NCBI GenBank assembly: GCA_031459855.1
Contig: JAVKHP010000001.1
Span: 124,001 to 188,000, forward strand
Direction: 5' to 3'
DNA length: 64,000 nucleotides
Source of the DNA: Armatimonadota bacterium
GTDB lineage: Bacteria; Sysuimicrobiota; Sysuimicrobiia; Sysuimicrobiales; Humicultoraceae
Below, piece after piece: positions 1 through 64,000 of the stretch. Under the pieces are notes generated by a model that had not been told where the DNA came from, made no database searches, and was given only the letters and a program-made list of their open reading frames with translations. The position numbers were made by a program, and so were the translations under genes. Each line of letters begins with the position of its first letter. Position 1 is the stretch's first letter.

Positions 1-982
1 CGAAGGTGTGGCCCAGCGTGTACATCTTGAGCAGCGGCGTGGTGGCGGCGGTGTCGCCGAAGTCGTAGAGGTAGTCGCCGCGCGTCAGCGTAGGGCACGC
101 CTGGGGCTCCACCGCCACGAACCGCACGGCCCGCCCGCGGAACTTCTCGGGCATGAACGGGAACGCCAGCCCGGCGAAGTTGCTGCCGCCGCCGACGCAG
201 CCGATGATCACGTCCGGTGCGTCTCCGGCCAGCTCCATCTGCTTACGGGCCTCGAGGCCCACCACGGTCTGGTGCATCAGCACGTGGTTGAGCACGCTGC
301 CCAGCGAGTACTTGGTGTCATCGTGGGTGGCGGCGTCCTCGACCGCCTCGCTGATGGCGATGCCCAGGCTGCCGGGAGAGTCCGGATCTTGCGCGCGAAT
401 CGCCCGGCCGGCCTGCGTCCGGTCGGTGGGGCTGGGCAGCACCTCGGCGCCCCAGGTCTGCATCATGACCTTGCGGTAGGGCTTCTGCTCGTAGGAGACC
501 CGCACCATGTACACGGTGCAGGCCAGGTCGAACAGCCGGCACGCCAGCGCCAGCGCGCTGCCCCACTGCCCGGCGCCCGTCTCGGTCGTCAGGCGACGGG
601 TACCTTCCTGCTTGTTGTAGAACGCCTGGGCCACGGCGGTGTTGGGCTTGTGGCTGCCGGCGGGACTGGTGCCCTCGTACTTGTAGTAGATGCGCGCGGG
701 CGTGTCCAGGGCGCGCTCGAGCCGCCGCGCCCGGTGCAACGGCGTCGGCCGCCACAGCCGGTAGACGTCGCGCACCGGCTCGGGGATCTCCACCTCGCGC
801 TCGGTGCTGACCTCCTGCATGATGAGCGCCATGGGAAACAGCGGCGCGAGGTCTGCCGGGCCGATCGGCTGCTTGGTCCCGGGGTGGATGACCGGCGGCA
901 GCGGGACCGGCAGGTCGGCGGCGATGTTGTACCAGGCCTTGGGAATGTCGTGCTCGGACAGCAGGATCTTGGTCGCGTCCAT
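1..982 (-). CDS. trpB: Tryptophan synthase beta chain-like protein (TrpB2 type), 3' part missing
   Basis: Translating the minus strand from the ATG at 982 gives an open frame that runs off the left edge, so about the last quarter is missing. The start reads [12 protein letters not shown], which is typical of the TrpB2 branch of tryptophan synthase beta chains. The PLP-lysine motif AGSHKPN is at about residue 112, followed by ETGAGQWGS and the phosphate-binding glycine run GCVGGGSNF. The family condenses indole with serine in a PLP-dependent beta-replacement. TrpB2 proteins often act without TrpA or have other beta-elimination roles, and no trpA is visible here. It is the last gene of the minus-strand series in this part of the window, 46 bases after the ATPase gene. 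Confidence 0.9.
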
Positions 983-1028
983 CGCGTCCCCCCTTGACCC
1001 GCACGCCCGCCGTCGCGCAACCGTCGCG

Positions 1029-2987
1029 TCAGGGTCGCGGTGGGTCGTGCGGGGCATCTGCGCTGTGAGGAGTGGGGTTCGGGCCGGAGGCGTCGGCTCC
1101 TGCAGCAGGACCCTCGGGGCCGAGGCGCACGAGGGCGACGTCCGCCGCTGCTGGTGCGCCGGGAGCCTCCGGTCCGGAGGCCGACGGCGCCTCCTCGGCG
1201 GCGGATGGCGTGGGCGGTGCGGGCGCCTCCTGCGGTTGGGAGCGCGCCGCGTCGAGATCGAGCGGCTGCCCGGGACGCCGGACGCGCACCTGCAGGGCGC
1301 GCAGGCGATTGAGCACCGCCGCCACCTCGTAGGGCCGCGGCAGCGCGTAGTCGCCCGATCCGCGTTCTCCCTCCGAGAGCAGGAGCAGGCCGCCGGCCTC
1401 GAGGTCGGCGAAGACCCGCGCCAGGATCTCGGCGATGGACGCCGCGCCGTCGATGTAGCCCTTCTCCACGGCGTAGAGGATCGCGTCGCCGGCCGCGCGC
1501 GCCTGGCCGGGCTCCACGAGTTGCGGCAGGCCGGCCAAGTCCACGCTCTCGCGCCCTACCACCAGCGCGCCGCGTCCGCGCATCTCGCTGGCGATCCGGC
1601 GCCCCCGCAGGCCGTTGAAGCCGCGCGGCAGCGGGCATCGGGGTGCGGGGACGGCGACCGTCGCCCGCCGTGCTGCCCGCGGTGCGCCCAGAGCCACCGC
1701 CTGCTGTGCCGCCGCGGTGGCCGCCCGCGGCTGAAAGGCGTCCATCACCAGCACGGTGTCGGCGACGGCGAGGAAGTCGCCGAGCCCCGCGGTGGCGACA
1801 ATCGAGGAGATCTCCAGGTCCTCCCACAGGGGACGCACCACGTCCACCAGGCGGGTCAGAGGATCGTCCGCCGGCGGGACGAGCGCTTCCATGCGCGCGT
1901 CGCGGGTCAGCAGCGCGGCCGGCAGGTCGTCCTCGTCGAACACGAACAGGCTGGTCCCCACCTCGAGGGCCTCGGCAAGGGACGCCACGACCGACAGCGC
2001 TCCGCTGGCACGCTCGGCCGAGAACGCGCTGACCTCGGGCCGCCCCGGCACCCGGTGGACCATGGCGCTGAGGTCCACCCGTTCGATCCGACGGCCGGGT
2101 TCCGCGCGCACCATGACCGCGTCGGGGACGGTTGCCACCAGCTCGCGGCCGTCCCCTGGCACGTGCGGGTACACCCCGCGGGCGACCGCGGCCAGCAGCG
2201 TCGACTTCCCCGAGAAGGCGCCGCCGGTCACCACCGTCACGCCGCGCGGGATGCCAAGCCCCCGCACCGTCCCACGGTGCGGCAGCGAGACGGTCACGGC
2301 CAGCGCATCGGGCGCTTGTAGGGGCTGCGCCCGACCGCCGCGCAGCGGCCCGTCGCCTGGCGGCGTCTCGCGGGGCAGCACCGCGCCGTCGGCGAGGAAC
2401 GCCACCAGGCCCAGCGCCGGGAGCTGCGCCTGCAACGCCAGGTAGTCCTCGACGGTCTCGACGAACCGGCGGCCGGCCTCGCCGTCCAGGCGTGCCCACA
2501 CCAGCCCGGCCTCGACCACCGCGGGCAGTTCCTCGAAGAACAGCGTGATGGCGGCCCGGGCCGCGGCCTTCCGCCCCTCCGCGGGTAACCCGATGGCCAC
2601 GCGCACCTCGACCCAGTCCTCGGCGATGGTACAAGCGGCGCGCCGGAGCACGGTCTGGCTGCCCGCGTCCACCGCCAGCGGCGGCGTCCGGCCGGTCCAG
2701 CGCGTGCGGACGTGCCGGCGAATCGCCTCGGCCAGCGCGCGCGCAAGGAAGTCCTCGAGAGCGGTTTTGCGCGGTGGCGTCGACCAGAGGGCCGGGGGTA
2801 GCTGCGCCTCGGCCTGGTCGATCCGCACGCGACCCCGGCTCGGCCCGGCCATGGGGTCGGGCTGGATGGCGTCGAGGTAGAGGACGAAGCGGTCGAAGCG
2901 GTAGGCGCCGACCAGGTCCTGGTAGGCCTGAAACGGTTTGTTGTTGGCGACGATCAGCTTGTCGCGCAGGCGGTCCGATGGCAGCAT
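1029..2987 (-). CDS. Predicted ATPase of the ABC class (PF09818 type)
   Basis: The 652-residue protein begins with the [11 protein letters not shown] and [11 protein letters not shown] segments seen in the 'predicted ATPase of the ABC class' family. It has a Walker A motif, GAFSGKST, at about residue 257, an ABC-signature-like ASGALS at about 329, and a Walker B motif, LFVFDEDD, at about 349. There is no membrane domain, so it is a soluble ABC ATPase and not a transporter subunit. Its function is not established in the family. The last 60 residues or so are Ala/Pro/Ser-rich low complexity. A GGAGG lies 14 bases before the chosen ATG, which is a long spacing, so the start is only moderately certain. 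Confidence 0.85.
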
Positions 2988-3030
2988 GCTCGCGTGGGTG
3001 TCCTCCAGCGTCGTCTGCGCGGGATGCGCG

Positions 3031-4482
3031 TCAGCGCGAGGATAGCACAGCCTGGCCCGTAGCGGCGCGGGGCACCACGGGCAGCGGCCCGGCCGCGGCG
3101 CGGGGGCAACACGGTGCGCCCCGGGCGGCGCGCAGGCGCTGACGCACGAGCTGCAACGCGCGCTCGAGCTGGCTGTCGCGCCCCTGGTCGAGCTCGGCGA
3201 GGCCCAGCGCGACCGCGACGTGCGGCGTCACGCCCACGCCCTCCAGACGGCGCCCGCGGCCCGTGGCCAGCCGCCGCACCGTGATCAGCAGCGCTGACCC
3301 ATCAGCCAGCTCGAAGGTCGCGCCCGCATCCACGGTCCCGCTGGTCCGCTCGCCCACCAGCGTGGCGCGCTCGTGTTCCTGCAGGGCCGCCGCCAGCAGT
3401 TCCGCCGCGGACGCAGTGCCCTCGTCCACCAGCACCACCAGCGGCACGTGGCCGGGCAGCACGGGCGCCGCCCACGTCCGGACGACCTGCGTCGCGCCGC
3501 CCCGCCGGGTCTCCTGCAGCACGGGCACGCCGGGGGGCAGGAGGGCGTTCAGCACGAGGAGCAGTTCGTGCACGTAGCCGCCGGTGTTGCCCCGCACATC
3601 GAGGACCAGGGCCCGCAGGCCGCTGGCGAGCAGGCGCTCCAGGCGCTGGCGCACTTCCCGCCCCACCCCGTCGGCGAACAGGCTGTGCAGCTTGAGGTAC
3701 CCGACGCCATCGTCGAGCACTCTGGCGTCGAAGACGGGCGGCACGCGGATCGGCGCGCGGACGACGGACACGGCCGTCGGCTCGGCGGCACCCGGTCGTT
3801 CTACGACGAGGGTGACGGTGGTCCCGGCCGGTCCCCGGATCATCCCCGACACCTGCGTGATGTCCAGGCCGGCGGTGGGCACGGCGTCGATGCGCACCAC
3901 GCGGTCGAACGGCCGTAACCCGGCGCCCTCGGCCGGCCCGCCGGGAATCACGTCGCGGATGTAGACGCGCCCCTCGCGCGCCAGCAACACCACCCCGATG
4001 CCCGAGAACTGCGCCTGCCGGCTGGCCTGGGCGCGCAGGCGCTCGTATTCCTCGGGCGGCATGAACCCCGTGTGGGAGTCGGCCAGCACCGCCGTCATGC
4101 CCCGGATCGCGGCGTGGGCGAGCGCTGTGCGCGTCAGGCGTCCGCTGGCGGCTTCTGCCGCAGCGTCGAAGCGCGCGCGGAAGGCCGCCTGCGCCTGCGC
4201 GTCGGGCAGGTCGGCCGGCAGGTCCGGCAGGTCAACGCCGATCCCGGCCGCGACCAGGGCGGCGCGCATGCCACCGATGCCGCCGTTCAGCAGCGGGACG
4301 ACCTCGAGGCGGTCGACGTAGTGCTGGCGCAACAGCGCCAGCGCCTGCAGCACCAGCCCCGCGTCGGCCTGCACGGGGGCGGCCGCAGCTGGCGGTGCCT
4401 GGAGCGGCACCACCGGCACAGCGGCCACCAGCACTGCCCCCAGCAGCCAGACCGCGATGGAGAGCGGGTGGCGCCTGGTCAC
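3031..4482 (-). CDS. S41 C-terminal processing protease-like protein, second paralogue
   Basis: This is a secreted or membrane-anchored S41-family protein of 483 residues. The GTG start at 4482 overlaps the stop of the upstream paralogue (GTGA), which implies translational coupling, and gives a hydrophobic signal peptide. A PDZ-type segment (PGGPAEGAGLRPFDRV) is near residue 175. The protease core has the VLDVRGNTGG motif and the nucleophile motif GTASAAELLA at about residue 360. The lysine of the Ser-Lys dyad, normally in a T-x-G-K motif, is replaced here: the protein reads GERTSGTVD. Catalysis would need another base, or the protein may bind without cutting. Closely related to its upstream neighbour, so the pair is a tandem duplication. 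Confidence 0.85.
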   Translation of the reverse strand: MTRRHPLSIAVWLLGAVLVAAVPVVPLQAPPAAAAPVQADAGLVLQALALLRQHYVDRLEVVPLLNGGIGGMRAALVAAGIGVDLPDLPADLPDAQAQAAFRARFDAAAEAASGRLTRTALAHAAIRGMTAVLADSHTGFMPPEEYERLRAQASRQAQFSGIGVVLLAREGRVYIRDVIPGGPAEGAGLRPFDRVVRIDAVPTAGLDITQVSGMIRGPAGTTVTLVVERPGAAEPTAVSVVRAPIRVPPVFDARVLDDGVGYLKLHSLFADGVGREVRQRLERLLASGLRALVLDVRGNTGGYVHELLLVLNALLPPGVPVLQETRRGGATQVVRTWAAPVLPGHVPLVVLVDEGTASAAELLAAALQEHERATLVGERTSGTVDAGATFELADGSALLITVRRLATGRGRRLEGVGVTPHVAVALGLAELDQGRDSQLERALQLVRQRLRAARGAPCCPRAAAGPLPVVPRAATGQAVLSSR

Positions 4483-5843
4483 GGTGTACGCCCGCCTGGC
4501 GGGCCCTCGCGCCGCGACGCGGCCGCAGGGCGCACGCGCTCTGCCGCCACGGCCAGGGCACGCAGCAACTGCGGGTCGACGCCGCGGTCCAGGTCGGCGG
4601 CGGCGAGCGCGACCGCGTGGTCGGGCCGCAGGCCCACGCCCTCCAGGCGCTGCCCCAGGCCCGTGGCCAGCCGCTGCACGGTGACGCTGAGCGCAGAGCC
4701 ATCGGAGAGGTCGAGCACGACGCTCGCTTCGACGGCACCGCCGGTCGGCGTGCCCACCACGGGCGCCCCCAGGTGCTCGCGCAGCGCGGCCGCCAGGAGT
4801 TCCGCGGCGGACGCCGTGGCCTCGTCCACGAGCACGACGACGGGCCACCCAGCGGGCAACACCGGCGAGCCCGCCGTGTGCACGATCTCCGTGCGACCGC
4901 CCCGGTTCGTCTCGCGCAGAATGGGGCGCCCCGGCGGGAGCAGGGCGCCTAGGGCCGCGGCGAGCTCGTGGACGTAGCCGCCGGTGTTGCCACGCAGGTC
5001 GAGCACCACGGCGCGCGCGCCCTTCCGGACCAGGTCGGCCAGCGCCCCCCGGAACTCGCGGCCCGAGCGCGCGCTGAACTGGTAGAACTGAAGGTAGCCG
5101 ATCCCGTCCGGCAGCACGCGCGCCGCGAAGACCGCCGGCACCTGAATGGGCGCGCGCGTCAGCGTCACGGCCAGCGGCCCGGCGCGGCCCGGCCGGTCGA
5201 GCACCAGCGTGACCGGCGTCCCTGCTGGCCCGCGTATTGCGCCCGCCACCTGCTCCACCTGCATGCCGCCCGTGGAGACGGCGCCGATGCGGGCGATGCG
5301 GTCGAACCGTCGCACGCCAGCACGCGCCGCCGGGCCGCCGGGGATCACGTCGCGGACGTAGAAGCGGCCGGCGCGCTCCAGCAACACGATGCCCGCGCCC
5401 GTGAACCCGGGCTGGCCGCGCTGGCGCAGCTGGCGCTCTCGGTTGGCATCGGGGGGCAGGAAGCCGGTGTGCGAGTCCCGCAGCACAGCCGTCATTCCGC
5501 GGATGGCCGCATAGCTCAACGCCGTGCGCGACAGCCGGCCGGCGGCTGCAGCGGCCGCGGCGTCGAAGCGGGCCCGGAACGCCGCGTCGAGGCCTCGGAC
5601 GTCGGATCCGAGGGGCGGCACGGGGGTGGCCACGCCTGCAGCGGCCAGCGCCGCGCGCAGACCGTCCAGGGCGCCGTTCAGCAACGGCGCGGGCTCCACG
5701 GGATCCACGTACCGCGCCCGCAGCACGCGCAACGCCTCGAGGACAAGCCCGGCGTCCGCCGCCTGCGCGGACGGCCAGCCCGCCGGCGCCACCAGCACCA
5801 GCGCGACCAGCGCGACCAGTGCCAGCAGCCGGGAGCGCCCCAT
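4479..5843 (-). CDS. S41 C-terminal processing protease-like protein, first paralogue
   Basis: Secreted S41-family protein of 454 residues with a classic signal peptide (MGRSRLLALVALVALVLVAP) ending before AQAADAG. It has a PDZ-like segment, a VLDLRGNTGG motif and ATASAAELLA around the serine nucleophile. As in the downstream paralogue the dyad lysine is absent (GTPTGGAVE). I chose the ATG at 5843 because GGGAG lies six bases upstream and the signal peptide is clean. An in-frame ATG at 5915 overlaps the ccdA stop (TGATG) and would add 24 residues; that stretch is a partial duplication of the start region. The order ccdA then two S41 proteins suggests a membrane or envelope thiol and quality-control unit, which is inference. 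Confidence 0.85.
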   Translation of the reverse strand: MGRSRLLALVALVALVLVAPAGWPSAQAADAGLVLEALRVLRARYVDPVEPAPLLNGALDGLRAALAAAGVATPVPPLGSDVRGLDAAFRARFDAAAAAAAGRLSRTALSYAAIRGMTAVLRDSHTGFLPPDANRERQLRQRGQPGFTGAGIVLLERAGRFYVRDVIPGGPAARAGVRRFDRIARIGAVSTGGMQVEQVAGAIRGPAGTPVTLVLDRPGRAGPLAVTLTRAPIQVPAVFAARVLPDGIGYLQFYQFSARSGREFRGALADLVRKGARAVVLDLRGNTGGYVHELAAALGALLPPGRPILRETNRGGRTEIVHTAGSPVLPAGWPVVVLVDEATASAAELLAAALREHLGAPVVGTPTGGAVEASVVLDLSDGSALSVTVQRLATGLGQRLEGVGLRPDHAVALAAADLDRGVDPQLLRALAVAAERVRPAAASRREGPPGGRTP

Positions 5844-5915
5844 AAGTACTCCCGATCGGACACCCATCCGCCCATGCACGGGTGCGATCAGTGCCAGCAA
5901 CCGGAAGCGCCCCAT
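5820..5915 (-). repeat. 72-bp-period duplication of a gene start
   Basis: The sequence around GCGCCCCAT at 5835-5843 is repeated at 5907-5915, together with about 20 flanking bases (CCAGTGCCAGCAnCCGGnAG). The period is 72 bp, so both copies carry an in-frame ATG with MGR(S/F)RLLAL. The upstream copy's ATG overlaps the ccdA stop codon. Confidence 0.75.
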
Positions 5916-6643
5916 CAGAGCACCGGACGGAACGGGACGAGCCGGATGAGGTACGAGTTGAGCAGGAACAGCAGGTCGGTGACCATGGCCACGCCCATGA
6001 CGAGCAGGAAGATGCCGCTGGCGGTGGTCACCGCCCGCGCGTGCCGTCGCAACCAGCCCAGGGCGTCGACGGCGGCGACGAGCAGCGCCGCGGTCACGAG
6101 GAACGGGATGCCCAACCCCATCGCGTAGGCGAAGAGGAGCAGCGCGCCGTGGGCGGCCGTCTGCGTCGCCGCGGCCAGCGTGAGCACCGCGGTCAGCACC
6201 GGGCCGACGCACGGCGTCCAGGCGAAGCCAAACGCCATCCCCACGGGCACGGCGCCCAGGAGGCCCAGGGGGCGGCGCGGCAGGTGCCAACGGCGTTCAC
6301 GCGCCAGCCCCGGGACGCGGATCACGCCCAGAACCGCCAGGCCCAGCGCGATCACCACGGCGCCGCCAACCCGCGACAGCCACTGCCGGTTGCCCAACAC
6401 CAGCTCGCCCAGCACCGAGGCCGACGCGCCCAGGCCCGTGAAGACCACCGAGAACCCCAGCACGAACAGCGCGGTGGCCAGCAGCACCCGGCCCGCGTGC
6501 TGCCGGCGCTGCTCGACGCTCAGCTCCGCCAGGGAGAGGCCCGAGACGAACGACAGGTAGCCGGGGATGAGCGGCACCACGCACGGGCTCAGGAACCCGA
6601 GCACGCCCGCCGCGAACGCCAGCACGAGATTGACTTCTGCCAC
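5915..6643 (-). CDS. ccdA: Cytochrome c biogenesis protein CcdA (thiol-disulfide transport)
   Basis: A 242-residue polytopic membrane protein of the CcdA/DsbD-beta family. These proteins carry electrons from cytoplasmic thioredoxin across the membrane to extracytoplasmic thiols, for cytochrome c maturation or disulfide reduction. The two membrane-embedded cysteines are in FLSPCVVPLIPG near residue 22 and FAWTPCVGPVL in the second half, and six hydrophobic segments are evident. The GTG at 6643 was chosen because GAGGAGGT lies eight bases upstream; longer versions add an Arg-rich tail with no signal. Its stop overlaps an ATG of the S41 gene frame downstream (TGATG). No redoxin partner is adjacent. 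Confidence 0.92.
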   Translation of the reverse strand: MAEVNLVLAFAAGVLGFLSPCVVPLIPGYLSFVSGLSLAELSVEQRRQHAGRVLLATALFVLGFSVVFTGLGASASVLGELVLGNRQWLSRVGGAVVIALGLAVLGVIRVPGLARERRWHLPRRPLGLLGAVPVGMAFGFAWTPCVGPVLTAVLTLAAATQTAAHGALLLFAYAMGLGIPFLVTAALLVAAVDALGWLRRHARAVTTASGIFLLVMGVAMVTDLLFLLNSYLIRLVPFRPVL

Positions 6644-6932
6644 GACGGGCCACCTCCTCGCCCGGGCTGCGCGCCCCGTCTGCCGGCCAGACCGCCGCGC
6701 TCCCTCCTCCAAACGCGCACGGGCGGTGTGCTATGCCGCTTGGGCCCGGCGGCGGAGACCGCTCCTCCCAGCGGGCAAGGACGCCCGCCGACGCCCACCT
6801 CCAGCGCCTGCGCGACGAGCCGCTCCTCCCAAGGTGCAGGGGCCGCCCTGAACCCCAGACCGCCCGCTGGCCGCCCTGGCTGTCGACGCGCGCAGCCCGC
6901 CGACGGGTCACCGCGGCGCCGCCAGCGCCGCC
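6644..6932. other. Intergenic region, no gene recognised
   Basis: About 290 bases between ccdA and the SAM hydrolase gene. The only regularity I see is the 12-mer CCGCTCCTCCCA at 6759-6770 and again at 6820-6831, 61 bases apart; on the minus strand it resembles a ribosome-binding site. No convincing promoter or RNA gene was found. Confidence 0.5.
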
Positions 6933-6966
6933 AGGGCGATCACGTCTCCAGGGCGATCACGTCTCC
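6933..6966. repeat. 17-bp perfect tandem duplication at a gene end
   Basis: AGGGCGATCACGTCTCC occurs twice back to back (6933-6949 and 6950-6966). The repeat lies on the stop codon of the minus-strand SAM hydrolase gene. Because 17 is not a multiple of three, the second copy shifts the frame and creates the present stop. Confidence 0.9.
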
Positions 6967-7728
6967 TGCGCGCACCCCGAGCTGTGCGGCCGCGTCACCC
7001 CGGTTCACCGCCACCTCCACGGTGCCCGCGCTGCTCACCAGCGCCAGGACCTCGCCTGGGGCGCCGTCGGCGTAGGTGCGCACCCGCCGGACCGGGGTAC
7101 GTCCTCCACGATACACCAGGGCGACCCGCTCCGGGAGGTCAGCGAGCCAGGTCCCCGGGATGTCGGTGACGAGGTTTCCGAAGGGATCGCAGTAGACCAC
7201 CCGGCCGCTCAGGCGCCCGGGCGCCCGTGCGGGCGATGCGACCTGCGACGCGACCGGTAGCGCGACCGGCGCGGCGATGGGCGACGCGAACGCCTCGGGG
7301 GGAACGCCCGACGCGACGGCAGCCGCCGCCGGCGCGAAGACGTCGCGGCCGTGGAACGTGGCCGACGGCGGCTCGCGCACCAGCCGGGCCGTGTCGATGG
7401 CGAACGCCTGCGGGCGCCCCACCGCCGTGGCGGCGGGTACCAGCAGGCCGTTGTCAGGACCGACGAACCACTGCCCGCCCGCAGCGATGACCAGCCCGCG
7501 CCGTGCGGTGCCGACGTCCGGATCGACCACGGCCAGGTGGACCGTGCCCGCGGGAAACGCCGGCGCGGCCGCGGCCAGCACCGCGGCACCGCAGGCGACG
7601 TCGTGCCGGGGGATGTCGTGGGTGATGTCCACCACCACGGCGCGGCTGGCCCGCAGCAGCACGCCCCGCACCTCGCCCGGGTAGGGCGACGACGACCCGA
7701 AGTCCGAGAGCAGCGTGACGATCGGCAC
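6940..7728 (-). CDS. SAM hydrolase / SAM hydroxide adenosyltransferase (DUF62 family)
   Basis: A 262-residue cytoplasmic enzyme of the fluorinase-like DUF62 family, which splits S-adenosylmethionine to adenosine and methionine using water. The family marks are visible: LLSDFGSSSPYPGEVRGVL at the N-terminus, DITHDIPRHDV, VVDPDVGT and GPDNGLL, then a C-terminal beta-barrel with GDVIAL at the end. It has the short DFG-type start of the hydrolases and no sign of the halogenase-specific loop. The last two residues come from a 17-bp tandem duplication; without it the frame would continue as ALAALAAPR before a stop, so the C-terminus has recently changed. It precedes the next minus-strand series of peptidase genes. 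Confidence 0.88.
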   Translation of the reverse strand: MPIVTLLSDFGSSSPYPGEVRGVLLRASRAVVVDITHDIPRHDVACGAAVLAAAAPAFPAGTVHLAVVDPDVGTARRGLVIAAGGQWFVGPDNGLLVPAATAVGRPQAFAIDTARLVREPPSATFHGRDVFAPAAAAVASGVPPEAFASPIAAPVALPVASQVASPARAPGRLSGRVVYCDPFGNLVTDIPGTWLADLPERVALVYRGGRTPVRRVRTYADGAPGEVLALVSSAGTVEVAVNRGDAAAQLGVRAGDVIALET

Positions 7729-7752
7729 CGGCGCGCGCAGACGCCCGCGCCC

Positions 7753-8904
7753 TCAGGCGGCGCACCAGTGCGATGCCAGGTGCGCCAGCACGTCGGCGCA
7801 GGTCACCACCGACGGCACGTCCACCCACTCGACGGCGGCGTGGGCGCCCGCACCGCCCGGCCCGAACATCACCGTGGGGATGCCCGCGGCGCCCAGCAGC
7901 GCGGCATCGAACCACGGGTGCTCGCCCACCAGCCGCGGCGACCGGCCGCACACCGCCCGCACGCTGTCGGCCAGGGCGCGTACCACCGGCGCCTCGGGCG
8001 ATACCTCGAAGGACGGCCGGCTCATGACGAGCTCGACGCGCGCCTGGAGCCCGGGCGAGCGCTGCTGCGCCTCGGACACGGCGGCCTCCAGTTCGGCGAG
8101 GACGTCCGCGTCCTGCTCGCCGGGCAGCAGACGGCGTTCCACCTCCAGGACGCAGCGGTCGGGGTACGTGCTCCACCCGACCCCGCCCGCAATGGTCGAC
8201 GCGTGCAGCGAGGGCCGGCCGAGCAGCGGATGCGTCCGCTGCGGGAGCACCTCGCGCTCCAGGCGATCCAGCGCCACCAGCACGTGGCCCATCCGCGTGA
8301 TGGCGTCGTCGCCGGCATCGTACCGGCTGCCGTGCGCGGCGCGGCCGGCGGTCTCCACCCGGGCCCAGAGGAATCCCTTGTGCGCGATGCACACCTCCAG
8401 CGCCGTGGGCTCGGTGATCACGGCGGCGTCTGCGCGTTCGCGCCGGATCAGGTCGAGAGCGCCCAGGCTCGCGTGCTCCTCGTCGACCACGAACGCCGCC
8501 ACCAGCTCTCCGGCGGGGAGGCCCGCGGCCGCCACCACCCGCATGGCCTCCACGATGGCGGCCACGCCGCCCTTCATGTCGTACGCGCCGCGGCCGTAGA
8601 GGCGGTCGCCCTCCAGGCGGGCCGAGAACGGCTCGGCCATGCCCGTGGTCGCCACGGTGTCGGTGTGTCCGCACAGCAGCAGCCGCCGTCCGGGCCGCGC
8701 ACCGGCCAGGCGGGCGACCACGTTGGGGCGCCCCGGCGCGACCTCGTCGAGGCGCACCTCCAGGCCCGCCGCGCGGCATTCCGCTGCGAGCAGCGTGGCC
8801 ACCGCGCCCTCGCCGGCACCTCCTGGCGCCAGCCCGGGGTTGACCGAGTCGGTGGCCACCAGGGCCCGCAACAGACCCACGATGCGCGCGCGGTCGGCAG
8901 GCAT
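7753..8904 (-). CDS. M20 family metallopeptidase (ArgE/DapE/CPG2 type)
   Basis: A 383-residue di-zinc hydrolase. Visible ligands and motifs are LLCGHTDTV, GRGAYDMKGG with the bridging Asp, VDEEHASLG with the catalytic Glu, and a C-terminal GPGGAGAHAAVEWV segment carrying the last His. The family cleaves N-acyl amino acids or small peptides; the substrate cannot be told from sequence. The ATG at 8904 overlaps the stop of the MoaD-like gene (TGATG), so the two are translationally coupled. The surrounding minus-strand order (Asp-box protein, MoaD-like protein, peptidase) has overlaps at each junction and looks like one expression unit. Confidence 0.88.
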   Translation of the reverse strand: MPADRARIVGLLRALVATDSVNPGLAPGGAGEGAVATLLAAECRAAGLEVRLDEVAPGRPNVVARLAGARPGRRLLLCGHTDTVATTGMAEPFSARLEGDRLYGRGAYDMKGGVAAIVEAMRVVAAAGLPAGELVAAFVVDEEHASLGALDLIRRERADAAVITEPTALEVCIAHKGFLWARVETAGRAAHGSRYDAGDDAITRMGHVLVALDRLEREVLPQRTHPLLGRPSLHASTIAGGVGWSTYPDRCVLEVERRLLPGEQDADVLAELEAAVSEAQQRSPGLQARVELVMSRPSFEVSPEAPVVRALADSVRAVCGRSPRLVGEHPWFDAALLGAAGIPTVMFGPGGAGAHAAVEWVDVPSVVTCADVLAHLASHWCAA

Positions 8905-9395
8905 CACGCCGGCGCCTGGCGTCCGGTTGCGTCCGCCATCTCGCTCCGCATGCGCACGCCGGTCCGCACGGCCCCGCCCGCGCCCGCGGCGGTGTGCCCC
9001 ACGGCCCCGGCGCACGGGTGGATCGGTGGCGCGTCGCCGACAGCGGACACCGCGTGCTCGCCGCCGGCGATCGCACCCACAATGCGCAGCACCTCGGTGC
9101 CGTCCGCCACCGCCTCGGGCAGCGTCGCGCACACGCCCGCCGGCGTCAGATCGACCTCAGCGGCAAAGCACCGGATGTACGGGCGCAACGTGCCCGGCCG
9201 CGCCGCGCCGGGCGCTGGATGGTCGCGGATCGTCCCGCGCAGCGCAGGGTACGCGTGTTCCAGCGCGTCGAGGACGTCACCCAGCGTGAGCGGTCCGGTA
9301 GGCCGGGCGACCGTCACGTCCACGACGGCCGACGACAGCCCGCACAGCCGTCGCAGGTGGGTCGGCAGCCAGACGCGCACGGCGACCGTCGTCAT
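8904..9395 (-). CDS. MoaD/ThiS-family ubiquitin-like protein with a long tail after the Gly-Gly
   Basis: A 163-residue protein whose first ~115 residues fit the beta-grasp sulfur-carrier fold: [13 protein letters not shown] at the start, [18 protein letters not shown] as the helix, then a segment ending [16 protein letters not shown]. MoaD and ThiS normally stop at this Gly-Gly, whose carboxylate is adenylated and thiolated. Here about 45 more residues follow, rich in Ala and Gly. Either the tail is removed before activation, or it is non-functional read-through in a GC-rich frame. The start ATG overlaps the stop of the Asp-box protein (ATGA), and the stop overlaps the M20 peptidase start. 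Confidence 0.75.
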
Positions 9396-10516
9396 GGCGC
9401 CGGACCGAGGGTCTGCACCTCCACGGACAGCACCGGAGGCAGGTGTGTGACGACCGCATCCCACCGATTCCCGGCGTCCCGTGACGCGTAGAGCTGCCCG
9501 CCGGTGGTCCCCATGTAGATGCCGCACGGGTCGAGCCGATCGACCGCCATCGCCTCCCGCAGCACGTTCACGTAGCAGTGCCGCACGGGTAGCCCCCTCT
9601 CCAGCGGCTCCCACACCCCGTCGCCCCGCCGGCTGCGCCACACCCGCAGGGCGCCGTCGGGCGGAAAGTGCTCGGTGTCGCCGGTCATCGGGACCACGTA
9701 GATCGTCTCCGGCTCGTGGGCGTGCACCGCGATGGGGAAGCCGAAGTCCGACGGCAGGTTGCCGCTGATCCTGGTCCACGAGCCGCCGGCGTCGTCGCTG
9801 CGGTAGACGCCGTAGTGCTTCTGCATGAACAGCGTGTGTGGCCGCGCCGGGTGCATGGCGATCTTGTGCACGCAGTACCCGGCTTCGGGCTCGGGCGTGG
9901 CCAGGTAGGGCGCGCGCAGGCCGCGGTTGGCGACCGCCCACGCCTGGCCGCCGTCGTCGGAGCGGAAGACGCCTGCGGCGGAGATGGCCACGTACAGCCG
10001 TCCGGGGTGCCTGGGGTCCAGCAGGATGGAGTGCAGCCCCAGGCCACCGGCCCCCGGCGCCCAGGCCGGGGCCGTGGGATGCGTGCGCAGCGCCGGCAGC
10101 TCCGTCCAGGTGATGCCGCCGTCAGCCGACCGGAACAGCGCCGCGTCTTCCACGCCGGCGTAGACCGCGTCCCGGTCCTCTGCCGAGGGCTCCAGGTGCC
10201 AGACCCGCTTGAACTGCCAGGGCTGGGGCTCACCCGCAAACCCCTGGTGCACCGCATCGCCGTCGGCGTACGTGAACTGGTTGCCCACGGGCGACCAGGT
10301 GCGCCCGCCGTCGTCGCTGCGCTGGACGACCGTCCCGTGCCACCCCGTCCACAACGCCGCGTACACGCGGTCGGGATCGGCCGGCGAGGCCTCCACGTGG
10401 AACACCTCCCACCCGCCAAACAGCGGCCCGGTCACCGTCCAGTCACGCCGGTCCGCGTCGGCGGTCAGCACGAACGCGCCCTTCCGTGTGCCCACGAGCA
10501 CTCGCACTGTCGTCAC
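9392..10516 (-). CDS. BNR/Asp-box repeat beta-propeller protein
   Basis: A 374-residue protein with at least five Asp-box repeats: [36 protein letters not shown] and SRDAGNRW, spaced 40-75 residues apart. That predicts a sialidase-like or YCF48-like beta-propeller. No signal peptide is visible and sialidase catalytic residues were not recognised, so glycosidase activity should not be assumed. It starts at a GTG (10516) after a G-rich stretch, and its stop overlaps the MoaD-like start. To my recollection, pairs of such Asp-box proteins with MoaD/ThiS proteins recur in other bacteria; their role is unknown. Confidence 0.85.
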
Positions 10517-10665
10517 CCCGCCACCCCCCTGACACATCCTGAAGGCCGCGTCCCTGACGGTTCCCGAACGAAGGTGAGCGGCCCGCTCGCACCCTCGTGA
10601 CCCCTCCCCCTGATGCGTCCCCGCGTACGCGTGCAAGGCCCCGGCACCGGGGGCGGTGCCCCAAT

Positions 10666-13641
10666 CTACACGGGCAGCATCGCCGCCAGCACCTCGACCA
10701 GATGCTGTGCGCGGCGGCCCGTGCCATGGGCGATCTGCTGACGGCACGAGACGCCCATCGCCACAACCGTCACCTCCGCCGGCTGGCGTCGGACCGCGGG
10801 CAGCAGCCGCCGCTCGCCGATGGCGAGCGAGAGGTCGTAGTGCTCGCGCTCGAACCCGAACGCCCCGGCCATGCCGCAGCACCCGGCATCCACGACGTCG
10901 ACCTGGCAGCCTGCGGCGCGCAGGACGCCGGTGGCAGCCTGCAGGCCCACGAGCGCCTTCTGGTGGCAGTGCCCGTGGAGCAGCACCTTGCGCGGGGCGC
11001 CGCCTGCCACGGTCGCCGGCGTTGGGGTGGGCGCACCGCCCACCGGGACGGGCTCCGCCGCGGTGGCGGCGGGCGCCCACCCGTAGCTCTGCACGTGCCG
11101 GAAGAGGAACTCGTCGATCAGCAGCGCTCCCCGCGCCACCGCCCTTGTGTCGTCGTCCGCCACCAGGTCCGGCGCCTCGTCGCGGAAGGCGAGCAGGCAC
11201 GACGGCTCGCATCCGACGATCGGCACGCCGGCCCGGACGTAGGGCAGCAGCCGCCGCACGTTCTCCCGCACCTGGGCGGCAGCCCGGTCCAGGAGCCCTT
11301 TGCTGATCATCGGCCGCCCGCAGCAGACCACCGGCGGCACGTGCACGGTGTAGCCGAGGTGCTCCAGCACCTGCACCGTGGCACGGCCGACTTCCGGGTA
11401 GTGGAAGCGCAGGAAGGTGTCCGCGAAGAGCACCACCTGCGGCCGCGGCCCGCCCTCGACCCCGGGGACGCCACCCCCGCCGGCCTGATGGGGACGGCGG
11501 CGGCGCCACCAGGCGTCGAAGGTCGGCCGCGCGAAGGCCGGCAGCGGCCGACGGCGATCGATGCCGACCAGGCGCTCCAGCACCCAGCGCGTTGGGGCCG
11601 CCTGGGCGATCCACGTCGACAGCGGGGCGAGCGCGGCGCCGGCACGGCTCAGGCGGTGGATGTCGGCGAACAGCCGTGCCCGCACCGGCACGCCATGGGT
11701 CGCGTGGTACCGTGCCAGGAACTCGTACTTGAGCTTGGCCATGTCCACGTTGGCGGGGCACTCGGCCTTGCAGCCCTTGCACTCCAGGCACAGGTCCAGC
11801 GCTTCGTACAGGCGCGGGCCCGTCAGCTCCTCGGGCGGCAGCACCCCGGAGAGCACCGCCCGCAGCAGGTTGGCGCGCCCGCGGGTGGAGTGGCGCTCTT
11901 CCCGCGTGACCATGTACGAGGGGCACATGGTCCCCTCGGTCGTCTTGCGGCAGGCCCCGACCCCGCTGCACATCTCCACGGCGGCTGCCAGGCCGCCGTC
12001 CCGGCTCCAGTCGAACCGCGTGGGCACCGCCAGCGTGCGGTACGACGGCCCGTAGCGCAAGTGCTCGGTCATGGGCGGCGCATCCACGATCTTGCCCGGG
12101 TTGAGCAGGCCATGGGGATCGAAGGCCTGCTTCAGCCGGCGAAACGCCCCGTAGAGGGCCGGTCCGTAGTAGCGCTCGAGGAACCACGAGCGCACCAGCC
12201 CGTCGCCGTGCTCGCCCGAGAAGGCGCCGCCGAACTCCAGGACCAGGGCCCCCACCTCCTCGGCGATGGCGCGCATCGTGGCGACGTCCGCCGCCTCCTT
12301 CAGGTTGAGGTAGGGCCGCACGTGCAGGCAGCCCACGCTGGCGTGGGCGTAGATCGCGGCCTGCACACCGTGGCGCGCCAGGATCGCCTGCACGCGCCGG
12401 ATGTAGGGCGCCAGGCGCTCGGGCGGCACGGCGGTGTCCTCCACGAACGCGATGGGCTTGCGGTCCCCCTTGACGCCCTGGAGCAGGCCCTGCCCGGCCT
12501 TGCGGACCTGCCAGATGTTGTCCTGCGCCGCCGGGTCCTCGGCCCGCACCACGGCATAGCCCGCGCCGGCCTGGCGGAGCGTGCGCTCGGCCGCGTCCAG
12601 CCGCGCGCGCACCTCCTCGGGGTCGTCGCCGCTGAACTCCACGACCAGCAGCGCCGCCGGATCGCCCTGGACGAAGGTCATGCGCCGCGCGTACTCGAGC
12701 TGCGCGCGGGTCATCTCCAGCACGTGGCGGTCGATCAGCTCCACCGCCGACGGCCCATGCGACAGGAGCAGCTGCGTGGCCTCCAGGGCCTCGAGCAGGT
12801 CGCGGAAGTGCACCACGCCCACTACGGCGTGCTGGGGCCGGGGCACCACGCGCACCGTGGCCTCGGTGACGATGCCCAGCGTCCCCTCGGAGCCCACCAG
12901 CAACCGGCTCAGGTTGAACGGGCGTGCGCGCAGCTCGGGCAGGTTGTAGCCGGCCACCCGGCGCAGCAGGCGCGGGTAGCGCCGGTCGATCTCGTCGGCG
13001 TGGGCCTCGAGCACCTCCAGGACCGTGCGGTAGAGCTCGCCCTCGCGCGACGGGGCCTGGCGCCTGGCGTCCAGCGCCGCGTCGTCCAGGGGGCCGGTGA
13101 CGAGCTCGCTGCCGTCCCACAGCAGCACCCGCAACGCCACCACGTGGTCCACCATCTTGCCGTAGACGATCGACCGGGCGCCGGCGGAGTTGTTGCCGAT
13201 CATGCCGCCCAGGGTGGCGCGGTTGCTGGTGGCGGTGTCCGGTCCCAGCCGCAGGCGGTGGGGCGCCAGCGCGGCGTTCAGGTGGTCCTGCACGACGCCG
13301 GGCTGCACGCGCGCCACCCCGGCCGCAGGGTCGATGGCCAGGATGCGATCCATGTACTTCGAGCAGTCGATCACCACCGCCCGGCCGATGGCCTGCCCTG
13401 CCAGGCTGGTCCCGGCGCCCCGCGGCAGCACCGGCACGCCCTCCTCGGCGCACAGCCGCAACGTGGCGGCGATGTCGTCCGCATCGCGGGGGATCACGAC
13501 ACCCAGCGGCATGATCTGGTAGATGCTGGCGTCGGTGCTGTAGAGGACGCGGGAGATCTCGTCGAAGCGCACCTCGCCGCGGACGGCCGCGGCCAGATGG
13601 CGGGTCAGGCGCTCGAGGCGGTCAGGGGCTGTGCTGGTCAT
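10666..13641 (-). CDS. FAD-linked oxidase fused to a 4Fe-4S and CCG-domain oxidoreductase (2-hydroxyacid dehydrogenase type)
   Basis: A 991-residue fusion. The N-terminal ~280 residues are a PCMH FAD-binding domain with [18 protein letters not shown]-oxidase C-terminal domain follows to about residue 530, with [14 protein letters not shown]. Next are ferredoxin-like cysteines at about 556-570 ([19 protein letters not shown]) and about 620 ([12 protein letters not shown]). Two CCG-type domains have cysteine pairs near 773 (VVCCGRP) and 920 (AGCCGMAG). This architecture (GlcD/Dld plus GlpC) oxidises a 2-hydroxyacid such as D-lactate, glycolate or 2-hydroxyglutarate and passes electrons to a quinone or electron-transfer partner. 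It lies downstream of the tricarboxylate transporter cluster on the same strand, so an imported hydroxyacid is a plausible substrate. Confidence 0.9.
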
Positions 13642-13703
13642 GGGTGCGGCCGCGGCGGGATGCCCCTGGCATCGTGTGAACGCACGGTGCCAGCGGGCAT
13701 GGC

Positions 13704-14111
13704 TTACGCGCTCCGTTGCCTGTCGAAGACCTCTTTTGCTGCTGCCAGGGCGTCATGAGTCGCGGGGACACCCTGGTAGGGCGCGAGCTGCACGATAGCT
13801 TCGACGATCTCGTCACGGGTCCAGCCAAGCCGGAGCGCGGCCCCCACATACCCGCGCAGCTGCGCTGAGCGCCCTTGAACCGACAGGGCTACCAGCGTGA
13901 TCAACACCCGGGTCTTGAGATCCAGCTGTGGGCGCCCGTAGAGGTCGCCGAAGACACTGGCGTACACCCACTCTGAGAAGAACGGAGCCAGCTCTTGCGT
14001 GGCCGGCGTCCCCGGCGGGACACCAGGTCCCATGATCTCCTCGCGCATGCGACGGCCCCGTGCCACACGGTCAGCTCCCACGGGCAGTGTTTCGTCCCTA
14101 CGCTGGTCCAT
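13704..14111 (-). CDS. Carboxymuconolactone decarboxylase-like protein
   Basis: A 135-residue all-alpha protein of the CMD/AhpD superfamily, with the FSEWVYASVFGDLYGRPQLD and KTRVLITLVALSVQGR segments and the helix TRDEIVEAIVQLAPYQGVP. It lacks the CxxC pair of AhpD-type peroxidases, so it belongs with gamma-carboxymuconolactone decarboxylases, which act in the protocatechuate branch of aromatic degradation, or with their uncharacterised relatives. GGAGG lies four bases before the ATG. It is the last gene behind tctC, which suggests that the transporter brings in an aromatic-derived acid. Confidence 0.82.
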   Translation of the reverse strand: MDQRRDETLPVGADRVARGRRMREEIMGPGVPPGTPATQELAPFFSEWVYASVFGDLYGRPQLDLKTRVLITLVALSVQGRSAQLRGYVGAALRLGWTRDEIVEAIVQLAPYQGVPATHDALAAAKEVFDRQRSA

Positions 14112-14182
14112 AAGTCCTCCTTGAGCGGTCGGGCGCGTGCGCTCCGACGCGTAGGATCGCGGGTACCGGAGCGCCCAGACGG

Positions 14183-15178
14183 CTACCGTCGGCGGAGCCC
14201 CAGTTCGTCGATGATCCGCGTCAACCGAGCTTCCTCGCCAGCGAGAAACCGGCGGAAGTCCGCGGGCCCCAGATAAAGGTCGACCGCCTTGGCGTTGGCG
14301 TTGAACCGTTTCCACGCGTCGCTATCCAGCGCCTTCTGAAACGCCACGGTCAGCACCGCGATCCGCGACGGCGGGACGCCGGCGGGTGCCAGCACGCTCC
14401 GCCACTGGGTATAGACGACGTCCCAGCCTTTCTCCTTCAGCGTAGGCACCTGCGGAAAGATCGGACTGCGCCGCTCGCTGGCGACGGCGAACGGCACGAT
14501 GCGCCGTGCCTCGATGTGCTGAAAGACCTCGGACACGTTGCCGACGAGCACCTCGGCGTTCCCTCCCAAGAAGGCCAACGTGGCAGGCCCGCCGCCCTCA
14601 TGCGGAATGTACTCGACGTCGATGCCCGCTTCTTTCTCCCAGGTCAACACGACGAAGCTATCGATGCCACCAATCGCCGAACCGGCCACACGCACCCGGC
14701 GGGGATTCGCCCGGGCGAACGCCACGAGCTCCTCCGGCGTCTTCCACGGCGCGTTCGGCCGCACCATGAGCCACTCCTCCTCGCCGTGAATACGCGCCAC
14801 CGGGTCGAAGTTGTCCCACTTGAGCTGGGGCTGGTTGGCAATGATGGGCGTGATGATCGACGACCCCGCGTGGGCGAACAAGAGCGTGTAGCCGTCCGCG
14901 GGGCGTGTCGCCACGAAGGCGTTGGCGACGGTTCCGCCGGCTCCTGGCCGATTCTCCACCACGAGCGGCTGCGGTAGAATCCCTTTCACGGCATCGGCCA
15001 GCGCGCGCGCAAAGACGTCTGCACCACCACCAGGCGCAAAGCCTACGACGAACGTCACGGGGCGCGTGGGGTAGTCCACCGGCCCCGCCAGCCCTCCGGT
15101 GGCCAGCGCGGCCACCGTCCCGCCGACCGCCGCTACGAGTCGCCAGCGCCGTAACGCCCACAGGTCGTTGCGTGCCAT
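14183..15178 (-). CDS. tctC: Tripartite tricarboxylate transporter substrate-binding protein (TctC/Bug)
   Basis: A 331-residue extracytoplasmic solute-binding protein with an N-terminal signal anchor (RRWRLVAAVGGTVAALATGG). The mature part begins YPTRPVTFVVGFAPGGGADV, the Bug-family ligand loop, followed by VENRPGAGG, FAHAGS and a C-terminal LYLGPADFRRFLAGE. It delivers carboxylates to the TctAB permease. A purine-rich GGGAGGGGGGAG stretch precedes the ATG. The gene follows tctA by 40 bases. The substrate is unknown; the neighbouring CMD-like and hydroxyacid oxidase genes point to an aromatic or hydroxy carboxylic acid. Confidence 0.93.
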   Translation of the reverse strand: MARNDLWALRRWRLVAAVGGTVAALATGGLAGPVDYPTRPVTFVVGFAPGGGADVFARALADAVKGILPQPLVVENRPGAGGTVANAFVATRPADGYTLLFAHAGSSIITPIIANQPQLKWDNFDPVARIHGEEEWLMVRPNAPWKTPEELVAFARANPRRVRVAGSAIGGIDSFVVLTWEKEAGIDVEYIPHEGGGPATLAFLGGNAEVLVGNVSEVFQHIEARRIVPFAVASERRSPIFPQVPTLKEKGWDVVYTQWRSVLAPAGVPPSRIAVLTVAFQKALDSDAWKRFNANAKAVDLYLGPADFRRFLAGEEARLTRIIDELGLRRR

Positions 15179-15218
15179 AGCTCTCCCCCCTCCCGGAGAC
15201 GTTGCCAAGCGACGTGCC

Positions 15219-16727
15219 CTACGTAACGACCGTTCGCCGCGTGCGCCACAGCGCCCGCACGTACGGCACCGCAGGATAGAGCAGCGCTGCCAGCGTGAGG
15301 CCCAAGAGCGCCGCCGACGCCGGCCGCGTGACGAAGATCGTCCAGCTGCCATGCGCGATCAGCAGCGACCGGCGCAGTTCGCTCTCGACGAGGCCGCCCA
15401 GGACCACGCCGAGCACCGCCGCCGACGGCGAGAACCCGTATCGTCGCATCACGTATCCGACAAGGCCGAAGACGAGCGCCAGGATGGGGTTCAGCAGAAA
15501 GAGGTCGGCTGCGTAGGTTCCGATGACGATGAGCGCGAGAATGGAGGCCACGAACACCGGTGGGGGGAGGCGTAGGACCAGCAGGCACAGGCGCAGGATG
15601 ACGATGCCCACGGGAATCATGAGTAGATTCACGAGGACGAGCCCCGCGAAGAGCGTGTAGACGAGCTGGCTGTGGCGCGCCAGCAGAAAAGGCCCGGGCT
15701 GGATCCCGTGCAGGATCAAGGCGGCCAGCATCACCGCCGCCGAGTTCGATCCCGGGATTCCCAGGGCCAGGGTGGGGACCAAATCGCCCCCCTGCACCGC
15801 GTTGTTGGCGGTCTCGGGGGCGGCCACTCCCTCCAGCGAGCCCCTGCCGAAGAGGTCGGGACGCCGCGACCAGCGCCGCGCTTCGTTGTACGCGACGAAC
15901 GATGACGCAGTCGCTCCGGCGCCAGGCATGATCCCGACGACCAGTCCCACGATTGTTCCAACCAGTGTGGCCCGCGACACGCTGCGAAGCTCGGCCAGCG
16001 TTGGGAAGGCCGTGGACGCTGTCCTGACCGCTACCTGCGTTTGCCCGGCGGGGTGCGCCAGCTGATGGAGCATCTCCGAGACGGCGAAGAGCCCCACCAT
16101 GACCGAGATGATGTCCAGGCCCGCCGTGAGCTCGGCGCGACCGAACGTAAAGCGGAGGGACCCGGTGAGCGTATCGAGACCGACCGTCGTGAGCAGCAGG
16201 CCGAAAAACCCCGACGCCAGTCCCTTCAGCATGCTGCGCTCGCCCAAGCTCGCTAGCAGCGTGAGCCCCCACAACGCCAGCAGACACACCTCTGGTGACC
16301 CGAACGCCAGCACCACATTGCCCAGGGGCACGACCAGAGCCATCAGGACCACGACGCTCGCCAGGCCGCCAATGGTGCCACACACCAGTGAGACCCCCAG
16401 CGCCTTGGCCGCACGGCCCTGTTGGGTGAGTTCGTATCCGTCCAGCAGCGCCGCCGCTGCGCCCGGGGTCCCGGGCATGCGCAGCAGGATGGCGGGGATC
16501 GAGCCCCCGTAGTTCGCGCCAGCCCAGACGCCGGCCAGCAGCACCAGGGCCATAGCAGCATCCAGGCCGAACGTGAAAGGGAGCGCCAGCGCGGTGGCTA
16601 CCGCGCCGCTGATCCCCGGCAGGGCGCCGCCGATGACGCCCCAGGCCACCCCGATCGTCATGATGAGCAAGCCGGGCCCACTCAGGGCCACGCCAAACCC
16701 TCCCAAGAGCTGCTCAGCGAAGCTCAC
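15219..16727 (-). CDS. tctA: Tripartite tricarboxylate transporter permease, large subunit TctA
   Basis: A 502-residue polytopic membrane protein of the TctA family with about twelve hydrophobic segments. The repeated signature loops are visible: GGALPGISGAV and GSIPAILLRMPGTPG near the N-terminus, and GIMPGAGATASSF plus TLALGIPGSNSAAVM in the second half. It forms the ion-driven translocation channel with TctB and takes ligand from TctC. I use the GTG at 16727, ten bases after the tctB stop; longer frames add only sequence that overlaps tctB. Family length is about 500, in agreement. Confidence 0.93.
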   Translation of the reverse strand: MSFAEQLLGGFGVALSGPGLLIMTIGVAWGVIGGALPGISGAVATALALPFTFGLDAAMALVLLAGVWAGANYGGSIPAILLRMPGTPGAAAALLDGYELTQQGRAAKALGVSLVCGTIGGLASVVVLMALVVPLGNVVLAFGSPEVCLLALWGLTLLASLGERSMLKGLASGFFGLLLTTVGLDTLTGSLRFTFGRAELTAGLDIISVMVGLFAVSEMLHQLAHPAGQTQVAVRTASTAFPTLAELRSVSRATLVGTIVGLVVGIMPGAGATASSFVAYNEARRWSRRPDLFGRGSLEGVAAPETANNAVQGGDLVPTLALGIPGSNSAAVMLAALILHGIQPGPFLLARHSQLVYTLFAGLVLVNLLMIPVGIVILRLCLLVLRLPPPVFVASILALIVIGTYAADLFLLNPILALVFGLVGYVMRRYGFSPSAAVLGVVLGGLVESELRRSLLIAHGSWTIFVTRPASAALLGLTLAALLYPAVPYVRALWRTRRTVVT

Positions 16728-16737
16728 GGTGCACGCA

Positions 16738-17226
16738 TCACCACGGAAGCCTTCCGTCCAGGAAACCGTCTGGAATCGGTACCCGCAGGCCGAATCGAAA
16801 GGCGGCGTAGAGGACGACCGTAACGAGCAACGGCGCCAGGCCCACGGCCCGCCGCGAGGCGCCGCCATGGAGCGTCATCACGCCTATCACGTAGCACGGG
16901 GTCGTCAGCAGGTAGCCCACGCGCTCGAAGAGCGCCAGGTACACAGCCGTCAGCGCGACGCCCGCCACGAGCCGCCGCAGCGAGCCCGCCACGGGCGTTT
17001 CCATGGCGTCGCCGGGCTCCACGTCCGACATGGGTAGCCGGCGCTCGACGGGGTTGGGGCCTGTCACGGCTAGCACGCCAAGTGCCAATCCACACAAGGC
17101 AATGCCGATACCGAGTCCCATGGGAAACGCACGTGGACCGAGCGGGTCGGTCGGCACACCGGGGGGAATCCGGGACGCAGCCACACCGACGAGCACACCG
17201 AAGCCCATGAGGACCAAGGCGGTCAC
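16738..17226 (-). CDS. tctB: Tripartite tricarboxylate transporter small permease TctB
   Basis: A small membrane protein of about 162 residues with four to five hydrophobic segments (for example VTALVLMGFGVLVGVAA, GLGIGIALCGLALGVLAV and PLLVTVVLYAAFRFGL), which is the TctB pattern. It accompanies TctA in the permease. The start is uncertain: the GTG at 17226 puts the first transmembrane helix at the N-terminus as in relatives. An ATG at 17364 in the same frame would add 46 Arg/Gly-rich residues encoded by a distinctly lower-GC stretch. First gene of the tctB-tctA-tctC-CMD order. Confidence 0.85.
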   Translation of the reverse strand: MTALVLMGFGVLVGVAASRIPPGVPTDPLGPRAFPMGLGIGIALCGLALGVLAVTGPNPVERRLPMSDVEPGDAMETPVAGSLRRLVAGVALTAVYLALFERVGYLLTTPCYVIGVMTLHGGASRRAVGLAPLLVTVVLYAAFRFGLRVPIPDGFLDGRLPW

Positions 17227-17552
17227 GCCGTGTTGCCCCGCGTCCCGATCCGTGGCCTGCCCGCCCCCCCTTCGGGAAGTCCCCGGTGTCCGAGATGGAA
17301 CACTGTATGTCGTACGAGACTTTTTAAGAATTCGGCGCGTCGCGTGGGACTCCCTCCCGTTCATGACGTCTCTGGGGACGTGTCTGGCGGGAGAGCCGAA
17401 GGCCCTCGGGCTCCCAGAACAACTCGGTGAGGTGATGATCGTTCACGCGCGCATAGGCAATCGTCTCTCCAGTCATGCCCTCAGGGTGACAGATTCACTG
17501 AGCCGTTGGGGGTGACAAAATCAATGAGCTATTTCAAGCCAGTACAAGCGTG
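17227..17552. other. Lower-GC intergenic region, possible mobile-element scar
   Basis: This stretch is visibly less GC-rich than its surroundings and separates minus-strand tctB from the plus-strand cold-shock gene. A 50-codon minus-strand frame (17476 down to 17324, starting MTGETIAYARVND and ending in TAA) is open, but I recognise no homologue and would not call it a gene. Near its 5' side lies a pair of 20-bp direct repeats of the kind found at IS ends. Confidence 0.4.
17484..17529. repeat. Two 20-bp direct repeats, IS-end-like
   Basis: GGGTGACAGATTCACTGAGC (17484-17503) and GGGTGACAAAATCAATGAGC (17510-17529) match at 17 of 20 positions with a 26-bp period. Multiple terminal repeats of about this length beginning TGAC/GTCA are characteristic of IS21-family ends. 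No transposase is visible in the window, so this would be a solo end or scar. Confidence 0.45.
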
Positions 17553-17581
17553 TTGACGCCCGCACGCGACCATGGTACCGT
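17553..17581 (+). promoter_or_regulatory. Candidate sigma70 promoter for the cold-shock gene
   Basis: TTGACG (17553-17558) is followed by a 17-base spacer and TACCGT (17576-17581). Transcription from near 17588 would give a leader of about 100 bases before the ATG, as is usual for cold-shock mRNAs. The -10 box is weak, so this is a proposal. Confidence 0.4.
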
Positions 17582-17691
17582 GAGGGTGGCAGGTCCGGCG
17601 TGTCTGCACGTTCCTCAGGCGTGTTCCCCACGATCCGCAGGATGTGAGCCCGACGGTCTCTGTACGCTACACGAAAGGCAGGCATGGCACG

Positions 17692-17892
17692 ATGGCCACA
17701 GGCACGGTCAAGTGGTTCAGCGCGGAGAAGGGCTACGGCTTCATCGCCGTCGAAGGCGGCAAGGACGTCTTCGTCCACTACTCCGCCATCGTTGGCGAGG
17801 GCTTCAAGACCCTCGAAGAGGGCCAGCGCGTCCAGTTCGACATCGTCGACGGGCGCAAGGGGCCGCAGGCAGCCAACGTCACGGTCCTCTAA
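17692..17892 (+). CDS. csp: Cold-shock protein (CspA family)
   Basis: A 66-residue single cold-shock domain. The start is MATGTVKWF, with both RNA-binding motifs in place: KGYGFI (RNP1) and VFVHYSAI (RNP2). The family binds single-stranded nucleic acid and acts as an RNA chaperone. An upstream in-frame ATG would add 16 residues with no family match, so the ATG at 17692 was chosen. It stands alone on the plus strand behind a long leader. Confidence 0.96.
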
Positions 17893-18067
17893 GCCGTCAC
17901 CAGGATCGCGCACACCGCGCAGCGCCCTCCCACGCGTGCCGGGGCCCGGGCGCTGCGGCTGTTCACGTGCGCCGGCGGACGCGCGCACCGATCCCGCCGG
18001 AGGGTGCGCAGGCAGTGCTGGCATGCACCCGCACGCACGGTGGTGACGCGCTGCGAGCGGGCACGGC

Positions 18068-18092
18068 GGGCTCCGGCAGGTGTCCGGAGCCC
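18068..18092 (+). terminator. Candidate terminator hairpin after the cold-shock gene
   Basis: GGGCTCCGG and CCGGAGCCC form a perfect 9-bp stem around the loop CAGGTGT. The following bases (GTTCGTTG) are only partly U-rich. It lies about 175 bases after the csp stop and before yggT. Confidence 0.45.
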
Positions 18093-18160
18093 GTTCGTTG
18101 CCGGACGGGCCGACGCCCTGGTAAGATCGAGCTGCACCGCACCGCGAGGCGGGAGGGCGC

Positions 18161-18427
18161 ATGGTCGCCGTCGACCTGCTCGACCTCGGCTTTCGGATCT
18201 TCCTCCTGCTGATCCTGGCACGCGTGGTGCTCTCGTGGGTGCCCGATCTGGCCGTCCGCTTCCCGGCCGTGGCCCACGTCGTCTGGCGCCTCACCAACCC
18301 GGTGCTGGACCCGGTGCGGCGCTTGATGCCGCCGGTGGCCGGGCTGGACCTCTCGCCCCTGGTCGCCATCCTGTTGCTGCAGCTGCTGATCGTGCTGCTC
18401 AGGGAGGCGCTGTTGAGCCTGCTGTGA
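18161..18427 (+). CDS. yggT: YggT family membrane protein
   Basis: An 88-residue protein with two hydrophobic segments flanking the family motif: ARVVLSWVPDL, then RLTNPVLDPVRRLMPP, then GLDLSPLVAILLLQLL. YggT proteins are small inner-membrane proteins found near cell-division or proline-synthesis genes in many bacteria; a role in osmotic shock or membrane organisation has been suggested, but the function is not settled. GGCGGGAGG precedes the ATG. It is followed 22 bases later by the RAM-domain gene. Confidence 0.92.
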   Translation: MVAVDLLDLGFRIFLLLILARVVLSWVPDLAVRFPAVAHVVWRLTNPVLDPVRRLMPPVAGLDLSPLVAILLLQLLIVLLREALLSLL

Positions 18428-18449
18428 GGTCTCCCGTGGAGGGCGTCCG

Positions 18450-18692
18450 ATGGTGCAGGCGTACGTGCTGATCCGCATCCTGCCCGGCAAACTGGCCGAG
18501 GCCCTGGCGCAGATTCAGAAGACGCCGGGCGTGAAGATGGCCCACGCCGTCACCGGGCCCACCGACATCATCGCCTTCGTGGAAACCGAGAGCATGGATA
18601 CCCTGGGCCGGTTGATCGTCTCGCGGTTCCAGGAGACGCCCGGCGTCACCCGCACCACCACCTGCGTGGTGACGCCAGTTAGCGAGGGATAG
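18450..18692 (+). CDS. Stand-alone Lrp/AsnC RAM domain protein
   Basis: An 80-residue protein consisting only of the ligand-binding RAM domain of the Lrp/AsnC family. It starts VQAYVLIRILPGK, contains GVKMAHAVTGPTDIIAFVE with the conserved Gly-x-x-Asp turn, and ends TTTCVVT. The DNA-binding helix-turn-helix is absent, as in other stand-alone RAM proteins, which oligomerise and bind amino acids or may modulate full-length Lrp proteins. Probably co-transcribed with yggT. Confidence 0.9.
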   Translation: MVQAYVLIRILPGKLAEALAQIQKTPGVKMAHAVTGPTDIIAFVETESMDTLGRLIVSRFQETPGVTRTTTCVVTPVSEG

Positions 18693-18846
18693 CCAGTCCG
18701 CGCGGTCGACGCGGCCGCGGGCAGCCACGTCGGACGCTGGCCCGCACGGCCAAGGCCAACGCACGGAGGACGCACAGGGGGGCGCGGCGACCGGCTGCGG
18801 TCGCGAGGCCTGTACCGGGGTGATCGCGGCTGCCGGGCGAGGGCGC

Positions 18847-20076
18847 CTACACGGAGCCGTCCGGGCGCGCAGGCGCATCGTCGGGTGGACGGCGGCGCGG
18901 GAGCGCCCAGACTGCGACCAGCCCCACGGCCGACAGCGCCAGGAGTACGCCCAGCGTGTGCGCCAGGCCGATGCGGTCGGCGAGGGCGCCCACCGCCGTC
19001 AACGAGATCCCCGCGATCCCCCACGCCATGCCCGTCACCATGGCGCTGGCGAGGCTCGCGCGCCGCGGCAGCACTTCCTGCGCAATGGCCACGTTGACGG
19101 GCGCCGAGAGGTAGAAACTCATGCCCCCGAGCGCCAGGGCCACCAGCCCCCACGGGCTCGTGGTGGACGTGAACAGCAACAGCAGCGGCGTGCCCACGAC
19201 GAACGACAGCGCGAGGATGGCACGTCGGCCCAGCCGGTCCGAGAGCGCGCCGCCCAGCAGCCCGCCCAGGGCCCCGATCCCGCCGAAGAGGAACACCGCC
19301 GTGGCACCCACCAGCAGCGACTGCCCCCGTTCCCGCAACAGCAGCGGCAGGAAAAGGATGAAGGAGAGGATGATCACACTGCGGATGACGACGATGAGCC
19401 AGACGAGGGCCAGCAGCGGGCCGTGCCGCCGCAGGTCGCTGGCCAGGCGATCGGGCGCCGGCGGGAGCGTGCCCTGCCAGGTGCGCGCCCGTGCCCACAG
19501 CACGGCGCAGGCGAGCAGCCCTGGCACCGCTGCGGCGACGGTGCCGTGCAGCCCCAGGACGCCCACGATCGGCGCCACGAACAGGGGCCCGAGCGCGTAG
19601 CCCAGTTCGCCGCCCGCCACGAACACCGAGAGCGCCGTGCCGCGCCGGGCGCCACCGACCTCGCCGGCCAGCGCGAACGCCTGGGGGTGGAACGACGCCA
19701 CGCCGAGCCCGGTGAGGAACAGGATGATCAGCATCAGCCCGTACGTCGGCGCCAGCCCCACCAGGCCCATGCCGAGGACCGTCACCGTGGGTCCCAGCAC
19801 GGCGAACGCCGGTCGGCGCACGCGGTCGGCGGCGAGCCCAAACAGCGGCTGGGTGAGCGCTGCGGTGGCGTTGAACGCGGTACCCATCAGGCCTGCCAGC
19901 GCCAGCGACAGGCCGAACTTGGCCACGACCAGCGGCAGCAGGGGCGCGAGGAACGCGGCGTAAAGGTCGTTGGTGAAGTGGGCCAGGGCCATGGTCCACA
20001 GCCGGTCCCAGGCCACTGGCCGCGGGCGGGACGAACGGAGCGACCTGCGAGGCGCCTGCACGACGACGTCGGGCAT
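18847..20076 (-). CDS. Major facilitator superfamily transporter
   Basis: A 409-residue protein with twelve predicted transmembrane segments in two bundles. It shows MFS features such as the loop after TM2 (PLFGLAADRVRRP) and its counterpart in the second half (GALSDRLGRRA). The pattern ALAHFTNDLYAAFLAPLLPLVVAKFGLS at the start resembles the fosmidomycin-resistance (Fsr) group of drug/proton antiporters, though the substrate cannot be fixed by sequence. I use the ATG at 20076; the frame upstream is Arg/Ala-rich shadow sequence. It is convergent with the RAM-domain gene. Confidence 0.88.
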   Translation of the reverse strand: MPDVVVQAPRRSLRSSRPRPVAWDRLWTMALAHFTNDLYAAFLAPLLPLVVAKFGLSLALAGLMGTAFNATAALTQPLFGLAADRVRRPAFAVLGPTVTVLGMGLVGLAPTYGLMLIILFLTGLGVASFHPQAFALAGEVGGARRGTALSVFVAGGELGYALGPLFVAPIVGVLGLHGTVAAAVPGLLACAVLWARARTWQGTLPPAPDRLASDLRRHGPLLALVWLIVVIRSVIILSFILFLPLLLRERGQSLLVGATAVFLFGGIGALGGLLGGALSDRLGRRAILALSFVVGTPLLLLFTSTTSPWGLVALALGGMSFYLSAPVNVAIAQEVLPRRASLASAMVTGMAWGIAGISLTAVGALADRIGLAHTLGVLLALSAVGLVAVWALPRRRPPDDAPARPDGSV

Positions 20077-20286
20077 GAGAGCTTCAGCGTGCTGCGCCGC
20101 GCAGGCGCGCGGCCGGACGCGCCGCGCCACGCCCCGGCGGCGCCGCAAGGTGCGCGAGGCTCGCCGCTTGGTCCGGCACTCGCGCTCGACCATGCGGCGT
20201 CCGCTGCCTGCGCTGGCAGGGGTACGCGCGGCCCGCCGCCGCGCCCGGCACCCGGATGGCCGGTCCCGCGACGTACAGGGCGGGCC

Positions 20287-20760
20287 TCAGCGTGCGCGGG
20301 ACGCGCGGCGCGGCGGTCGGACGACCTTGGGCGACCGGGCCGCGCGGCGCCCGTCACCGGTGGGGAGCGTCTCCTCCCACGTCACGATGCTGTGGTAGAA
20401 GACGCGGTCACCCTCCTCCAGGCCCCGCGTGATCTCGGTAATGTGCATCGTGGTGGCGCCGAACTCCTTGAGGGCGTACTCCACGGCGGCCTCCGGCTTG
20501 GCGTCGTTGCCGCACGTGAAGATGTCCAGCGCCACGTAGCCGTACTCGGGCCAGGTGTGCACCGACAGGTGCGATTCGGAGATGACGACCACGCCCGAGA
20601 CACCGTTGGGAGGGAAACGGTGGAACGAGATCGCCCAGACGGTGACGCCCGCCACTTCGGCCGCACGGACCAGGATCTGCTCGACGGCCTCGACCCGCCC
20701 AATGATCTCCGGATTGCACCCCGAGGCCTCGGCCACGTAGTGGTGTCCGACCGGTTCCAT
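20287..20760 (-). CDS. speH: S-adenosylmethionine decarboxylase proenzyme (SpeH)
   Basis: A 157-residue prokaryotic-type AdoMet decarboxylase, which makes the aminopropyl donor for spermidine. The self-processing site is visible in ISESHLSVHTWPEYGY: cleavage between the Glu and the Ser yields the pyruvoyl cofactor. The family core continues with DIFTCG. About 30 extra basic residues at the C-terminus (GDGRRAARSPKVVRPPRRASRAR) are not part of the core. GGGGGAGGTGGGAG precedes the ATG at 20760. No spermidine synthase gene is adjacent. Confidence 0.94.
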   Translation of the reverse strand: MEPVGHHYVAEASGCNPEIIGRVEAVEQILVRAAEVAGVTVWAISFHRFPPNGVSGVVVISESHLSVHTWPEYGYVALDIFTCGNDAKPEAAVEYALKEFGATTMHITEITRGLEEGDRVFYHSIVTWEETLPTGDGRRAARSPKVVRPPRRASRAR

Positions 20761-20882
20761 CTCCCACCTCCCCCGTGCCACGCGTGCCGTCGACCGAACG
20801 ACCACTCATGGTACGGATCGCCGCGCGCGGTGTCAACGCGACCGACGACGCCAGCGTCTTTCGGCGCGCACAGACACTTCCC

Positions 20883-20901
20883 TGCCCGCGGCCCGCGGGC
20901 A
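20883..20901 (-). terminator. Candidate terminator hairpin of the dpp operon
   Basis: TGCCCGCG and CGCGGGCA form a perfect 8-bp stem with a 3-base loop, 25 bases beyond the dppC stop in the direction of transcription. No clear U tract follows, so it may be an attenuating or 3'-protecting hairpin. Confidence 0.45.
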
Positions 20902-20925
20902 CGGCGCGCGCAGCGACGGCCGCGC

Positions 20926-21776
20926 TCACAGACGCAGTCGAGGATCCAGGGCGTCGCGAATGGCGTCGCCCAGCAGGTTGAAGCCCAGCACGGTGAGCAT
21001 GATGGCCAGCCCGGGGAAGGTGACGCTGTGGGGCGCCAGGCGGATGTACTGACGGGCGCTGGAGAGCATCGTGCCCCACTCCGCCGCCGGCGGCTGCGCC
21101 CCGAGGCCCAGGAACCCTAGCGCCGCAGCCGACAGGATCGCGGACGCGAACTGCAGAGTCGACTGCACGATGATCACCGCCATGGTGTTGGGCAGGATGT
21201 GCCGCCAGAGGATGCGCCGGGCCGACGCGCCCAGCGCCCGGGCGGCCTCCACGAACTCCTGCCCCCGCATGGCCAGGACCTGACCGCGCACGAGCCGGGC
21301 GTAGACCGGGATGGACACGACGCCCACGGCCACCATCACCTGCGGCAGCCCCACGCCGAGGATGGCGACGAGCACGATGGCCAGCAGGATGCCCGGAAAG
21401 GCCAGTAACACGTCGATGGCGCGCTGGACCAGGAGGTCCGGCCATCCGCCGAAGTAGCCCGAGAACGCGCCGACGGGCACGCCGACACTCGCACCGATCG
21501 CGACCGCAATGGCCCCGATGACCAGCGACAGACGGGCACCGTAGACCACGCGGCTGAGGAGGTCGCGCCCGAGCTCGTCGCGACCCAACCAGAAGTCACG
21601 ACTGGGGCCCTGCAGGCTGGCCTCCAGGGCGATCTCGTAGGGATCGTGGGGCGCCAGCCACGGCGCGAAGAGCCCGGCCGCCAGGAACGCGGCAAGGATC
21701 CCCAGACCCGCCAGCCCAGCCCGGTGGCGCCGAAGGTGGCGCCAGACGGCGTAGGCCCGTGCCGGCTTGACGTGAA

Positions 21777-21780
<4 letters not shown>
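20926..21780 (-). CDS. dppC: Peptide/nickel ABC transporter permease DppC type
   Basis: A 284-residue ABC permease of the DppC/OppC family, with an N-terminal helix followed by a DPYEIALEASLQGPS periplasmic stretch and GRDELGRDLLSRVVYGAR. The cytoplasmic EAA loop is EFVEAARALGASARRILWRHILPNT. About six transmembrane helices. Its ATG overlaps the dppB stop (ATGA). It pairs with DppB as the channel for di- or oligopeptides or related solutes. Confidence 0.92.
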
Positions 21781-22697
<917 letters not shown>

Positions 22698-22757
22698 CCG
22701 AGGCTGGCGCCGGGGCCGCGGAGCGCGGCCCCGGCGCCTGTCAGCGCGGGGGATCCG

Positions 22758-24314
22758 CTACCGGCGCAACCACGCCGCGCTGGCGATGATCCGCTCGGAG
22801 GGGTGGACGACGACGCCCTGCACGGTGGTGCGCAGGCCGGTGACCTGCGACTCGCTGTGCAGGAAGACCCATGCAGCGTCCTCCATGATCAGCCGCATGG
22901 CCTCGGCGTAGATCCGGGTACGCTCGGCCTGGTCGACGGTGGTCCGGCCGCGGTCCAGCAGCGCGTCGACCCGCGGGTTGCTGTAGAAGCCGCGGTTGAA
23001 GCCCACCGGCGGGAACTGCGAGGTGTGGAACAGGGCGTACAGCCCGTAGTCCGCGTCGCCGGTCACGGTGCCCCAACCGAGCATGTACATCTGGATGTCG
23101 TTCTGCTCCCTGGGCCGCGCGGTCAGGGCGAGGTAGGCACCAAACTCGAGCGTCCGCAGTTCGAGCTCGATGCCGGCCCGGCGCGCCAGGCCCTGGATGC
23201 TCGCTGCGATCTCGGCGTCGCGGATGTACCGTCCCGTGGGGTGGTGGAACACGGCGCGCAACGGGCGTTCGCGGCTGTACCCGGCTTCCCGCAGCAGCGC
23301 TTCGGCGCGCTCCAGATCCCACGGGTAGGTCATGATCTTCGAATACCCTTGCACGTTGGGCGCGATGGGGGCGTCGGAGACGCGCGCCGTACCCGCCAGC
23401 GCCGACCGCACGATGGCCTCCTTGTTGACGGCGTAGTTGAGCGCCAGGCGGACACGCCGGTCGTTGAAGGGCGGCCGGGACACGTTGAACGCCGCGTAGA
23501 TCGTCCGCAGGCTCGTGTCGACCGACACGCGGATGTCCCGGCTCCCCCGGAGTCGGTCGATCTCGCGGGGCGGGACGCGCACGGCCACGTGCAGCGACCC
23601 GGCCTCCAGCGCCGCCAGGCGCGCGCCGTCGTCGGGGATGACGCGGAACTGGACCTCGTCCAGCAGGGCCCGCTCGCCCCAGTAGTCGTCGTTACGGACC
23701 ACCACCACGCGGTCCCCGCGTACCCACTCCCGGAACCGGAAGGGCCCGGTGCCCACGGGCTGACGCGCGTAGTCGGCGCCCAGGCGCCGAATCGCCGCGG
23801 GGCTCTGGATGCCGGTGCCGCTATGGGTGAGGTGGGCCAGCAGGGGCGCGAACGGGGCGTCGGTTGTCAGGCGCACGGTCATGGAGTCGACGACCTCCAC
23901 TCGCTGCACACGGCTGATGAGGAAACGCCACGGGGCGCGCGTCGCCGGATCGAGAATCCGGTCGAGGTTGAACTTCACGGCCTCCGCGTCCAGGGCGGTG
24001 CCGTCGTGGAACCGCACACCGGGGCGCAGACGGATGGTGAACGTTCGGCCGTCCGGCGCGACCTGCACGCCTGTGGCAAGGCGCGGCTGGACCTTGCCCT
24101 CGGGGGTCAGCTCGAAGAGGGTTTCCACCATGTGCTCCATGATGGTCGCCGTCGGTGCGTCGGTGTACAGGTGTCCGTCGAGCGTGGTGGCATCGGTGCC
24201 CTGCCCGACGATGAGCGTCCCACCGCGTTGGGGCGTGACGGCCGGCGCCGCGCCGGCCGAGAGGCTTCCCAGACCAAGCACGCACACCAGGACTGCCATC
24301 ACCGCGTTCCGCAT
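22758..24314 (-). CDS. dppA: Peptide ABC transporter substrate-binding protein (SBP_bac_5)
   Basis: A 518-residue extracytoplasmic binding protein with a signal peptide (MRNAVMAVLVCVLGLGSLSA). The family 5 sequence follows: PQRGGTLIVGQGTDATTLDG, a LRPGVRFHDGTALDAEAVKFNL segment, and PVGTGPFRFREW. No lipobox cysteine is evident at the cleavage site, so it is probably anchored or secreted without lipid. Family members bind peptides, nickel, sugars or opines; the ligand is unknown. First gene of the dppA-dppB-dppC operon. Confidence 0.92.
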   Translation of the reverse strand: MRNAVMAVLVCVLGLGSLSAGAAPAVTPQRGGTLIVGQGTDATTLDGHLYTDAPTATIMEHMVETLFELTPEGKVQPRLATGVQVAPDGRTFTIRLRPGVRFHDGTALDAEAVKFNLDRILDPATRAPWRFLISRVQRVEVVDSMTVRLTTDAPFAPLLAHLTHSGTGIQSPAAIRRLGADYARQPVGTGPFRFREWVRGDRVVVVRNDDYWGERALLDEVQFRVIPDDGARLAALEAGSLHVAVRVPPREIDRLRGSRDIRVSVDTSLRTIYAAFNVSRPPFNDRRVRLALNYAVNKEAIVRSALAGTARVSDAPIAPNVQGYSKIMTYPWDLERAEALLREAGYSRERPLRAVFHHPTGRYIRDAEIAASIQGLARRAGIELELRTLEFGAYLALTARPREQNDIQMYMLGWGTVTGDADYGLYALFHTSQFPPVGFNRGFYSNPRVDALLDRGRTTVDQAERTRIYAEAMRLIMEDAAWVFLHSESQVTGLRTTVQGVVVHPSERIIASAAWLRR

Positions 24315-24415
24315 GATCGCCCCCCATGGATGGGCGCGGCGGCGACCGTCGCCTCGCTGGCGGCGCCACGCCGCGCGGCCCCTGTGTCACGCCATCTATC
24401 TTCCTTCAACTTCTT

Positions 24416-25069
24416 TCAACGGCGATGACGCGATCCTTGCTTCCCCCGCCACGCGCGGACCACCTCGAGCCCGACGGGCAGCAGGGAGACCGCGATGACG
24501 CCCGCCAGCACCAGCGTCAGGTGCCGTTGCACGAGGGGGAGGTTGCCGAACCAGTAGCCGCCGAAGACGAAGATCCCCACCCACAGCAGCGCGCCCGTCA
24601 CGTTGTAGACGGTGAACCGGCTGTAGGTCATGCGGCCCACCCCGGCCACGAAGGGCGCGAAGGTGCGCACGATCGGCACGAACCGCGCCAGCACGATGGT
24701 CTTGGCGCCGTGCCGCTCGTAGAACGCGTGGGTGCGGTCCAGGTGCTCCTGCCGGACGTACCGGCCGGCGGCGACCAGCCGGGCGCCCAGCGCGCGCCCG
24801 ACCCAGTAGTTCACCGCGTCGCCGACGATGGCGGCGGCGGTCAACAGCGCGGCCAGGGCCCAGACGTTGAGGCCGCCGCGGGCGGCGATGGCCCCGGCGG
24901 CGAACAGCAGCGAGTCGCCCGGCAAGAACGGCGTCACCACGAGCCCGGTCTCGGCGAAGATCACCGCCGCCAGCACCGGATAGGCCCACACGCCATACGT
25001 CTGGACCACCGTGTTCAGGGAGCGGTCCAGGTGCACGAGGACGTCCAGGGCGCGCGCCAGGAACTCCAC
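24416..25069 (-). CDS. DedA family membrane protein
   Basis: A 217-residue inner-membrane protein of the DedA/SNARE-associated family. It has the re-entrant motif ETGLVVTPFLPGDSLLFAAG, GDAVNYWVGRALG, and the FARFVPIVRTFAPFVAGVGRM block with the paired arginines. DedA proteins act in lipid (undecaprenyl phosphate or phosphatidylethanolamine) flipping and membrane homeostasis. The start is a GTG with only a weak ribosome-binding site. It is 21 bases downstream of the GGDEF gene and may be co-transcribed with it. Confidence 0.92.
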   Translation of the reverse strand: MEFLARALDVLVHLDRSLNTVVQTYGVWAYPVLAAVIFAETGLVVTPFLPGDSLLFAAGAIAARGGLNVWALAALLTAAAIVGDAVNYWVGRALGARLVAAGRYVRQEHLDRTHAFYERHGAKTIVLARFVPIVRTFAPFVAGVGRMTYSRFTVYNVTGALLWVGIFVFGGYWFGNLPLVQRHLTLVLAGVIAVSLLPVGLEVVRAWRGKQGSRHRR

Positions 25070-25090
25070 GCCTCGCGACCGGCTCCGGGG

Positions 25091-26380
25091 TCAGGACGAC
25101 GGGGGCGCCGCGTTGGCCGCCGACGGCTGCGTGCGCCGCAGGGCCCGTGCGCGGTCCAGGGCGGCCGTGGCGGCCGCCAGCAGGGTCTCCGGGTCGGTGC
25201 CGGCCTCCGGTGCGGTGGCCACCGCGCCCTGCAGGCTGACGAGGATGCGACGGGAGCCGGCCGGGAGCGGCGTGGCGCCCGCCAGGGCCACGAGCCGCTG
25301 CAGGGCGGCTTCCGCGGCCGGACGATCGGTGCGGGGCAGCAGGGCTGCGAAGTCGTCGCCCCCGATGCGGAACAGCAGGTCGCCCGGCCGTACCGCGCCG
25401 TCCAGCAGGCGGGCCAGCTGCTGCAGCACGGCGTCACCCACCAGGTGGCCGTGGGTCTCGTTGATCTGCCGGAACTGCACGATGTCAAGCAGCAGGACGC
25501 TGAACGGCGTGTTGGCGCGCGCCTCGCGCCGGAACTCCTCCTCGAGCCGCAGGTGGAACTGCCGGCGGTTGTACAGCCCCGTCAGGGGGTCGGCCACGGC
25601 CAGACGCTCCACCGCCACCATGGCGTCGTCGAGCCGGCGCTCGAGGTCGGCGATCTTCCGCTGCGCCGCCCGCGCGGTGGCCACACCCCACGCAGCGACA
25701 CCGACCAGGAGCCAGACCGCGCTGCCCAGGGCAAGGCCCATCGCCTCCGTCTCGGTCGCCTGCGCGAGCGCGGCCACCAGCACCCCGCCGGGCACCATGG
25801 CCGCAGGCGCGAGCAGCGCGTCGATCCCGACCGGCGGCCGCACGACGGGCCGCCGGACCGGCGCAGCCCGCCGCATCGCCGCCGCGACGGCCGCCCACAC
25901 CACGGTGTAGACCGCACCGCCCAGGGCCACGGTCCACGCGCTGAACGCGTCGGCACCCGCGGGGGGCGTCACGGCGCCCGCGCCGCCCAGCGCGAGGACC
26001 TCCTGGCCCAGCGCGGCACCGATCCTGGTCGGCGCGCGCCGCTGGCGCACGCCGTCGACCACCAGACCGGGCACGAGCACCAGGAGGGCCGCAGGCCAGC
26101 CATAGCGGAACAGCACGCCCAGCGCCAGCCCGCCAAGCGGGGTGACCCCGATCCCCGACGGGAGCGCGATGCGCAACAGCGGCGTCACCGCCGACGCCAC
26201 TCCCAGCGCGATCCAGCCCGCGGCGGACACGGCAGGCCGCGCGGTCGCCGCCAGGACCAGCAACACCACACCGACCACCGCCAGCGCCACCCCCAGCGGG
26301 CCCACCGCCCCCGCCGCCCCGGTCGGCCCGGTCGTCCCGTGCGCGCGCGCCGGTGGGGCGGCGGGCTCAGACGTTCCCAT
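25091..26380 (-). CDS. Membrane-bound GGDEF protein (diguanylate cyclase type)
   Basis: A 429-residue protein. The N-terminal ~230 residues are hydrophobic with about eight membrane segments, followed by a short coiled linker (AAQRKIADLERRLDDAMVAVERL). The GGDEF domain begins at DPLTGLYNRRQF. The active-site motif is GGDDF, with the usual Glu replaced by Asp. An RxxD product-inhibition site (RPGD) lies exactly five residues upstream of it. Intact diguanylate cyclases make cyclic di-GMP; whether GGDDF is active here is open. The ATG lies inside the 3' end of the M20 gene (14-base overlap) and has no clear ribosome-binding site. Confidence 0.85.
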   Translation of the reverse strand: MGTSEPAAPPARAHGTTGPTGAAGAVGPLGVALAVVGVVLLVLAATARPAVSAAGWIALGVASAVTPLLRIALPSGIGVTPLGGLALGVLFRYGWPAALLVLVPGLVVDGVRQRRAPTRIGAALGQEVLALGGAGAVTPPAGADAFSAWTVALGGAVYTVVWAAVAAAMRRAAPVRRPVVRPPVGIDALLAPAAMVPGGVLVAALAQATETEAMGLALGSAVWLLVGVAAWGVATARAAQRKIADLERRLDDAMVAVERLAVADPLTGLYNRRQFHLRLEEEFRREARANTPFSVLLLDIVQFRQINETHGHLVGDAVLQQLARLLDGAVRPGDLLFRIGGDDFAALLPRTDRPAAEAALQRLVALAGATPLPAGSRRILVSLQGAVATAPEAGTDPETLLAAATAALDRARALRRTQPSAANAAPPSS

Positions 26381-27752
26381 AGTGGTGGAAGAACCGGATG
26401 GTGGCCTCGATGCCCCGCGTGAAGTTGCGCAGGGCGAACTTCTCGTTGGGCGCGTGCAGGTTGTCGTCGGGAAGGCCGAAGCCCATCAACACCGCGGGCA
26501 CCTGCAGGGTCCGCACGAACGCCCCCACCACGGGCACGCTCCCGCCCTCCCGCACGTAGACCGGCGGACGGCCGAACGTCTCCTCCAACGCACGGGCCGC
26601 GGCCCGTGCGGCCGGCGCATCGGGCGACGTCACCACCGGGGGCGTCGACGCGAGGTGGCGCACCTCCACGCGTACGCCGGGCGGCGCCTGGCGCTGCACG
26701 AACCGCGCGAAGCGCCGGAAGATGCGCCCGGGCTCCTGGTCGGGCACCAGGCGCATGGAGACCTTGGCCACCGCCCGGGCGGGAATCACGGTCTTCATGC
26801 CCTCGGCGGTGAAGCCCCCGGCGATCCCGTGCACGTCCAACGTGGGCCGCACCCACAGCCGCTCGAGCACCGGCACCCCGGCCTCGCCGGGCGCTACGTC
26901 GGTGCCCAGGGTCGCGAGGAAGGCCGCCTCGTCGAACGGCAGCCTGGCCCACGCCTCGCGCTCGGCGGGGGCGGGCTCCTGCACGCGCCGGTAGAACCCC
27001 GGCACGCGGATGCGACCCCGGCGGTCCTTGAGGGCGGCCACGATCTGCGCCGCCGCGCCCACCGCGTTGGGCGCCGCGCCGCCGAACTGGCCCGAGTGCA
27101 GGTCGCGCTGCGCGCCCCGCACCTCGATCTCGGTGTAGAGCAACCCCCGCAGCCCGGTGACCAGCGTGGGCAGATCGGGCGCAAACAGCGCGCCGTCGCT
27201 CACGAGCGCCGCGTCGCAGGCCAGGCGCCGGCGCCGCCGCGGCACGTACGTCGCCAGCGTGGGGCTGCCGATCTCCTCCTCGCCTTCCAGGAGGACCTTC
27301 AGGTTGACCGGCAGCCTGCCCGCCGTGCGCAGGATGGCTTCGACCGCCTTGAGGTGGACGAACAGCTGTCCCTTGTCGTCGGACGCGCCCCGCGCGTAGA
27401 GGACGTCGCCCTCCACCACCGGGTCGAAGGGCGGTGTGCGCCACAGCTCGAGCGGGTCCGGCGGCTGGACGTCGAAGTGCCCGTAGCACAGCACCGTGGG
27501 CCGCCCCGGCGCCCCCATCCACTCGGCCAGCACCAGCGGGTGGCGGGTGCCCGCCTCCACCCGTGCGCGCAGCCCCAGAGCCTCCAGGTGGGCGGCCAGC
27601 CAGTGCGCGGCGCGTGCGACGTCCGCCGCGTGCGCCGGTGCCGTGCTGACGCTGGGGATCCGCAGCAGCTCCTGCAGCTCGTGCAGAAACCGCGCCTGGT
27701 GCTCGCGCGCGTAGGCCAGGGCCGCGTCCACGCTCGCCACAATTCGACGCAC
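26367..27752 (-). CDS. M20 family dipeptidase (PepV/CNDP type)
   Basis: A 461-residue dinuclear zinc peptidase. Motifs: LCYGHFDVQPPDPLELW with the first ligand His, YARGASDDKGQ with the bridging Asp, LLEGEEEIGSPTL with the catalytic Glu pair, and a lid domain followed by GGSVPVVGAF near the end. The domain order and length match cytosolic dipeptidases such as CNDP-like or 'dipeptidase' M20 proteins, which hydrolyse a wide range of dipeptides. The GTG at 27752 was chosen because CAGGAGAG lies seven bases upstream. Its position near Dpp importer genes fits use of imported dipeptides. Confidence 0.9.
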   Translation of the reverse strand: MRRIVASVDAALAYAREHQARFLHELQELLRIPSVSTAPAHAADVARAAHWLAAHLEALGLRARVEAGTRHPLVLAEWMGAPGRPTVLCYGHFDVQPPDPLELWRTPPFDPVVEGDVLYARGASDDKGQLFVHLKAVEAILRTAGRLPVNLKVLLEGEEEIGSPTLATYVPRRRRRLACDAALVSDGALFAPDLPTLVTGLRGLLYTEIEVRGAQRDLHSGQFGGAAPNAVGAAAQIVAALKDRRGRIRVPGFYRRVQEPAPAEREAWARLPFDEAAFLATLGTDVAPGEAGVPVLERLWVRPTLDVHGIAGGFTAEGMKTVIPARAVAKVSMRLVPDQEPGRIFRRFARFVQRQAPPGVRVEVRHLASTPPVVTSPDAPAARAAARALEETFGRPPVYVREGGSVPVVGAFVRTLQVPAVLMGFGLPDDNLHAPNEKFALRNFTRGIEATIRFFHHYGNV

Positions 27753-27826
27753 GGGGCAGCTCTCCTGGAGCCGCCGCAGCCCGTCCGGTCGACTGTTTGC
27801 TGTGCCGGTCGCGTCCAGGCGTTCCC

Positions 27827-27936
27827 GGGATGGTGCGCGGCCTCGGCGGCCCACCCGCGCCGCCCCGGCATAGACTGCGAGGGCGGCGGCCTGTTTCGAG
27901 GGATGGTGCGCGGCCCCGGCGGCCTACCCGCGCCGC
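27827..27936. repeat. 37-bp direct repeat, 73-bp period
   Basis: The 37-bp sequence at 27827-27863 recurs at 27900-27936 with two mismatches (shared core GGGATGGTGCGCGGCC). The second copy contains the stop codon and last codons of minus-strand yceI; the first copy lies just beyond, in the gap before the M20 gene. Confidence 0.85.
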
Positions 27937-28493
27937 AGGCGCACCTGCAGCCGCACCGTGATCGGGTCCTCGGCCACGAAGATCAGGAAGCGGGGGATGG
28001 GAATGCCAAACGCCGAGAGCCGGATCGTGGTCTCTGCCGTGGCCAGGTACGCGTCGCCCAGCGCCGTCACCTCCAGCGGGATCTCGACCTCGCGCGTCAC
28101 GTCGCGGATCGTCAGTGTCCCACGTGCCATGGCCGGAATGCGCAGGGCGGTGAGGCGACCCTGGGGGACCACCGTCCCGCGAAACACGATCTCCGGGTAC
28201 CGGTCGGTCTGCAGGAAGTCCCGCCGCATCTGGGCGTCGCGCAGCCCGATGCCCGTCGACAGGGCGCGGGCGTCCACCCGGGCCTCCACCGTGGCCGCGA
28301 ACGCGTCACCGTCTACCTGCCGGACGTGCACCGTGCCCGTGACGCGGTCGGTGCCGCCGGTGAACCCGCCGCGGTTGTCGCGCATGACGAACTCCACGCG
28401 GCTGGCCCCCGGCTCGATCTGGAACGCGCCGACCGGCACCAGCGTCGCCGCCTGCGCCACCAGCACCGCCATCCAGACCATGCCCCGCGCCAT
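27924..28493 (-). CDS. yceI: YceI family periplasmic lipid-binding protein
   Basis: A 189-residue secreted protein with a signal peptide (MVWMAVLVAQAATLVPVGA). The YceI lipocalin-like fold is recognised from FQIEPGASRVEFVMRD at the start, LRDAQMRRDFLQTDRYPEIVF in the middle, and GTLTIRDVTREVEIPLEVTA. YceI proteins bind isoprenoid or amphipathic ligands in the periplasm and are often induced by base or redox stress. The 3' end lies in a recently duplicated 37-bp segment. Divergent from the hypothetical membrane protein gene at 28653. Confidence 0.92.
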   Translation of the reverse strand: MARGMVWMAVLVAQAATLVPVGAFQIEPGASRVEFVMRDNRGGFTGGTDRVTGTVHVRQVDGDAFAATVEARVDARALSTGIGLRDAQMRRDFLQTDRYPEIVFRGTVVPQGRLTALRIPAMARGTLTIRDVTREVEIPLEVTALGDAYLATAETTIRLSAFGIPIPRFLIFVAEDPITVRLQVRLRRG

Positions 28494-28652
28494 GGCGCCC
28501 CCTGTACCCGGGCTGCATGATCAACGCAGCGCGCGGCCCGCGCGTTCCCCGCCCGGCAAGGGTCGGGATGCTGCAAGGTTCATGGCGCGCCCGCTGGAGC
28601 GCGCGGTCCCCGCACGCAAGGGTCGGAAGCGCGCGCCGCGAACTGTCACCAT

Positions 28653-29513
28653 ATGGTCCTGCGCCTGTGGCTCGCCCGCCTGGCCGAGGGGCCGACGCGC
28701 GCGCGTGTGGCGCGCTGGCTGCTCGCCGCGTGCGCCGCCGGCTTCGTGCTCACGCTGGGCGCGATGCTGCTGGCCGGCGTCGGGCTCGATCGCTGGCTCT
28801 TCGCCCTGATCGTCTGGAGCGCGCTGATCTTCATCCCGCTGCGCATCACGCTGGACGCCTCCGGACCGCTGGGTGCCCGCGCCCTGGCCACCCTGCGACG
28901 CCGCCTCGCCGGTGACCCGGCGCGCTACGACCGCCCGGAGTGGCTGCCGGTGGTGGTCGGCGAGCTGTTCGCCCGTCGCGTGACGATGCCGCGCATCACC
29001 ACGCCGGCGCACGCCCGGAAAGCGCATGACGCCGCCACCGCGGTCCTGCGCGGCCTCGTGGGCCGGGCCGATGCGCACACCCGGTTGGGCGACGCCATCC
29101 GCCTGACGGTGGCCGCCGCCGCGGCGGAGGCGATGCAGGTGAGCGCGCTGGCCAGCGGGCCCGCGGCCCAGCCCATTCAGGCGCGCTGGGACGGTGCGCG
29201 CGCGCTCGGCACGCTGGCGGCGCTGATCGACCTGCTGGCCGCCGCGTTCGCCGACCGCTGGGACCGGCCGCCTGTCGTGCCCGACCTGGCCGGCCGGCCG
29301 CTGCGCGACTTCTTGGATGCCGCGCTGGACTACTGCGACGAGGCCGCCCTGCAGGTGGACGCGCTCCCGTGGACCGAGCCGCCGCTGCTGCCGCTGCTTG
29401 CGCCTGCGGCTGTCGACGAGGTCCGCACCGCCTGGCGCGCGTTCGTGGACGCACAGCCGCCGGCGACTGCGGCTCTGCAGGCGTTCGTGCGCGCCGTCTT
29501 GCCCCCCGCGTAG
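28653..29513 (+). CDS. Hypothetical membrane-anchored protein
   Basis: A 286-residue protein that I do not recognise. Two hydrophobic helices lie near the N-terminus (WLLAACAAGFVLTLGAMLLAG and WLFALIVWSALIFIPL), and the remaining ~220 residues are alpha-helical, Ala/Leu-rich and cytoplasmic or periplasmic without motifs. The frame is open, reads in the plus direction between two minus-strand genes, and has normal codon usage, so it is probably real. No clear ribosome-binding site precedes the ATG. It is convergent with the M20D gene, ending one base before that gene's stop. Confidence 0.6.
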   Translation: MVLRLWLARLAEGPTRARVARWLLAACAAGFVLTLGAMLLAGVGLDRWLFALIVWSALIFIPLRITLDASGPLGARALATLRRRLAGDPARYDRPEWLPVVVGELFARRVTMPRITTPAHARKAHDAATAVLRGLVGRADAHTRLGDAIRLTVAAAAAEAMQVSALASGPAAQPIQARWDGARALGTLAALIDLLAAAFADRWDRPPVVPDLAGRPLRDFLDAALDYCDEAALQVDALPWTEPPLLPLLAPAAVDEVRTAWRAFVDAQPPATAALQAFVRAVLPPA

Positions 29514-30698
29514 TCAGCTGGCGTCGGCCGCCAGCCGCACCGCTGCCCCGCCCAGCACCTTGGCCGCCACCGGCAGGGCGTCTTCGTCGAAGTCGAAGCG
29601 GTTGGTGTGGTGCCGGCCGTCCAGCTCCCGCGCCCGGTTGCTGGACCCCACCACGAAGTAGCAGCCGGGCGCCCGCTCGAGGAAGTACGCCATGTCGTCG
29701 CTGCCGGTCGTGGGCCGCATCTCCTCGACGCGGCCGGGTCCCACGACCTCCTCGGCCACGCGCCGCACGACGTCGGTCACCTGGGGATCGTTGCGGACGA
29801 CGGGGCAGCCCAGCCGTGTGGTCACCGCCGCCCGCGCCCGGAGGGCGCCCGCCACCCCTGCGGCGATCTCCCGAATGCGCCGCAGCGTCTGCTCGCGGAT
29901 CTCCGGGGTGAAGGTGCGCACGGTGCCGCGCAGGTCCACCCGGTCGGGAATGATGTTGAAGGCCGTGCCGCCCTGGATCGTCCCGAACGACACCACGGCG
30001 GCGTCCAGCGGCGGCGTCTCCCGGCTGACGATGGCCTGCAGCGCCACGACGACGTGCGCGGCGGCCAGGATGGGGTCGGCGGCCTGGTGGGGAATGCCGC
30101 CGTGGCCTCCCCGGCCCTCCACGCTGAGCTCCAGCTCGTCCGCTGCGGCGAACACCGGCCCGGCGCGCACCCCGACGACGCCAGCCGGCAGGTCGTTCCA
30201 CAGGTGCAGGCCGACGACGGCGTCCACCTTCGGGTCGTCCATCACGCCGGCCTCGATCATGGGCCGGGCGCCGGCGACGATCTCCTCGGCAGGCTGGAAC
30301 GCGAAGACGTAGGTGCCCGGCAAGCTCTCCCGCCGCCGGGCGAGCAGCTCCGCGAGAACCACCGCGACCGCGGTGTGCCCGTCGTGCCCTCAGGCGTGCA
30401 TCACCCCGGGGCGCTGGCTGCGGTAGGGCACCGCGTTGGCCTCGTCGATGGGCAGCGCGTCGATATCGGCCCGCACCAGCACCGTCCGCCCCGGCCGCCC
30501 GCCCCGCAGCACCCCGGCGACACCGGTGGTCGCGAGCCCGGTCCGCACGGCCAGGCCCGCGGCCCTGAGTCGCTCGGCCACGATGCCGCTGGTACGCACC
30601 TCCTGGAAGCCCAGCTCCGGATGGGCATGCAGATCCCTGCGCAGCGCCACCAGCTCATCGCGCGCCGCGTCGATATCCGCGAACAAATGTTCGACCAA
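29514..30698 (-). CDS. M20D amidohydrolase with an in-frame TGA at the metal-ligand Cys (candidate selenoprotein)
   Basis: Reading through one TGA (30392-30390) gives a 394-residue protein of normal M20D length. It starts at a TTG at 30698 with GGAGGGGAGGGG eight bases upstream; an ATG at 30725 is an alternative. Family features are LRRDLHAHPELGFQE, ADIDALPIDE, the zinc motif MHA-x-GHDGHT (x is the TGA, residue 103), FQPAEEI (Glu 138/139), GLHLWND (His 165) and a late HTNRFD (His about 364). In M20D enzymes x is a Cys that binds the metal. Both halves are otherwise intact and in one frame. TGA is the ordinary stop of many genes here, so general recoding is excluded. Readings: selenocysteine insertion, supported by a SECIS-like hairpin, or a single nonsense mutation (TGC or TGT to TGA) giving a pseudogene. 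Substrates in the family are N-acyl amino acids such as hippurate. Confidence 0.8.
30360..30389 (-). promoter_or_regulatory. Candidate SECIS element after the in-frame TGA
   Basis: On the mRNA, nine bases after the TGA, GGGC (30380-30377), a bulged A, then CACCGC (30375-30370), the loop GGUC (30369-30366), GCGGUG (30365-30360) and GUUC (30359-30356) can form a stem of about ten pairs, two of them G-U. The apical loop begins 20 bases after the TGA. From memory, the E. coli fdhF SECIS has the same GGUC loop about 18 bases after its TGA and also a single bulged base. GC-rich DNA makes hairpins by chance, so this is support, not proof. Confidence 0.55.
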
Positions 30699-30795
30699 CG
30701 TCGGTGCCCCTCCCCTCCGCGCCATCTGCCGTGCAACTCACAGGACGAACAAGCCAAGCCACGCCGGCCGCGTTCCCACTCCCCCATGGAGATGT

Positions 30796-30823
30796 GGGTG
30801 CCTCACAGTTCGAGGAGGCACCC
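30796..30823. other. Strong inverted repeat between divergent genes
   Basis: GGGTGCCTC and GAGGCACCC form a perfect 9-bp stem with a 10-base loop in the 243-base gap between the M20D gene (minus) and the ornithine cyclodeaminase-like gene (plus). It may be an operator for a dimeric regulator or an RNA hairpin in the leader of either gene. Confidence 0.5.
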
Positions 30824-30941
30824 GAGAATCCCCTGTCATGGCCCGTTGTAGCCCCTTCTGGCCATGTCTGGCCTTCGTCCGGCACCGGATTCGGCGCCGA
30901 AGACAGGAAGCCTCCGCCAGGTTGGGGAACATTGAACCGTC

Positions 30942-31922
30942 ATGGCGCTGTGGCTGCAGGAAGGCGACGTCGAACGACTGCTGGCGATGGACGACGTGAT
31001 CGCCGCGGTCGAGCAGGGGTTCCGCTGGCTGGGAGAGGGGATGGCGGTGAACCAGCCGCGCACGCGCGCGGTCACCCCGCAGGGCGTGCTCCACGTGATG
31101 CACGCCGCGGTCCCGCCGCTGGGCGTGGCCGGCCTCAAGGCCTACGCGACGACGCCCGGTGGCGCGCGCTTCGTGGCGCTGCTCTACCGGCTGGAGGACG
31201 GTGAGCTGCTGCTGGCGGCTGAGGCCGACCGGCTCGGGCAGCTGCGCACGGGCGCGGCGAGCGGTGTCGCCACGAAGGTCCTGGCCCGTCCCGACGCGGG
31301 CACGCTCGGCGTCATCGGGAGCGGGTGGCAGGCCCGCACACAGGTGCAGGCGATCGCGCGGGTACGGCCCATCGCGCTGGTCAAGGTGTACAGCCGCACG
31401 CCCGAGCGCCGCGAAGCGTTCGCCGCAGAGCTCGTGGACGCCCTCGGCGTCGAGGCGGTCGCCGTGGAGCACGCGCAGGAGGCGGTCACCGACGTCGACG
31501 TCGTCGTGACGATCACCTCTGCGCGCGATCCGGTGCTCCACGGTGCCTGGCTCGCGCCGGGCGTCCACATCAACGCCGCCGGCGCCAACGCGGCCACGCG
31601 CGCGGAACTCGACGCCGAGGCCGTGCGGCGCAGCCAGCTCATTGCGGTCGACGCGCTGGATCAGGCCCGGGTGGAATGCGGCGACCTCCTGGCCGCAGAG
31701 CGTGCCGGCGATCCCGTGTGGTCGCGCGTCGTGGAGCTGGGGGCGATCGTGGCCGGCCGCCAGCCGGGACGGACGGCCCCCGAGCAGATCACGCTCTTCG
31801 AGTCCCAGGGCATCGCCACCGAGGACGTGGTGACCCTGGAACTGCTGTACCGACGTGCGGTCGCCGCCGGGGTGGGGCGGGAGCTCCCCACCTCGCCCGC
31901 GGCCGTCCGCGTCCGCCGGTAG
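30942..31922 (+). CDS. Ornithine cyclodeaminase / mu-crystallin family protein
   Basis: A 326-residue NAD(P)-binding enzyme of the OCD/mu-crystallin family. It shows GLKAYATTPGG with the catalytic-site Lys, the EADRLGQLRTGAASGVATKVLA block, the Rossmann dinucleotide loop GVIGSGWQARTQ, and PGVHINAAGAN. Members include ornithine cyclodeaminase, alanine dehydrogenase, ketimine reductase and delta-pyrroline-carboxylate reductases, so the exact reaction is uncertain. Divergent from the M20D amidohydrolase gene across a shared regulatory gap; an amidase that releases an amino acid and an enzyme that deaminates it would make a sensible pair, which is inference. Confidence 0.88.
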   Translation: MALWLQEGDVERLLAMDDVIAAVEQGFRWLGEGMAVNQPRTRAVTPQGVLHVMHAAVPPLGVAGLKAYATTPGGARFVALLYRLEDGELLLAAEADRLGQLRTGAASGVATKVLARPDAGTLGVIGSGWQARTQVQAIARVRPIALVKVYSRTPERREAFAAELVDALGVEAVAVEHAQEAVTDVDVVVTITSARDPVLHGAWLAPGVHINAAGANAATRAELDAEAVRRSQLIAVDALDQARVECGDLLAAERAGDPVWSRVVELGAIVAGRQPGRTAPEQITLFESQGIATEDVVTLELLYRRAVAAGVGRELPTSPAAVRVRR

Positions 31923-32270
31923 CCGTTCCGGCGCGGCCGCGCGGTCGAGGACCCGACAGGCGGCGTCGATGCGGTCGTGGGCGTTCCCTGCGCCAGCGCG
32001 TCGGGGTGACGCTGTGCTGCGCGACGCCGGTACGAACGCCTGTCCCCTGCGCTCGCAGGCCGGGGGTAGGGCGACGAGCTTGAATGCGACAGGCAAGCAC
32101 CTGTCTCCTGCGCCCGACGGCGGGTGGACCCGGGGTGTAGTTCTCGCTCCAATGGCGTGAGCCCACCCCTGTGCTCGAAGGCGGGTGGGCCCGGGGCCAG
32201 GCCAAGGGTCAGGGATTGACTACCTGTCTCCTGCGCCCGAAGGCGGGGGACCACCAGGGGGGAGCACATC
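31923..32270. repeat. Intergenic array of imperfect GC-rich repeats
   Basis: About 350 bases without a gene between the cyclodeaminase-like gene and pepA. Four imperfect copies of a motif like CCTGTCTCCTGCGCCCGAAG followed by GCGGG begin near 32041, 32102, 32170 and 32225, about 55-68 bases apart. Each can fold a short CGCC-loop-GGCG hairpin. The last copy ends just before the pepA ribosome-binding site. I see no tRNA or known RNA family; the function is unknown. Confidence 0.65.
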
Positions 32271-33755
32271 GTGGCCGTACGCGTGCTCGTAGCCGATCCG
32301 TTGACGCACCGGTGCGACGCGCTGGCGGTGGGAGTGTTCGCGGCACCGGGACGGCTCGAAGGGCTGGCCGCCAAGATCGACCAGGCCCTGGGCGGCTCGC
32401 TGGTGCGCATCCTCACCGAAGAGCGGTTCACGGGCGAGGTCGGCAAGGTGCTGGTCGTGCACACGCACGGCCGCCTGCCGGCCGCGCGCATCGTGGTGGT
32501 GGGGCTGGGCGACCGTGACGCTTTCTCCCAGGATCGGCTGCGCCTGGCGGCCGGCGCTGCGGCACGCGCCGTGCAGGAACGACGGCTGGGCCGGCTGGCC
32601 TACCCGCCCGTGCAGTACAGGGACTGGGAACCTGCGACCATCGCCGCCCTGCGGACCGAGGGCGCGTTGCTCGCCACCTACCGCTTCGGCAAGTACCAGA
32701 AGGAGCGCCCCACCGAGGTGCACATCGACCTGCTGGCTGCCAACCGCGCGGAGGCCACGGCCGTGGAGGCGGGCCGCCGCCGCGGCCAGATCGTGGCCGA
32801 GGCGGTGAACTACGCGCGCGACCTGGTCAACGAGCCGCCCAACGTGCTCACCCCCGACGCGCTGGCCGCAGAGGCGCGGCGCATCGCCAGGAACACCAGG
32901 CTCAAGGTGCAGGTCTGGGGCCCGCAGGACCTCAAGAAGCGCGGCATGGAGCTCACGCTCGCCGTGGGCGGCGCCAGCGCCCACACGCCCCGCTTCATCC
33001 AGATCGAGTACGCGCCGCCCAAGCCCCGCCGCACCGTGGGCCTGGCCGGGAAGGGTGTGACCTTCGACACCGGCGGCGTCGACCTGAAGACCGCCGAGGG
33101 CATGGCCACCATGAAGTCCGACATGGCCGGGGCCGCCGCGGTGCTGGCCACCATGCAGGCGTTGCCGCTGCTGCAGGCGCCCGTCCGGGTGCTCGCGGGC
33201 ATCGCCGCCGTGGAGAACGCGGTGGGCAGCCGCGCGTACCGGCCCGGCGACATCCTGCGGGGCCTCAACGGCACCACCGTGGAGATCGCCAACACCGACG
33301 CCGAGGGCCGCCTGATCCTGGCCGATGTCGTCGCCCACCTGGCCGCGGCCGCACCCGACGAGCTCATCGACCTGGCCACGCTGACCGGGTCCGCATCGAT
33401 CGCGCTGGGGCCGTACGCCGCCGCGCTGATGGCCAGCGACCAGGTCCTCGCCGACCGCCTGCTGGCGGCGGCCGCGCGGGCAGGCGAGCGCCTGGTGCCC
33501 TTCCCCCTCTACGACGAGTACCGCGAGGCCATCAAGGGCGACGTGGCCGACATCAAGAACTCAGCGGGTCGGCTGGGCGGCGCGCAGAAGGGAGCGGTCT
33601 TCATCCGCGAGTTCGCCGGCCGGGTGCCCTGGGCCCACCTGGACATCGCGCCCGTGGCCTTCCTCGACCGCGAGGGCACCAACGCCATCCAGCCCAAGGG
33701 CGCCTCGGGGTTCGGCGTGCGCACGCTGCTGGAGTACCTGACAGCGCGCGCCTAG
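32271..33755 (+). CDS. pepA: Leucyl aminopeptidase (M17 family, PepA)
   Basis: A 494-residue M17 cytosol aminopeptidase, which releases N-terminal residues from peptides using two metal ions. The C-terminal catalytic domain has KGVTFDTGGVDLK with the metal-binding Lys/Asp, MKSDMAGAAAV, and the signature NTDAEGRLILAD, with the bicarbonate-site Arg. The N-terminal ~180 residues form the regulatory macro-like domain. GTG start at 32271, with AGGGGGGAG six bases upstream. It adds to the strong peptide-use theme of the window. Convergent with the MBL-fold gene; the 252-base gap after it shows nothing I can name. Confidence 0.95.
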   Translation: MAVRVLVADPLTHRCDALAVGVFAAPGRLEGLAAKIDQALGGSLVRILTEERFTGEVGKVLVVHTHGRLPAARIVVVGLGDRDAFSQDRLRLAAGAAARAVQERRLGRLAYPPVQYRDWEPATIAALRTEGALLATYRFGKYQKERPTEVHIDLLAANRAEATAVEAGRRRGQIVAEAVNYARDLVNEPPNVLTPDALAAEARRIARNTRLKVQVWGPQDLKKRGMELTLAVGGASAHTPRFIQIEYAPPKPRRTVGLAGKGVTFDTGGVDLKTAEGMATMKSDMAGAAAVLATMQALPLLQAPVRVLAGIAAVENAVGSRAYRPGDILRGLNGTTVEIANTDAEGRLILADVVAHLAAAAPDELIDLATLTGSASIALGPYAAALMASDQVLADRLLAAAARAGERLVPFPLYDEYREAIKGDVADIKNSAGRLGGAQKGAVFIREFAGRVPWAHLDIAPVAFLDREGTNAIQPKGASGFGVRTLLEYLTARA

Positions 33756-34007
33756 CGCGCGGCTTCCCGGGCGGCGCGTCGAGCGGCCGACGCAGACCCC
33801 GCACGTCCACGGAACGGCCGTAGACGGCGCCGCCGGGAGGGAACCTGTACTGACCGCAGGTCCATCACGACGCGGCGCGGAGGTCCGGATCGCAGCAGCG
33901 GCCGCACCAGCGCCCCGCCGAGGGGGCAACAGCCTGCAGGACCGCGCGACGCCCGCGGCCCGCCGGGCGCAGCATGCCGGCGGACCCGCGCGCCGCCGCG
34001 CGGCCTC

Positions 34008-34673
34008 TCAGCGCGTGGGTGGCAGCAACGCCCAGATCTCCTGCGTCGCCGGCAGCGCCTCCTTGCGCACGGTCGCGGTCGCACCCAGGCGCTTGGCCGT
34101 CTTCCCCTTGAGGTAGTCGTCCAGGGTGCCGATCGGCCAGTCTTTGTTCACCTCGGTCTTGAAGTGCATGGGGATCACGATCCTGGGCGCCAGCCGGGCC
34201 ACGACGCTGTCGGCCTCGGCCGGCCCGATGGTGTAGAACCCGCCCACCGGCACCATCAGCACGTCGGGGGTGCCCACGGCGCGGGCCTGCTCGTCGCTCA
34301 GCGGGTGCCCCAGGTCACCGCAGTGGACGACCCGCAGGCCTTCCGCCTCGAAGATCGTGATGGTGTTCTTGCCGCGGGCGGCGCCCTGCTGATCGTCGTG
34401 GTAGGTCGCCACGCCCGTGATGTGGAACGGGCCCACGCGCTCGTCGACCGTGGCCCAGTCCTTGCCCTCGTTGCGGAGCCCGCGGATCACCCGGGGCGCG
34501 CCGCCGACCAGCCGCACGTTGTTGTGGTCGAAGTGCTCGTGGCTGACGACCACGGCGGCGGGCGTGACCGCAGGCCGCGGGTAGCCGATGTCGTCGTTGA
34601 ACGGGTCGATCACGACGGTGGTGCCGTCGGCGGTCAGCGCGAACATCGCGTGCCCGAAGTAGCGCAACTCCAC
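34008..34673 (-). CDS. Metallo-beta-lactamase-fold hydrolase (UlaG-like)
   Basis: A 221-residue metal-dependent hydrolase of the UlaG-like branch of the MBL superfamily. It starts ELRYFGHAMFAL, has SHEHFDHNN as the HxHxDH variant, GVATYHDDQQG, VHCGDLGH with ligand His and Asp, and IPMHFKT with the last His. Such proteins are often annotated as 'metal-dependent hydrolase' with unknown substrates; UlaG itself is an ascorbate-6-phosphate lactonase. I use the GTG at 34673, with AGGAGG eight bases upstream; another GTG at 34682 sits directly against the ribosome-binding site. Confidence 0.9.
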   Translation of the reverse strand: MELRYFGHAMFALTADGTTVVIDPFNDDIGYPRPAVTPAAVVVSHEHFDHNNVRLVGGAPRVIRGLRNEGKDWATVDERVGPFHITGVATYHDDQQGAARGKNTITIFEAEGLRVVHCGDLGHPLSDEQARAVGTPDVLMVPVGGFYTIGPAEADSVVARLAPRIVIPMHFKTEVNKDWPIGTLDDYLKGKTAKRLGATATVRKEALPATQEIWALLPPTR

Positions 34674-34701
34674 GGTGCTCACCTCCTGCAGGTCCCGTGT
34701 G

Positions 34702-35376
34702 CTATGCCGGACGGTAGACGCTGTGGTACACCCATCCGGCGACGAGCCCGCCCAGGGCGGGCCCGATCCAGTAGACGTAGTGCCCTGCCCAGGCGTTGGC
34801 GAACAGCGCCGGCCCGAACGCCCGCGCCGGGTTCATGGCGGCGCCGGTCAGCGGGCCGCCGGCCAGGATGTCCATGGCGATCACCAGGCCGATGAACAGC
34901 CCGCCCACGCGGGGCGCGCGCCCGTCGACCGCCGTGCCGAAGATCACGAACACCAGGAAGAACGTCAACACCGCCTCGACGACGATGCCCGTGCCCGGAC
35001 TGACCCCGTCGGCCAGCTGCGGCGTCCCCAGGCGTGCGGCGGCGCGCACCGCCTCGGGAAACGCGCCGTCGAGGAAGAACGCCGCCAGCGACGCGCCCAG
35101 CAGCTGCGCCACGATGTAGGCGCCCGCCGCCGCCAGGCCCAGCCGGCCCGTGGCCGCGAACGCCGCGGTGACCGCGGGGTTGAAGTGGCCGCCGGAGAGA
35201 TGGCCGGCCGCCGACACCATGGTGGCGATGGCCAGGCCGTGGGCCAGGGCGATGCCCACCAGACCCACCTTGCCGCCGGTGAGGGCGTCGGCGAGGATCG
35301 CTCCCGCGCCGACGTAGACCAGGGTGAACGTGCCCACCAGTTCCGCCAGCGCGGCCTTCCACAACGGCGGCGCCAT
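34702..35376 (-). CDS. Aquaporin / MIP family channel
   Basis: A 224-residue six-helix channel with both half-helix signatures, GGHFNPAVT and MNPARAFGPA. The Arg after the second NPA supplies the selectivity filter. The residues around it fit a water-type or neutral solute channel more than a glyceroporin with the long loop, though substrate calls from sequence are weak. GGAGG lies seven bases before the ATG. It is 20 bases downstream of the aldehyde dehydrogenase gene and probably in the same transcript. Confidence 0.93.
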   Translation of the reverse strand: MAPPLWKAALAELVGTFTLVYVGAGAILADALTGGKVGLVGIALAHGLAIATMVSAAGHLSGGHFNPAVTAAFAATGRLGLAAAGAYIVAQLLGASLAAFFLDGAFPEAVRAAARLGTPQLADGVSPGTGIVVEAVLTFFLVFVIFGTAVDGRAPRVGGLFIGLVIAMDILAGGPLTGAAMNPARAFGPALFANAWAGHYVYWIGPALGGLVAGWVYHSVYRPA

Positions 35377-35396
35377 CGCGCATCCTCCGGGGTCGG

Positions 35397-36824
35397 TCAG
35401 GTGCGGATGACCACCATCTGGATGGTGGTCATCTCCTCCACCGCGTAGCGCACGCCCTCGCGGCCGAGCCCGCTCTGCCGGTTGCCCCCGTAGGGCATGT
35501 GGTCCACGCGGAACGTGGGAACGTCGTTGACGATGACCCCGCCGAAGTTCAGCCGCCGGATGGCCTGGAAGACGCGGCCGATGTCGCGGGTGAAGACGGC
35601 CGCCTGGAGCCCGTACTCGGTGGCGTCGGCGGCGGCCAGCGCCGCCTCGAACTCGTCGTACTCCAGCACCGCCGCCACCGGCGCAAACGCTTCCTGCGCG
35701 ACGACCTTCATCTCGGGCCGCACCCGGGTGAGCACCGTGGGCAGGTACACCGCGCCGGTGCGCTGGCCGCCGGTGACGACCTGCGCGCCGCCCGCCACCG
35801 CCTCGTCCACCCACCCCTCGATGCGCATCGCCTCCCGCTCGTCGATCATGGGCCCGACGTCGGTGCGCTCGTCCAGCGGGTCGCCGACGACCATGCTGCG
35901 GGCCGCCTCGGCGAACTTCTCGGCGAACGGCGTGGAGATCGTGCGGTCGGCGAAGACCCGCTGCACCGAGATGCAGACCTGCCCGGAGTAGTAGAAGGCG
36001 CCGAACGCACACCGTTTCGCCACCAGGTCGAGGTCGGCATCGGGCGCGACGATGACCGGCGAGGTGTTGCCCAGCTCCAGGGTGATCTTCTTGATGCCCG
36101 CGTGCCTGGTGATCTGCTCGCCGACGTCGCGGCTGCCCGTGAAGGTGACCTTGCCCACGCGCGGATCGGCCACCAGTTGCGTGCCCACGGTGCTGCCGGG
36201 ACCGATGACCAGGTTGATCCCGCCCGGCGGCAGCCCGGCCTCCAGGAGGAAGCGGCACAGCGCCACCGACGTCAGCGGCGTGGTGCTGGCCGGTTTCAGC
36301 ACGATGCTGTTGCCCGCGGCGATGGCCGGGGCCACCTTGTGGGCCACCAGGTTCAGGGGGAAGTTGAACGGGGTGATGGCCGCCACCACGCCCACGGGCC
36401 GGCGCACGTAGAACCCGAAGTAGCCCTCGCCGGCCGGCACCGCGTCCAGCGGCACCGTCTCGCCGTGGATCCGCTTGGCCTCTTCGGCGGCGAACGTGAA
36501 GGTGGACACCGCGCGATCGACCTCGACGCGGGCCCACTTCAGCGCCTTCCCCGCCTCGGCGGCGATGGTGCGCGCCACGTCCTCCCGGTGGGCCTGCAGC
36601 AGCGCCGCGGTGCGCAGCAGGATCTCGCTGCGCCGGTGCGCCGGCAGCGCTGCCATGACGGGCGCCGCCTCCGCCGCCGCGGCCACCGCGGCGTCCACGT
36701 CGTCGGGCCGCGACTGGGGCACGACGCCGATCACCGCGCCCGTGTACTTGTTCCGCACCTCCAGCGGGGCGCCCCCGTCGACCCAGCGCCCGCCGATCAG
36801 CAGCTTGTCCGTCATCTGCAACAT
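35397..36824 (-). CDS. Aldehyde dehydrogenase family protein
   Basis: A 475-residue NAD(P)-dependent aldehyde dehydrogenase. The NAD-binding segment is TPFNFPLNLVAHKVAPAIAAGNS followed by LKPAS, the general base Glu is in LELGNTSPVIV, and the catalytic Cys in YYSGQVCISVQR. It resembles the semialdehyde/lactaldehyde dehydrogenase and glyceraldehyde-3-phosphate dehydrogenase (non-phosphorylating) groups. GGAGG lies six bases before the ATG at 36824; a longer open frame upstream overlaps the divergent adenine deaminase-like gene and is not used. Confidence 0.92.
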   Translation of the reverse strand: MLQMTDKLLIGGRWVDGGAPLEVRNKYTGAVIGVVPQSRPDDVDAAVAAAAEAAPVMAALPAHRRSEILLRTAALLQAHREDVARTIAAEAGKALKWARVEVDRAVSTFTFAAEEAKRIHGETVPLDAVPAGEGYFGFYVRRPVGVVAAITPFNFPLNLVAHKVAPAIAAGNSIVLKPASTTPLTSVALCRFLLEAGLPPGGINLVIGPGSTVGTQLVADPRVGKVTFTGSRDVGEQITRHAGIKKITLELGNTSPVIVAPDADLDLVAKRCAFGAFYYSGQVCISVQRVFADRTISTPFAEKFAEAARSMVVGDPLDERTDVGPMIDEREAMRIEGWVDEAVAGGAQVVTGGQRTGAVYLPTVLTRVRPEMKVVAQEAFAPVAAVLEYDEFEAALAAADATEYGLQAAVFTRDIGRVFQAIRRLNFGGVIVNDVPTFRVDHMPYGGNRQSGLGREGVRYAVEEMTTIQMVVIRT

Positions 36825-36864
36825 GGGAGTCCTCCGAGGTGTGCGCGTCGCTCTTATCGTACAT

Positions 36865-36872
36865 GCTAGAAT
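36865..36872 (+). promoter_or_regulatory. Candidate extended -10 promoter
   Basis: TGCTAGAAT at 36864-36872 matches an extended -10 box (TGnTATAAT type). The predicted transcription start, near 36879, would coincide with an in-frame GTG at 36880, giving a leaderless mRNA. No good -35 box is seen. Confidence 0.4.
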
Positions 36873-38631
36873 GGGCGCCGTGAAGCGGACGTTCCGCACG
36901 GTGGACGAGCTGCGGGTCCTCGCCGCCACCGCCCGCGGCGACCGGCCGCCGGACCTGCTGCTCGTCGGGGGACGCGTCCTCAACGTCTACTCGGGTGAGC
37001 TCTACCCTGCGACCGTGGCCGTCGCCGCCGGCCGCATCGCCTACGTCGGCGAGCGCGCCCTTGCGCCGGGCCCCCGCACCACGGTGATCGACGCCCGGGA
37101 CCGGGTGATCGCGCCCGGCTACGTCGATCCCCATGCCCACCCGTTTGCGCTGTGCACGCCCGACGCGCTGGCGCGCGCGGCGCTTGGCCTGGGCACCACC
37201 TGCATCGTGGCCGACACGATGCCGCTGTTGATGCTGACCGCCCCCGAGCAGACGGGCGAGGCGATGGCCGCGCTTGGCGACCTGCCGGTGCGCTGGTTCT
37301 TCTTCCTGCGCCAGCACGCGCAGGGCCACGTGCCCGACGAAGACGCGCGGTTTGGCGACGCCCGGCTGGCGGCGCTGCTCGGGCGCGAGGAGGTGCGCGC
37401 CGTCGGCGAGCTCACCCGGTGGCCGGAAGTCTACGCCGGGGACGAGACGCAGCTGCGCCGCATCGCCCGTGCCCTGGCGGCCGGCCGACGGGTGGAAGGG
37501 CACGCGCCCGGCGCCTCCGCCGACCGCTTGCAGGCCCTGGCCGCAGCCGGGATCTCGTCGGACCACGAGGCGCTCACCGCAGATCAGGCCCTGGCGCGTC
37601 TGCGCGCCGGCCTGTACGTCATGCTCCGCCACGGGTCGCTGCGACCCGACCTGGACGCCCTGGCGCCGGTCGCGACGGGACCACGCATGTGGTCGGGCCG
37701 GCTCATGCTGACGCCGGATGGCCCCTCGCCGCAGTTCCTGCGCGACTGCGGCTACATGGACTACCTGGTGGCCGCGGCGATGCGCGCCGGCGTCGAGCCC
37801 CTGGCGGCCTACCAGATGGCCACGCTCAATCCGGCCACCTACTACGGCCTCGACGAGGAGCTGGGCGGCATCGCCCCGGGGCGGCGCGCCGACCTGCTCC
37901 TGCTGGAACGGCTGGAGACGCCGCGCCCCGAGGTCGTGATCGCCGGCGGGCACCTGTGCGCGCGCGAGGGCCGGGTCATGGTCGAGCTGCCGCGCATCCC
38001 GTGGGACCGGTGGATGCGGCCGCTGACTCCGGGCCCATGGCGGCCAGACCCGGGGTTCTTCTCGCTGGACGGCCTGCCCTCGCCCGCCCCTGCGGCCCAC
38101 CTGGAGAACACCGTGATCACCGTGCGCCGCGACATCGCCCTCGACGGCCAGCGTCTGCCCGCAGGGGTGCTGCACGCGGTGCTGTTCGATCCCGGCGGCC
38201 GCTGGCGCTGTCGGGCCCTGCTGTCGGGGTTCGCCGACCGTCTCGGTGGGCTGGCCGCGAGCTACACGGGCGGTGGCGGCATTCTCTGTCTTGGGCGCGC
38301 ACCCGCCGACATGGCCCTGGCCGCTACCTGCGTGCTCGACCACGGCGGCGGCATCGCGCTCGCCGAGGACGGCGCGCTCCTCTTCCTGTTGCCGCTGCCC
38401 GTCGGCGGCATGGCGTCGCCGGATGCGTGCACCGAGGTGGCCGCCGCCCTCGACCGCCTGGACGGCCTGCTCGCCGCGCGCGGGTACCGGCACGGTGAGG
38501 TCGCCTACACGTTGCTGTTCTTCAACTTCGACGCGTTACCCTACGTGCGGTTGACCTATCGGGGGTTGTGGGACGTGGTGGCGGGGCGGGTGCTCTACCC
38601 CCGGGAGGACCTCGCCGACGCGCGCCGATAG
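36871..38631 (+). CDS. Adenine deaminase-like amidohydrolase
   Basis: A 586-residue protein with the adenine deaminase (AdeC) layout: metal-dependent amidohydrolase barrel, then the Ade C-terminal domain. Visible are PGYVDPHAHPF with the HxH ligands, VEGHAPGASADRLQALAAAGISSDHEALT, and a C-terminal GGGIALAEDGALLFLLPLPVGG. The HDSHN motif of true adenine deaminases is missing; the equivalent place reads TGGGGILCLG. The substrate may therefore not be adenine. Start is the ATG at 36871, or the GTG at 36880 if the mRNA is leaderless. Its 3' end overlaps that of the convergent BenE-like gene by 37 bases. Confidence 0.82.
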   Translation: MGAVKRTFRTVDELRVLAATARGDRPPDLLLVGGRVLNVYSGELYPATVAVAAGRIAYVGERALAPGPRTTVIDARDRVIAPGYVDPHAHPFALCTPDALARAALGLGTTCIVADTMPLLMLTAPEQTGEAMAALGDLPVRWFFFLRQHAQGHVPDEDARFGDARLAALLGREEVRAVGELTRWPEVYAGDETQLRRIARALAAGRRVEGHAPGASADRLQALAAAGISSDHEALTADQALARLRAGLYVMLRHGSLRPDLDALAPVATGPRMWSGRLMLTPDGPSPQFLRDCGYMDYLVAAAMRAGVEPLAAYQMATLNPATYYGLDEELGGIAPGRRADLLLLERLETPRPEVVIAGGHLCAREGRVMVELPRIPWDRWMRPLTPGPWRPDPGFFSLDGLPSPAPAAHLENTVITVRRDIALDGQRLPAGVLHAVLFDPGGRWRCRALLSGFADRLGGLAASYTGGGGILCLGRAPADMALAATCVLDHGGGIALAEDGALLFLLPLPVGGMASPDACTEVAAALDRLDGLLAARGYRHGEVAYTLLFFNFDALPYVRLTYRGLWDVVAGRVLYPREDLADARR

Positions 38632-39938
38632 CCACCGTCAGCGCCCGGTGACGTCGGCCCCAGCGCGGCGAAGTCTGACCGCTCGACCAGCAGCGAGGCG
38701 CACATCCCCGCCACCAGGGCCCAGAACGGCGCGGCGATGCGCAGGACGACCAACCCCGAGGTGGCCACCAGGAAGGCCACCAGAGCCCCCACCAGAAACC
38801 GCCCGCCGAACGCCTGCTGGAAGAACTGCGCCATCGGCCCCAGCAGCGCCAGGCCCCCGAGCACGTCCACGAGCGCGCGGGGCACCAGGCGCGTCACGGC
38901 GGTCACTGCCGGCGCGAGCAGGCCGGTGGCGATCCACAGCACGCCCAGCAGCACGCTGACGGCGTAGCGCCGGTCGAGCGGCCCGGACGCCGGGCCGGCC
39001 ACGATGGCGGTCGACGGCCCGGCGATGCACGCCGAGTGGGCGCCGAAGAGCGCTGAGGCCAGGGAGCCCACGCCCGACGCGGTGGTCAGGGACGAGACCG
39101 GGGGGCGATAGCCGCTCGCCGTGAGCGCGGCGATCCCCTGCACGTTCTGCACCCCGACGACCATCAGCACCAGGGGCACCACGAGCTCCGCAGCGGCCGC
39201 CACGGAGAACGCGGGGACGACCGCCTGGGGCTGCCCGATCGCGACCGTCAGCGCGCCCCAGTCGGCCTGCCCCAGCACGGTGGCGCTCACCAGCCCGGTC
39301 ACCAGCGCGACCAGCACGGGCGGCAACCGCCGCAGGCCCGGGACCACCCACGCGGCGAAGAACGCGGCCACGGTGAGCCCGCCGACCGCGGGCGCCTGCT
39401 GGACGCCGCGGACGATCGCGCCCACGAACGGCAGCAGCACGCCGGCCACCATGCCCATCATGATCGGCAGCGGCAGGCGCGCGGTCACCCGTTCTACCAG
39501 CCCCGAGACGCCCAGTAGCACGAGCACCGCCCCGGCGAGCCAGTAGGTGCCGACGACCTCCTCGAACGGCAGGTGGCGCAGCGCCGTACCCACCAGCACG
39601 ACGCCGGGGATGGTGAACGCCCCCACGATGGGCTGGCGGTAGCGCAGGCTCAGCACGATGCTGAGCGCCCCGCCGGTGATCTGCACCGTCGCGATCCACG
39701 AGATGGCGCGCGCCTCGGAGAGGCCGGCCTGCTGCGCAGCGGCCAGCGTGATCAGCAGCGGGCTCAGGCTCCACAGCCACGCCACCACGGCGCTGGCCAC
39801 GCCCCCGGGCGCAAGCGCCCGGGGCAGGTCGCCGAGGTTACGCGCCAGCGCGCGCAACACAGGCGCAGGACCGCCGGGCACTGCCTGGAGGGGCGGCGCG
39901 ATCGCCGCCAGCCCGGCTGCCTCGTCGGGCTCGCTCAC
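38595..39938 (-). CDS. BenE-type (benzoate) membrane transporter
   Basis: A 447-residue protein with about twelve hydrophobic segments. It belongs to the BenE family of benzoate/H+ symporters, related to the xanthine/uracil permease fold: GGVASAVVAWLWSLSPLLITLAAAQQAGLS at the start, RYRQPIVGAFTIPGVVLVG, VGVQNVQGIAALTASGY, and SACIAGPSTAIVAGP. GTG start overlapping the enoyl-CoA hydratase stop (GTGA). As the last gene of the aromatic cluster it is a second uptake route beside the ABC importer. The extreme C-terminus overlaps the convergent deaminase gene. Confidence 0.88.
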   Translation of the reverse strand: MSEPDEAAGLAAIAPPLQAVPGGPAPVLRALARNLGDLPRALAPGGVASAVVAWLWSLSPLLITLAAAQQAGLSEARAISWIATVQITGGALSIVLSLRYRQPIVGAFTIPGVVLVGTALRHLPFEEVVGTYWLAGAVLVLLGVSGLVERVTARLPLPIMMGMVAGVLLPFVGAIVRGVQQAPAVGGLTVAAFFAAWVVPGLRRLPPVLVALVTGLVSATVLGQADWGALTVAIGQPQAVVPAFSVAAAAELVVPLVLMVVGVQNVQGIAALTASGYRPPVSSLTTASGVGSLASALFGAHSACIAGPSTAIVAGPASGPLDRRYAVSVLLGVLWIATGLLAPAVTAVTRLVPRALVDVLGGLALLGPMAQFFQQAFGGRFLVGALVAFLVATSGLVVLRIAAPFWALVAGMCASLLVERSDFAALGPTSPGADGGYRRASARSSRG

Positions 39939-40711
39939 GGCGCGCGGGCGAACTGCGGCTTGCGCTTCTCGACGAACGCGCGCACGCCCTCCTGGCCGTC
40001 GGCGCTGCGGAACAGGCCGTCGAGGAGCTCGCGCTCGATGCGCAGGCCGTCGTCGAGGGCACGCTCGCGGCCCTGGTGCACCGCCAGCTTGATGGCTCCG
40101 ATCGCCGACGCCGAGCCCTCGGCCAGGGCCTGGGCGTAGGCGCGGGTCTCGGCCTCGAGGCGGTCGGCGGGCACCAGCCGGTCGAGGATCCCCAGCGCGT
40201 GCGCCTCGGCGGGCCCCACCCGCCTGCCGGTGACCATCAGGTCGAGCGCCCGGCTCCAACCGATCAGCCGGGGCAGGCGCTGCGTGCCGCCGTTGCCGGG
40301 CAGCAGGCCCAGCGTCACCTCGGGCACGCCGAGCTGGTAGGCGCCCTCGGCGCCAAAGCGCAGGTCGCACGCCAGCGCGATCTCCAGGCCGCCACCCAGC
40401 GCATGCCCGGCGATCTGCGCGATGAAGACCTTGGGGATGGCGGCGATGCGGCCCAGAGTGCGGTGGGCCAGCCGGCACATCTCCATGTTCTGCTCGGGCG
40501 TGCTCTCGCTGAACGCCTTGATGTCGGCGCCGGCGCAGAAGAACTTCTCCAGGGCGCTGCGCACGATCACCGCCCGGCAGGCGGGATCGGCGGCCGCGGC
40601 CTCGATGGCGCGGCCCAGCGCCTCCATGAACGTGATCTCGTACGAGTTGGCGGGCGGACGGTTGAGCGTGATGACGCCCAGGGCACCCTCGCGGCTGTAC
40701 TCGACGGCCAT
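39935..40711 (-). CDS. Enoyl-CoA hydratase/isomerase family protein
   Basis: A 258-residue crotonase-fold enzyme. The oxyanion-hole segments are FCAGADIKAFSE and GHALGGGLEIALACDLRFG. The Glu-containing segment LGVPEVTLGLLPGNGGTQRLPRLIG fits a hydratase, with Glu at the two catalytic places. In the Paa pathway such proteins (PaaF/PaaG) hydrate or isomerise the ring-opened CoA thioesters; its position between the dehydrogenase and the BenE-like gene supports that role. Stop overlaps the next start. Confidence 0.9.
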   Translation of the reverse strand: MAVEYSREGALGVITLNRPPANSYEITFMEALGRAIEAAAADPACRAVIVRSALEKFFCAGADIKAFSESTPEQNMEMCRLAHRTLGRIAAIPKVFIAQIAGHALGGGLEIALACDLRFGAEGAYQLGVPEVTLGLLPGNGGTQRLPRLIGWSRALDLMVTGRRVGPAEAHALGILDRLVPADRLEAETRAYAQALAEGSASAIGAIKLAVHQGRERALDDGLRIERELLDGLFRSADGQEGVRAFVEKRKPQFARAP

Positions 40712-40747
40712 CGTCTCCTCCTCACCCCACTCCAGGTCGCACTCGCC

Positions 40748-42199
40748 CTACTCCAGGTCGCCGACCACCACCGACTTGAACTCGACGTAGTAATCCATAG
40801 CCTCGGGCCCGTGCTCCCGCCCGATCCCCGAGGCCTTCACCCCCCCGAAGGGCAGCTCGTCGTACCCGTAGTGCAGCTGGTTCACCCAGGTCATGCCGGC
40901 GTCCAGCTCCTGCGCAGCCCGGTGGATCCACTTGATGTTGTAGGTCCAGATGGACGACCCCAGGCCGTAGATCGAGTCGTTGGCCAGCCGGATCGCCTCG
41001 TCGATGCCCGCCACCTTGAACACCGGGAGCAACGGGCCGAACGTCTCCTCCTGCACCACGCGGCTGTCGTGCGGCGCGTCGACCACCACCGTCGGGGTGA
41101 AGAAGTACCCCGTGGTCCGGCCGTCGGGGACGCGCCCGCCGTGGAGGACCCGCGCGCCCCGCCGCACCGCGTCGTCGAGCTGCTCGACGATCTCCTGGCG
41201 CTGCGCCGCGGTGTGCAGCGGGCCCAGCCGGATCTTCGGCCGCTCGGCCCTCACCCAGCCCTCGCCCGGCTCGTAGCGCGCCACGCCCGCCAGCAGCTTC
41301 TCCAGGAACGCCTCGTAGACGTCGGCGAAGACGTAGACGCGCTTGGCCGCCAGGCATGCCTGCCCGCAGTTCCAGAAGCGGCCGATCAGCACGCCGCGGA
41401 CGGCCTTGTCGAGGTCGGCGTCCGAGCAGACGATCACGGGGTCGGAGCCGCCGAGTTCCAGCGTGATGCGCTTGAACGCCGGCCCGGCCAGCTCCATGAT
41501 GCGCCGGCCGGTGGCGGTCTGGCCCGTGAACGCCACGCGCCGGACGTCAGGGTGGGCGGCCAGCGCTTCGCCGACCTCGCGGCCGGGACCGGTCACGACG
41601 TTGAGGACGCCCGGCGGCAGCCCCGCCTCGTTCATCAGGCCGATGACTTTCAGCGTCGCCAGCGGCGTGGTGCTGGCGGGCTTCACAACGACCGTGTTGC
41701 CCGCGGCCAGCGCCGGACCGATCTTCGTGCCCATCAAGGTCAGGGGGAAGTTCCACGGGACGATGGCCGCGCACACCCCCACGGGCCGGCGGATGACCAT
41801 GCCGTAGGCCTTCCCCAACGCCGAGGGCAGCGGTGCGTAGGCGCCCCGCTGCTTGCTGGCCAGGTCGGCGTAGAACTCCATCCCGTGCAGGAAGTGGGTG
41901 AGCTCGCCGGTCGCCTCGTGGAGGGGTTTGCCCTGCTCGCGCACCAGGAGGTCGGCGACCTCCTGGGCGTGCGCGCGCACTTTCGCCAGCCCCTGGCGGA
42001 TCGTGTGCGCGCGCTCGTCGGGGTCGGTCTTCGCCCAAGCGTCGAAGGCACGCCGGGCGGCGGCCACCGCGGCGTCTACGTCGTCGGGCCCGGCCCTGGG
42101 GACGGTGTCCACGACCTCTTCGGTGGCCGGGTTGCGCACCGGCATCTCTGCGCCGCTCCTGGCCGGCACGGCCTCACCGTCGATCACCAGCAGCGCCAT
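40748..42199 (-). CDS. Aldehyde dehydrogenase (aromatic cluster)
   Basis: A 483-residue aldehyde dehydrogenase with VPWNFPLTLMGTKIGPALAAGNT, LKPAS-like KPASTTPL, the general base in LELGGSDPVIV, and the nucleophile in NCGQACLAAKRV. It may oxidise the semialdehyde formed after ring opening (as the dehydrogenase half of PaaZ does) or an aromatic aldehyde. The ATG at 42199 follows GAGGGGGGAG. A further in-frame ATG at 42277 begins a second copy of the first seven codons (MALLVID). I use the downstream start because of its ribosome-binding site. Confidence 0.9.
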   Translation of the reverse strand: MALLVIDGEAVPARSGAEMPVRNPATEEVVDTVPRAGPDDVDAAVAAARRAFDAWAKTDPDERAHTIRQGLAKVRAHAQEVADLLVREQGKPLHEATGELTHFLHGMEFYADLASKQRGAYAPLPSALGKAYGMVIRRPVGVCAAIVPWNFPLTLMGTKIGPALAAGNTVVVKPASTTPLATLKVIGLMNEAGLPPGVLNVVTGPGREVGEALAAHPDVRRVAFTGQTATGRRIMELAGPAFKRITLELGGSDPVIVCSDADLDKAVRGVLIGRFWNCGQACLAAKRVYVFADVYEAFLEKLLAGVARYEPGEGWVRAERPKIRLGPLHTAAQRQEIVEQLDDAVRRGARVLHGGRVPDGRTTGYFFTPTVVVDAPHDSRVVQEETFGPLLPVFKVAGIDEAIRLANDSIYGLGSSIWTYNIKWIHRAAQELDAGMTWVNQLHYGYDELPFGGVKASGIGREHGPEAMDYYVEFKSVVVGDLE

Positions 42200-42277
42200 G
42201 CTCCCCCCTCCGTTCCGTATCGGCGTGCCACCGGGCGACGCTGGGCACCGGCCCGCGTCGATCACCAGCAGCGCCAT
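42178..42277. repeat. 22-bp direct repeat duplicating a gene start, 78-bp period
   Basis: CGTCGATCACCAGCAGCGCC plus AT occurs at 42178-42199 and, identically, at 42256-42277. On the minus strand each copy is ATG plus the first codons of the aldehyde dehydrogenase (MALLVID). The period is 26 codons, so both starts are in frame. Confidence 0.92.
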
Positions 42278-42409
42278 ACGCTGTAATGGTAATGCTCGTC
42301 GCCCGTGGGGCTCGTCCTGCGTGTCCGGCAGGCGCGAGTGCCCGTGGTGTTCCTCGACGCCGCGCTGCCCGCCCTGCACCCCCGGCGGGCGCACACGACG
42401 CCCCTGGGG

Positions 42410-42640
42410 CTACTTGCGTACGCGCTCGAACGGACTCCTGCACGCCCGGCACAGGTACTGCTCCGACATGAGCTGGGCACCGAACGCCCCGATGCGCTCG
42501 ACGTCGTCCGCCCCACACCAGGGGCACCGCAGACCGTCGCTCGGGTCCCGGGAGCCCCCCGCCGCCCGCCCCTGTGCCGCGTCCGCCCCGCCGCTGCGCG
42601 CGTGGGCCGCATCGGCCTCGCGCGCCGGGCGCTCGTTCAC
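42410..42640 (-). CDS. Small zinc-ribbon protein matching the C-terminal domain of PaaD
   Basis: A 76-residue protein starting at a GTG that overlaps the paaC stop (GTGA). After ~36 disordered residues comes CPWCG at residues 39-43 and CRAC at 64-67, within a segment CPWCGADDVERIGAFGAQ...YLCRACRSPFERV. This matches the zinc-ribbon tail of PaaD (PaaJ), which in E. coli is fused behind the MIP18-like domain. Here the MIP18-like part is a separate gene three cistrons upstream, so PaaD appears split. The protein would help assemble or deliver metal to the epoxidase. Confidence 0.75.
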   Translation of the reverse strand: MNERPAREADAAHARSGGADAAQGRAAGGSRDPSDGLRCPWCGADDVERIGAFGAQLMSEQYLCRACRSPFERVRK

Positions 42641-43401
42641 GGGTCCAGCCGGCGCTGGATCGGGTTCCACCGCTCCCATGGCAGCGGCCCCACCTCCCAG
42701 ACGCCGTCCTCCATGTTCCACCGCACCGGTAGACGCACGCCCACTTCCAGCAACAGCGGCGCCACGCGCTGGAGGTAGGCCTGGCGCAGGCCGTCGTTGG
42801 TCGCGCCCAGGTAGCCCGCCGCGCGCAGCGCCTCGACGCCCGCCTCGCCCGCCGGCCCAAACCAGCACAGCATCTCGGGCAGCGCTTCGTCCACCCGCGC
42901 CTGCAGCGCAACACGCCCCTGGGCCGTGGCGGCGAGGCGGCGGACCAGGCTCTCGGCGTAGCCCAGGTGTGCCCGCTCCTCGTCCAGCGCGCGCCGCACC
43001 CGGCTGGCCAGCGCCTCGTAGCGCGACCCGACCAGAGCGGCGAACATGGTCGTCACCGCGGTGTCGACCAGCGCGCACGTGGCGACCACGTGCGCCCACG
43101 TGGGGTGCGGCGCGTCCAGGTAGCGCACGCAGTAGCGCCGGTCACGGTCGGTCTCGCGCTCGAGCGGCTGCGGCCGGTTGGGGTAGGGCAGGTCCTCCAG
43201 CAGCGGGTAGAGGGCGCGCGAGTGGCCCAGGTCCTCCTGGGCGATGGCCGCGCACGCCACCGACGCTTCCAGGAACGGCGCGCCCGGCGCCCACTCGGAG
43301 ATCCGCCGGCCCAGGAAGTACTTGGTATCGGCGAGGACCACGATCAGGTTGACCAGCGCCGGCAGCGCGCGCTCGTCGCTGGCGGTGACGGTGTGGCTCA
43401 T
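42637..43401 (-). CDS. paaC: Phenylacetyl-CoA epoxidase structural subunit PaaC-like
   Basis: A 254-residue four-helix-bundle protein of the PaaA/PaaC family. It shows ALVNLIVVLADTKYFLGRRISEWAP, AQEDLGHSRALYPLL, and DEERAHLGYAESLV. PaaC is the non-catalytic partner of PaaA in the heterodimeric core. The ATG overlaps the stop of the 73-residue gene before it, and its own stop overlaps the zinc-ribbon start. Some di-iron-type residues are retained (EDLGHSR, EERAH), so assignment as the catalytic or structural partner rests on operon order and on PaaA being the better match to the catalytic subunit. Confidence 0.88.
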   Translation of the reverse strand: MSHTVTASDERALPALVNLIVVLADTKYFLGRRISEWAPGAPFLEASVACAAIAQEDLGHSRALYPLLEDLPYPNRPQPLERETDRDRRYCVRYLDAPHPTWAHVVATCALVDTAVTTMFAALVGSRYEALASRVRRALDEERAHLGYAESLVRRLAATAQGRVALQARVDEALPEMLCWFGPAGEAGVEALRAAGYLGATNDGLRQAYLQRVAPLLLEVGVRLPVRWNMEDGVWEVGPLPWERWNPIQRRLDP

Positions 43402-43619
43402 GCCGTCGGCTCCAGGGTCGGCTCCAGGGCGTCGGACCCCACGACCCAGTGCACCGCGGCCACCGGCGCCAGCACCAGCTCGAGCCAGTCGGCCCCGAAG
43501 CGGGCCGTGGCCGCCGCGGCCGGATCCTCCCCCGCCGTCACGTCCAGCGTGCCCTGGTAGGTCAGCGCCTCGGGATACGCGCGGCGCGCGAGCACCAGGA
43601 AGCGGGCCGGTGCCGTCAT
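43398..43619 (-). CDS. Small protein of the phenylacetyl-CoA epoxidase operon, unrecognised
   Basis: A 73-residue protein (MTAPARFLVLARRAYPE at the start, FGADWLELVLAPVAAVHWVVGSD near the end) with ATGA overlaps to paaB before it and paaC after it. Its predicted strand-helix pattern is like that of small PaaB-type subunits, but I see no direct match. Tight coupling on both sides argues that it is a real component or accessory factor of the complex. Confidence 0.65.
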   Translation of the reverse strand: MTAPARFLVLARRAYPEALTYQGTLDVTAGEDPAAAATARFGADWLELVLAPVAAVHWVVGSDALEPTLEPTA

Positions 43620-43813
43620 TGCGGGTGGATCACTGCCACCAGCGCCTGGCGGGGCACGACGAACATCGCCCGCCAGCGCCACTCGTCGTAGAGCTTGTGG
43701 GCGAAGATGGCGGCCTCGCGGGCCGAGGTGGCCCGCACGGTGCCCACGTGCCGGAGCGGCTCGCCTCCCTCGGCGCGGGCGGCGAAGACCTCGTAGTACT
43801 CTTCCTCCATCAT
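43616..43813 (-). CDS. paaB: Phenylacetyl-CoA epoxidase subunit PaaB-like
   Basis: A 65-residue protein with YYEVFAARAEGGEPLRHVGTVRATSAREAAIFAHKLYD followed by MFVVPRQALVAV, matching the N-terminal part of PaaB (YEVFVRxxxGxxHxHVGS type). It is shorter than E. coli PaaB (about 95 residues). PaaB bridges PaaAC dimers in the epoxidase. Two ATGs in a row (43813, 43810) lie seven bases after the paaD stop; which is used is uncertain. Stop overlaps the next start. Confidence 0.8.
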   Translation of the reverse strand: MMEEEYYEVFAARAEGGEPLRHVGTVRATSAREAAIFAHKLYDEWRWRAMFVVPRQALVAVIHPQ

Positions 43814-43820
43814 CCCACCC

Positions 43821-44234
43821 TCACACCACGCCGACGGCGCGCAGCCGGCGCCAGCCTTCCTCGGTGATGTGCGCGCGGCTCCACGGCTCCCAGGTGACCT
43901 CCAGCGCGACCCGCTCCACACCCGGTACCTGCCGCAGCCGCGCGACGATGTCGTCCTGGATCAGCTCCATGCAGGGACAGCCCATCGACGTGAAGGTCAG
44001 CCGCACGCGCACCTCGCAGCCCTTCACCTCCACGCCGCGGATCAGGCCCAGGTCCACCACGCTCACGGGGTACTCGGGGTCCAGCACCTCGCGCAGCGCA
44101 GCGGTCACCTGCTCCGGCGAGGGGGCGCCACCCGTGGTCGCCTCGGGTGCCGGCGGGGCAGGCGGCGCCGCGGTCCGTGCACCGGGCGGCGTGACAGCGT
44201 CGGCGCCGTGCGCGCGGGACACCGCGGGCCTCAC
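43821..44234 (-). CDS. paaD: PaaD-like MIP18 (DUF59) domain protein
   Basis: A 137-residue protein. The GTG at 44234 overlaps the paaA stop (GTGA). After a Pro/Ala-rich lead of ~45 residues comes the MIP18/DUF59 domain: VLDPEYPVSVVDLGLIRGVEVKG, then the Cys motif SMGCPCMELIQDDIV and a final AHITEEGWRRLRAVGV. DUF59 proteins take part in iron or Fe-S assembly; PaaD is needed for active epoxidase. The usual C-terminal zinc ribbon is missing here and is encoded downstream as its own gene. Confidence 0.88.
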   Translation of the reverse strand: MRPAVSRAHGADAVTPPGARTAAPPAPPAPEATTGGAPSPEQVTAALREVLDPEYPVSVVDLGLIRGVEVKGCEVRVRLTFTSMGCPCMELIQDDIVARLRQVPGVERVALEVTWEPWSRAHITEEGWRRLRAVGVV

Positions 44235-45166
44235 GCGTCCAGCCGGCGCAGCTGCCGGTAGCCGCGCTGGATCTCGCCGACCAGCTCGCGGTTGGCGGGG
44301 CCCCGCTGGCGCCAGCGCGCCAGGACTTCGTCCCAGGTGATGGGCCCCTCCTCCAGCAGCCAGCGCTTGGCCGCGGCGTCGAAGCGGGCGGGGAACGGAC
44401 AGGTGATCACCCACCGCCCCGCCGCCGCATCGTAGCGGGCGGGCACCTCCAGCCCCAGCTCCTGGCACAGCGGCACCGCCGTCGACAGCCACTGCTGGCG
44501 CAGCTGGTCGTTGGTGTACCCCTTGAGCCCGTAGCCGATCTGGTCCTTGTGGCGCTTGAGGTCGTCGGGCAGCCCGAACCACTCCACGGTCAGCAGGAAC
44601 ATCCAGTCCACGGCCCGCTGCAGCTCGGCCTTCGTCTGCGGCGTCGCGGCCAGCGTGCGCATCCACTTCTCGCCGTGGCGCAGGTGGAAGTTCTCCTCGC
44701 GGTCCACCTTGGCCAGCGCCCGCTTCCACGGCCCGTAGGTGGTGTGGCGGTAGATGTCGCCCAGCAGCACGAACCCCGCGCGGTCGTAGAACGCGTTGGC
44801 CACCACCAGCTCCGTCCACGTCTCCAGCGGTACGTCGAAGGCATAGGGGTGCTTGAACTGCGCCGGGTCGCGCTCGTAGACCAGCGCGTCGACGTCCACC
44901 CCCAGGTCGCGCAGCATCCGGTAGGCGATGTGGGCATGGCCCAGCTCGTCCTGGATGATGCCCACCGCCGAGATGTACGAGTTGATGCTGGGGGCGTCGC
45001 GCGCCGCCCGCAGGTAGGCCGGCGCGCTGATCAGCTCGGTGTCGGCCGAGACGATGAGCGTGCGCGCCAGCGCCTCGACGTACGCGGGGGTGGCGTAGGC
45101 CGGCCCCTCCACCAGCGCGCCGCGCTCCAGGCGCGCGCGCAGCGTCTCCTCGGTGACCGGGGTCAT
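44231..45166 (-). CDS. paaA: Phenylacetyl-CoA epoxidase catalytic subunit PaaA-like
   Basis: A 311-residue di-iron protein. The carboxylate and His ligands are visible in SAVGIIQDELGHAHIAYRML and VDREENFHLRHGEKWM, and TLIVSADTELISAPAYL supplies the first helix Glu. PaaA inserts oxygen into the ring of phenylacetyl-CoA to give the 1,2-epoxide. GAGAGGAGG precedes the ATG, which itself overlaps the stop of the livM frame (ATGA). A sigma70-type promoter with an overlapping palindrome lies about 55-90 bases upstream. First gene of the paaA-D-B-x-C-zinc-ribbon operon. Confidence 0.92.
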   Translation of the reverse strand: MTPVTEETLRARLERGALVEGPAYATPAYVEALARTLIVSADTELISAPAYLRAARDAPSINSYISAVGIIQDELGHAHIAYRMLRDLGVDVDALVYERDPAQFKHPYAFDVPLETWTELVVANAFYDRAGFVLLGDIYRHTTYGPWKRALAKVDREENFHLRHGEKWMRTLAATPQTKAELQRAVDWMFLLTVEWFGLPDDLKRHKDQIGYGLKGYTNDQLRQQWLSTAVPLCQELGLEVPARYDAAAGRWVITCPFPARFDAAAKRWLLEEGPITWDEVLARWRQRGPANRELVGEIQRGYRQLRRLDA

Positions 45167-46311
45167 GACTCCTCCTCTCCCCTGGCGGCGTGCGCGCCGC
45201 CCGGCCGACTGTGGCTATCTCCCTCTTCTCTAGCAGTCTTTGACCGATCGGTCAATCCGGGTGCCGCCGCTCGATCGCCCGCAGGATCCGGGAAGGCCGC
45301 GCCGACGGGCGCGCCACCGGACGCCGACCGTACGCCCTGGGCTGCGCGCTCCCGTCGCCCGCCGTGGCCAGCGGTCCGCCCCCGCCAGGCGCCGATCGCG
45401 CGCCGCGCCCGCGCCGCCGCCTCGACCAGACCGCCCGGCAGCACCAGCACCACCACGACGAACAGCAGGCCGAAGATGAGCAGGTGCACGTCGACCAACG
45501 CCTGGGCCAGCACTTCGCGGACCAGCACGTAGAACACCGCGCCCACCAGCGGGCCTGCGAGCGTACCCACGCCGCCGACGAAGGCGATGAGCAACGCGTC
45601 GAAGGTCCAGCCCGGGCCGAACGGCATCTGGTGGTAGTAGCTGGTGTGGTAGAAGGCGAAGACGGCCCCCGCCATGCCGCCCAGGCCGGTGCTGACCACG
45701 AGGGCGAGCAGCTTGTGACGCACGACGTCGACGCCGGTCGCCGCAGCCGCGTCCTCGTCCTCGCGCAGCGCGACCAGGCCCAGCCCCAGCGGTGAGCGGA
45801 CCAGCCAGGCCACCGTCGCCACCGTGACGACCAGCAGGGCCAGCGCCAGGTAGTAGCGGTGCACGAGGGAGTAGCCCGTGATGAACGGCGCGGGCAGCGT
45901 CGAGACCACCGGCAGCACGTTTCCCACGGTGATGCGCAGGATCTCGGCGAGGCCCAGCGTGCCGATCGCGAAGTAGGCGCCACGCAGCCGGAAGGCGGGC
46001 AGGCCGATCACCAGGCTGAAGGCGCTGGCGGCCAGCCCGCCCGCCAGCAGACCGAGGTACGGGTGCACGCCTGCAACCCACAGGTGGCGCATCACGAACG
46101 CGCCGGTGCCGAAGAACGCGGCGTGCCCGAGGTTGACCTGGCCCGCGAACCCCGCCAGCAGGTTCCAGCTCTCGGCCAGCGCCGCGTAGAGGAAGACCAG
46201 GAACGCCAGGTTGAGCACGTCGGCGCGCTGTGTCACCAGCGGCAGGCCGGCCAGCGCGGCCAGCACGCCGGCGACCCCCGGGCCGGTCAGGCGCCATGCC
46301 CCGGCCCTCAT
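45163..46311 (-). CDS. livM: Branched-chain/aromatic acid ABC transporter permease LivM type
   Basis: A 382-residue permease. The first ~310 residues fit LivM: ESWNLLAGFAGQVNLGHAAFFGTGAF, PAFRLRGAYFAIGTLGLAEI, LVALREDEDAAAATGVDVVRHKLLALVVS, and a final VVVLVLPGGLVEA. About 70 further residues (Arg/Gly/Ala-rich, ending EEES) run to a TGA that overlaps the paaA ATG. The tail includes the paa promoter and operator sequence, so it may be an elongated, non-functional end. ATG start overlaps the livH stop. Confidence 0.92.
   Translation of the reverse strand: MRAGAWRLTGPGVAGVLAALAGLPLVTQRADVLNLAFLVFLYAALAESWNLLAGFAGQVNLGHAAFFGTGAFVMRHLWVAGVHPYLGLLAGGLAASAFSLVIGLPAFRLRGAYFAIGTLGLAEILRITVGNVLPVVSTLPAPFITGYSLVHRYYLALALLVVTVATVAWLVRSPLGLGLVALREDEDAAAATGVDVVRHKLLALVVSTGLGGMAGAVFAFYHTSYYHQMPFGPGWTFDALLIAFVGGVGTLAGPLVGAVFYVLVREVLAQALVDVHLLIFGLLFVVVVLVLPGGLVEAAARARRAIGAWRGRTAGHGGRRERAAQGVRSASGGAPVGAAFPDPAGDRAAAPGLTDRSKTAREEGDSHSRPGGAHAARGEEES
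45227..45255 (-). promoter_or_regulatory. Promoter of the paa operon with an overlapping TetR-type operator
   Basis: On the minus strand TTGACC (45255-45250), a 17-base spacer and TAGAGA (45232-45227) form a good sigma70 promoter, with TGC before the -10 box. The perfect palindrome TTGACCGATCGGTCAA (45240-45255) covers the -35 and the first part of the spacer. This GACCGnnCGGTC-like form is common for TetR-family repressors of acyl-CoA metabolism such as PaaR or FadR types. It lies inside the 3' coding end of livM. Confidence 0.7.
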
Positions 46312-47186
46312 CGCCGGCCGAACAGCCCCTGCGGGCGCACCAGGAGCACCACCACGAAGAGCACCAGCGCCACCACCTCGCGGTAGGCGCCGCCGATCAC
46401 GAGGGCGCTCGCCGACTCCGCCGCGCCCAGCAGCAGGCCGCCGGCGAGCGTGCCCGGCATGCTGCCCAGGCCTGCCAGCACCACCACGATCAGGGCCTTG
46501 AGCGTCCACTCCAGCCCGATGCCGGGGTTGATGGAGTAGCCCACGCTCACCAGGGTCCCGGCCGCGCCCGCCAGGGCGCTGCCCAGCGCGAACGCCAGCA
46601 GGTAGGTCCGGCGCAGGTCGATGCCGACCAGCAGCGCCGCCTCCCAGTCCTCGGCCACCGCCCGGACGGCGCGGCCGGGATCGGTACGCGTGAGGAACAG
46701 GTGCATGGCGGCGATCAGGATCACCGCCACCAGGAGCGTCCCCAGCCGCACCGCGGGCACCACCAGGCCGCCGGCATGGAGCACGACGCCGGTATACGCG
46801 GCCGCGATGGTGCGGTCGTCGGCGGTCCACAGGCGGATCGCCAGGTTGTGGAAGGCGAGGGCGAGCCCGAAGCCGATCAGCAGCGAGTTCTTGACCCGCG
46901 TCTCCTCGGGCAGGGTCTCGACCCGGGCGAAGAGCGCCTGGTGCAGGCCCAGGCCCACGACGAACAGCAACGGCATGCTCACCGCCAGCGAGGCGAACGG
47001 GTCGAGGCCCACCAGCGCGAACAACCAGAAGCTGGCGTAGCCGCCCAGCATGATCAGCTCGCCGTGCGCCACGTTGAGCACGCGCAGGACGCCGAAGACC
47101 AGCGACAGCCCCGCTGCGGCCAGGCCGTAGAGCGCCCCCGCCAGCAGCCCGAAGACCAGCGACTGGGCCAGCACCGCCGCGCTCAC
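46308..47186 (-). CDS. livH: Branched-chain/aromatic acid ABC transporter permease LivH type
   Basis: A 292-residue permease of the LivH family: LAAAGLSLVFGVLRVLNVAHGELIMLGGY at the start, VRAVAEDWEAALLVGIDLRRTYLLAFALGSALAG in the middle, and GLEWTLKALIVVVLAGLGSMPGTLAGGLLLG. About eight membrane segments. Starts at a GTG that overlaps the livF stop and ends overlapping livM, so all five transport genes form one transcript. Context suggests an aromatic acid rather than leucine as ligand. Confidence 0.93.
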   Translation of the reverse strand: MSAAVLAQSLVFGLLAGALYGLAAAGLSLVFGVLRVLNVAHGELIMLGGYASFWLFALVGLDPFASLAVSMPLLFVVGLGLHQALFARVETLPEETRVKNSLLIGFGLALAFHNLAIRLWTADDRTIAAAYTGVVLHAGGLVVPAVRLGTLLVAVILIAAMHLFLTRTDPGRAVRAVAEDWEAALLVGIDLRRTYLLAFALGSALAGAAGTLVSVGYSINPGIGLEWTLKALIVVVLAGLGSMPGTLAGGLLLGAAESASALVIGGAYREVVALVLFVVVLLVRPQGLFGRR

Positions 47187-47914
47187 GGGCCGCCTGCCCC
47201 CACGTCGAGGAAGGCGCGGCGTACCTGCGCGTCGCGCGCCAGGGCGGCCGGCGTGCCCTCGCCCACGATGCGGCCGGCCTGCATCAGGTAGGCGCGCGTG
47301 GCCAGGGCGAGGGCGCCCGAGACGTTCTGCTCCACCAGCAGCACGGTGACGCCGTGGCGCGCGTTGATCTCGCGGATCACCTCGAACATGCGGCGCACCA
47401 CCAGCGGCGCCAGCCCCAGGGACGGCTCGTCGAGCAGCAGCAGGCGCGGGCGGGCCATCAGCGCCCGCGCGATCGCCACCATCTGCTGCTCGCCGCCCGA
47501 CAGCGTGCCAGCCGGCTGCCGGCGCCGCACGGCCAGGGCCGGGAAGATCTCGAGCACCTCGCGCAGCGTCTCCTGGCGCCGGGCGCGCACGGCCCGCGCA
47601 AAGCCGCCGAGCAGCAGGTTCTCCTCGACGGTCATGCTGGCGAACAGGCGTCGACCTTCCGGCACCAGGGCGATGCCATACTCGACGGTGCGGTGCGCGG
47701 GCTCCCGGTGGAGCGGCCGGCCCTCGAAGACGACCTCCCCGGCTGCCGGTCGCAGCAGGCCCGCGATGGTGCGCAGCAGCGTCGTCTTGCCGGCGCCGTT
47801 GTGCCCCAGCAGCGCGACGACCTCGCCGGCGGTCACCCGCAGGGACACGCCCCACAGCGCCTGGAGGTCGCCGTAGCGCACCGCGAGGTCGCGGACCTCA
47901 AGCACCGCCCGCAT
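47183..47914 (-). CDS. livF: ABC transporter ATPase LivF type
   Basis: A 243-residue ABC ATPase with Walker A GHNGAGKTT, Q-loop region GIALVPEGRRLFASMTVEENL, signature LSGGEQQMVAIARAL and Walker B LLLLDEPSLGLAP followed by the switch His in LVEQN. The VPEGRRLF and QQMVAIARA forms are typical of LivF. Overlaps the livG 3' end by 17 bases. Confidence 0.94.
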   Translation of the reverse strand: MRAVLEVRDLAVRYGDLQALWGVSLRVTAGEVVALLGHNGAGKTTLLRTIAGLLRPAAGEVVFEGRPLHREPAHRTVEYGIALVPEGRRLFASMTVEENLLLGGFARAVRARRQETLREVLEIFPALAVRRRQPAGTLSGGEQQMVAIARALMARPRLLLLDEPSLGLAPLVVRRMFEVIREINARHGVTVLLVEQNVSGALALATRAYLMQAGRIVGEGTPAALARDAQVRRAFLDVGAGGP

Positions 47915-48632
47915 CCCCCAGGTAGGCTTCCAGTACCTTGGGATCACGCGCCACGGCCTCCGGCGGCCCTTCGGCGATCGCCTGGCCGGCGTTGAGCACC
48001 ACCACGCGGTCGGACGTGCCCAGCACCGCATGCACCAGGTGCTCGATCATGACGATGGCGACCCCGCCGTCGCGGATGCGCCGGACCATGGCCATGGCCG
48101 CCGCCACCTCCTGCGGCGTCAGCCCCGCCATGAACTCGTCCAGCAGGAGGACGCGCGGCCGCGTGGCCAGCGCCCGCGCCAGTTCCACGCGCTTGCGGTC
48201 CACCAGGGTCAGGTGGCGGGCGGCCACGTGCTCCTTGCCCGCCAGGCCCACGAACGCCAGGAGGGCCGCGGCCTCGTCGATGGCGGTGGACAGGCGCCGC
48301 TGGGGGGCGCGGCCGTAGACGCGTCCGACGAGCACGTTCTCCAGCGCGGTGAGGTGCGGAAACGGCCGCACCAGCTGGAACGTGCGGGCGATCCCCCGCG
48401 CGCAGACGGCGTGCGGCGGCAGGCCCGTGATCTCCGCGCCGTCGAGCCACACGCGGCCCGCGTCCGGCGCCAGCAGCCCGGTGACGAGGTTGAAGGCCGT
48501 GGTCTTCCCCGAGCCGTTCGGCCCGATCAGCCCCAGGATCTCGCCGTCGCCAACGGCAAAGCTCAGATCGCGGACGGCCCGCACCCCTCCGAACGTCTTG
48601 GAGAGGCGCTCGGCGACCAGCAGGTGGCGCAC
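47898..48632 (-). CDS. livG: ABC transporter ATPase LivG type
   Basis: A 244-residue ABC ATPase with Walker A GPNGSGKTT, the LivG Q-loop context GIARTFQLVRPFPHLTALENVLVG and Walker B LLLDEFMAGLTPQE. The signature region reads HLTLVDRKRVELARAL in place of LSGGQ; this degenerate form is known in one branch of LivG proteins. GTG start at 48632, 22 bases after the binding-protein stop. Confidence 0.92.
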   Translation of the reverse strand: MRHLLVAERLSKTFGGVRAVRDLSFAVGDGEILGLIGPNGSGKTTAFNLVTGLLAPDAGRVWLDGAEITGLPPHAVCARGIARTFQLVRPFPHLTALENVLVGRVYGRAPQRRLSTAIDEAAALLAFVGLAGKEHVAARHLTLVDRKRVELARALATRPRVLLLDEFMAGLTPQEVAAAMAMVRRIRDGGVAIVMIEHLVHAVLGTSDRVVVLNAGQAIAEGPPEAVARDPKVLEAYLGDAGGA

Positions 48633-48654
48633 GCGATGGCGCGACCCGGCGGCC

Positions 48655-49872
48655 TTAGCGCTGGCCCCACGGCGGAGCCGGGTACTGCAGCGGCGCCGTG
48701 GCGAACTCCTTGGGCCAGACCAGCTCCTGTCGGCCGTTCTGCCACTGGAGGAAGACCGTGACCACCACGCCCGTCCCGTCGGGGCGGAACCGCACAGGGC
48801 CCATGACCGTCGTGGTCTGCGTAGCCGCGATGGCGTCGCGCACCCTGGACCGCTCGAGGGTGCCGGCCCGCGCGATGGCATCGGCCAGGATCTGGACGGT
48901 GGCGTAGGCCGGGCCCGTGATCACGTCGGCCGGCCGCCCGAACGCGCGGCTGTGCTTCTCGTTGAGCTCGCGCACCCCGGGGTACTTGACGGCGTGGTGC
49001 CAGCCGGGCGCCAGGCTGAAGTAGTCGCCGTCCTTGCCCAGGTTGCGGCCCCAGACCACGGCGTCGGCCGCACGGATGAACATGTAGAACTTGGCGTTGA
49101 AGCCCAGCTCCTTCATCTGCCGCACCAGCGTGAACCCGTCGGGCGGCGTGGGAATGGCGAGCACCGCCTCGGCACCGGCGGCCCGGGCGCGGAGGATGAT
49201 GTCCGAGAAGTCGCGGCTGCCCACCGCGTACTCTTCCTGCACCACCGCCTGGTAGCCGAACTCGGGCGCCCGCGTCGCCCACAGCCCGCCCATCTCGTCC
49301 CCCCAGTCGGTCTTCTCCTTGAAGACGGCGACCCGGCGGGGGCGCTGCGCCTCGGGGATCGACGCGTTCAGGAACCGGTAGGTCTCGCGGGCGAGATCCG
49401 GCGACTTGGGAAACGGGCTGAACAGGTACTTGAACCCCTGCTGGTGGATCTTGTGCAGCGCGAACGCGACGCCCAGATAGGGCACCCGGTTCTTCTCGGC
49501 GATCGACGCCGCGGCCGCGTGCAGGTCGCTGCCGAAGCCCCCCAGGTACGCCACGACCTGGTGCCCGGCGAAGAGCGTCTCCAGGCGCCCAACGGTCTTG
49601 GTGGGATCCGACTCGTCGTCGAGCAGCACGAGTTCCAGCGGGATCCGCCGGCCGACCTCGCGCACCATGACGCCACCCGCGCGGTTGACGTCCTCCACCG
49701 CGAACTCGTAGCCGGCCCGCACCTGCGCGCCCCCGGCGGCGTAGCGGCCGGTGAGCGGCACCACGGCACCCACCTTGATCGTCGGCGGTGCCTGGGCCGC
49801 TGTCGGCACCCCCGCGGCGGTGAGCCCCGCCCCCACCAGCACGACCCCGAGCAGCAGTCCCGTCCAGCGCAT
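48655..49872 (-). CDS. livJ: ABC transporter substrate-binding protein (LivJ / aromatic acid type)
   Basis: A 405-residue periplasmic or lipid-free secreted binding protein with signal peptide (MRWTGLLLGVVLVGAGLTAAG). Family features: TIKVGAVVPLTGRYAAGGAQVRAGYEFAVEDVN, LLDDESDPTKTVGRLETLF and YLGGFGSD, then PYLGVAFA. Ligands in the peripla_BP_6 family include branched-chain amino acids, aromatic acids, amides and urea; the neighbouring PaaK and paa genes favour an aromatic acid. GGGGGGAG lies just before the ATG. First gene of the transport operon. Confidence 0.93.
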   Translation of the reverse strand: MRWTGLLLGVVLVGAGLTAAGVPTAAQAPPTIKVGAVVPLTGRYAAGGAQVRAGYEFAVEDVNRAGGVMVREVGRRIPLELVLLDDESDPTKTVGRLETLFAGHQVVAYLGGFGSDLHAAAASIAEKNRVPYLGVAFALHKIHQQGFKYLFSPFPKSPDLARETYRFLNASIPEAQRPRRVAVFKEKTDWGDEMGGLWATRAPEFGYQAVVQEEYAVGSRDFSDIILRARAAGAEAVLAIPTPPDGFTLVRQMKELGFNAKFYMFIRAADAVVWGRNLGKDGDYFSLAPGWHHAVKYPGVRELNEKHSRAFGRPADVITGPAYATVQILADAIARAGTLERSRVRDAIAATQTTTVMGPVRFRPDGTGVVVTVFLQWQNGRQELVWPKEFATAPLQYPAPPWGQR

Positions 49873-49946
49873 CGCGCTCCCCCCCTCGTGGATGTCTGTG
49901 GCGCGCGTCGCCCGTCCAGGTCCCTCGCCTGCCGGGGCGTCCCGCC

Positions 49947-51254
49947 TCAGGCGCCGACGCGCACCACGCGCTTGGCCTTCAGCTCGAACCGCGGCAGGCT
50001 GCCGGCCGGCACCGCACGCGTCTCGACCCGCAGGCCCAGGGTCTGCCTGAGCCCGTCGGCGACGGCCGCGACGATCCGGCCGCAGGCGTCGGGCCCATGG
50101 CGCCGCTCGTCGAGCTCCAGCAGCACCCGCAGCTGGTCCATCTCGTCCTGCCGGTAGACCTCGATGCGGAACTCGTCCACCTCGGCGTGGCGCCGTACCA
50201 CCGCCTCGATGGCGCTGGGGAAGACGTTGACGCCGCGGATCACCAGCATGTCGTCGACCCGGCCGAGCACGCCCCCGTCGAGCCGCGCAAACGTCCGGCC
50301 GCAGGCGCAGGGCGCGGCGACCAGGCGCACGCGGTCGCCGGTGCGGTAGCGGATCACCGGCGACCCCACGCGGCCCAGGTTGGTGAGGACCAGCTCCCCC
50401 TCGCCCTCCGCGGCCACGGCACCGGTCCGCGGATCGAGCACCTCGGCGACGAACTCGCTCTCGTTGACGTGCAGCCCGCCGCCTGGCGCGTCGCACTCGA
50501 AGCCCACGGCTCCGACTTCGGTCATCCCGTAGTGGTCGACGCAGCGCGCGCCCCACGCCTGGGCGATGCGCGCCTTGGTGGCCGGGATGCTGGCGCCGGG
50601 CTCGCCGGCGTGGATCGTGACGCGCACCGACAGCGTCGCCGGGTCCCAGCCCTGCTCCCGGGCTACCTGCGCCAGGCGCAGGGCGTACGAGGGCGTACAC
50701 ACCAGCGCGGTCGCGCCCACCTCGCGCATCGTCCGCAGGCGCAGCGCCGAGTCCTGCCCGCCGCCCGGGATGGCCAGGGCGCCCAGACGCACGGCGGCGT
50801 CGAAGCCGGCCCAGAACCCGATGAACGGCCCGAACGAGAAGGGGAAGAAGATGCTGTCGGCCGGCCCGATGCCCGCGGCGCGGTAGACGAAGCCCCAGCA
50901 GCGGCACCACCACTCCCACGACTCCGGCGTATCCACCCATCGCAGCGGCCGCCCCGTCGTCCCCGAGGTCATGTGGAAGCGGGTGTAGCGTTCCAGGGGA
51001 TACGTGAGGATCGTGCCAAACGGCGGGTGGGCCTCCTGGTCGGCGAGCAGCTCCTGCTTGGTGGTGAAGGGGAGCCGCCGCAGGTCGGCCAGCGCGCGCA
51101 GGCCGGCCACGTCGCCGACACCGGCGGCCTGCCACTTGCGCCGGTAGAAGGGGTTGGCCGCCGCCACCTCGGCCAGCACCCGGCGCAGGCGCTCCAGCTG
51201 CAGGGCCTCGAGCGCCTCCCGCGCCAGCGTCTCCACGTCCCGCTGGAAGAACAT
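49947..51254 (-). CDS. paaK: Phenylacetate-CoA ligase family protein (PaaK)
   Basis: A 435-residue adenylate-forming ligase of the PaaK family. The ATP-binding motif is MTSGTTGRPLRW near residue 100, followed by the acceptor-site IHAGEPGASIPATK and YGMTEVGAVGFECDAPGGG, then RYRTGDRVRL and GRVDDMLVIRGVNVFPSAIE. A Cys-rich CACGRTF lies in the C-terminal part, as in family members. It activates an aryl acid with ATP and CoA. I use the ATG at 51254 (MFFQRDVETL, family-like) in place of one ten codons upstream. Length agrees with the family. Confidence 0.92.
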   Translation of the reverse strand: MFFQRDVETLAREALEALQLERLRRVLAEVAAANPFYRRKWQAAGVGDVAGLRALADLRRLPFTTKQELLADQEAHPPFGTILTYPLERYTRFHMTSGTTGRPLRWVDTPESWEWWCRCWGFVYRAAGIGPADSIFFPFSFGPFIGFWAGFDAAVRLGALAIPGGGQDSALRLRTMREVGATALVCTPSYALRLAQVAREQGWDPATLSVRVTIHAGEPGASIPATKARIAQAWGARCVDHYGMTEVGAVGFECDAPGGGLHVNESEFVAEVLDPRTGAVAAEGEGELVLTNLGRVGSPVIRYRTGDRVRLVAAPCACGRTFARLDGGVLGRVDDMLVIRGVNVFPSAIEAVVRRHAEVDEFRIEVYRQDEMDQLRVLLELDERRHGPDACGRIVAAVADGLRQTLGLRVETRAVPAGSLPRFELKAKRVVRVGA

Positions 51255-51332
51255 CGTCTCTGCGGGGACCCCGCGCGCGACCATGGCGCGGGCTAGATGG
51301 AACGGGCGCGTCGGGCAGGACGCGTCGGAACT

Positions 51333-51346
51333 GCCCGCATGCGGGC
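51333..51346. terminator. Perfect palindrome between metE-like and paaK
   Basis: GCCCGCATGCGGGC is a perfect 14-bp palindrome in the 139-base gap after the MetE-like stop. It may act as a weak terminator or an operator. No U tract follows on either strand. Confidence 0.3.
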
Positions 51347-51393
51347 CTCCGGCCCCTCGTCGCCTCGCCGACCCGGCCGTGCGCGGCCGTGCA

Positions 51394-52488
51394 CTAGCCC
51401 CACACCTCCCGCGCGGTCTCCACCACCAGGCGCAGCTTGGCCCACTGGTCGTCCTCGGTGAGCAGGTTGCCCTCCATCACCGAGGCGAAGCCGCACTGCG
51501 GGCTCAGGGCCAGGCGCTCCAGCGGCACGTAGCGGGCCGCGTCCTCGATGCGCCGGAGCAGGGTGGCCTTGGCCTCCAGCTGCGGCCGCTTGCTGCTCAC
51601 CAGCCCGAGCACCACGGTCTTGTCGGCCGGGACGAACCGCAGCGGCGCGAACGTGCCCGACCGCTCGTCGTCGTACTCGAGGAGGAAGCGGTCGACCTGC
51701 AGCTCGCCGAAGAGGCGCTCGGCGATGGCGTCGTAGCCGCCTTCGGCGTACCACTGGCTCCGGTTGTTGCCGCGACATAGGTGGAAGCCGATCACCGCGC
51801 CCCGGCCGCGCGCGCCCTCCAGGCAGGCGTTGTCGGCACGGATGGCCTCGGCCAGCGCGGCGTCGGGGTCCATCCCCATCTCGGTCTGAATGTACGTCCG
51901 CCACCGCGGGTCGATGTAGTAGCTGTAGCGCGGTGCGTCGACCTGGATGTACTGGACGCCGTCGGCCAGCAGGGCCTGGACCTCCCGCCGCACGATGGGC
52001 ACGATGTCCCACAGCAGTGCCGAGTGGTCGCGGTAGACGCGGTCCGTCACCCCGCGCTTGAACGCGATGGCGGGGAACTGGTTGGCGCTGGGCAGCGTGA
52101 TCTTGATCGCCCCCGGGCAGTGCGCCTTCATGAACGCTACCTCGTGGGCGGTCAGGCGCCGCACCTGACGCAGCCTGGCCGTGACGATGCCGGTGACGCT
52201 GGCGGGCGCCACGCTGGTCCCGGCACCGGTCCAGGCGCGCCCGACCTCGTCGCGGAGGTCGAAGCCCTCGACGGCGTCGAGCAGGTCGCTCATGAAGTTG
52301 CGACGGCGCAACTCCCCGTCGGTGAACACCTCGAACCCCAGCTCCTGCTGTCGGGCGAGCACGCGCAGGATGTGGCGGTCCTCGAGCTCGCGCAGGCGCT
52401 CCGGGTCGACGCCCTGCGCCCGGGCGTCCAGGAGCTCGGCGGGACGCAGGAGGCTGCCGACGTGATCGGCGCGGTACGCCCCGGCCAT
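51394..52488 (-). CDS. MetE C-terminal-domain-like methyltransferase
   Basis: A 364-residue protein equal to the C-terminal half of cobalamin-independent methionine synthase. It begins YRADHVGSLLRP, has TDGELRRRNFMSDL, VQYIQVDAPRYSYY, and the zinc ligands in GFHLCRGNN (His, Cys) and LALSPQCGF (Cys). Stand-alone proteins of this kind move alkyl groups to or from thiols; epoxyalkane:coenzyme M transferase and several uncharacterised demethylases belong here. Its place in an aromatic acid cluster hints at removing a methyl group or capturing an epoxide, not at methionine synthesis. The ATG at 52488 follows a G-rich stretch. Confidence 0.85.
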   Translation of the reverse strand: MAGAYRADHVGSLLRPAELLDARAQGVDPERLRELEDRHILRVLARQQELGFEVFTDGELRRRNFMSDLLDAVEGFDLRDEVGRAWTGAGTSVAPASVTGIVTARLRQVRRLTAHEVAFMKAHCPGAIKITLPSANQFPAIAFKRGVTDRVYRDHSALLWDIVPIVRREVQALLADGVQYIQVDAPRYSYYIDPRWRTYIQTEMGMDPDAALAEAIRADNACLEGARGRGAVIGFHLCRGNNRSQWYAEGGYDAIAERLFGELQVDRFLLEYDDERSGTFAPLRFVPADKTVVLGLVSSKRPQLEAKATLLRRIEDAARYVPLERLALSPQCGFASVMEGNLLTEDDQWAKLRLVVETAREVWG

Positions 52489-52525
52489 GGCCCTCACCCC
52501 CCTTGTGGACCGGCAACCGACGACG

Positions 52526-53572
52526 TCACCAGTGTTCTGTGCGCCGCACCGCCATCCTCTCGGCGCTCGGTGCGACGTCGGCCACGGGCAACCCCGCCAC
52601 CTCGCGCAACGCCCGCCGCACGTACACCCGTACCATCGCCTTCCGGTAGCCCAGCGTCAGGTCGGCGTTGTCCAGGGGTTTCGCCGGTTTCCAGGCCGCC
52701 TCGGCCGCTGCGTCGATCACCGCAGGGCCCAGCTGCTGGCCCAGCAGGACCCGCTCGGCCGCCTCGCAGCGTACCGGCTGCGACGCCACGGCCCCGAGCA
52801 CGATGCGCGCGGCCGTGCACGTGCCGTCGGGGGCCATGCGCACGGCCGCGGCGACGCCGAGGATGGGGAAGTCGATGGCGCCACGGCGGCGCAACTTCCA
52901 GTAGGTGGCGCGCAGGCCGTCCGCGGGTGGCACGCGCACCTCGACCAGCACCTCGTCGGGCGCCTTGCCCAGGTAGACGATGCCGTCGTCGCGGTAGAGG
53001 TCGGCGACCGGAATGGTGCGCTCGCCGCGGGCGCCCGCCAGCCGGACCTGCGCCTCCAGGGCCACCAGCACGGGCGCCAGGTCCGAGGAGGAGATGGCCC
53101 AGCACCGGTGTCCGCCCGGTGCCACCCAGCACGTGTCGCCGTCCTTCTTCATGCAGAAGTCGATGGCCCGCCGCCACCAGTAGGGCATGTTGTAGTAGTT
53201 GCACCGCGTGTCGACCAGCAGGTTGCCACCGACGGTGCCCATGCAGCGGATCTGGGGGTTCGAGATCGTCGCCGCGGCCCGGGCGAGCACCGGGACGCGC
53301 TGCACCACCGCGGGGTGCTCGACGATGCGGCGCAGTACCACCCCGGCACCGATCCGCAGCCCCCCGTCGGCCTCGGCGGTGATCCCCTGCAGCTCGCGCA
53401 GGCCACGCAGGCCGACCAGCACCTTCGGCTCGACCTGCCGGCGCTTCATGTTGGGGAAGAGGTCGGTGCCACCGGCGACGGGCATCGCCTCGGGCCCGTG
53501 GTCGGCCAGCAGGCGCACGGCCTCGTCCAGCTCTCGCGGGGCCAGGTACACGAACGGGGGAAGGCGCATCAT
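52526..53572 (-). CDS. Molybdenum hydroxylase FAD subunit with an extra 4Fe-4S loop (4-hydroxybenzoyl-CoA reductase beta type)
   Basis: A 348-residue FAD-binding subunit of the xanthine oxidase family. FAD is bound by PVAGGTDLFPNM and TISNPQIRCMGTVGGNLL. Between these and the next conserved part there is an insertion with four Cys at residues 124, 140, 148 and 157 (in RCNYYN, DFCMKK, DTCWVA and HRCWAI). The spacing 16-8-9 is that which I recall for the extra 4Fe-4S cluster of the Thauera 4-hydroxybenzoyl-CoA reductase beta subunit. That cluster allows low-potential reductive removal of the phenolic OH. Two ATGs in a row begin the gene, 11 bases after the Mo-subunit stop. Confidence 0.88.
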   Translation of the reverse strand: MMRLPPFVYLAPRELDEAVRLLADHGPEAMPVAGGTDLFPNMKRRQVEPKVLVGLRGLRELQGITAEADGGLRIGAGVVLRRIVEHPAVVQRVPVLARAAATISNPQIRCMGTVGGNLLVDTRCNYYNMPYWWRRAIDFCMKKDGDTCWVAPGGHRCWAISSSDLAPVLVALEAQVRLAGARGERTIPVADLYRDDGIVYLGKAPDEVLVEVRVPPADGLRATYWKLRRRGAIDFPILGVAAAVRMAPDGTCTAARIVLGAVASQPVRCEAAERVLLGQQLGPAVIDAAAEAAWKPAKPLDNADLTLGYRKAMVRVYVRRALREVAGLPVADVAPSAERMAVRRTEHW

Positions 53573-53582
53573 GACCGCGTCG

Positions 53583-55967
53583 TCACACGGACACCCGTTG
53601 CCAGCCCGGGGGCGGCTCCACGCGAATGGGATCTTTGAACCGCACCGCCGGCACCCCCGCAGGGCCCACCCGGCCCGGCCCACCCCGACGCCGATCGGCC
53701 AGCGCCGCCAGCACCTTGTCGGGCGTGATCGGCACCTCGTCGATCCGCACGCCCAGCGCATCGGCCACGGCATTGGCCACGGCGGGGATGACGGGCAGCA
53801 GCGGCCCCTGCCCCGCCTCCTTGGCGCCGAAGGGGCCCTCGGGGTCGACCGTCTCGATCAGGAACGTGTGGATCTGCGGCGTCTCCAGCGTCGTAGGGCT
53901 CTTGTACTCCAGCATCGAGGGGAACTTGTGCACGCCGCGGCGGAAGACCTGTTCCTCCATCAGCGCCTCGCCCAGGGCCATGTAGACGCTGCCTTCCACC
54001 TGTCCCTCGACCAGCAGCGGGTTGATGGCGCGGCCGATGTCGTGGGCGATCCACACGCGGTCGACGGTCACCCAGCCGGTCTCGGCATCGCAGGTCACCT
54101 CGGCCACGCACGCGGTGTACGAGTACGCGGGCGAGGGGCCCACGCCCGATCCCTTGTACGGGCCGGCCAGCTTGGGCGGCCGGTACGAGCCCGAGGTGAG
54201 CAGCAGCCCGACGCGCGCCTCGGCCAGGCGCACAGCCTCGGGCCAGTCGACGCCCATCTCGGGCTTCTCGCGGTTGAAGATGCGCCGCCCCCGCGCCGCC
54301 AGCAGCTCGACCGGCACCTCCAACGCCTCGGCCACCGCGGCGAAGATCAGGTCGCGCATCTTCTGGGCCGCTTCCAGCGCCGCGTTGCCGGCCATGAACG
54401 TCACCCGGCTGGAGTACGAGCCCAGGTCGATGGGCGTCAGGTCGGTGTCGGCCGTCACCAGCGCCACGTCCGCCGGCTCGATGCCCAGCACCTCCGCCAC
54501 CGTGTAGGCCAGCACCGAGTCCGAGCCCTGGCCGATGTCGATGGCCATGGAGTAGACGGTGACCCCGCCGCCGCGGTCGATCTTGATCTGCACCTCCGAC
54601 TGCGGCATCTCGTTCCAGTAGATGGGCAGCCCGGCCCCGCAGAGGTAGGCGCTGCAGGCAAACCCCAGCCCCTTGCCCGCCGGCAGCCGTCCGCGGCGCT
54701 GGAGGTACCCCGAGGCCTCGACCACCCGGTCGATGCACTCGCGCAGGCCGCAGCTGGTGATGCGCAGGTGGTTGACCGTCATCGAGTGGGGCTCGACCAG
54801 GTTGCGCCGGCGCAGCTCCACGGGGTCGAGCCCCAGGGCGACAGCCGCCTTGTCGAGGTGGCACTCCAGCGCAAACCGCGGCTGGGGCGTTCCGTGGCCG
54901 CGCTTGGGGCCACACGGCGGCTTGTTGGTGAAGACGCGCAGCCCCTCGAACTTGTAGCGTGGGATGCGGTAGGTGGTGGTCTGCAGCGCACCCGTGTAGT
55001 AGGTGGTCGCCACCCCGTACGACCCGTACGCGCCCCCGTCGAGGAACGCCTTGAAGTGCATGGCCGTGATGCGGCCGTCGCGGGTGAAGCCGGTCTTCAC
55101 CCACATCAGCACCGGATGCCGCCCCCGGTGCAGGTAGAAGACCTCCTCGCGGGTGCAGGTGATCTTGACCGGTCGGCCGGTGACCATCGCCAGCTTCGCG
55201 GCCACGATCTCGTGCGCGAAGGGATCCGACTTGCCCCCGAACCCGCCGCCCACGGGCGTGGCGATGACGCGGATCCGGCTGGCCGGGTACTCCAGCACCT
55301 TCGCCAGCGCCCGGTGGACGTAGTGCGGCGTCTGCGTCGCCGACCAGACCGTGAGCTTGCCGTCGGCGTCGTACGTCGCTACCGCCGCGTGCTGCTCCAT
55401 GGGCAGGTGCGTGCTGCCCTCGAAGTAGAACACGTCCTCCCGCACGTAGTCGGCTGCGCGGAAGCCTTCCTCCACGTCGCCGAACTCGAGGGCCACCATC
55501 TTGTGGACGTTGGCGGGCCCGTCGCCGTAGTCGTGGATGCGCACGTCCTCGCGGCGCAGGGCGTCCTCGATGGTCATGATGGCCGGGAGCGGCTCGTACA
55601 CCACGTCGATCAACTCCAGGGCGCGCTCCGCGGTCTCCTCGTCGACCGCGGCCACGGCCGCCACCGGGTCGCCGACGAAGCGCACCTTGTCGACGCACAG
55701 CGCGTGCTCGTCCTGGCTGACGGGCAGGATGCCGTACTGCACCGGCAGGTCGGCGCCGGTGAGCACCGCGTGCACGCCGGGGAGCGCCCGCGCGCGGCTG
55801 GTGTCGATGCGCACGATGCGGGCATGGGCGTGCACGCTGCGCAGGAGCCGGCCGTAGAGCATGCGGGGCAGGTGCAGGTCGTCGGCGAACCGGGTCTGCC
55901 CGGTGGCCTTGGCCAGCCCGTCCACCCGCCGCAGCGGTCTGCCGATGATGGAGAAGTCGTGGGCCAT
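53583..55967 (-). CDS. Molybdopterin-binding subunit of a xanthine oxidase family enzyme (4-hydroxybenzoyl-CoA reductase alpha type)
   Basis: A 794-residue molybdenum subunit. It has IGRPLRRVDGLAKATGQTRFADD at the start, ATPVGGGFGGKSDPFAHEIVAA for the cofactor, and near the C-terminus the active-site Glu in EGPFGAKEAGQGPLLPVIPAVANAV. Together with the FAD and 2Fe-2S subunits it makes a heterotrimer. The 4Fe-4S loop in its FAD partner indicates a CoA-thioester reductase of the 4-hydroxybenzoyl-CoA type over a purine dehydrogenase. In the same operon order 2Fe-2S, Mo, FAD. Confidence 0.9.
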   Translation of the reverse strand: MAHDFSIIGRPLRRVDGLAKATGQTRFADDLHLPRMLYGRLLRSVHAHARIVRIDTSRARALPGVHAVLTGADLPVQYGILPVSQDEHALCVDKVRFVGDPVAAVAAVDEETAERALELIDVVYEPLPAIMTIEDALRREDVRIHDYGDGPANVHKMVALEFGDVEEGFRAADYVREDVFYFEGSTHLPMEQHAAVATYDADGKLTVWSATQTPHYVHRALAKVLEYPASRIRVIATPVGGGFGGKSDPFAHEIVAAKLAMVTGRPVKITCTREEVFYLHRGRHPVLMWVKTGFTRDGRITAMHFKAFLDGGAYGSYGVATTYYTGALQTTTYRIPRYKFEGLRVFTNKPPCGPKRGHGTPQPRFALECHLDKAAVALGLDPVELRRRNLVEPHSMTVNHLRITSCGLRECIDRVVEASGYLQRRGRLPAGKGLGFACSAYLCGAGLPIYWNEMPQSEVQIKIDRGGGVTVYSMAIDIGQGSDSVLAYTVAEVLGIEPADVALVTADTDLTPIDLGSYSSRVTFMAGNAALEAAQKMRDLIFAAVAEALEVPVELLAARGRRIFNREKPEMGVDWPEAVRLAEARVGLLLTSGSYRPPKLAGPYKGSGVGPSPAYSYTACVAEVTCDAETGWVTVDRVWIAHDIGRAINPLLVEGQVEGSVYMALGEALMEEQVFRRGVHKFPSMLEYKSPTTLETPQIHTFLIETVDPEGPFGAKEAGQGPLLPVIPAVANAVADALGVRIDEVPITPDKVLAALADRRRGGPGRVGPAGVPAVRFKDPIRVEPPPGWQRVSV

Positions 55968-55973
55968 GATGCG

Positions 55974-56516
55974 TTACGTGCCTCCCCCGCCAGCACCGGA
56001 GGCAGGCGGGTTGCCCACCTGCACCGTCACGGGCGCCACCGGCTCGTCGGTCATGCGCCGGGCCGCGAGCTCCACCGCCTCGAAGATCTTCACGTAGCCC
56101 GTACACCGGCAGAGGTTGCCCGCCAGCGCCTGGGCGATCTCCTCGCGGGTGGGGCGGGGCGTGGCGTCCAGCAGCGCCTTCGCCGTCAGCAGGATGCCCG
56201 GCGTGCAGTACCCGCACTGGGCCGCGCCCAGGTCGGCGAACGCCGTCTGCAGCGGGTGGGGCCGGCCGTCCTGCGCCAGCCCCTCCACGGTGACGATCTC
56301 GCGCCCCTGCACCTCGATCGGGAGCACCAGGCACGAGAGCCAGGGCTCGCCGTCGATCAGCACGGTGCAGGTGCCGCACTCGCCAAGCTCGCAGCCGTGC
56401 TTGGTGCCCGTCAGCCCCAGGTCCTCCCGCAGCACCTCCAGCAGCGTCTTGTGCACGGGCACGGCGACCTCGTAGACCTCGCCGTTGACGCGCAGCGTGA
56501 GCAGGACCCTAGGCAT
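55974..56516 (-). CDS. 2Fe-2S subunit of the molybdenum hydroxylase
   Basis: A 180-residue subunit with two 2Fe-2S clusters. The plant-ferredoxin-type cluster uses CELGECGTCTVLIDGEPWLSC near residues 42-62. The second cluster, in a four-helix domain, uses QCGYCTPG and NLCRCTGY. It passes electrons between the Mo site and FAD. The ~25-residue C-terminal tail is Gly/Ala-rich. The ATG at 56516 overlaps the IclR gene end by 8 bases and follows CCGGAG. First structural gene after the regulator. Confidence 0.93.
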   Translation of the reverse strand: MPRVLLTLRVNGEVYEVAVPVHKTLLEVLREDLGLTGTKHGCELGECGTCTVLIDGEPWLSCLVLPIEVQGREIVTVEGLAQDGRPHPLQTAFADLGAAQCGYCTPGILLTAKALLDATPRPTREEIAQALAGNLCRCTGYVKIFEAVELAARRMTDEPVAPVTVQVGNPPASGAGGGGT

Positions 56517-57474
56517 CTCCGGCCTCCACGGCCTCGGTCTTCGAGGCGGCGTCGCCCCGATGCCTGCTCCGAGCACGCCCCCCGGTGCCGGCCCTCACAC
56601 GTCCGCGCCCACCGGGCAGTGCGCCGCGCGTCCGGTGCGGGGCGTCGCGCTTCGACGACCGCACACCCGCACGTCCGCCCGCACCGGATGGCACGCCGGC
56701 GTCTAGGGCCCCAAGTCGCCGGGAGAGCTCCCGGGCCTCGGCTACCACGGCGCGCACCGCTTCCGCCAGCCGCTTCCGGGTCACCCGGGCGCTCGAGCCG
56801 ACGACCGTCAGCGTGGCCACCACCCGACCCCGCGCGTCGCGCACCGGGGCCGAGACCGCCCGCACACCCGGCAGGTACTCCTCGTCGTCGACGGCGTAGC
56901 CCAGGCGGTGCACTCGCCGCAGTTCCTGCAGGTAGCGCCGCGGCGCGGTGATGCTGCGGGGGGTGAACGCCGGCAGGCGGCCAGACAGGCGTGTTGCCAG
57001 CTCGGCGTCGGGCCGCTGGGCCAGCAGCACCTTGGCCACGGCACCGGCGAAGGGCGGCAGGCGATGGCCCAGCGGCGCCACCACCTTGAGGTCGTGGTGC
57101 GACTCGGCCCGGGCCACGATGATCGCCTCGTCGCCGGCCGGCACGTGCAGCACCGCGGTCTCGCCGAGCCGCTCACGCAGCCGCGCCAGGTGGGGCCGGG
57201 CAAGCTGGGCCACGTCCAGATGGCGGAGCGCCGCGCTGCCCAGCGCCAGCAGCGCCGCGCCCAACCGGTAGCCCCGGGAGTCGCCATCGCGCTCGACGAG
57301 GCCGTGGTGCTCCAGGGTGGCCAGCAGCCCGGAGAGCGAGCTCTTGCTCACCCCCAGCTGTCGCCCCAGGTCGGACAGGCGCGGGGCGGCGCCGTCGGCG
57401 GCCAGGGCGCGCAGCACCCGCACGGCGCGGTCCACCGCGGGAACCGTCCGAGGCCGCTGCGCGCGCTTCCCCAT
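56509..57474 (-). CDS. IclR family transcriptional regulator
   Basis: A 321-residue regulator with the N-terminal winged helix (PAVDRAVRVLRALAADGAAPRLSDLGRQLGVSKSSLSGLLATLEHHGLV) and the IclR effector domain (VAPLGHRLPPFAGAVAKVLLA; RRVHRLGYAVDDEEYLPGVRAVSAPV). IclR proteins sense aromatic or carboxylic acids and are common switches of catabolic operons. The start at 57474 (MGKRAQRPRTVPAVD) was preferred over a GTG at 57513 that lies inside a long inverted repeat. About 50 C-terminal residues are Arg/Gly-rich low complexity. It probably controls the Mo-enzyme genes behind it, and itself. Confidence 0.93.
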   Translation of the reverse strand: MGKRAQRPRTVPAVDRAVRVLRALAADGAAPRLSDLGRQLGVSKSSLSGLLATLEHHGLVERDGDSRGYRLGAALLALGSAALRHLDVAQLARPHLARLRERLGETAVLHVPAGDEAIIVARAESHHDLKVVAPLGHRLPPFAGAVAKVLLAQRPDAELATRLSGRLPAFTPRSITAPRRYLQELRRVHRLGYAVDDEEYLPGVRAVSAPVRDARGRVVATLTVVGSSARVTRKRLAEAVRAVVAEARELSRRLGALDAGVPSGAGGRAGVRSSKRDAPHRTRGALPGGRGRVRAGTGGRARSRHRGDAASKTEAVEAGDA

Positions 57475-57482
57475 GCGACCGA

Positions 57483-57522
57483 TATCGTCCGTGTTGTTCA
57501 CCCTACCGAACACGGTTCGATA
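57483..57522. promoter_or_regulatory. Long inverted repeat upstream of the IclR gene (operator)
   Basis: TATCGTCCGTGTT (57483-57495) and AACACGGTTCGATA (57509-57522) are inverted copies, differing only by one extra base and one mismatch, around a 13-base centre. It ends nine bases before the chosen start codon. This is a likely autoregulatory site for the IclR dimer or tetramer. Confidence 0.65.
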
Positions 57523-57647
57523 TGACGCACGTACTTCCTGCAGCAGCCGCGCACGGGCCGCCGGGCACGTGCGCGCACGGGACCGCGGGTGCCCAGTGTG
57601 ACGTTCGCCGCTCCCGTGACGGGCGGGGCTCGGCGCTCAGCCCGCAA

Positions 57648-58301
57648 TTACGTCTGTTGCCCGGGGCCCAGCGCGGGAAAGTGCGTGAACAGGACCTGAT
57701 GGTGCATTAGGATCTGTGAGGCGACGTCCGTCGACGCCGCACGCAATGGTCGCAACGCCCCAGGCGCGCGTACACCAGGTACCGTGCAGCCAGCCACCCA
57801 CGTCGGTGCTTCCCGAGCAAACTCCCCCAGGCAGCGCCGACGGATGGTCAACGCCCCCGAGGTGACGCGAACGCACCGCTCCAGGTTTGCCACCCACCAT
57901 GGCAACGACGGATCACTGTACACGATGCCGATATCGCCTACCACGAAGAGCGTCGCGGTTCTCCAGCGGTCTAGGCTTGGGGACTGTCCGAGAACATTGA
58001 CCAGGTTGGTGGTGGGGCTTTTGAACAGCGCCTTGACGGAGTAGCCGCCATCTGTGTCCTCGAACCGCAAGTCCAGCTCGGTCTGCATCAGCCCACGATG
58101 ACGCACAGGGATGCCGCACGCGCGAAGGGCGCAACCCACGATGAGCTCGACGACCCCTCCTACCACGAAACGGTTCTCCCGCAAGCCCGTGTCGTACTCC
58201 TCATAGATCTGGCGAATCGCCAGTTCGGTCGCAGTTCGTACCTGGCCGGCAAAGCGCTGGCGGAACTGCCGGAACCGATCTCTTTCAAGTGAGAAGGTCA
58301 T
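57648..58301 (-). CDS. Putative type II restriction endonuclease
   Basis: A 217-residue protein that I do not recognise from the sequence itself. It follows a DNA methyltransferase gene by 44 bases on the same strand, the usual place of the cognate endonuclease. A possible PD-(D/E)xK-like core is TELDLRFEDTDGGYSVKALF near residue 80 (Asp, then S-V-K), preceded by a helix with VVGGVVELIVGCALRACGI. Base composition is lower in GC than in surrounding genes, in line with transfer. The function is inferred from context. Confidence 0.6.
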   Translation of the reverse strand: MTFSLERDRFRQFRQRFAGQVRTATELAIRQIYEEYDTGLRENRFVVGGVVELIVGCALRACGIPVRHRGLMQTELDLRFEDTDGGYSVKALFKSPTTNLVNVLGQSPSLDRWRTATLFVVGDIGIVYSDPSLPWWVANLERCVRVTSGALTIRRRCLGEFAREAPTWVAGCTVPGVRAPGALRPLRAASTDVASQILMHHQVLFTHFPALGPGQQT

Positions 58302-58345
58302 CTCGAAGTCGCGTGCGACCGCATTGGTCGATGCAACGCTGGAAC

Positions 58346-59362
58346 CTACCTCCTCCCAGCGAAGAGGTCCTCCAACAACGCGCCGCGCGTGGTGGCCAGA
58401 CCGGACCCGTGGCGTGTGCGCGCGGCCTTCCGCGTCCTTCCCAACGCTCCTTGGGGAGCGTCAAGGGCCACTTTCGTGAACTGGGCGACGAGTTGCTGTG
58501 AACGCACCCGCAGCGGCTCGCTGAGGCGGTGGTGGGCATACTGGACATATTGTGGCTCGATGTCGTAGCCGATGGCGCACCGCCCCAGTGCGACGGCGAC
58601 CTTGGACGTCTGCCCGGACCCGACGAACGGGTCGAGCACCACGTCCCCCGGGTAGGAGTAAAGCTGTACCAGGCGATAGGGGATTTCCTCCGGAAAGGGG
58701 CAAGGGTGACGCAGCTGGCCCGGAGGCACCGGGGCAATGTGCCACACGTTGTTGGCGATTTCGTGGGTGAACAGGGCGCCCAACGGTACCGGCGCGTGCG
58801 ACCTAGCGGCCCGTCGTCGGTAGATCGGCGGGCCAGGCTTCCGGAAGATCACGATGTACTCCGTCATGATGTTGGGGTGGAAGTATCCAGGATACGGCCG
58901 CTGGATGAACACACCGGCGCGCTTGACGCCGGCAGTGGTCTTGTGCCACACGATGTCCTGGTGGAACTCCCACCCGTCCCGGACAAGACAGGCGACGAGG
59001 TCGAACGGCACCGGGTAGTGGGTGCCGTGGTAGAGCACGGTGCCGACGACAACCGCGAGAAAGCCACCGGGGCGCGTCACCCGCCGCGTCTCTCGGAACA
59101 CGCCAGCGACCCATGCCAAGTACGACGCGTAGTCATCGAACCCGCTGGCGTACGACCGCGTCCGGTACGACGTTCCGGGGGTCGCGATGTGCCTGTCGTA
59201 GTCAATCGCGTTCCAATACGGGGGCGACGTGACGGTGAGCGTCACGGCATCGTCGGCCACCTCCGTCATCGAAGCGCTATCACCCGCGTACAGCCGCGCC
59301 CAGATGCCGTCGGGACGTCTGTACTCCAGACATGCTCGCGACGCAGCCCTCTCCGACACCAT
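58346..59362 (-). CDS. Site-specific DNA methyltransferase (TSPPYW type, beta class)
   Basis: A 338-residue DNA methyltransferase. The catalytic motif TSPPYW lies near residue 45 and the SAM-binding motif LDPFVGSGQTSKVAVALGRCAIGYDIE in the C-terminal part, which is the beta-class order. SPPY is typical of N4-cytosine methylases, though some adenine methylases share it. GAGGAGGT lies seven bases before the ATG at 59362. It stands between a small helix-turn-helix gene and the putative endonuclease gene, forming a compact restriction-modification operon. Confidence 0.88.
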   Translation of the reverse strand: MVSERAASRACLEYRRPDGIWARLYAGDSASMTEVADDAVTLTVTSPPYWNAIDYDRHIATPGTSYRTRSYASGFDDYASYLAWVAGVFRETRRVTRPGGFLAVVVGTVLYHGTHYPVPFDLVACLVRDGWEFHQDIVWHKTTAGVKRAGVFIQRPYPGYFHPNIMTEYIVIFRKPGPPIYRRRAARSHAPVPLGALFTHEIANNVWHIAPVPPGQLRHPCPFPEEIPYRLVQLYSYPGDVVLDPFVGSGQTSKVAVALGRCAIGYDIEPQYVQYAHHRLSEPLRVRSQQLVAQFTKVALDAPQGALGRTRKAARTRHGSGLATTRGALLEDLFAGRR

Positions 59363-59375
59363 TGCCCGCACCTCC

Positions 59376-59573
59376 TCAGCGACCGCGCCGCGGAAAGAGC
59401 GGCACGAGGGCCGTTCGAGACCGAAAGCTGTCGACCCCGGCCTGCGGTACGGCCCACACCCGACCAACGCGTACCCCCGGCATGGCACCGCGACGAAGGA
59501 GACGACGAACGTACTGCACACTTACCCCCAAGCGCCGTGCGGCTTCCTGGGCTGTCAACAGTTCCTCGTTCAT
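59376..59573 (-). CDS. Small helix-turn-helix protein (excisionase/MerR-like), likely R-M controller
   Basis: A 65-residue protein made of a single winged-helix domain: MNEELLTAQEAARRLGVSVQYVRRLLRRGAMPGVRVGRVWAVPQAGVD. This is the 'helix-turn-helix domain, excisionase family' pattern. It lies 13 bases before the methyltransferase gene. By position it may be the control protein of the restriction-modification operon, although classical C proteins have a different (Xre-type) fold. No ribosome-binding site is seen; the mRNA may be nearly leaderless. Confidence 0.8.
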   Translation of the reverse strand: MNEELLTAQEAARRLGVSVQYVRRLLRRGAMPGVRVGRVWAVPQAGVDSFRSRTALVPLFPRRGR

Positions 59574-59583
59574 GATCGCATAC

Positions 59584-59614
59584 CGTATATCTGTTCGGTT
59601 TCCTGAACGAAACC
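59584..59614 (-). promoter_or_regulatory. Promoter and inverted repeat of the R-M operon
   Basis: GGTTTC (59597-59602) and GAAACC (59609-59614) form a perfect inverted repeat with a 6-base centre. On the minus strand it overlaps a weak -35 region upstream of TATACG (59589-59584), which would start transcription only a few bases before the helix-turn-helix ATG. A likely operator for that protein. Confidence 0.5.
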
Positions 59615-59898
59615 TTCGCTGCCCTCTTCCCACTTCCTCCTTCCCCCTGGGGGAACGCTCTCCCTGGAAAACGCTGCACCGACGTGCGCGTGTTTGCATG
59701 GTCGTATATGCGGGCTGCACAGGAACCGGTTGATCGCTCGTGACCGCCGCGGCATCCCGACGTGCTCCGACCGTACCCCGCACCGTGCCACACTCCTCTA
59801 AGAGACTCATCGTCGCCCGTGCGTCGTGCGTTCGGTGCCTGTACGCCGGGCCGAGCAGGCCGCTGTGGCGTTGCCCCCATGCCCGACCCCGCGAGCCA
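59615..59898. other. Intergenic region upstream of the R-M operon
   Basis: About 285 bases, less GC-rich near 59620-59720, between the R-M promoter and the end of the GHL10 gene. I see no gene, RNA or repeat that I can support. Confidence 0.5.
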
Positions 59899-61281
59899 TC
59901 AGGGCGCCGTGCGCCCCACGAGCGCCGGCCACCAGCCGCCGGCCTCGACGTCCGAGAGGTCGAAGATCATCAGGCCGTCGCTGTGGCGCGCCGCCGTGCG
60001 GATCGCCGCCACGCCCCGCGCGCGGTCGGTGCGGTAGAGGTTGAGCCACAGGCTGCCCACCACGGGCAGCGACCCCGCCAGGCGGCGCGCCAGCAGCGCG
60101 CCCCCGGCCACGTTGCCCCACCATACCCCGCCGCCCGCCAGCGCCTCGGCCGGCGTGAGCGAGCGGTAGTACAACCCCACCATGAGGTAGTCGAGGAAGG
60201 GCACCAGGCTCGCCTCGGCCCACGCGGGGCTCCACGCCGCGAACAGCACGGGCGCCTCGGGTACGGCCCAGTTCTGCCCCAGCTGGTAGATCGTGGGGTA
60301 CCAGCCGCCGACGTACATCCCCAGCGGCAGCCCGGGCCGGAGCCGCTGCGTCAGCTGGCGTGCCGCGCGCACGTATGCGGTGATCACGCGCGCGCGCCAG
60401 GCGATCCACGGCCGGAACAGCGGCCCGGGCTCGAGCCGCCGTCCGGCCAGCTGCACGACGTCGTCCGGCCAGCGCGCCACCGGCCGGCCGAGGAACGCCT
60501 CGAAGCCTGCGCGGCTGGCGTCGGAGAAGTCGGCGTCGAGGCCGGCGAACCGCGCGCGGTCCAGCACGATCCCGTCGACCGGGTAGCGGGTGAGGACCTC
60601 CCAGAGCACCGCCAGCTGGTAGAGCACCACCTCGGGATGGGCTGCGCTGGCGAAGGCGATGTCGAGCGCCCGGCTGGAGGGCACGAGGGTGGCACCTCCC
60701 GCACCCTGGCGCAGGTGCATGCTCTCCCACGCCGGGCGCTCGTGCAGCAGCCCGACGGCCGGGAGCCCGCCGCCGGGCTGCAGGCCCTCGCCAAAGGCGT
60801 TCAGCGCCGCATGCACGCGCAGGCCGGCGGCGTGCGCCTCCTCGATGAGCACGGCCAGCGGGTCGTGATCGTGGGGAAACCACTCGCGGGGCGCCGGGTA
60901 GGCTGCGCGCGGAATCGGCGAGGTGCGGATGTGGGGCGCGAAGGCCGACTCGTAGATCACGTAGCCCCACGCGTTCTTCGCCTCGGGGATCAGCGTGTCG
61001 AACCCGGCCGTGCGCGCGCGGGCCACCAGCCCGCGGATCGCGTCACGGCTGGCCAGCGTGCGCAGGTTGGCCGAGGTCTCGATCCACAGGGCCCGGCGGG
61101 GCACTGGCCCTCCGCTGGTGGCGCCATGGACCGGTGCGCGGAACGCGTGCCCCGCGCGGAATGCCAACTCGGCGTCGCGCCCCGGTCCCCCCGCTGCCCC
61201 CGCAGGGCCCTCCGTCGCCCGCGCAGCGCCCGTTGCGACCAGCAGCAGCGCCGCCGCCAGGGCCGGTGCCGTCCGCCTCAT
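59899..61281 (-). CDS. Glycosyl hydrolase-like family 10 protein (GHL10, DUF187)
   Basis: A 460-residue secreted protein with a signal peptide (MRRTAPALAAALLLVATGAARA). After ~45 linker residues comes the GHL10 TIM-barrel pattern: RALWIETSANLRTLASRDAIRGLVARARTAGFDTLIPEAKNAWGYVIYES, LIEEAHAAGLRVHAALNAFGEG, a YPVDGIVLDRARF strand, and PFLDYLMVGLYYRSLTP. These proteins are putative glycosidases of the cell envelope; the substrate is unknown. Its ATG overlaps the MaoC stop. Confidence 0.85.
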   Translation of the reverse strand: MRRTAPALAAALLLVATGAARATEGPAGAAGGPGRDAELAFRAGHAFRAPVHGATSGGPVPRRALWIETSANLRTLASRDAIRGLVARARTAGFDTLIPEAKNAWGYVIYESAFAPHIRTSPIPRAAYPAPREWFPHDHDPLAVLIEEAHAAGLRVHAALNAFGEGLQPGGGLPAVGLLHERPAWESMHLRQGAGGATLVPSSRALDIAFASAAHPEVVLYQLAVLWEVLTRYPVDGIVLDRARFAGLDADFSDASRAGFEAFLGRPVARWPDDVVQLAGRRLEPGPLFRPWIAWRARVITAYVRAARQLTQRLRPGLPLGMYVGGWYPTIYQLGQNWAVPEAPVLFAAWSPAWAEASLVPFLDYLMVGLYYRSLTPAEALAGGGVWWGNVAGGALLARRLAGSLPVVGSLWLNLYRTDRARGVAAIRTAARHSDGLMIFDLSDVEAGGWWPALVGRTAP

Positions 61282-61742
61282 CCGGCACCACGCCGGCGCA
61301 CCATGTTCACGAACTCGCCCTCGGCGACCACCTCGTCGCGTTGGTTCAGCACGCGCACCACCTGCTCCATGATCCCGCGGTCGGGGTGGGAGGTGGGGCG
61401 CAACCCGGTGATCTCCGTCACCACCCGCAGGGTGTCACCGATCACGACGGGCCGTAGAAACCGCCAGCGGCGGATCTCCAAAAAGGCCATCATGGTGCCC
61501 TCGAACAGGCCCGTGCGCTGGCGCAGGCCGGTGGCCAGCGCCAGCACCAGGGTCCCGTGGGCGACGCGCTGGCCGAAGATCGTCTGCTTCGCGAACTCCG
61601 CGTCGGTGTGCAGCGGGTTGAAGTCGCCGGTGATGCCGCTGAAGGCGACGAGGTCCGCCTCGGTGACGGTGCGGCCGGCCGTGGTGAAGGTCATGCCCAC
61701 CGCCAGGTCGTCGAAGTACAGCCGGGGCCGCGGGATCTCCAT
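61278..61742 (-). CDS. MaoC-like acyl-CoA hydratase
   Basis: A 154-residue hot-dog-fold protein. The hydratase-2 motif is visible as SGITGDFNPLHTDAEFA with the catalytic Asp and His, followed by GQRVAHGTLVLALATGL. It hydrates 2-enoyl-CoA esters of R specificity. GAGGAG lies four bases before the ATG at 61742. It follows the two CoA-transferase genes, so it probably acts on their product. Confidence 0.93.
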   Translation of the reverse strand: MEIPRPRLYFDDLAVGMTFTTAGRTVTEADLVAFSGITGDFNPLHTDAEFAKQTIFGQRVAHGTLVLALATGLRQRTGLFEGTMMAFLEIRRWRFLRPVVIGDTLRVVTEITGLRPTSHPDRGIMEQVVRVLNQRDEVVAEGEFVNMVRRRGAG

Positions 61743-61821
61743 CGTCCTCCTCGTCTCCTGCGCGAGCGCACCACCAGCACCGCGCCCCACCGCCATCCGA
61801 CGGCCTACGGGGCATCGGGCC

Positions 61822-62610
61822 CTACCCGGTGCCCCGCGTCCAGAACCCCTGCGGATCCAACCGGCGGATCAGGCGCAGCTCCTCGGGCGTGGGCGGTGGC
61901 GTCTCGGCCAGGTCGGGCGCGACGCGCAACGCCCACCCGGTCTGCGCGCGCACGTCCTCCACGCTGACCCCGGGATGGCACGACCGCAGCACCGCCTCGC
62001 CGGTCGCCGGGTCGAAGCCAAAGACCCCCAGCGTCGTGATGAGCGCCGCCGGCCCGCCCGGCAGGCCCAGGGCGCGGCGCTGTGCCGCGCCCCGCAGGTA
62101 GCCCGGCGAGGTGACGAAGTCGACGGCCTCGCGGAAGCGGTGCCGCTCGTGCGCCATGATGATGAGCAGGCGGCGGGCGAGGGAGGCGATGTCGCAGGCG
62201 CCCCCGCTGCCCGGTAGCTTGACGCGAGGCCGGTCCCGCGGGCCGATGTACGACGAGTTGACGTTGCCGAAGCGGTCGACCTCGGCGCCGCCGATGAACC
62301 CCACGTCGACGCGGCCGCGGCCCAGCAGGCTCATCACCAGCGAGAGCCGGGTGCACATGCTGGCGCCCACGATGTTGGGCGGATCGCCCATGGTGTAGAG
62401 GAACTGGTCGCTGGGGGTCTGGCGGACGACACCGTTCTCGAAGACCCCCACGGCCCGCGGCGCGTGGGTGAGCTTCGCCAGCTGGAAGGCGATGAGCGGC
62501 AGCCGCATCCCCACGAAGACCACGTCGCCGTCGCGGATCTCGCGGGCCGCTGCGGTCACCATGAGCTCGCCAGCGGTGAACGGCGCGTCCCTCATGCCTG
62601 CGTCCCTCAT
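61822..62610 (-). CDS. CoA-transferase subunit beta (glutaconate CoA-transferase / IpdB type)
   Basis: A 262-residue subunit of the GctB/IpdB kind: RDGDVVFVGMRLPLIAFQLAKLTHAPRAVGVFENGVV, GGAEVDRFGNVNSSYIG, and GSGGACDIASLA. Such heterodimers move CoA between acids or, as in IpdAB of steroid degradation, hydrolyse a ring in a CoA ester. The start region is a threefold repeat; ATGs at 62610 and 62595 are both in frame, while that at 62624 (overlapping the alpha-subunit stop) is out of frame. Confidence 0.88.
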   Translation of the reverse strand: MRDAGMRDAPFTAGELMVTAAAREIRDGDVVFVGMRLPLIAFQLAKLTHAPRAVGVFENGVVRQTPSDQFLYTMGDPPNIVGASMCTRLSLVMSLLGRGRVDVGFIGGAEVDRFGNVNSSYIGPRDRPRVKLPGSGGACDIASLARRLLIIMAHERHRFREAVDFVTSPGYLRGAAQRRALGLPGGPAALITTLGVFGFDPATGEAVLRSCHPGVSVEDVRAQTGWALRVAPDLAETPPPTPEELRLIRRLDPQGFWTRGTG

Positions 62611-62628
62611 GCTGCGTCCCTCATGCCT
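62585..62628. repeat. Three tandem ~15-bp repeats at a start codon
   Basis: GCGTCCCTCATGCCT is present at 62585-62599, as a 14-base version at 62600-62613, and again at 62614-62628. Each copy carries an ATG on the minus strand (ATGAGGGACGC). The missing base in the middle copy puts the first ATG out of frame with the gene. Confidence 0.92.
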
Positions 62629-63613
62629 GCGCCCCTCGCTCGTGGTCGACCCGGGACGCGGCGGGCTCGACCGCCGGCTGGCCCTGCTCCTGCCACCCGT
62701 AGTCGACGGGCGCGGCGGGCGCCGGGTGCAGACGGCGCAGCGCCTGCCAGCGCGCCTCGCCCAGGCGCGCGAGGTACGCCGCCCGGTCGGGCACCTCGTA
62801 GACCCACCGCGCCAGCCATGCCTCCATGCCCTCGACCGTGCGCGTCTCGCGGTGGTAGTCGGCGTAGAACGCGTGGTCCCGGCCGTAGTAGCCCTGCACC
62901 GGCGACGGATGACACCCGCCCGGACAGTGGACCACGGCGCTCACCAGAAACGGCGGGAAGAGCACGCGGTTGGGGTCGCTGGTCAACACCGCCTCGTCGA
63001 CGATCTCCTCGGCCAGCAGCACGATGTGCTCGGCGGCCAGGCCGGCTTCCTCGGTGATGCCCAGGTTCCCCCAGGCGTGGGCGTGCCCTGCCGGGTCGGC
63101 ACGCTGCACCGCCAGGATGGCCACGTCGGGCCGCAGCGCCCGCACCACCATCACCGGCTGGCCGTCGAAGGGCGACGGCACCTGGGCGAACCCGGGATGC
63201 CCGCGGGTGATGTCGCTGCCCGGCCCGGACCGCACCGGCACGAAGGGCAGCCCGTGCGCGCCAGCCCACAAAGCCAGCGCCACGGTGTAGTTCGAGTAGT
63301 CTTCGACGGTGAGCGGGCGGGGGATGCCGGCTTCGACCGCGCGGCGGTAGGCGTGGCCCAGCCCGGCGCTCACGTTGCCCACCCAGGCGGCCTGCACCTT
63401 CGCCACGCACCCCGCGCCGATGAGCTGGTCGACGACGATGTCGAAGATGGGGCCGATCACCGTGAGGTTGCGCCGGCGCTGGCGGATGATCTCGTGACCG
63501 GCCGCAAAGGGGATCAGCGACTCCAGGCACGCGCCGATGGCGACCGCCGCGCCGTCGGGCACGAAGCGGCCGATGGCCTCGGGAAGGCTCATGAGCTTGC
63601 CGGTGGCGGTCAC
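62621..63613 (-). CDS. CoA-transferase subunit alpha (glutaconate CoA-transferase / IpdA type)
   Basis: A 330-residue alpha subunit: FVPDGAAVAIGACLESLIPFAAGHEIIRQRRRNLTVIGPIFDIVVDQLIGAGCV, YRRAVEAGIPRPLTVEDYSNY, and PGSDITRGHPGF. The C-terminal part has the GYYGRDHAFYADYHRETRT stretch of this family. GTG start at 63613 after CAGGAG. Its stop lies within the tandem repeat that begins the beta subunit, as expected for coupled subunits. Confidence 0.88.
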   Translation of the reverse strand: MTATGKLMSLPEAIGRFVPDGAAVAIGACLESLIPFAAGHEIIRQRRRNLTVIGPIFDIVVDQLIGAGCVAKVQAAWVGNVSAGLGHAYRRAVEAGIPRPLTVEDYSNYTVALALWAGAHGLPFVPVRSGPGSDITRGHPGFAQVPSPFDGQPVMVVRALRPDVAILAVQRADPAGHAHAWGNLGITEEAGLAAEHIVLLAEEIVDEAVLTSDPNRVLFPPFLVSAVVHCPGGCHPSPVQGYYGRDHAFYADYHRETRTVEGMEAWLARWVYEVPDRAAYLARLGEARWQALRRLHPAPAAPVDYGWQEQGQPAVEPAASRVDHERGAQA

Positions 63614-63677
63614 GGGGTCTCCTGCTGCGCCTGCAGGCCGGCGCGTCCGTCGCCACCCCGTGTAGCGCGCCGGGCCC

Positions 63678-64000
<323 letters not shown>

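Follow-up and report, generated by a model that had tools for sequence, protein, structure and literature searches.

An M20D gene with one internal TGA, probably read through

The window, a 64,000 nt stretch of a 3.19 Mb genome (97.7% complete), carries on its minus strand an M20D amidohydrolase gene of 394 codons plus stop, which runs from a TTG at 30698 to the terminal TGA stop at 29514–29516 and would be read through one internal TGA. The frame that contains it (30725 to 29514, minus strand) is open apart from this single TGA at 30392–30390. TTG 30698 is the likely start, given that a Shine–Dalgarno-like sequence, GGAGGGGAGGGG, can be read directly just upstream (30707–30718, minus strand; ~9–20 nt from the TTG) and that the starts of relatives, which use GTG or ATG, coincide with this position; an alternative ATG lies upstream at 30725 on the same strand. 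An earlier note on this DNA had proposed an intact 394-codon M20D gene at 29514–30698, with a ribosome-binding site, one in-frame TGA at the Cys of the HACGHDGH motif and no other lesions, and our reading of the frame agrees on every point, the gene being on the minus strand.

The protein scores 371.9 bits against the NCBIfam amidohydrolase subfamily profile TIGR01891 (cut-off 153.75) and 147.5 bits against Pfam PF01546 (Peptidase_M20; cut-off 24.6), and M20_dimer is also matched. The TGA lies in the context VMHA-U-GHDGHTA and is residue 103 counted from the TTG, or 112 counted from the upstream ATG. The closest solved proteins are Bacillus subtilis YxeP (1ysj, 281 bits), Arabidopsis ILL2 (1xmb) and the M20 peptidase 4ewt; CsAga (6slf), the M20D aminoacylase of C. 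striatum, likewise aligns, and the Cys/Sec residue of the window protein is aligned with a Cys in all four. In CsAga a Cys bridges two zinc ions (PMC11511702). We infer from the alignment that the TGA-encoded residue is the counterpart of this bridging Cys, which would place selenium in a dinuclear metal centre of a hydrolase; the metal-ligand role that the earlier note gave to this residue is thereby supported by alignment to a solved enzyme. The other presumed ligands, assigned by homology (the H of GHD, the E of QPAEE, the H of GLH and a C-terminal H), are invariant in all TGA-containing and sampled Cys proteins.

The candidate selenoprotein gene is flanked by a second M20 peptidase (26367–27854, minus strand), by a gene of the ornithine cyclodeaminase/mu-crystallin family (30942–31922, plus strand) and by an M17 leucyl aminopeptidase (32271–33755, plus strand), a neighbourhood that would fit peptide or amino-acid scavenging without naming a substrate. 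Among the neighbourhoods of the TGA genes the M17 aminopeptidase alone recurs, and it does so only in the close relative L024. A 286-codon frame that converges on the M20D gene (28653–29513, plus strand) has no Pfam match. The sole tRNA found in the window (7891–7974, minus strand) is reported as an 84 nt tRNA-Ala with anticodon CGC, and both its length and its anticodon look unusual.

Recurrence of TGA at a single codon

The in-frame TGA (30390–30392, minus strand), the putative selenocysteine codon, occurs in 11 other genomes, while Cys homologues have TGC or TGT. A scan for the motif HA-TGA-GHD[G/A]H over 84,980 species genomes gave 34 loci, 24 of which were set aside because they are not M20D; the other 10 are M20D genes in which the corresponding codon is TGA, from Armatimonadetes (L024, 70% identical to the window protein), Chloroflexi (L017), Methylomirabilota (L027 and L030), Planctomycetota (L015, L023 and L041), Deltaproteobacteria (L026), Poribacteria (L020) and Clostridia (L038, 34% identity). 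An eleventh, L071, came from a protein search of Methylomirabilota. Nine of the 10 genes found by the scan are intact on either side of the TGA, and L020 carries a second stop, a TAG located 18 codons upstream of the TGA (ALPI*EAN; ~2605–2662), which may be an error of sequencing, a mark of decay or another stop that is recoded. TGC is therefore not the rule in all close relatives, as the 70% identical gene (L024/L055) has TGA; five other genomes in the window's family have TGC at this codon. In viral contigs only distant relatives, of no help here, were found.

A nonsense mutation in a gene that has recently become a pseudogene is, in our view, a very unlikely source of the TGA. The codon is one base from TGC or TGT, the window genome has a single M20D match at E<=1e-40, so that loss of the gene is conceivable, and the additional TAG of L020 could be taken as a sign of decay; yet relatives of 45–55% identity also have TGA at this position, and none of the homologues examined has one at any other internal codon. 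In particular, protein searches made without the TGA motif (that of the window organism's phylum covering 43 genomes from one order) returned 55 homologues, eight of which contain an internal stop, in every case a TGA at this one codon, even though each gene has 48–89 codons that a single base change would turn into a stop. Stops in L050, L053 and L099 (two TAG and one TGA) were considered as recoding and rejected, being terminal stops overrun by the alignment. Further, among the pairs of TGA genes with unsaturated synonymous sites, dN/dS downstream of the TGA is ~0.16–0.33, which indicates that the 3' part is under protein-level (purifying) selection; the metal-ligand residues are intact, and the genes for decoding selenocysteine are present.

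In a tree of 60 proteins the TGA genes do not form one clade: eight changes are counted, of which at least six are forced by well-supported branches, and the tree thus rejects one common origin for the Sec form, although the branches of L038, L017 and L020 are long and some placements are unsure. Within the window's own family the codon is TGA in two genera and TGC in two others, and the Cys-bearing genomes also have selB. From this analysis the Sec/Cys pattern appears to be exchange of the kind found in accepted selenoprotein families.

SECIS-like hairpins and the decoding genes

The TGA is followed by a SECIS-like stem–loop (30356–30380, minus strand) with 10 bp, one bulged A and an apical GGUC loop (30366–30369, minus strand) that begins 20 nt after the UGA, as the earlier note had described; its sequence is GGGC-A-CACCGC[GGUC]GCGGUGGUUC and its energy –14.7 kcal/mol. 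Taken alone, in this GC-rich gene, the hairpin is not significant against dinucleotide shuffles (z –1.3) or against synonymous-codon shuffles (p 0.21), and its weight comes from comparison with the TGA and Cys relatives. We applied the published bSECIS model (loop of 3–9 nt with an early G, stem of 4–16 bp, 16–37 nt after the UGA, <=–7.5 kcal/mol; PMC13188914) to the 60 nt from the codon in 12 TGA and 48 Cys genes. The window hairpin conforms to it (GGUC loop, 6 bp upper stem, 20 nt, –9.3 kcal/mol), and conforming hairpins were found in 9 of the 12 TGA genes versus 4 of the 48 Cys homologues. Mann–Whitney comparison of the two groups gave p 4e-6 on energies and 3e-5 on z-scores from synonymous shuffles, values that are optimistic because common descent keeps the sequences from being independent samples.

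The loop starts 20–24 nt after the UGA in 11 of the 12 TGA genes. It is GGUC in the window gene and L024, GGUCU in L015, L023, L041 and L020, GGUCCUG in L026, CGUG in L017, and GGGGU or CGGGGUC in the TGA genes of Methylomirabilota. Other lineages therefore keep TGA at the exact codon together with a GGU-type apical loop, which is what the earlier note had proposed to look for. None of the three checks from that note that we ran, on the decoding genes, on TGA-bearing homologues and on the SECIS geometry, went against its reading. The closest genus with Cys retains the stem, but its loop is GAUC, not GGUC. Two-sided changes (C-G to G-C or G-U) are seen at two of the eight stem pairs in the eight sequences that share one register, and the compensatory-change score, which is suggestive and derives from these two pairs and eight sequences only, was reached by 9 of 500 shuffles. 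Between the window gene and L024 all six hairpin codons are identical, whereas half of the comparable codons elsewhere differ (p 0.017). No hairpin satisfying the bSECIS model lies downstream of the TGA in L038. In that locus (TGA near 2108, minus strand) there is only a weak hairpin with a GCUU loop; the L038 genome has selB beside tRNA-Sec and a second M20D gene of the Cys type.

Every component sought for selenocysteine decoding, namely selA, selB, the selC tRNA and selD, was found in the window genome. The selB match scores 348.9 bits, over the curated cut-off; selA, a 472-codon frame of the expected sequence, was identified by reading of that sequence and by its position adjoining selB rather than by profile; tRNA-Sec (selC; anticodon TCA, 66 bits) lies just downstream of selA/selB; and selD scores 388.5 bits and has its own in-frame TGA. 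The selD gene (L083; G000:C1:1149867–1150790, minus strand) contains this one in-frame TGA within CAGUASKLPP and is of the Sec type. The selD TGA, being followed by a 7 bp SECIS-like hairpin with a CGUGU loop at 32 nt, serves as a positive control, from within this genome, for the recoding of UGA. In the 11 other genomes with TGA-containing M20D genes selB was matched throughout, in 10 over the cut-off, the match in G008 being a fragment that begins at a contig end. tRNA-Sec was found over the cut-off in 9 of the 10 such genomes tested; in the L017 genome, where selB is present, none was found over the cut-off. Since selB also occurs in most genomes of the same phyla with Cys relatives, finding it is a test of consistency: the gene is required, but it does not tell the two groups apart.

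Variant tRNA-Cys species with a UCA anticodon occur in nature, and all the non-TGA homologues have Cys at this position, as would be expected if a variant tRNA read the UGA as Cys or another standard residue. We regard this as highly unlikely, considering that all parts of the Sec machinery are encoded in the window genome, among them a tRNA-Sec with anticodon TCA and a Sec-type selD, and that SECIS-like hairpins are enriched in the TGA genes over the Cys genes. An assembly or base-calling error at the TGA may come to mind, as the relatives with TGA are mostly metagenome-assembled genomes; however, independent assemblies from different phyla and different studies share both the TGA and matching SECIS-like hairpins, and an error is extremely unlikely. 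Programmed termination with internal re-initiation, for instance at the GTG at 30362, whose 282-codon frame follows the TGA, would yield two polypeptides and is barely credible, as the HAUGHDGH metal motif would be divided between them, a motif that runs on unbroken to either side of the codon in all the TGA genes.

Proposed role of selenium and relation to known systems

Taken together, the sequence comparisons argue strongly that the UGA of the window M20D gene is decoded as selenocysteine and that a new selenoprotein family is represented here. This reading is very likely real because several bacterial phyla that are unrelated to one another show the same substitution. We suggest that a SelB–Sec-tRNA(Sec) complex would be held by the hairpin 20 nt downstream of the UGA and that Sec would be inserted at the UGA of the HAUGHDGH motif. 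If Sec is so decoded, selenium very likely bridges the metals, a selenolate taking the place of the thiolate between two catalytic divalent metals in a geometry taken from the homologues. The bridged metals would activate water for cleavage of the amide bond of an N-acyl-amino acid or a peptide, and the product would be a selenium-containing M20D amidohydrolase of the aminoacylase or carboxypeptidase type. Known M20D substrates are N-acyl-amino acids, auxin conjugates and Met-X dipeptides (PMC11511702), and three M20 enzymes of B. subtilis, ScmP, YhaA and YtnL, remove the acetyl group from N-acetylcysteine, with highest activity with cobalt and stimulation by manganese (PMC12757645). The advantage of selenium may lie in a tuned metal affinity or Lewis acidity, or in resistance to irreversible ligand oxidation. 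Our broader proposal, which we hold to be probable, is of a natural metallohydrolase in which Sec, in place of Cys, bridges both catalytic metals. Several phyla would have arrived at it on repeated occasions by exchange between Cys and Sec, and selenium would serve there to tune hydrolytic metal chemistry rather than the transfer of electrons or thiols.

Where a known selenoprotein has been assigned a role, that role is nearly always in redox chemistry. A recurrent Sec at the metal-bridging position of a hydrolase, if real, would be a natural experiment on what a metal ligand gains from selenium when no redox chemistry is involved, and natural Cys counterparts, 70% identical and from the same family, could be compared with it directly. 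Moreover, genomes with the Sec trait would carry a family that standard gene calling truncates at the UGA.

With the Cys M20D enzymes (YxeP, ILL2, CsAga, hippuricase and CpsA) the window protein has in common the fold, the dimerization domain, the metal-ligand residues and HAxGHDGH, scoring 260–281 bits to 1xmb/1ysj and 379.2 bits to the CpsA model, the last being under the equivalog cut-off of 500. It differs from them in the TGA at the metal-bridging Cys and in the SECIS-like hairpin that follows. The YgeY family is linked to the selenium cofactor trait and is not known to contain Sec. As the selenium metabolism-linked hydrolase YgeY (NF009555) belongs to the M20 clan and is selenium-linked by name, it resembles the window protein in these respects, but the window protein scores only 23.9 bits against this model (cut-off 321). 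None of the June 2026 NCBIfam models that match the window protein describes a Sec form. A paper on Campylobacter avium reports that Sec genes are absent, so it is not pertinent here.

With the known bacterial selenoproteins the window gene shares a UGA and a bSECIS in the published geometry, selABCD and the existence of Cys homologues. In agreement with the view in the earlier note that M20 is not an established selenoprotein family, no M20, peptidase or amidohydrolase family is among the 119 prokaryotic selenoprotein families and subfamilies of a 2026 review, in whose text the words peptidase, hydrolase and amidase are absent (PMC13188914); within the open-access literature, these terms are likewise missing from a deep-learning survey of 2025 and from a review of 2022. 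The families listed are mostly redox-related, unlike the hydrolytic M20D enzymes. The earlier note had further held that selenium on a catalytic metal would differ from the redox role that selenoproteins are known to have in bacteria. Metal coordination as such is already known, given that formate dehydrogenase has selenium as a ligand of Mo/W, and NiFeSe hydrogenase as a ligand of Ni (PMC13188914), much as we propose for the window enzyme, and this part of the claim falls. What stands is the kind of centre: formate dehydrogenase and NiFeSe hydrogenase are redox centres, whereas the window enzyme would have a hydrolytic dinuclear site of the Zn/Mn/Co type, and the novelty would thus be Sec on a hydrolytic, non-redox dinuclear centre.
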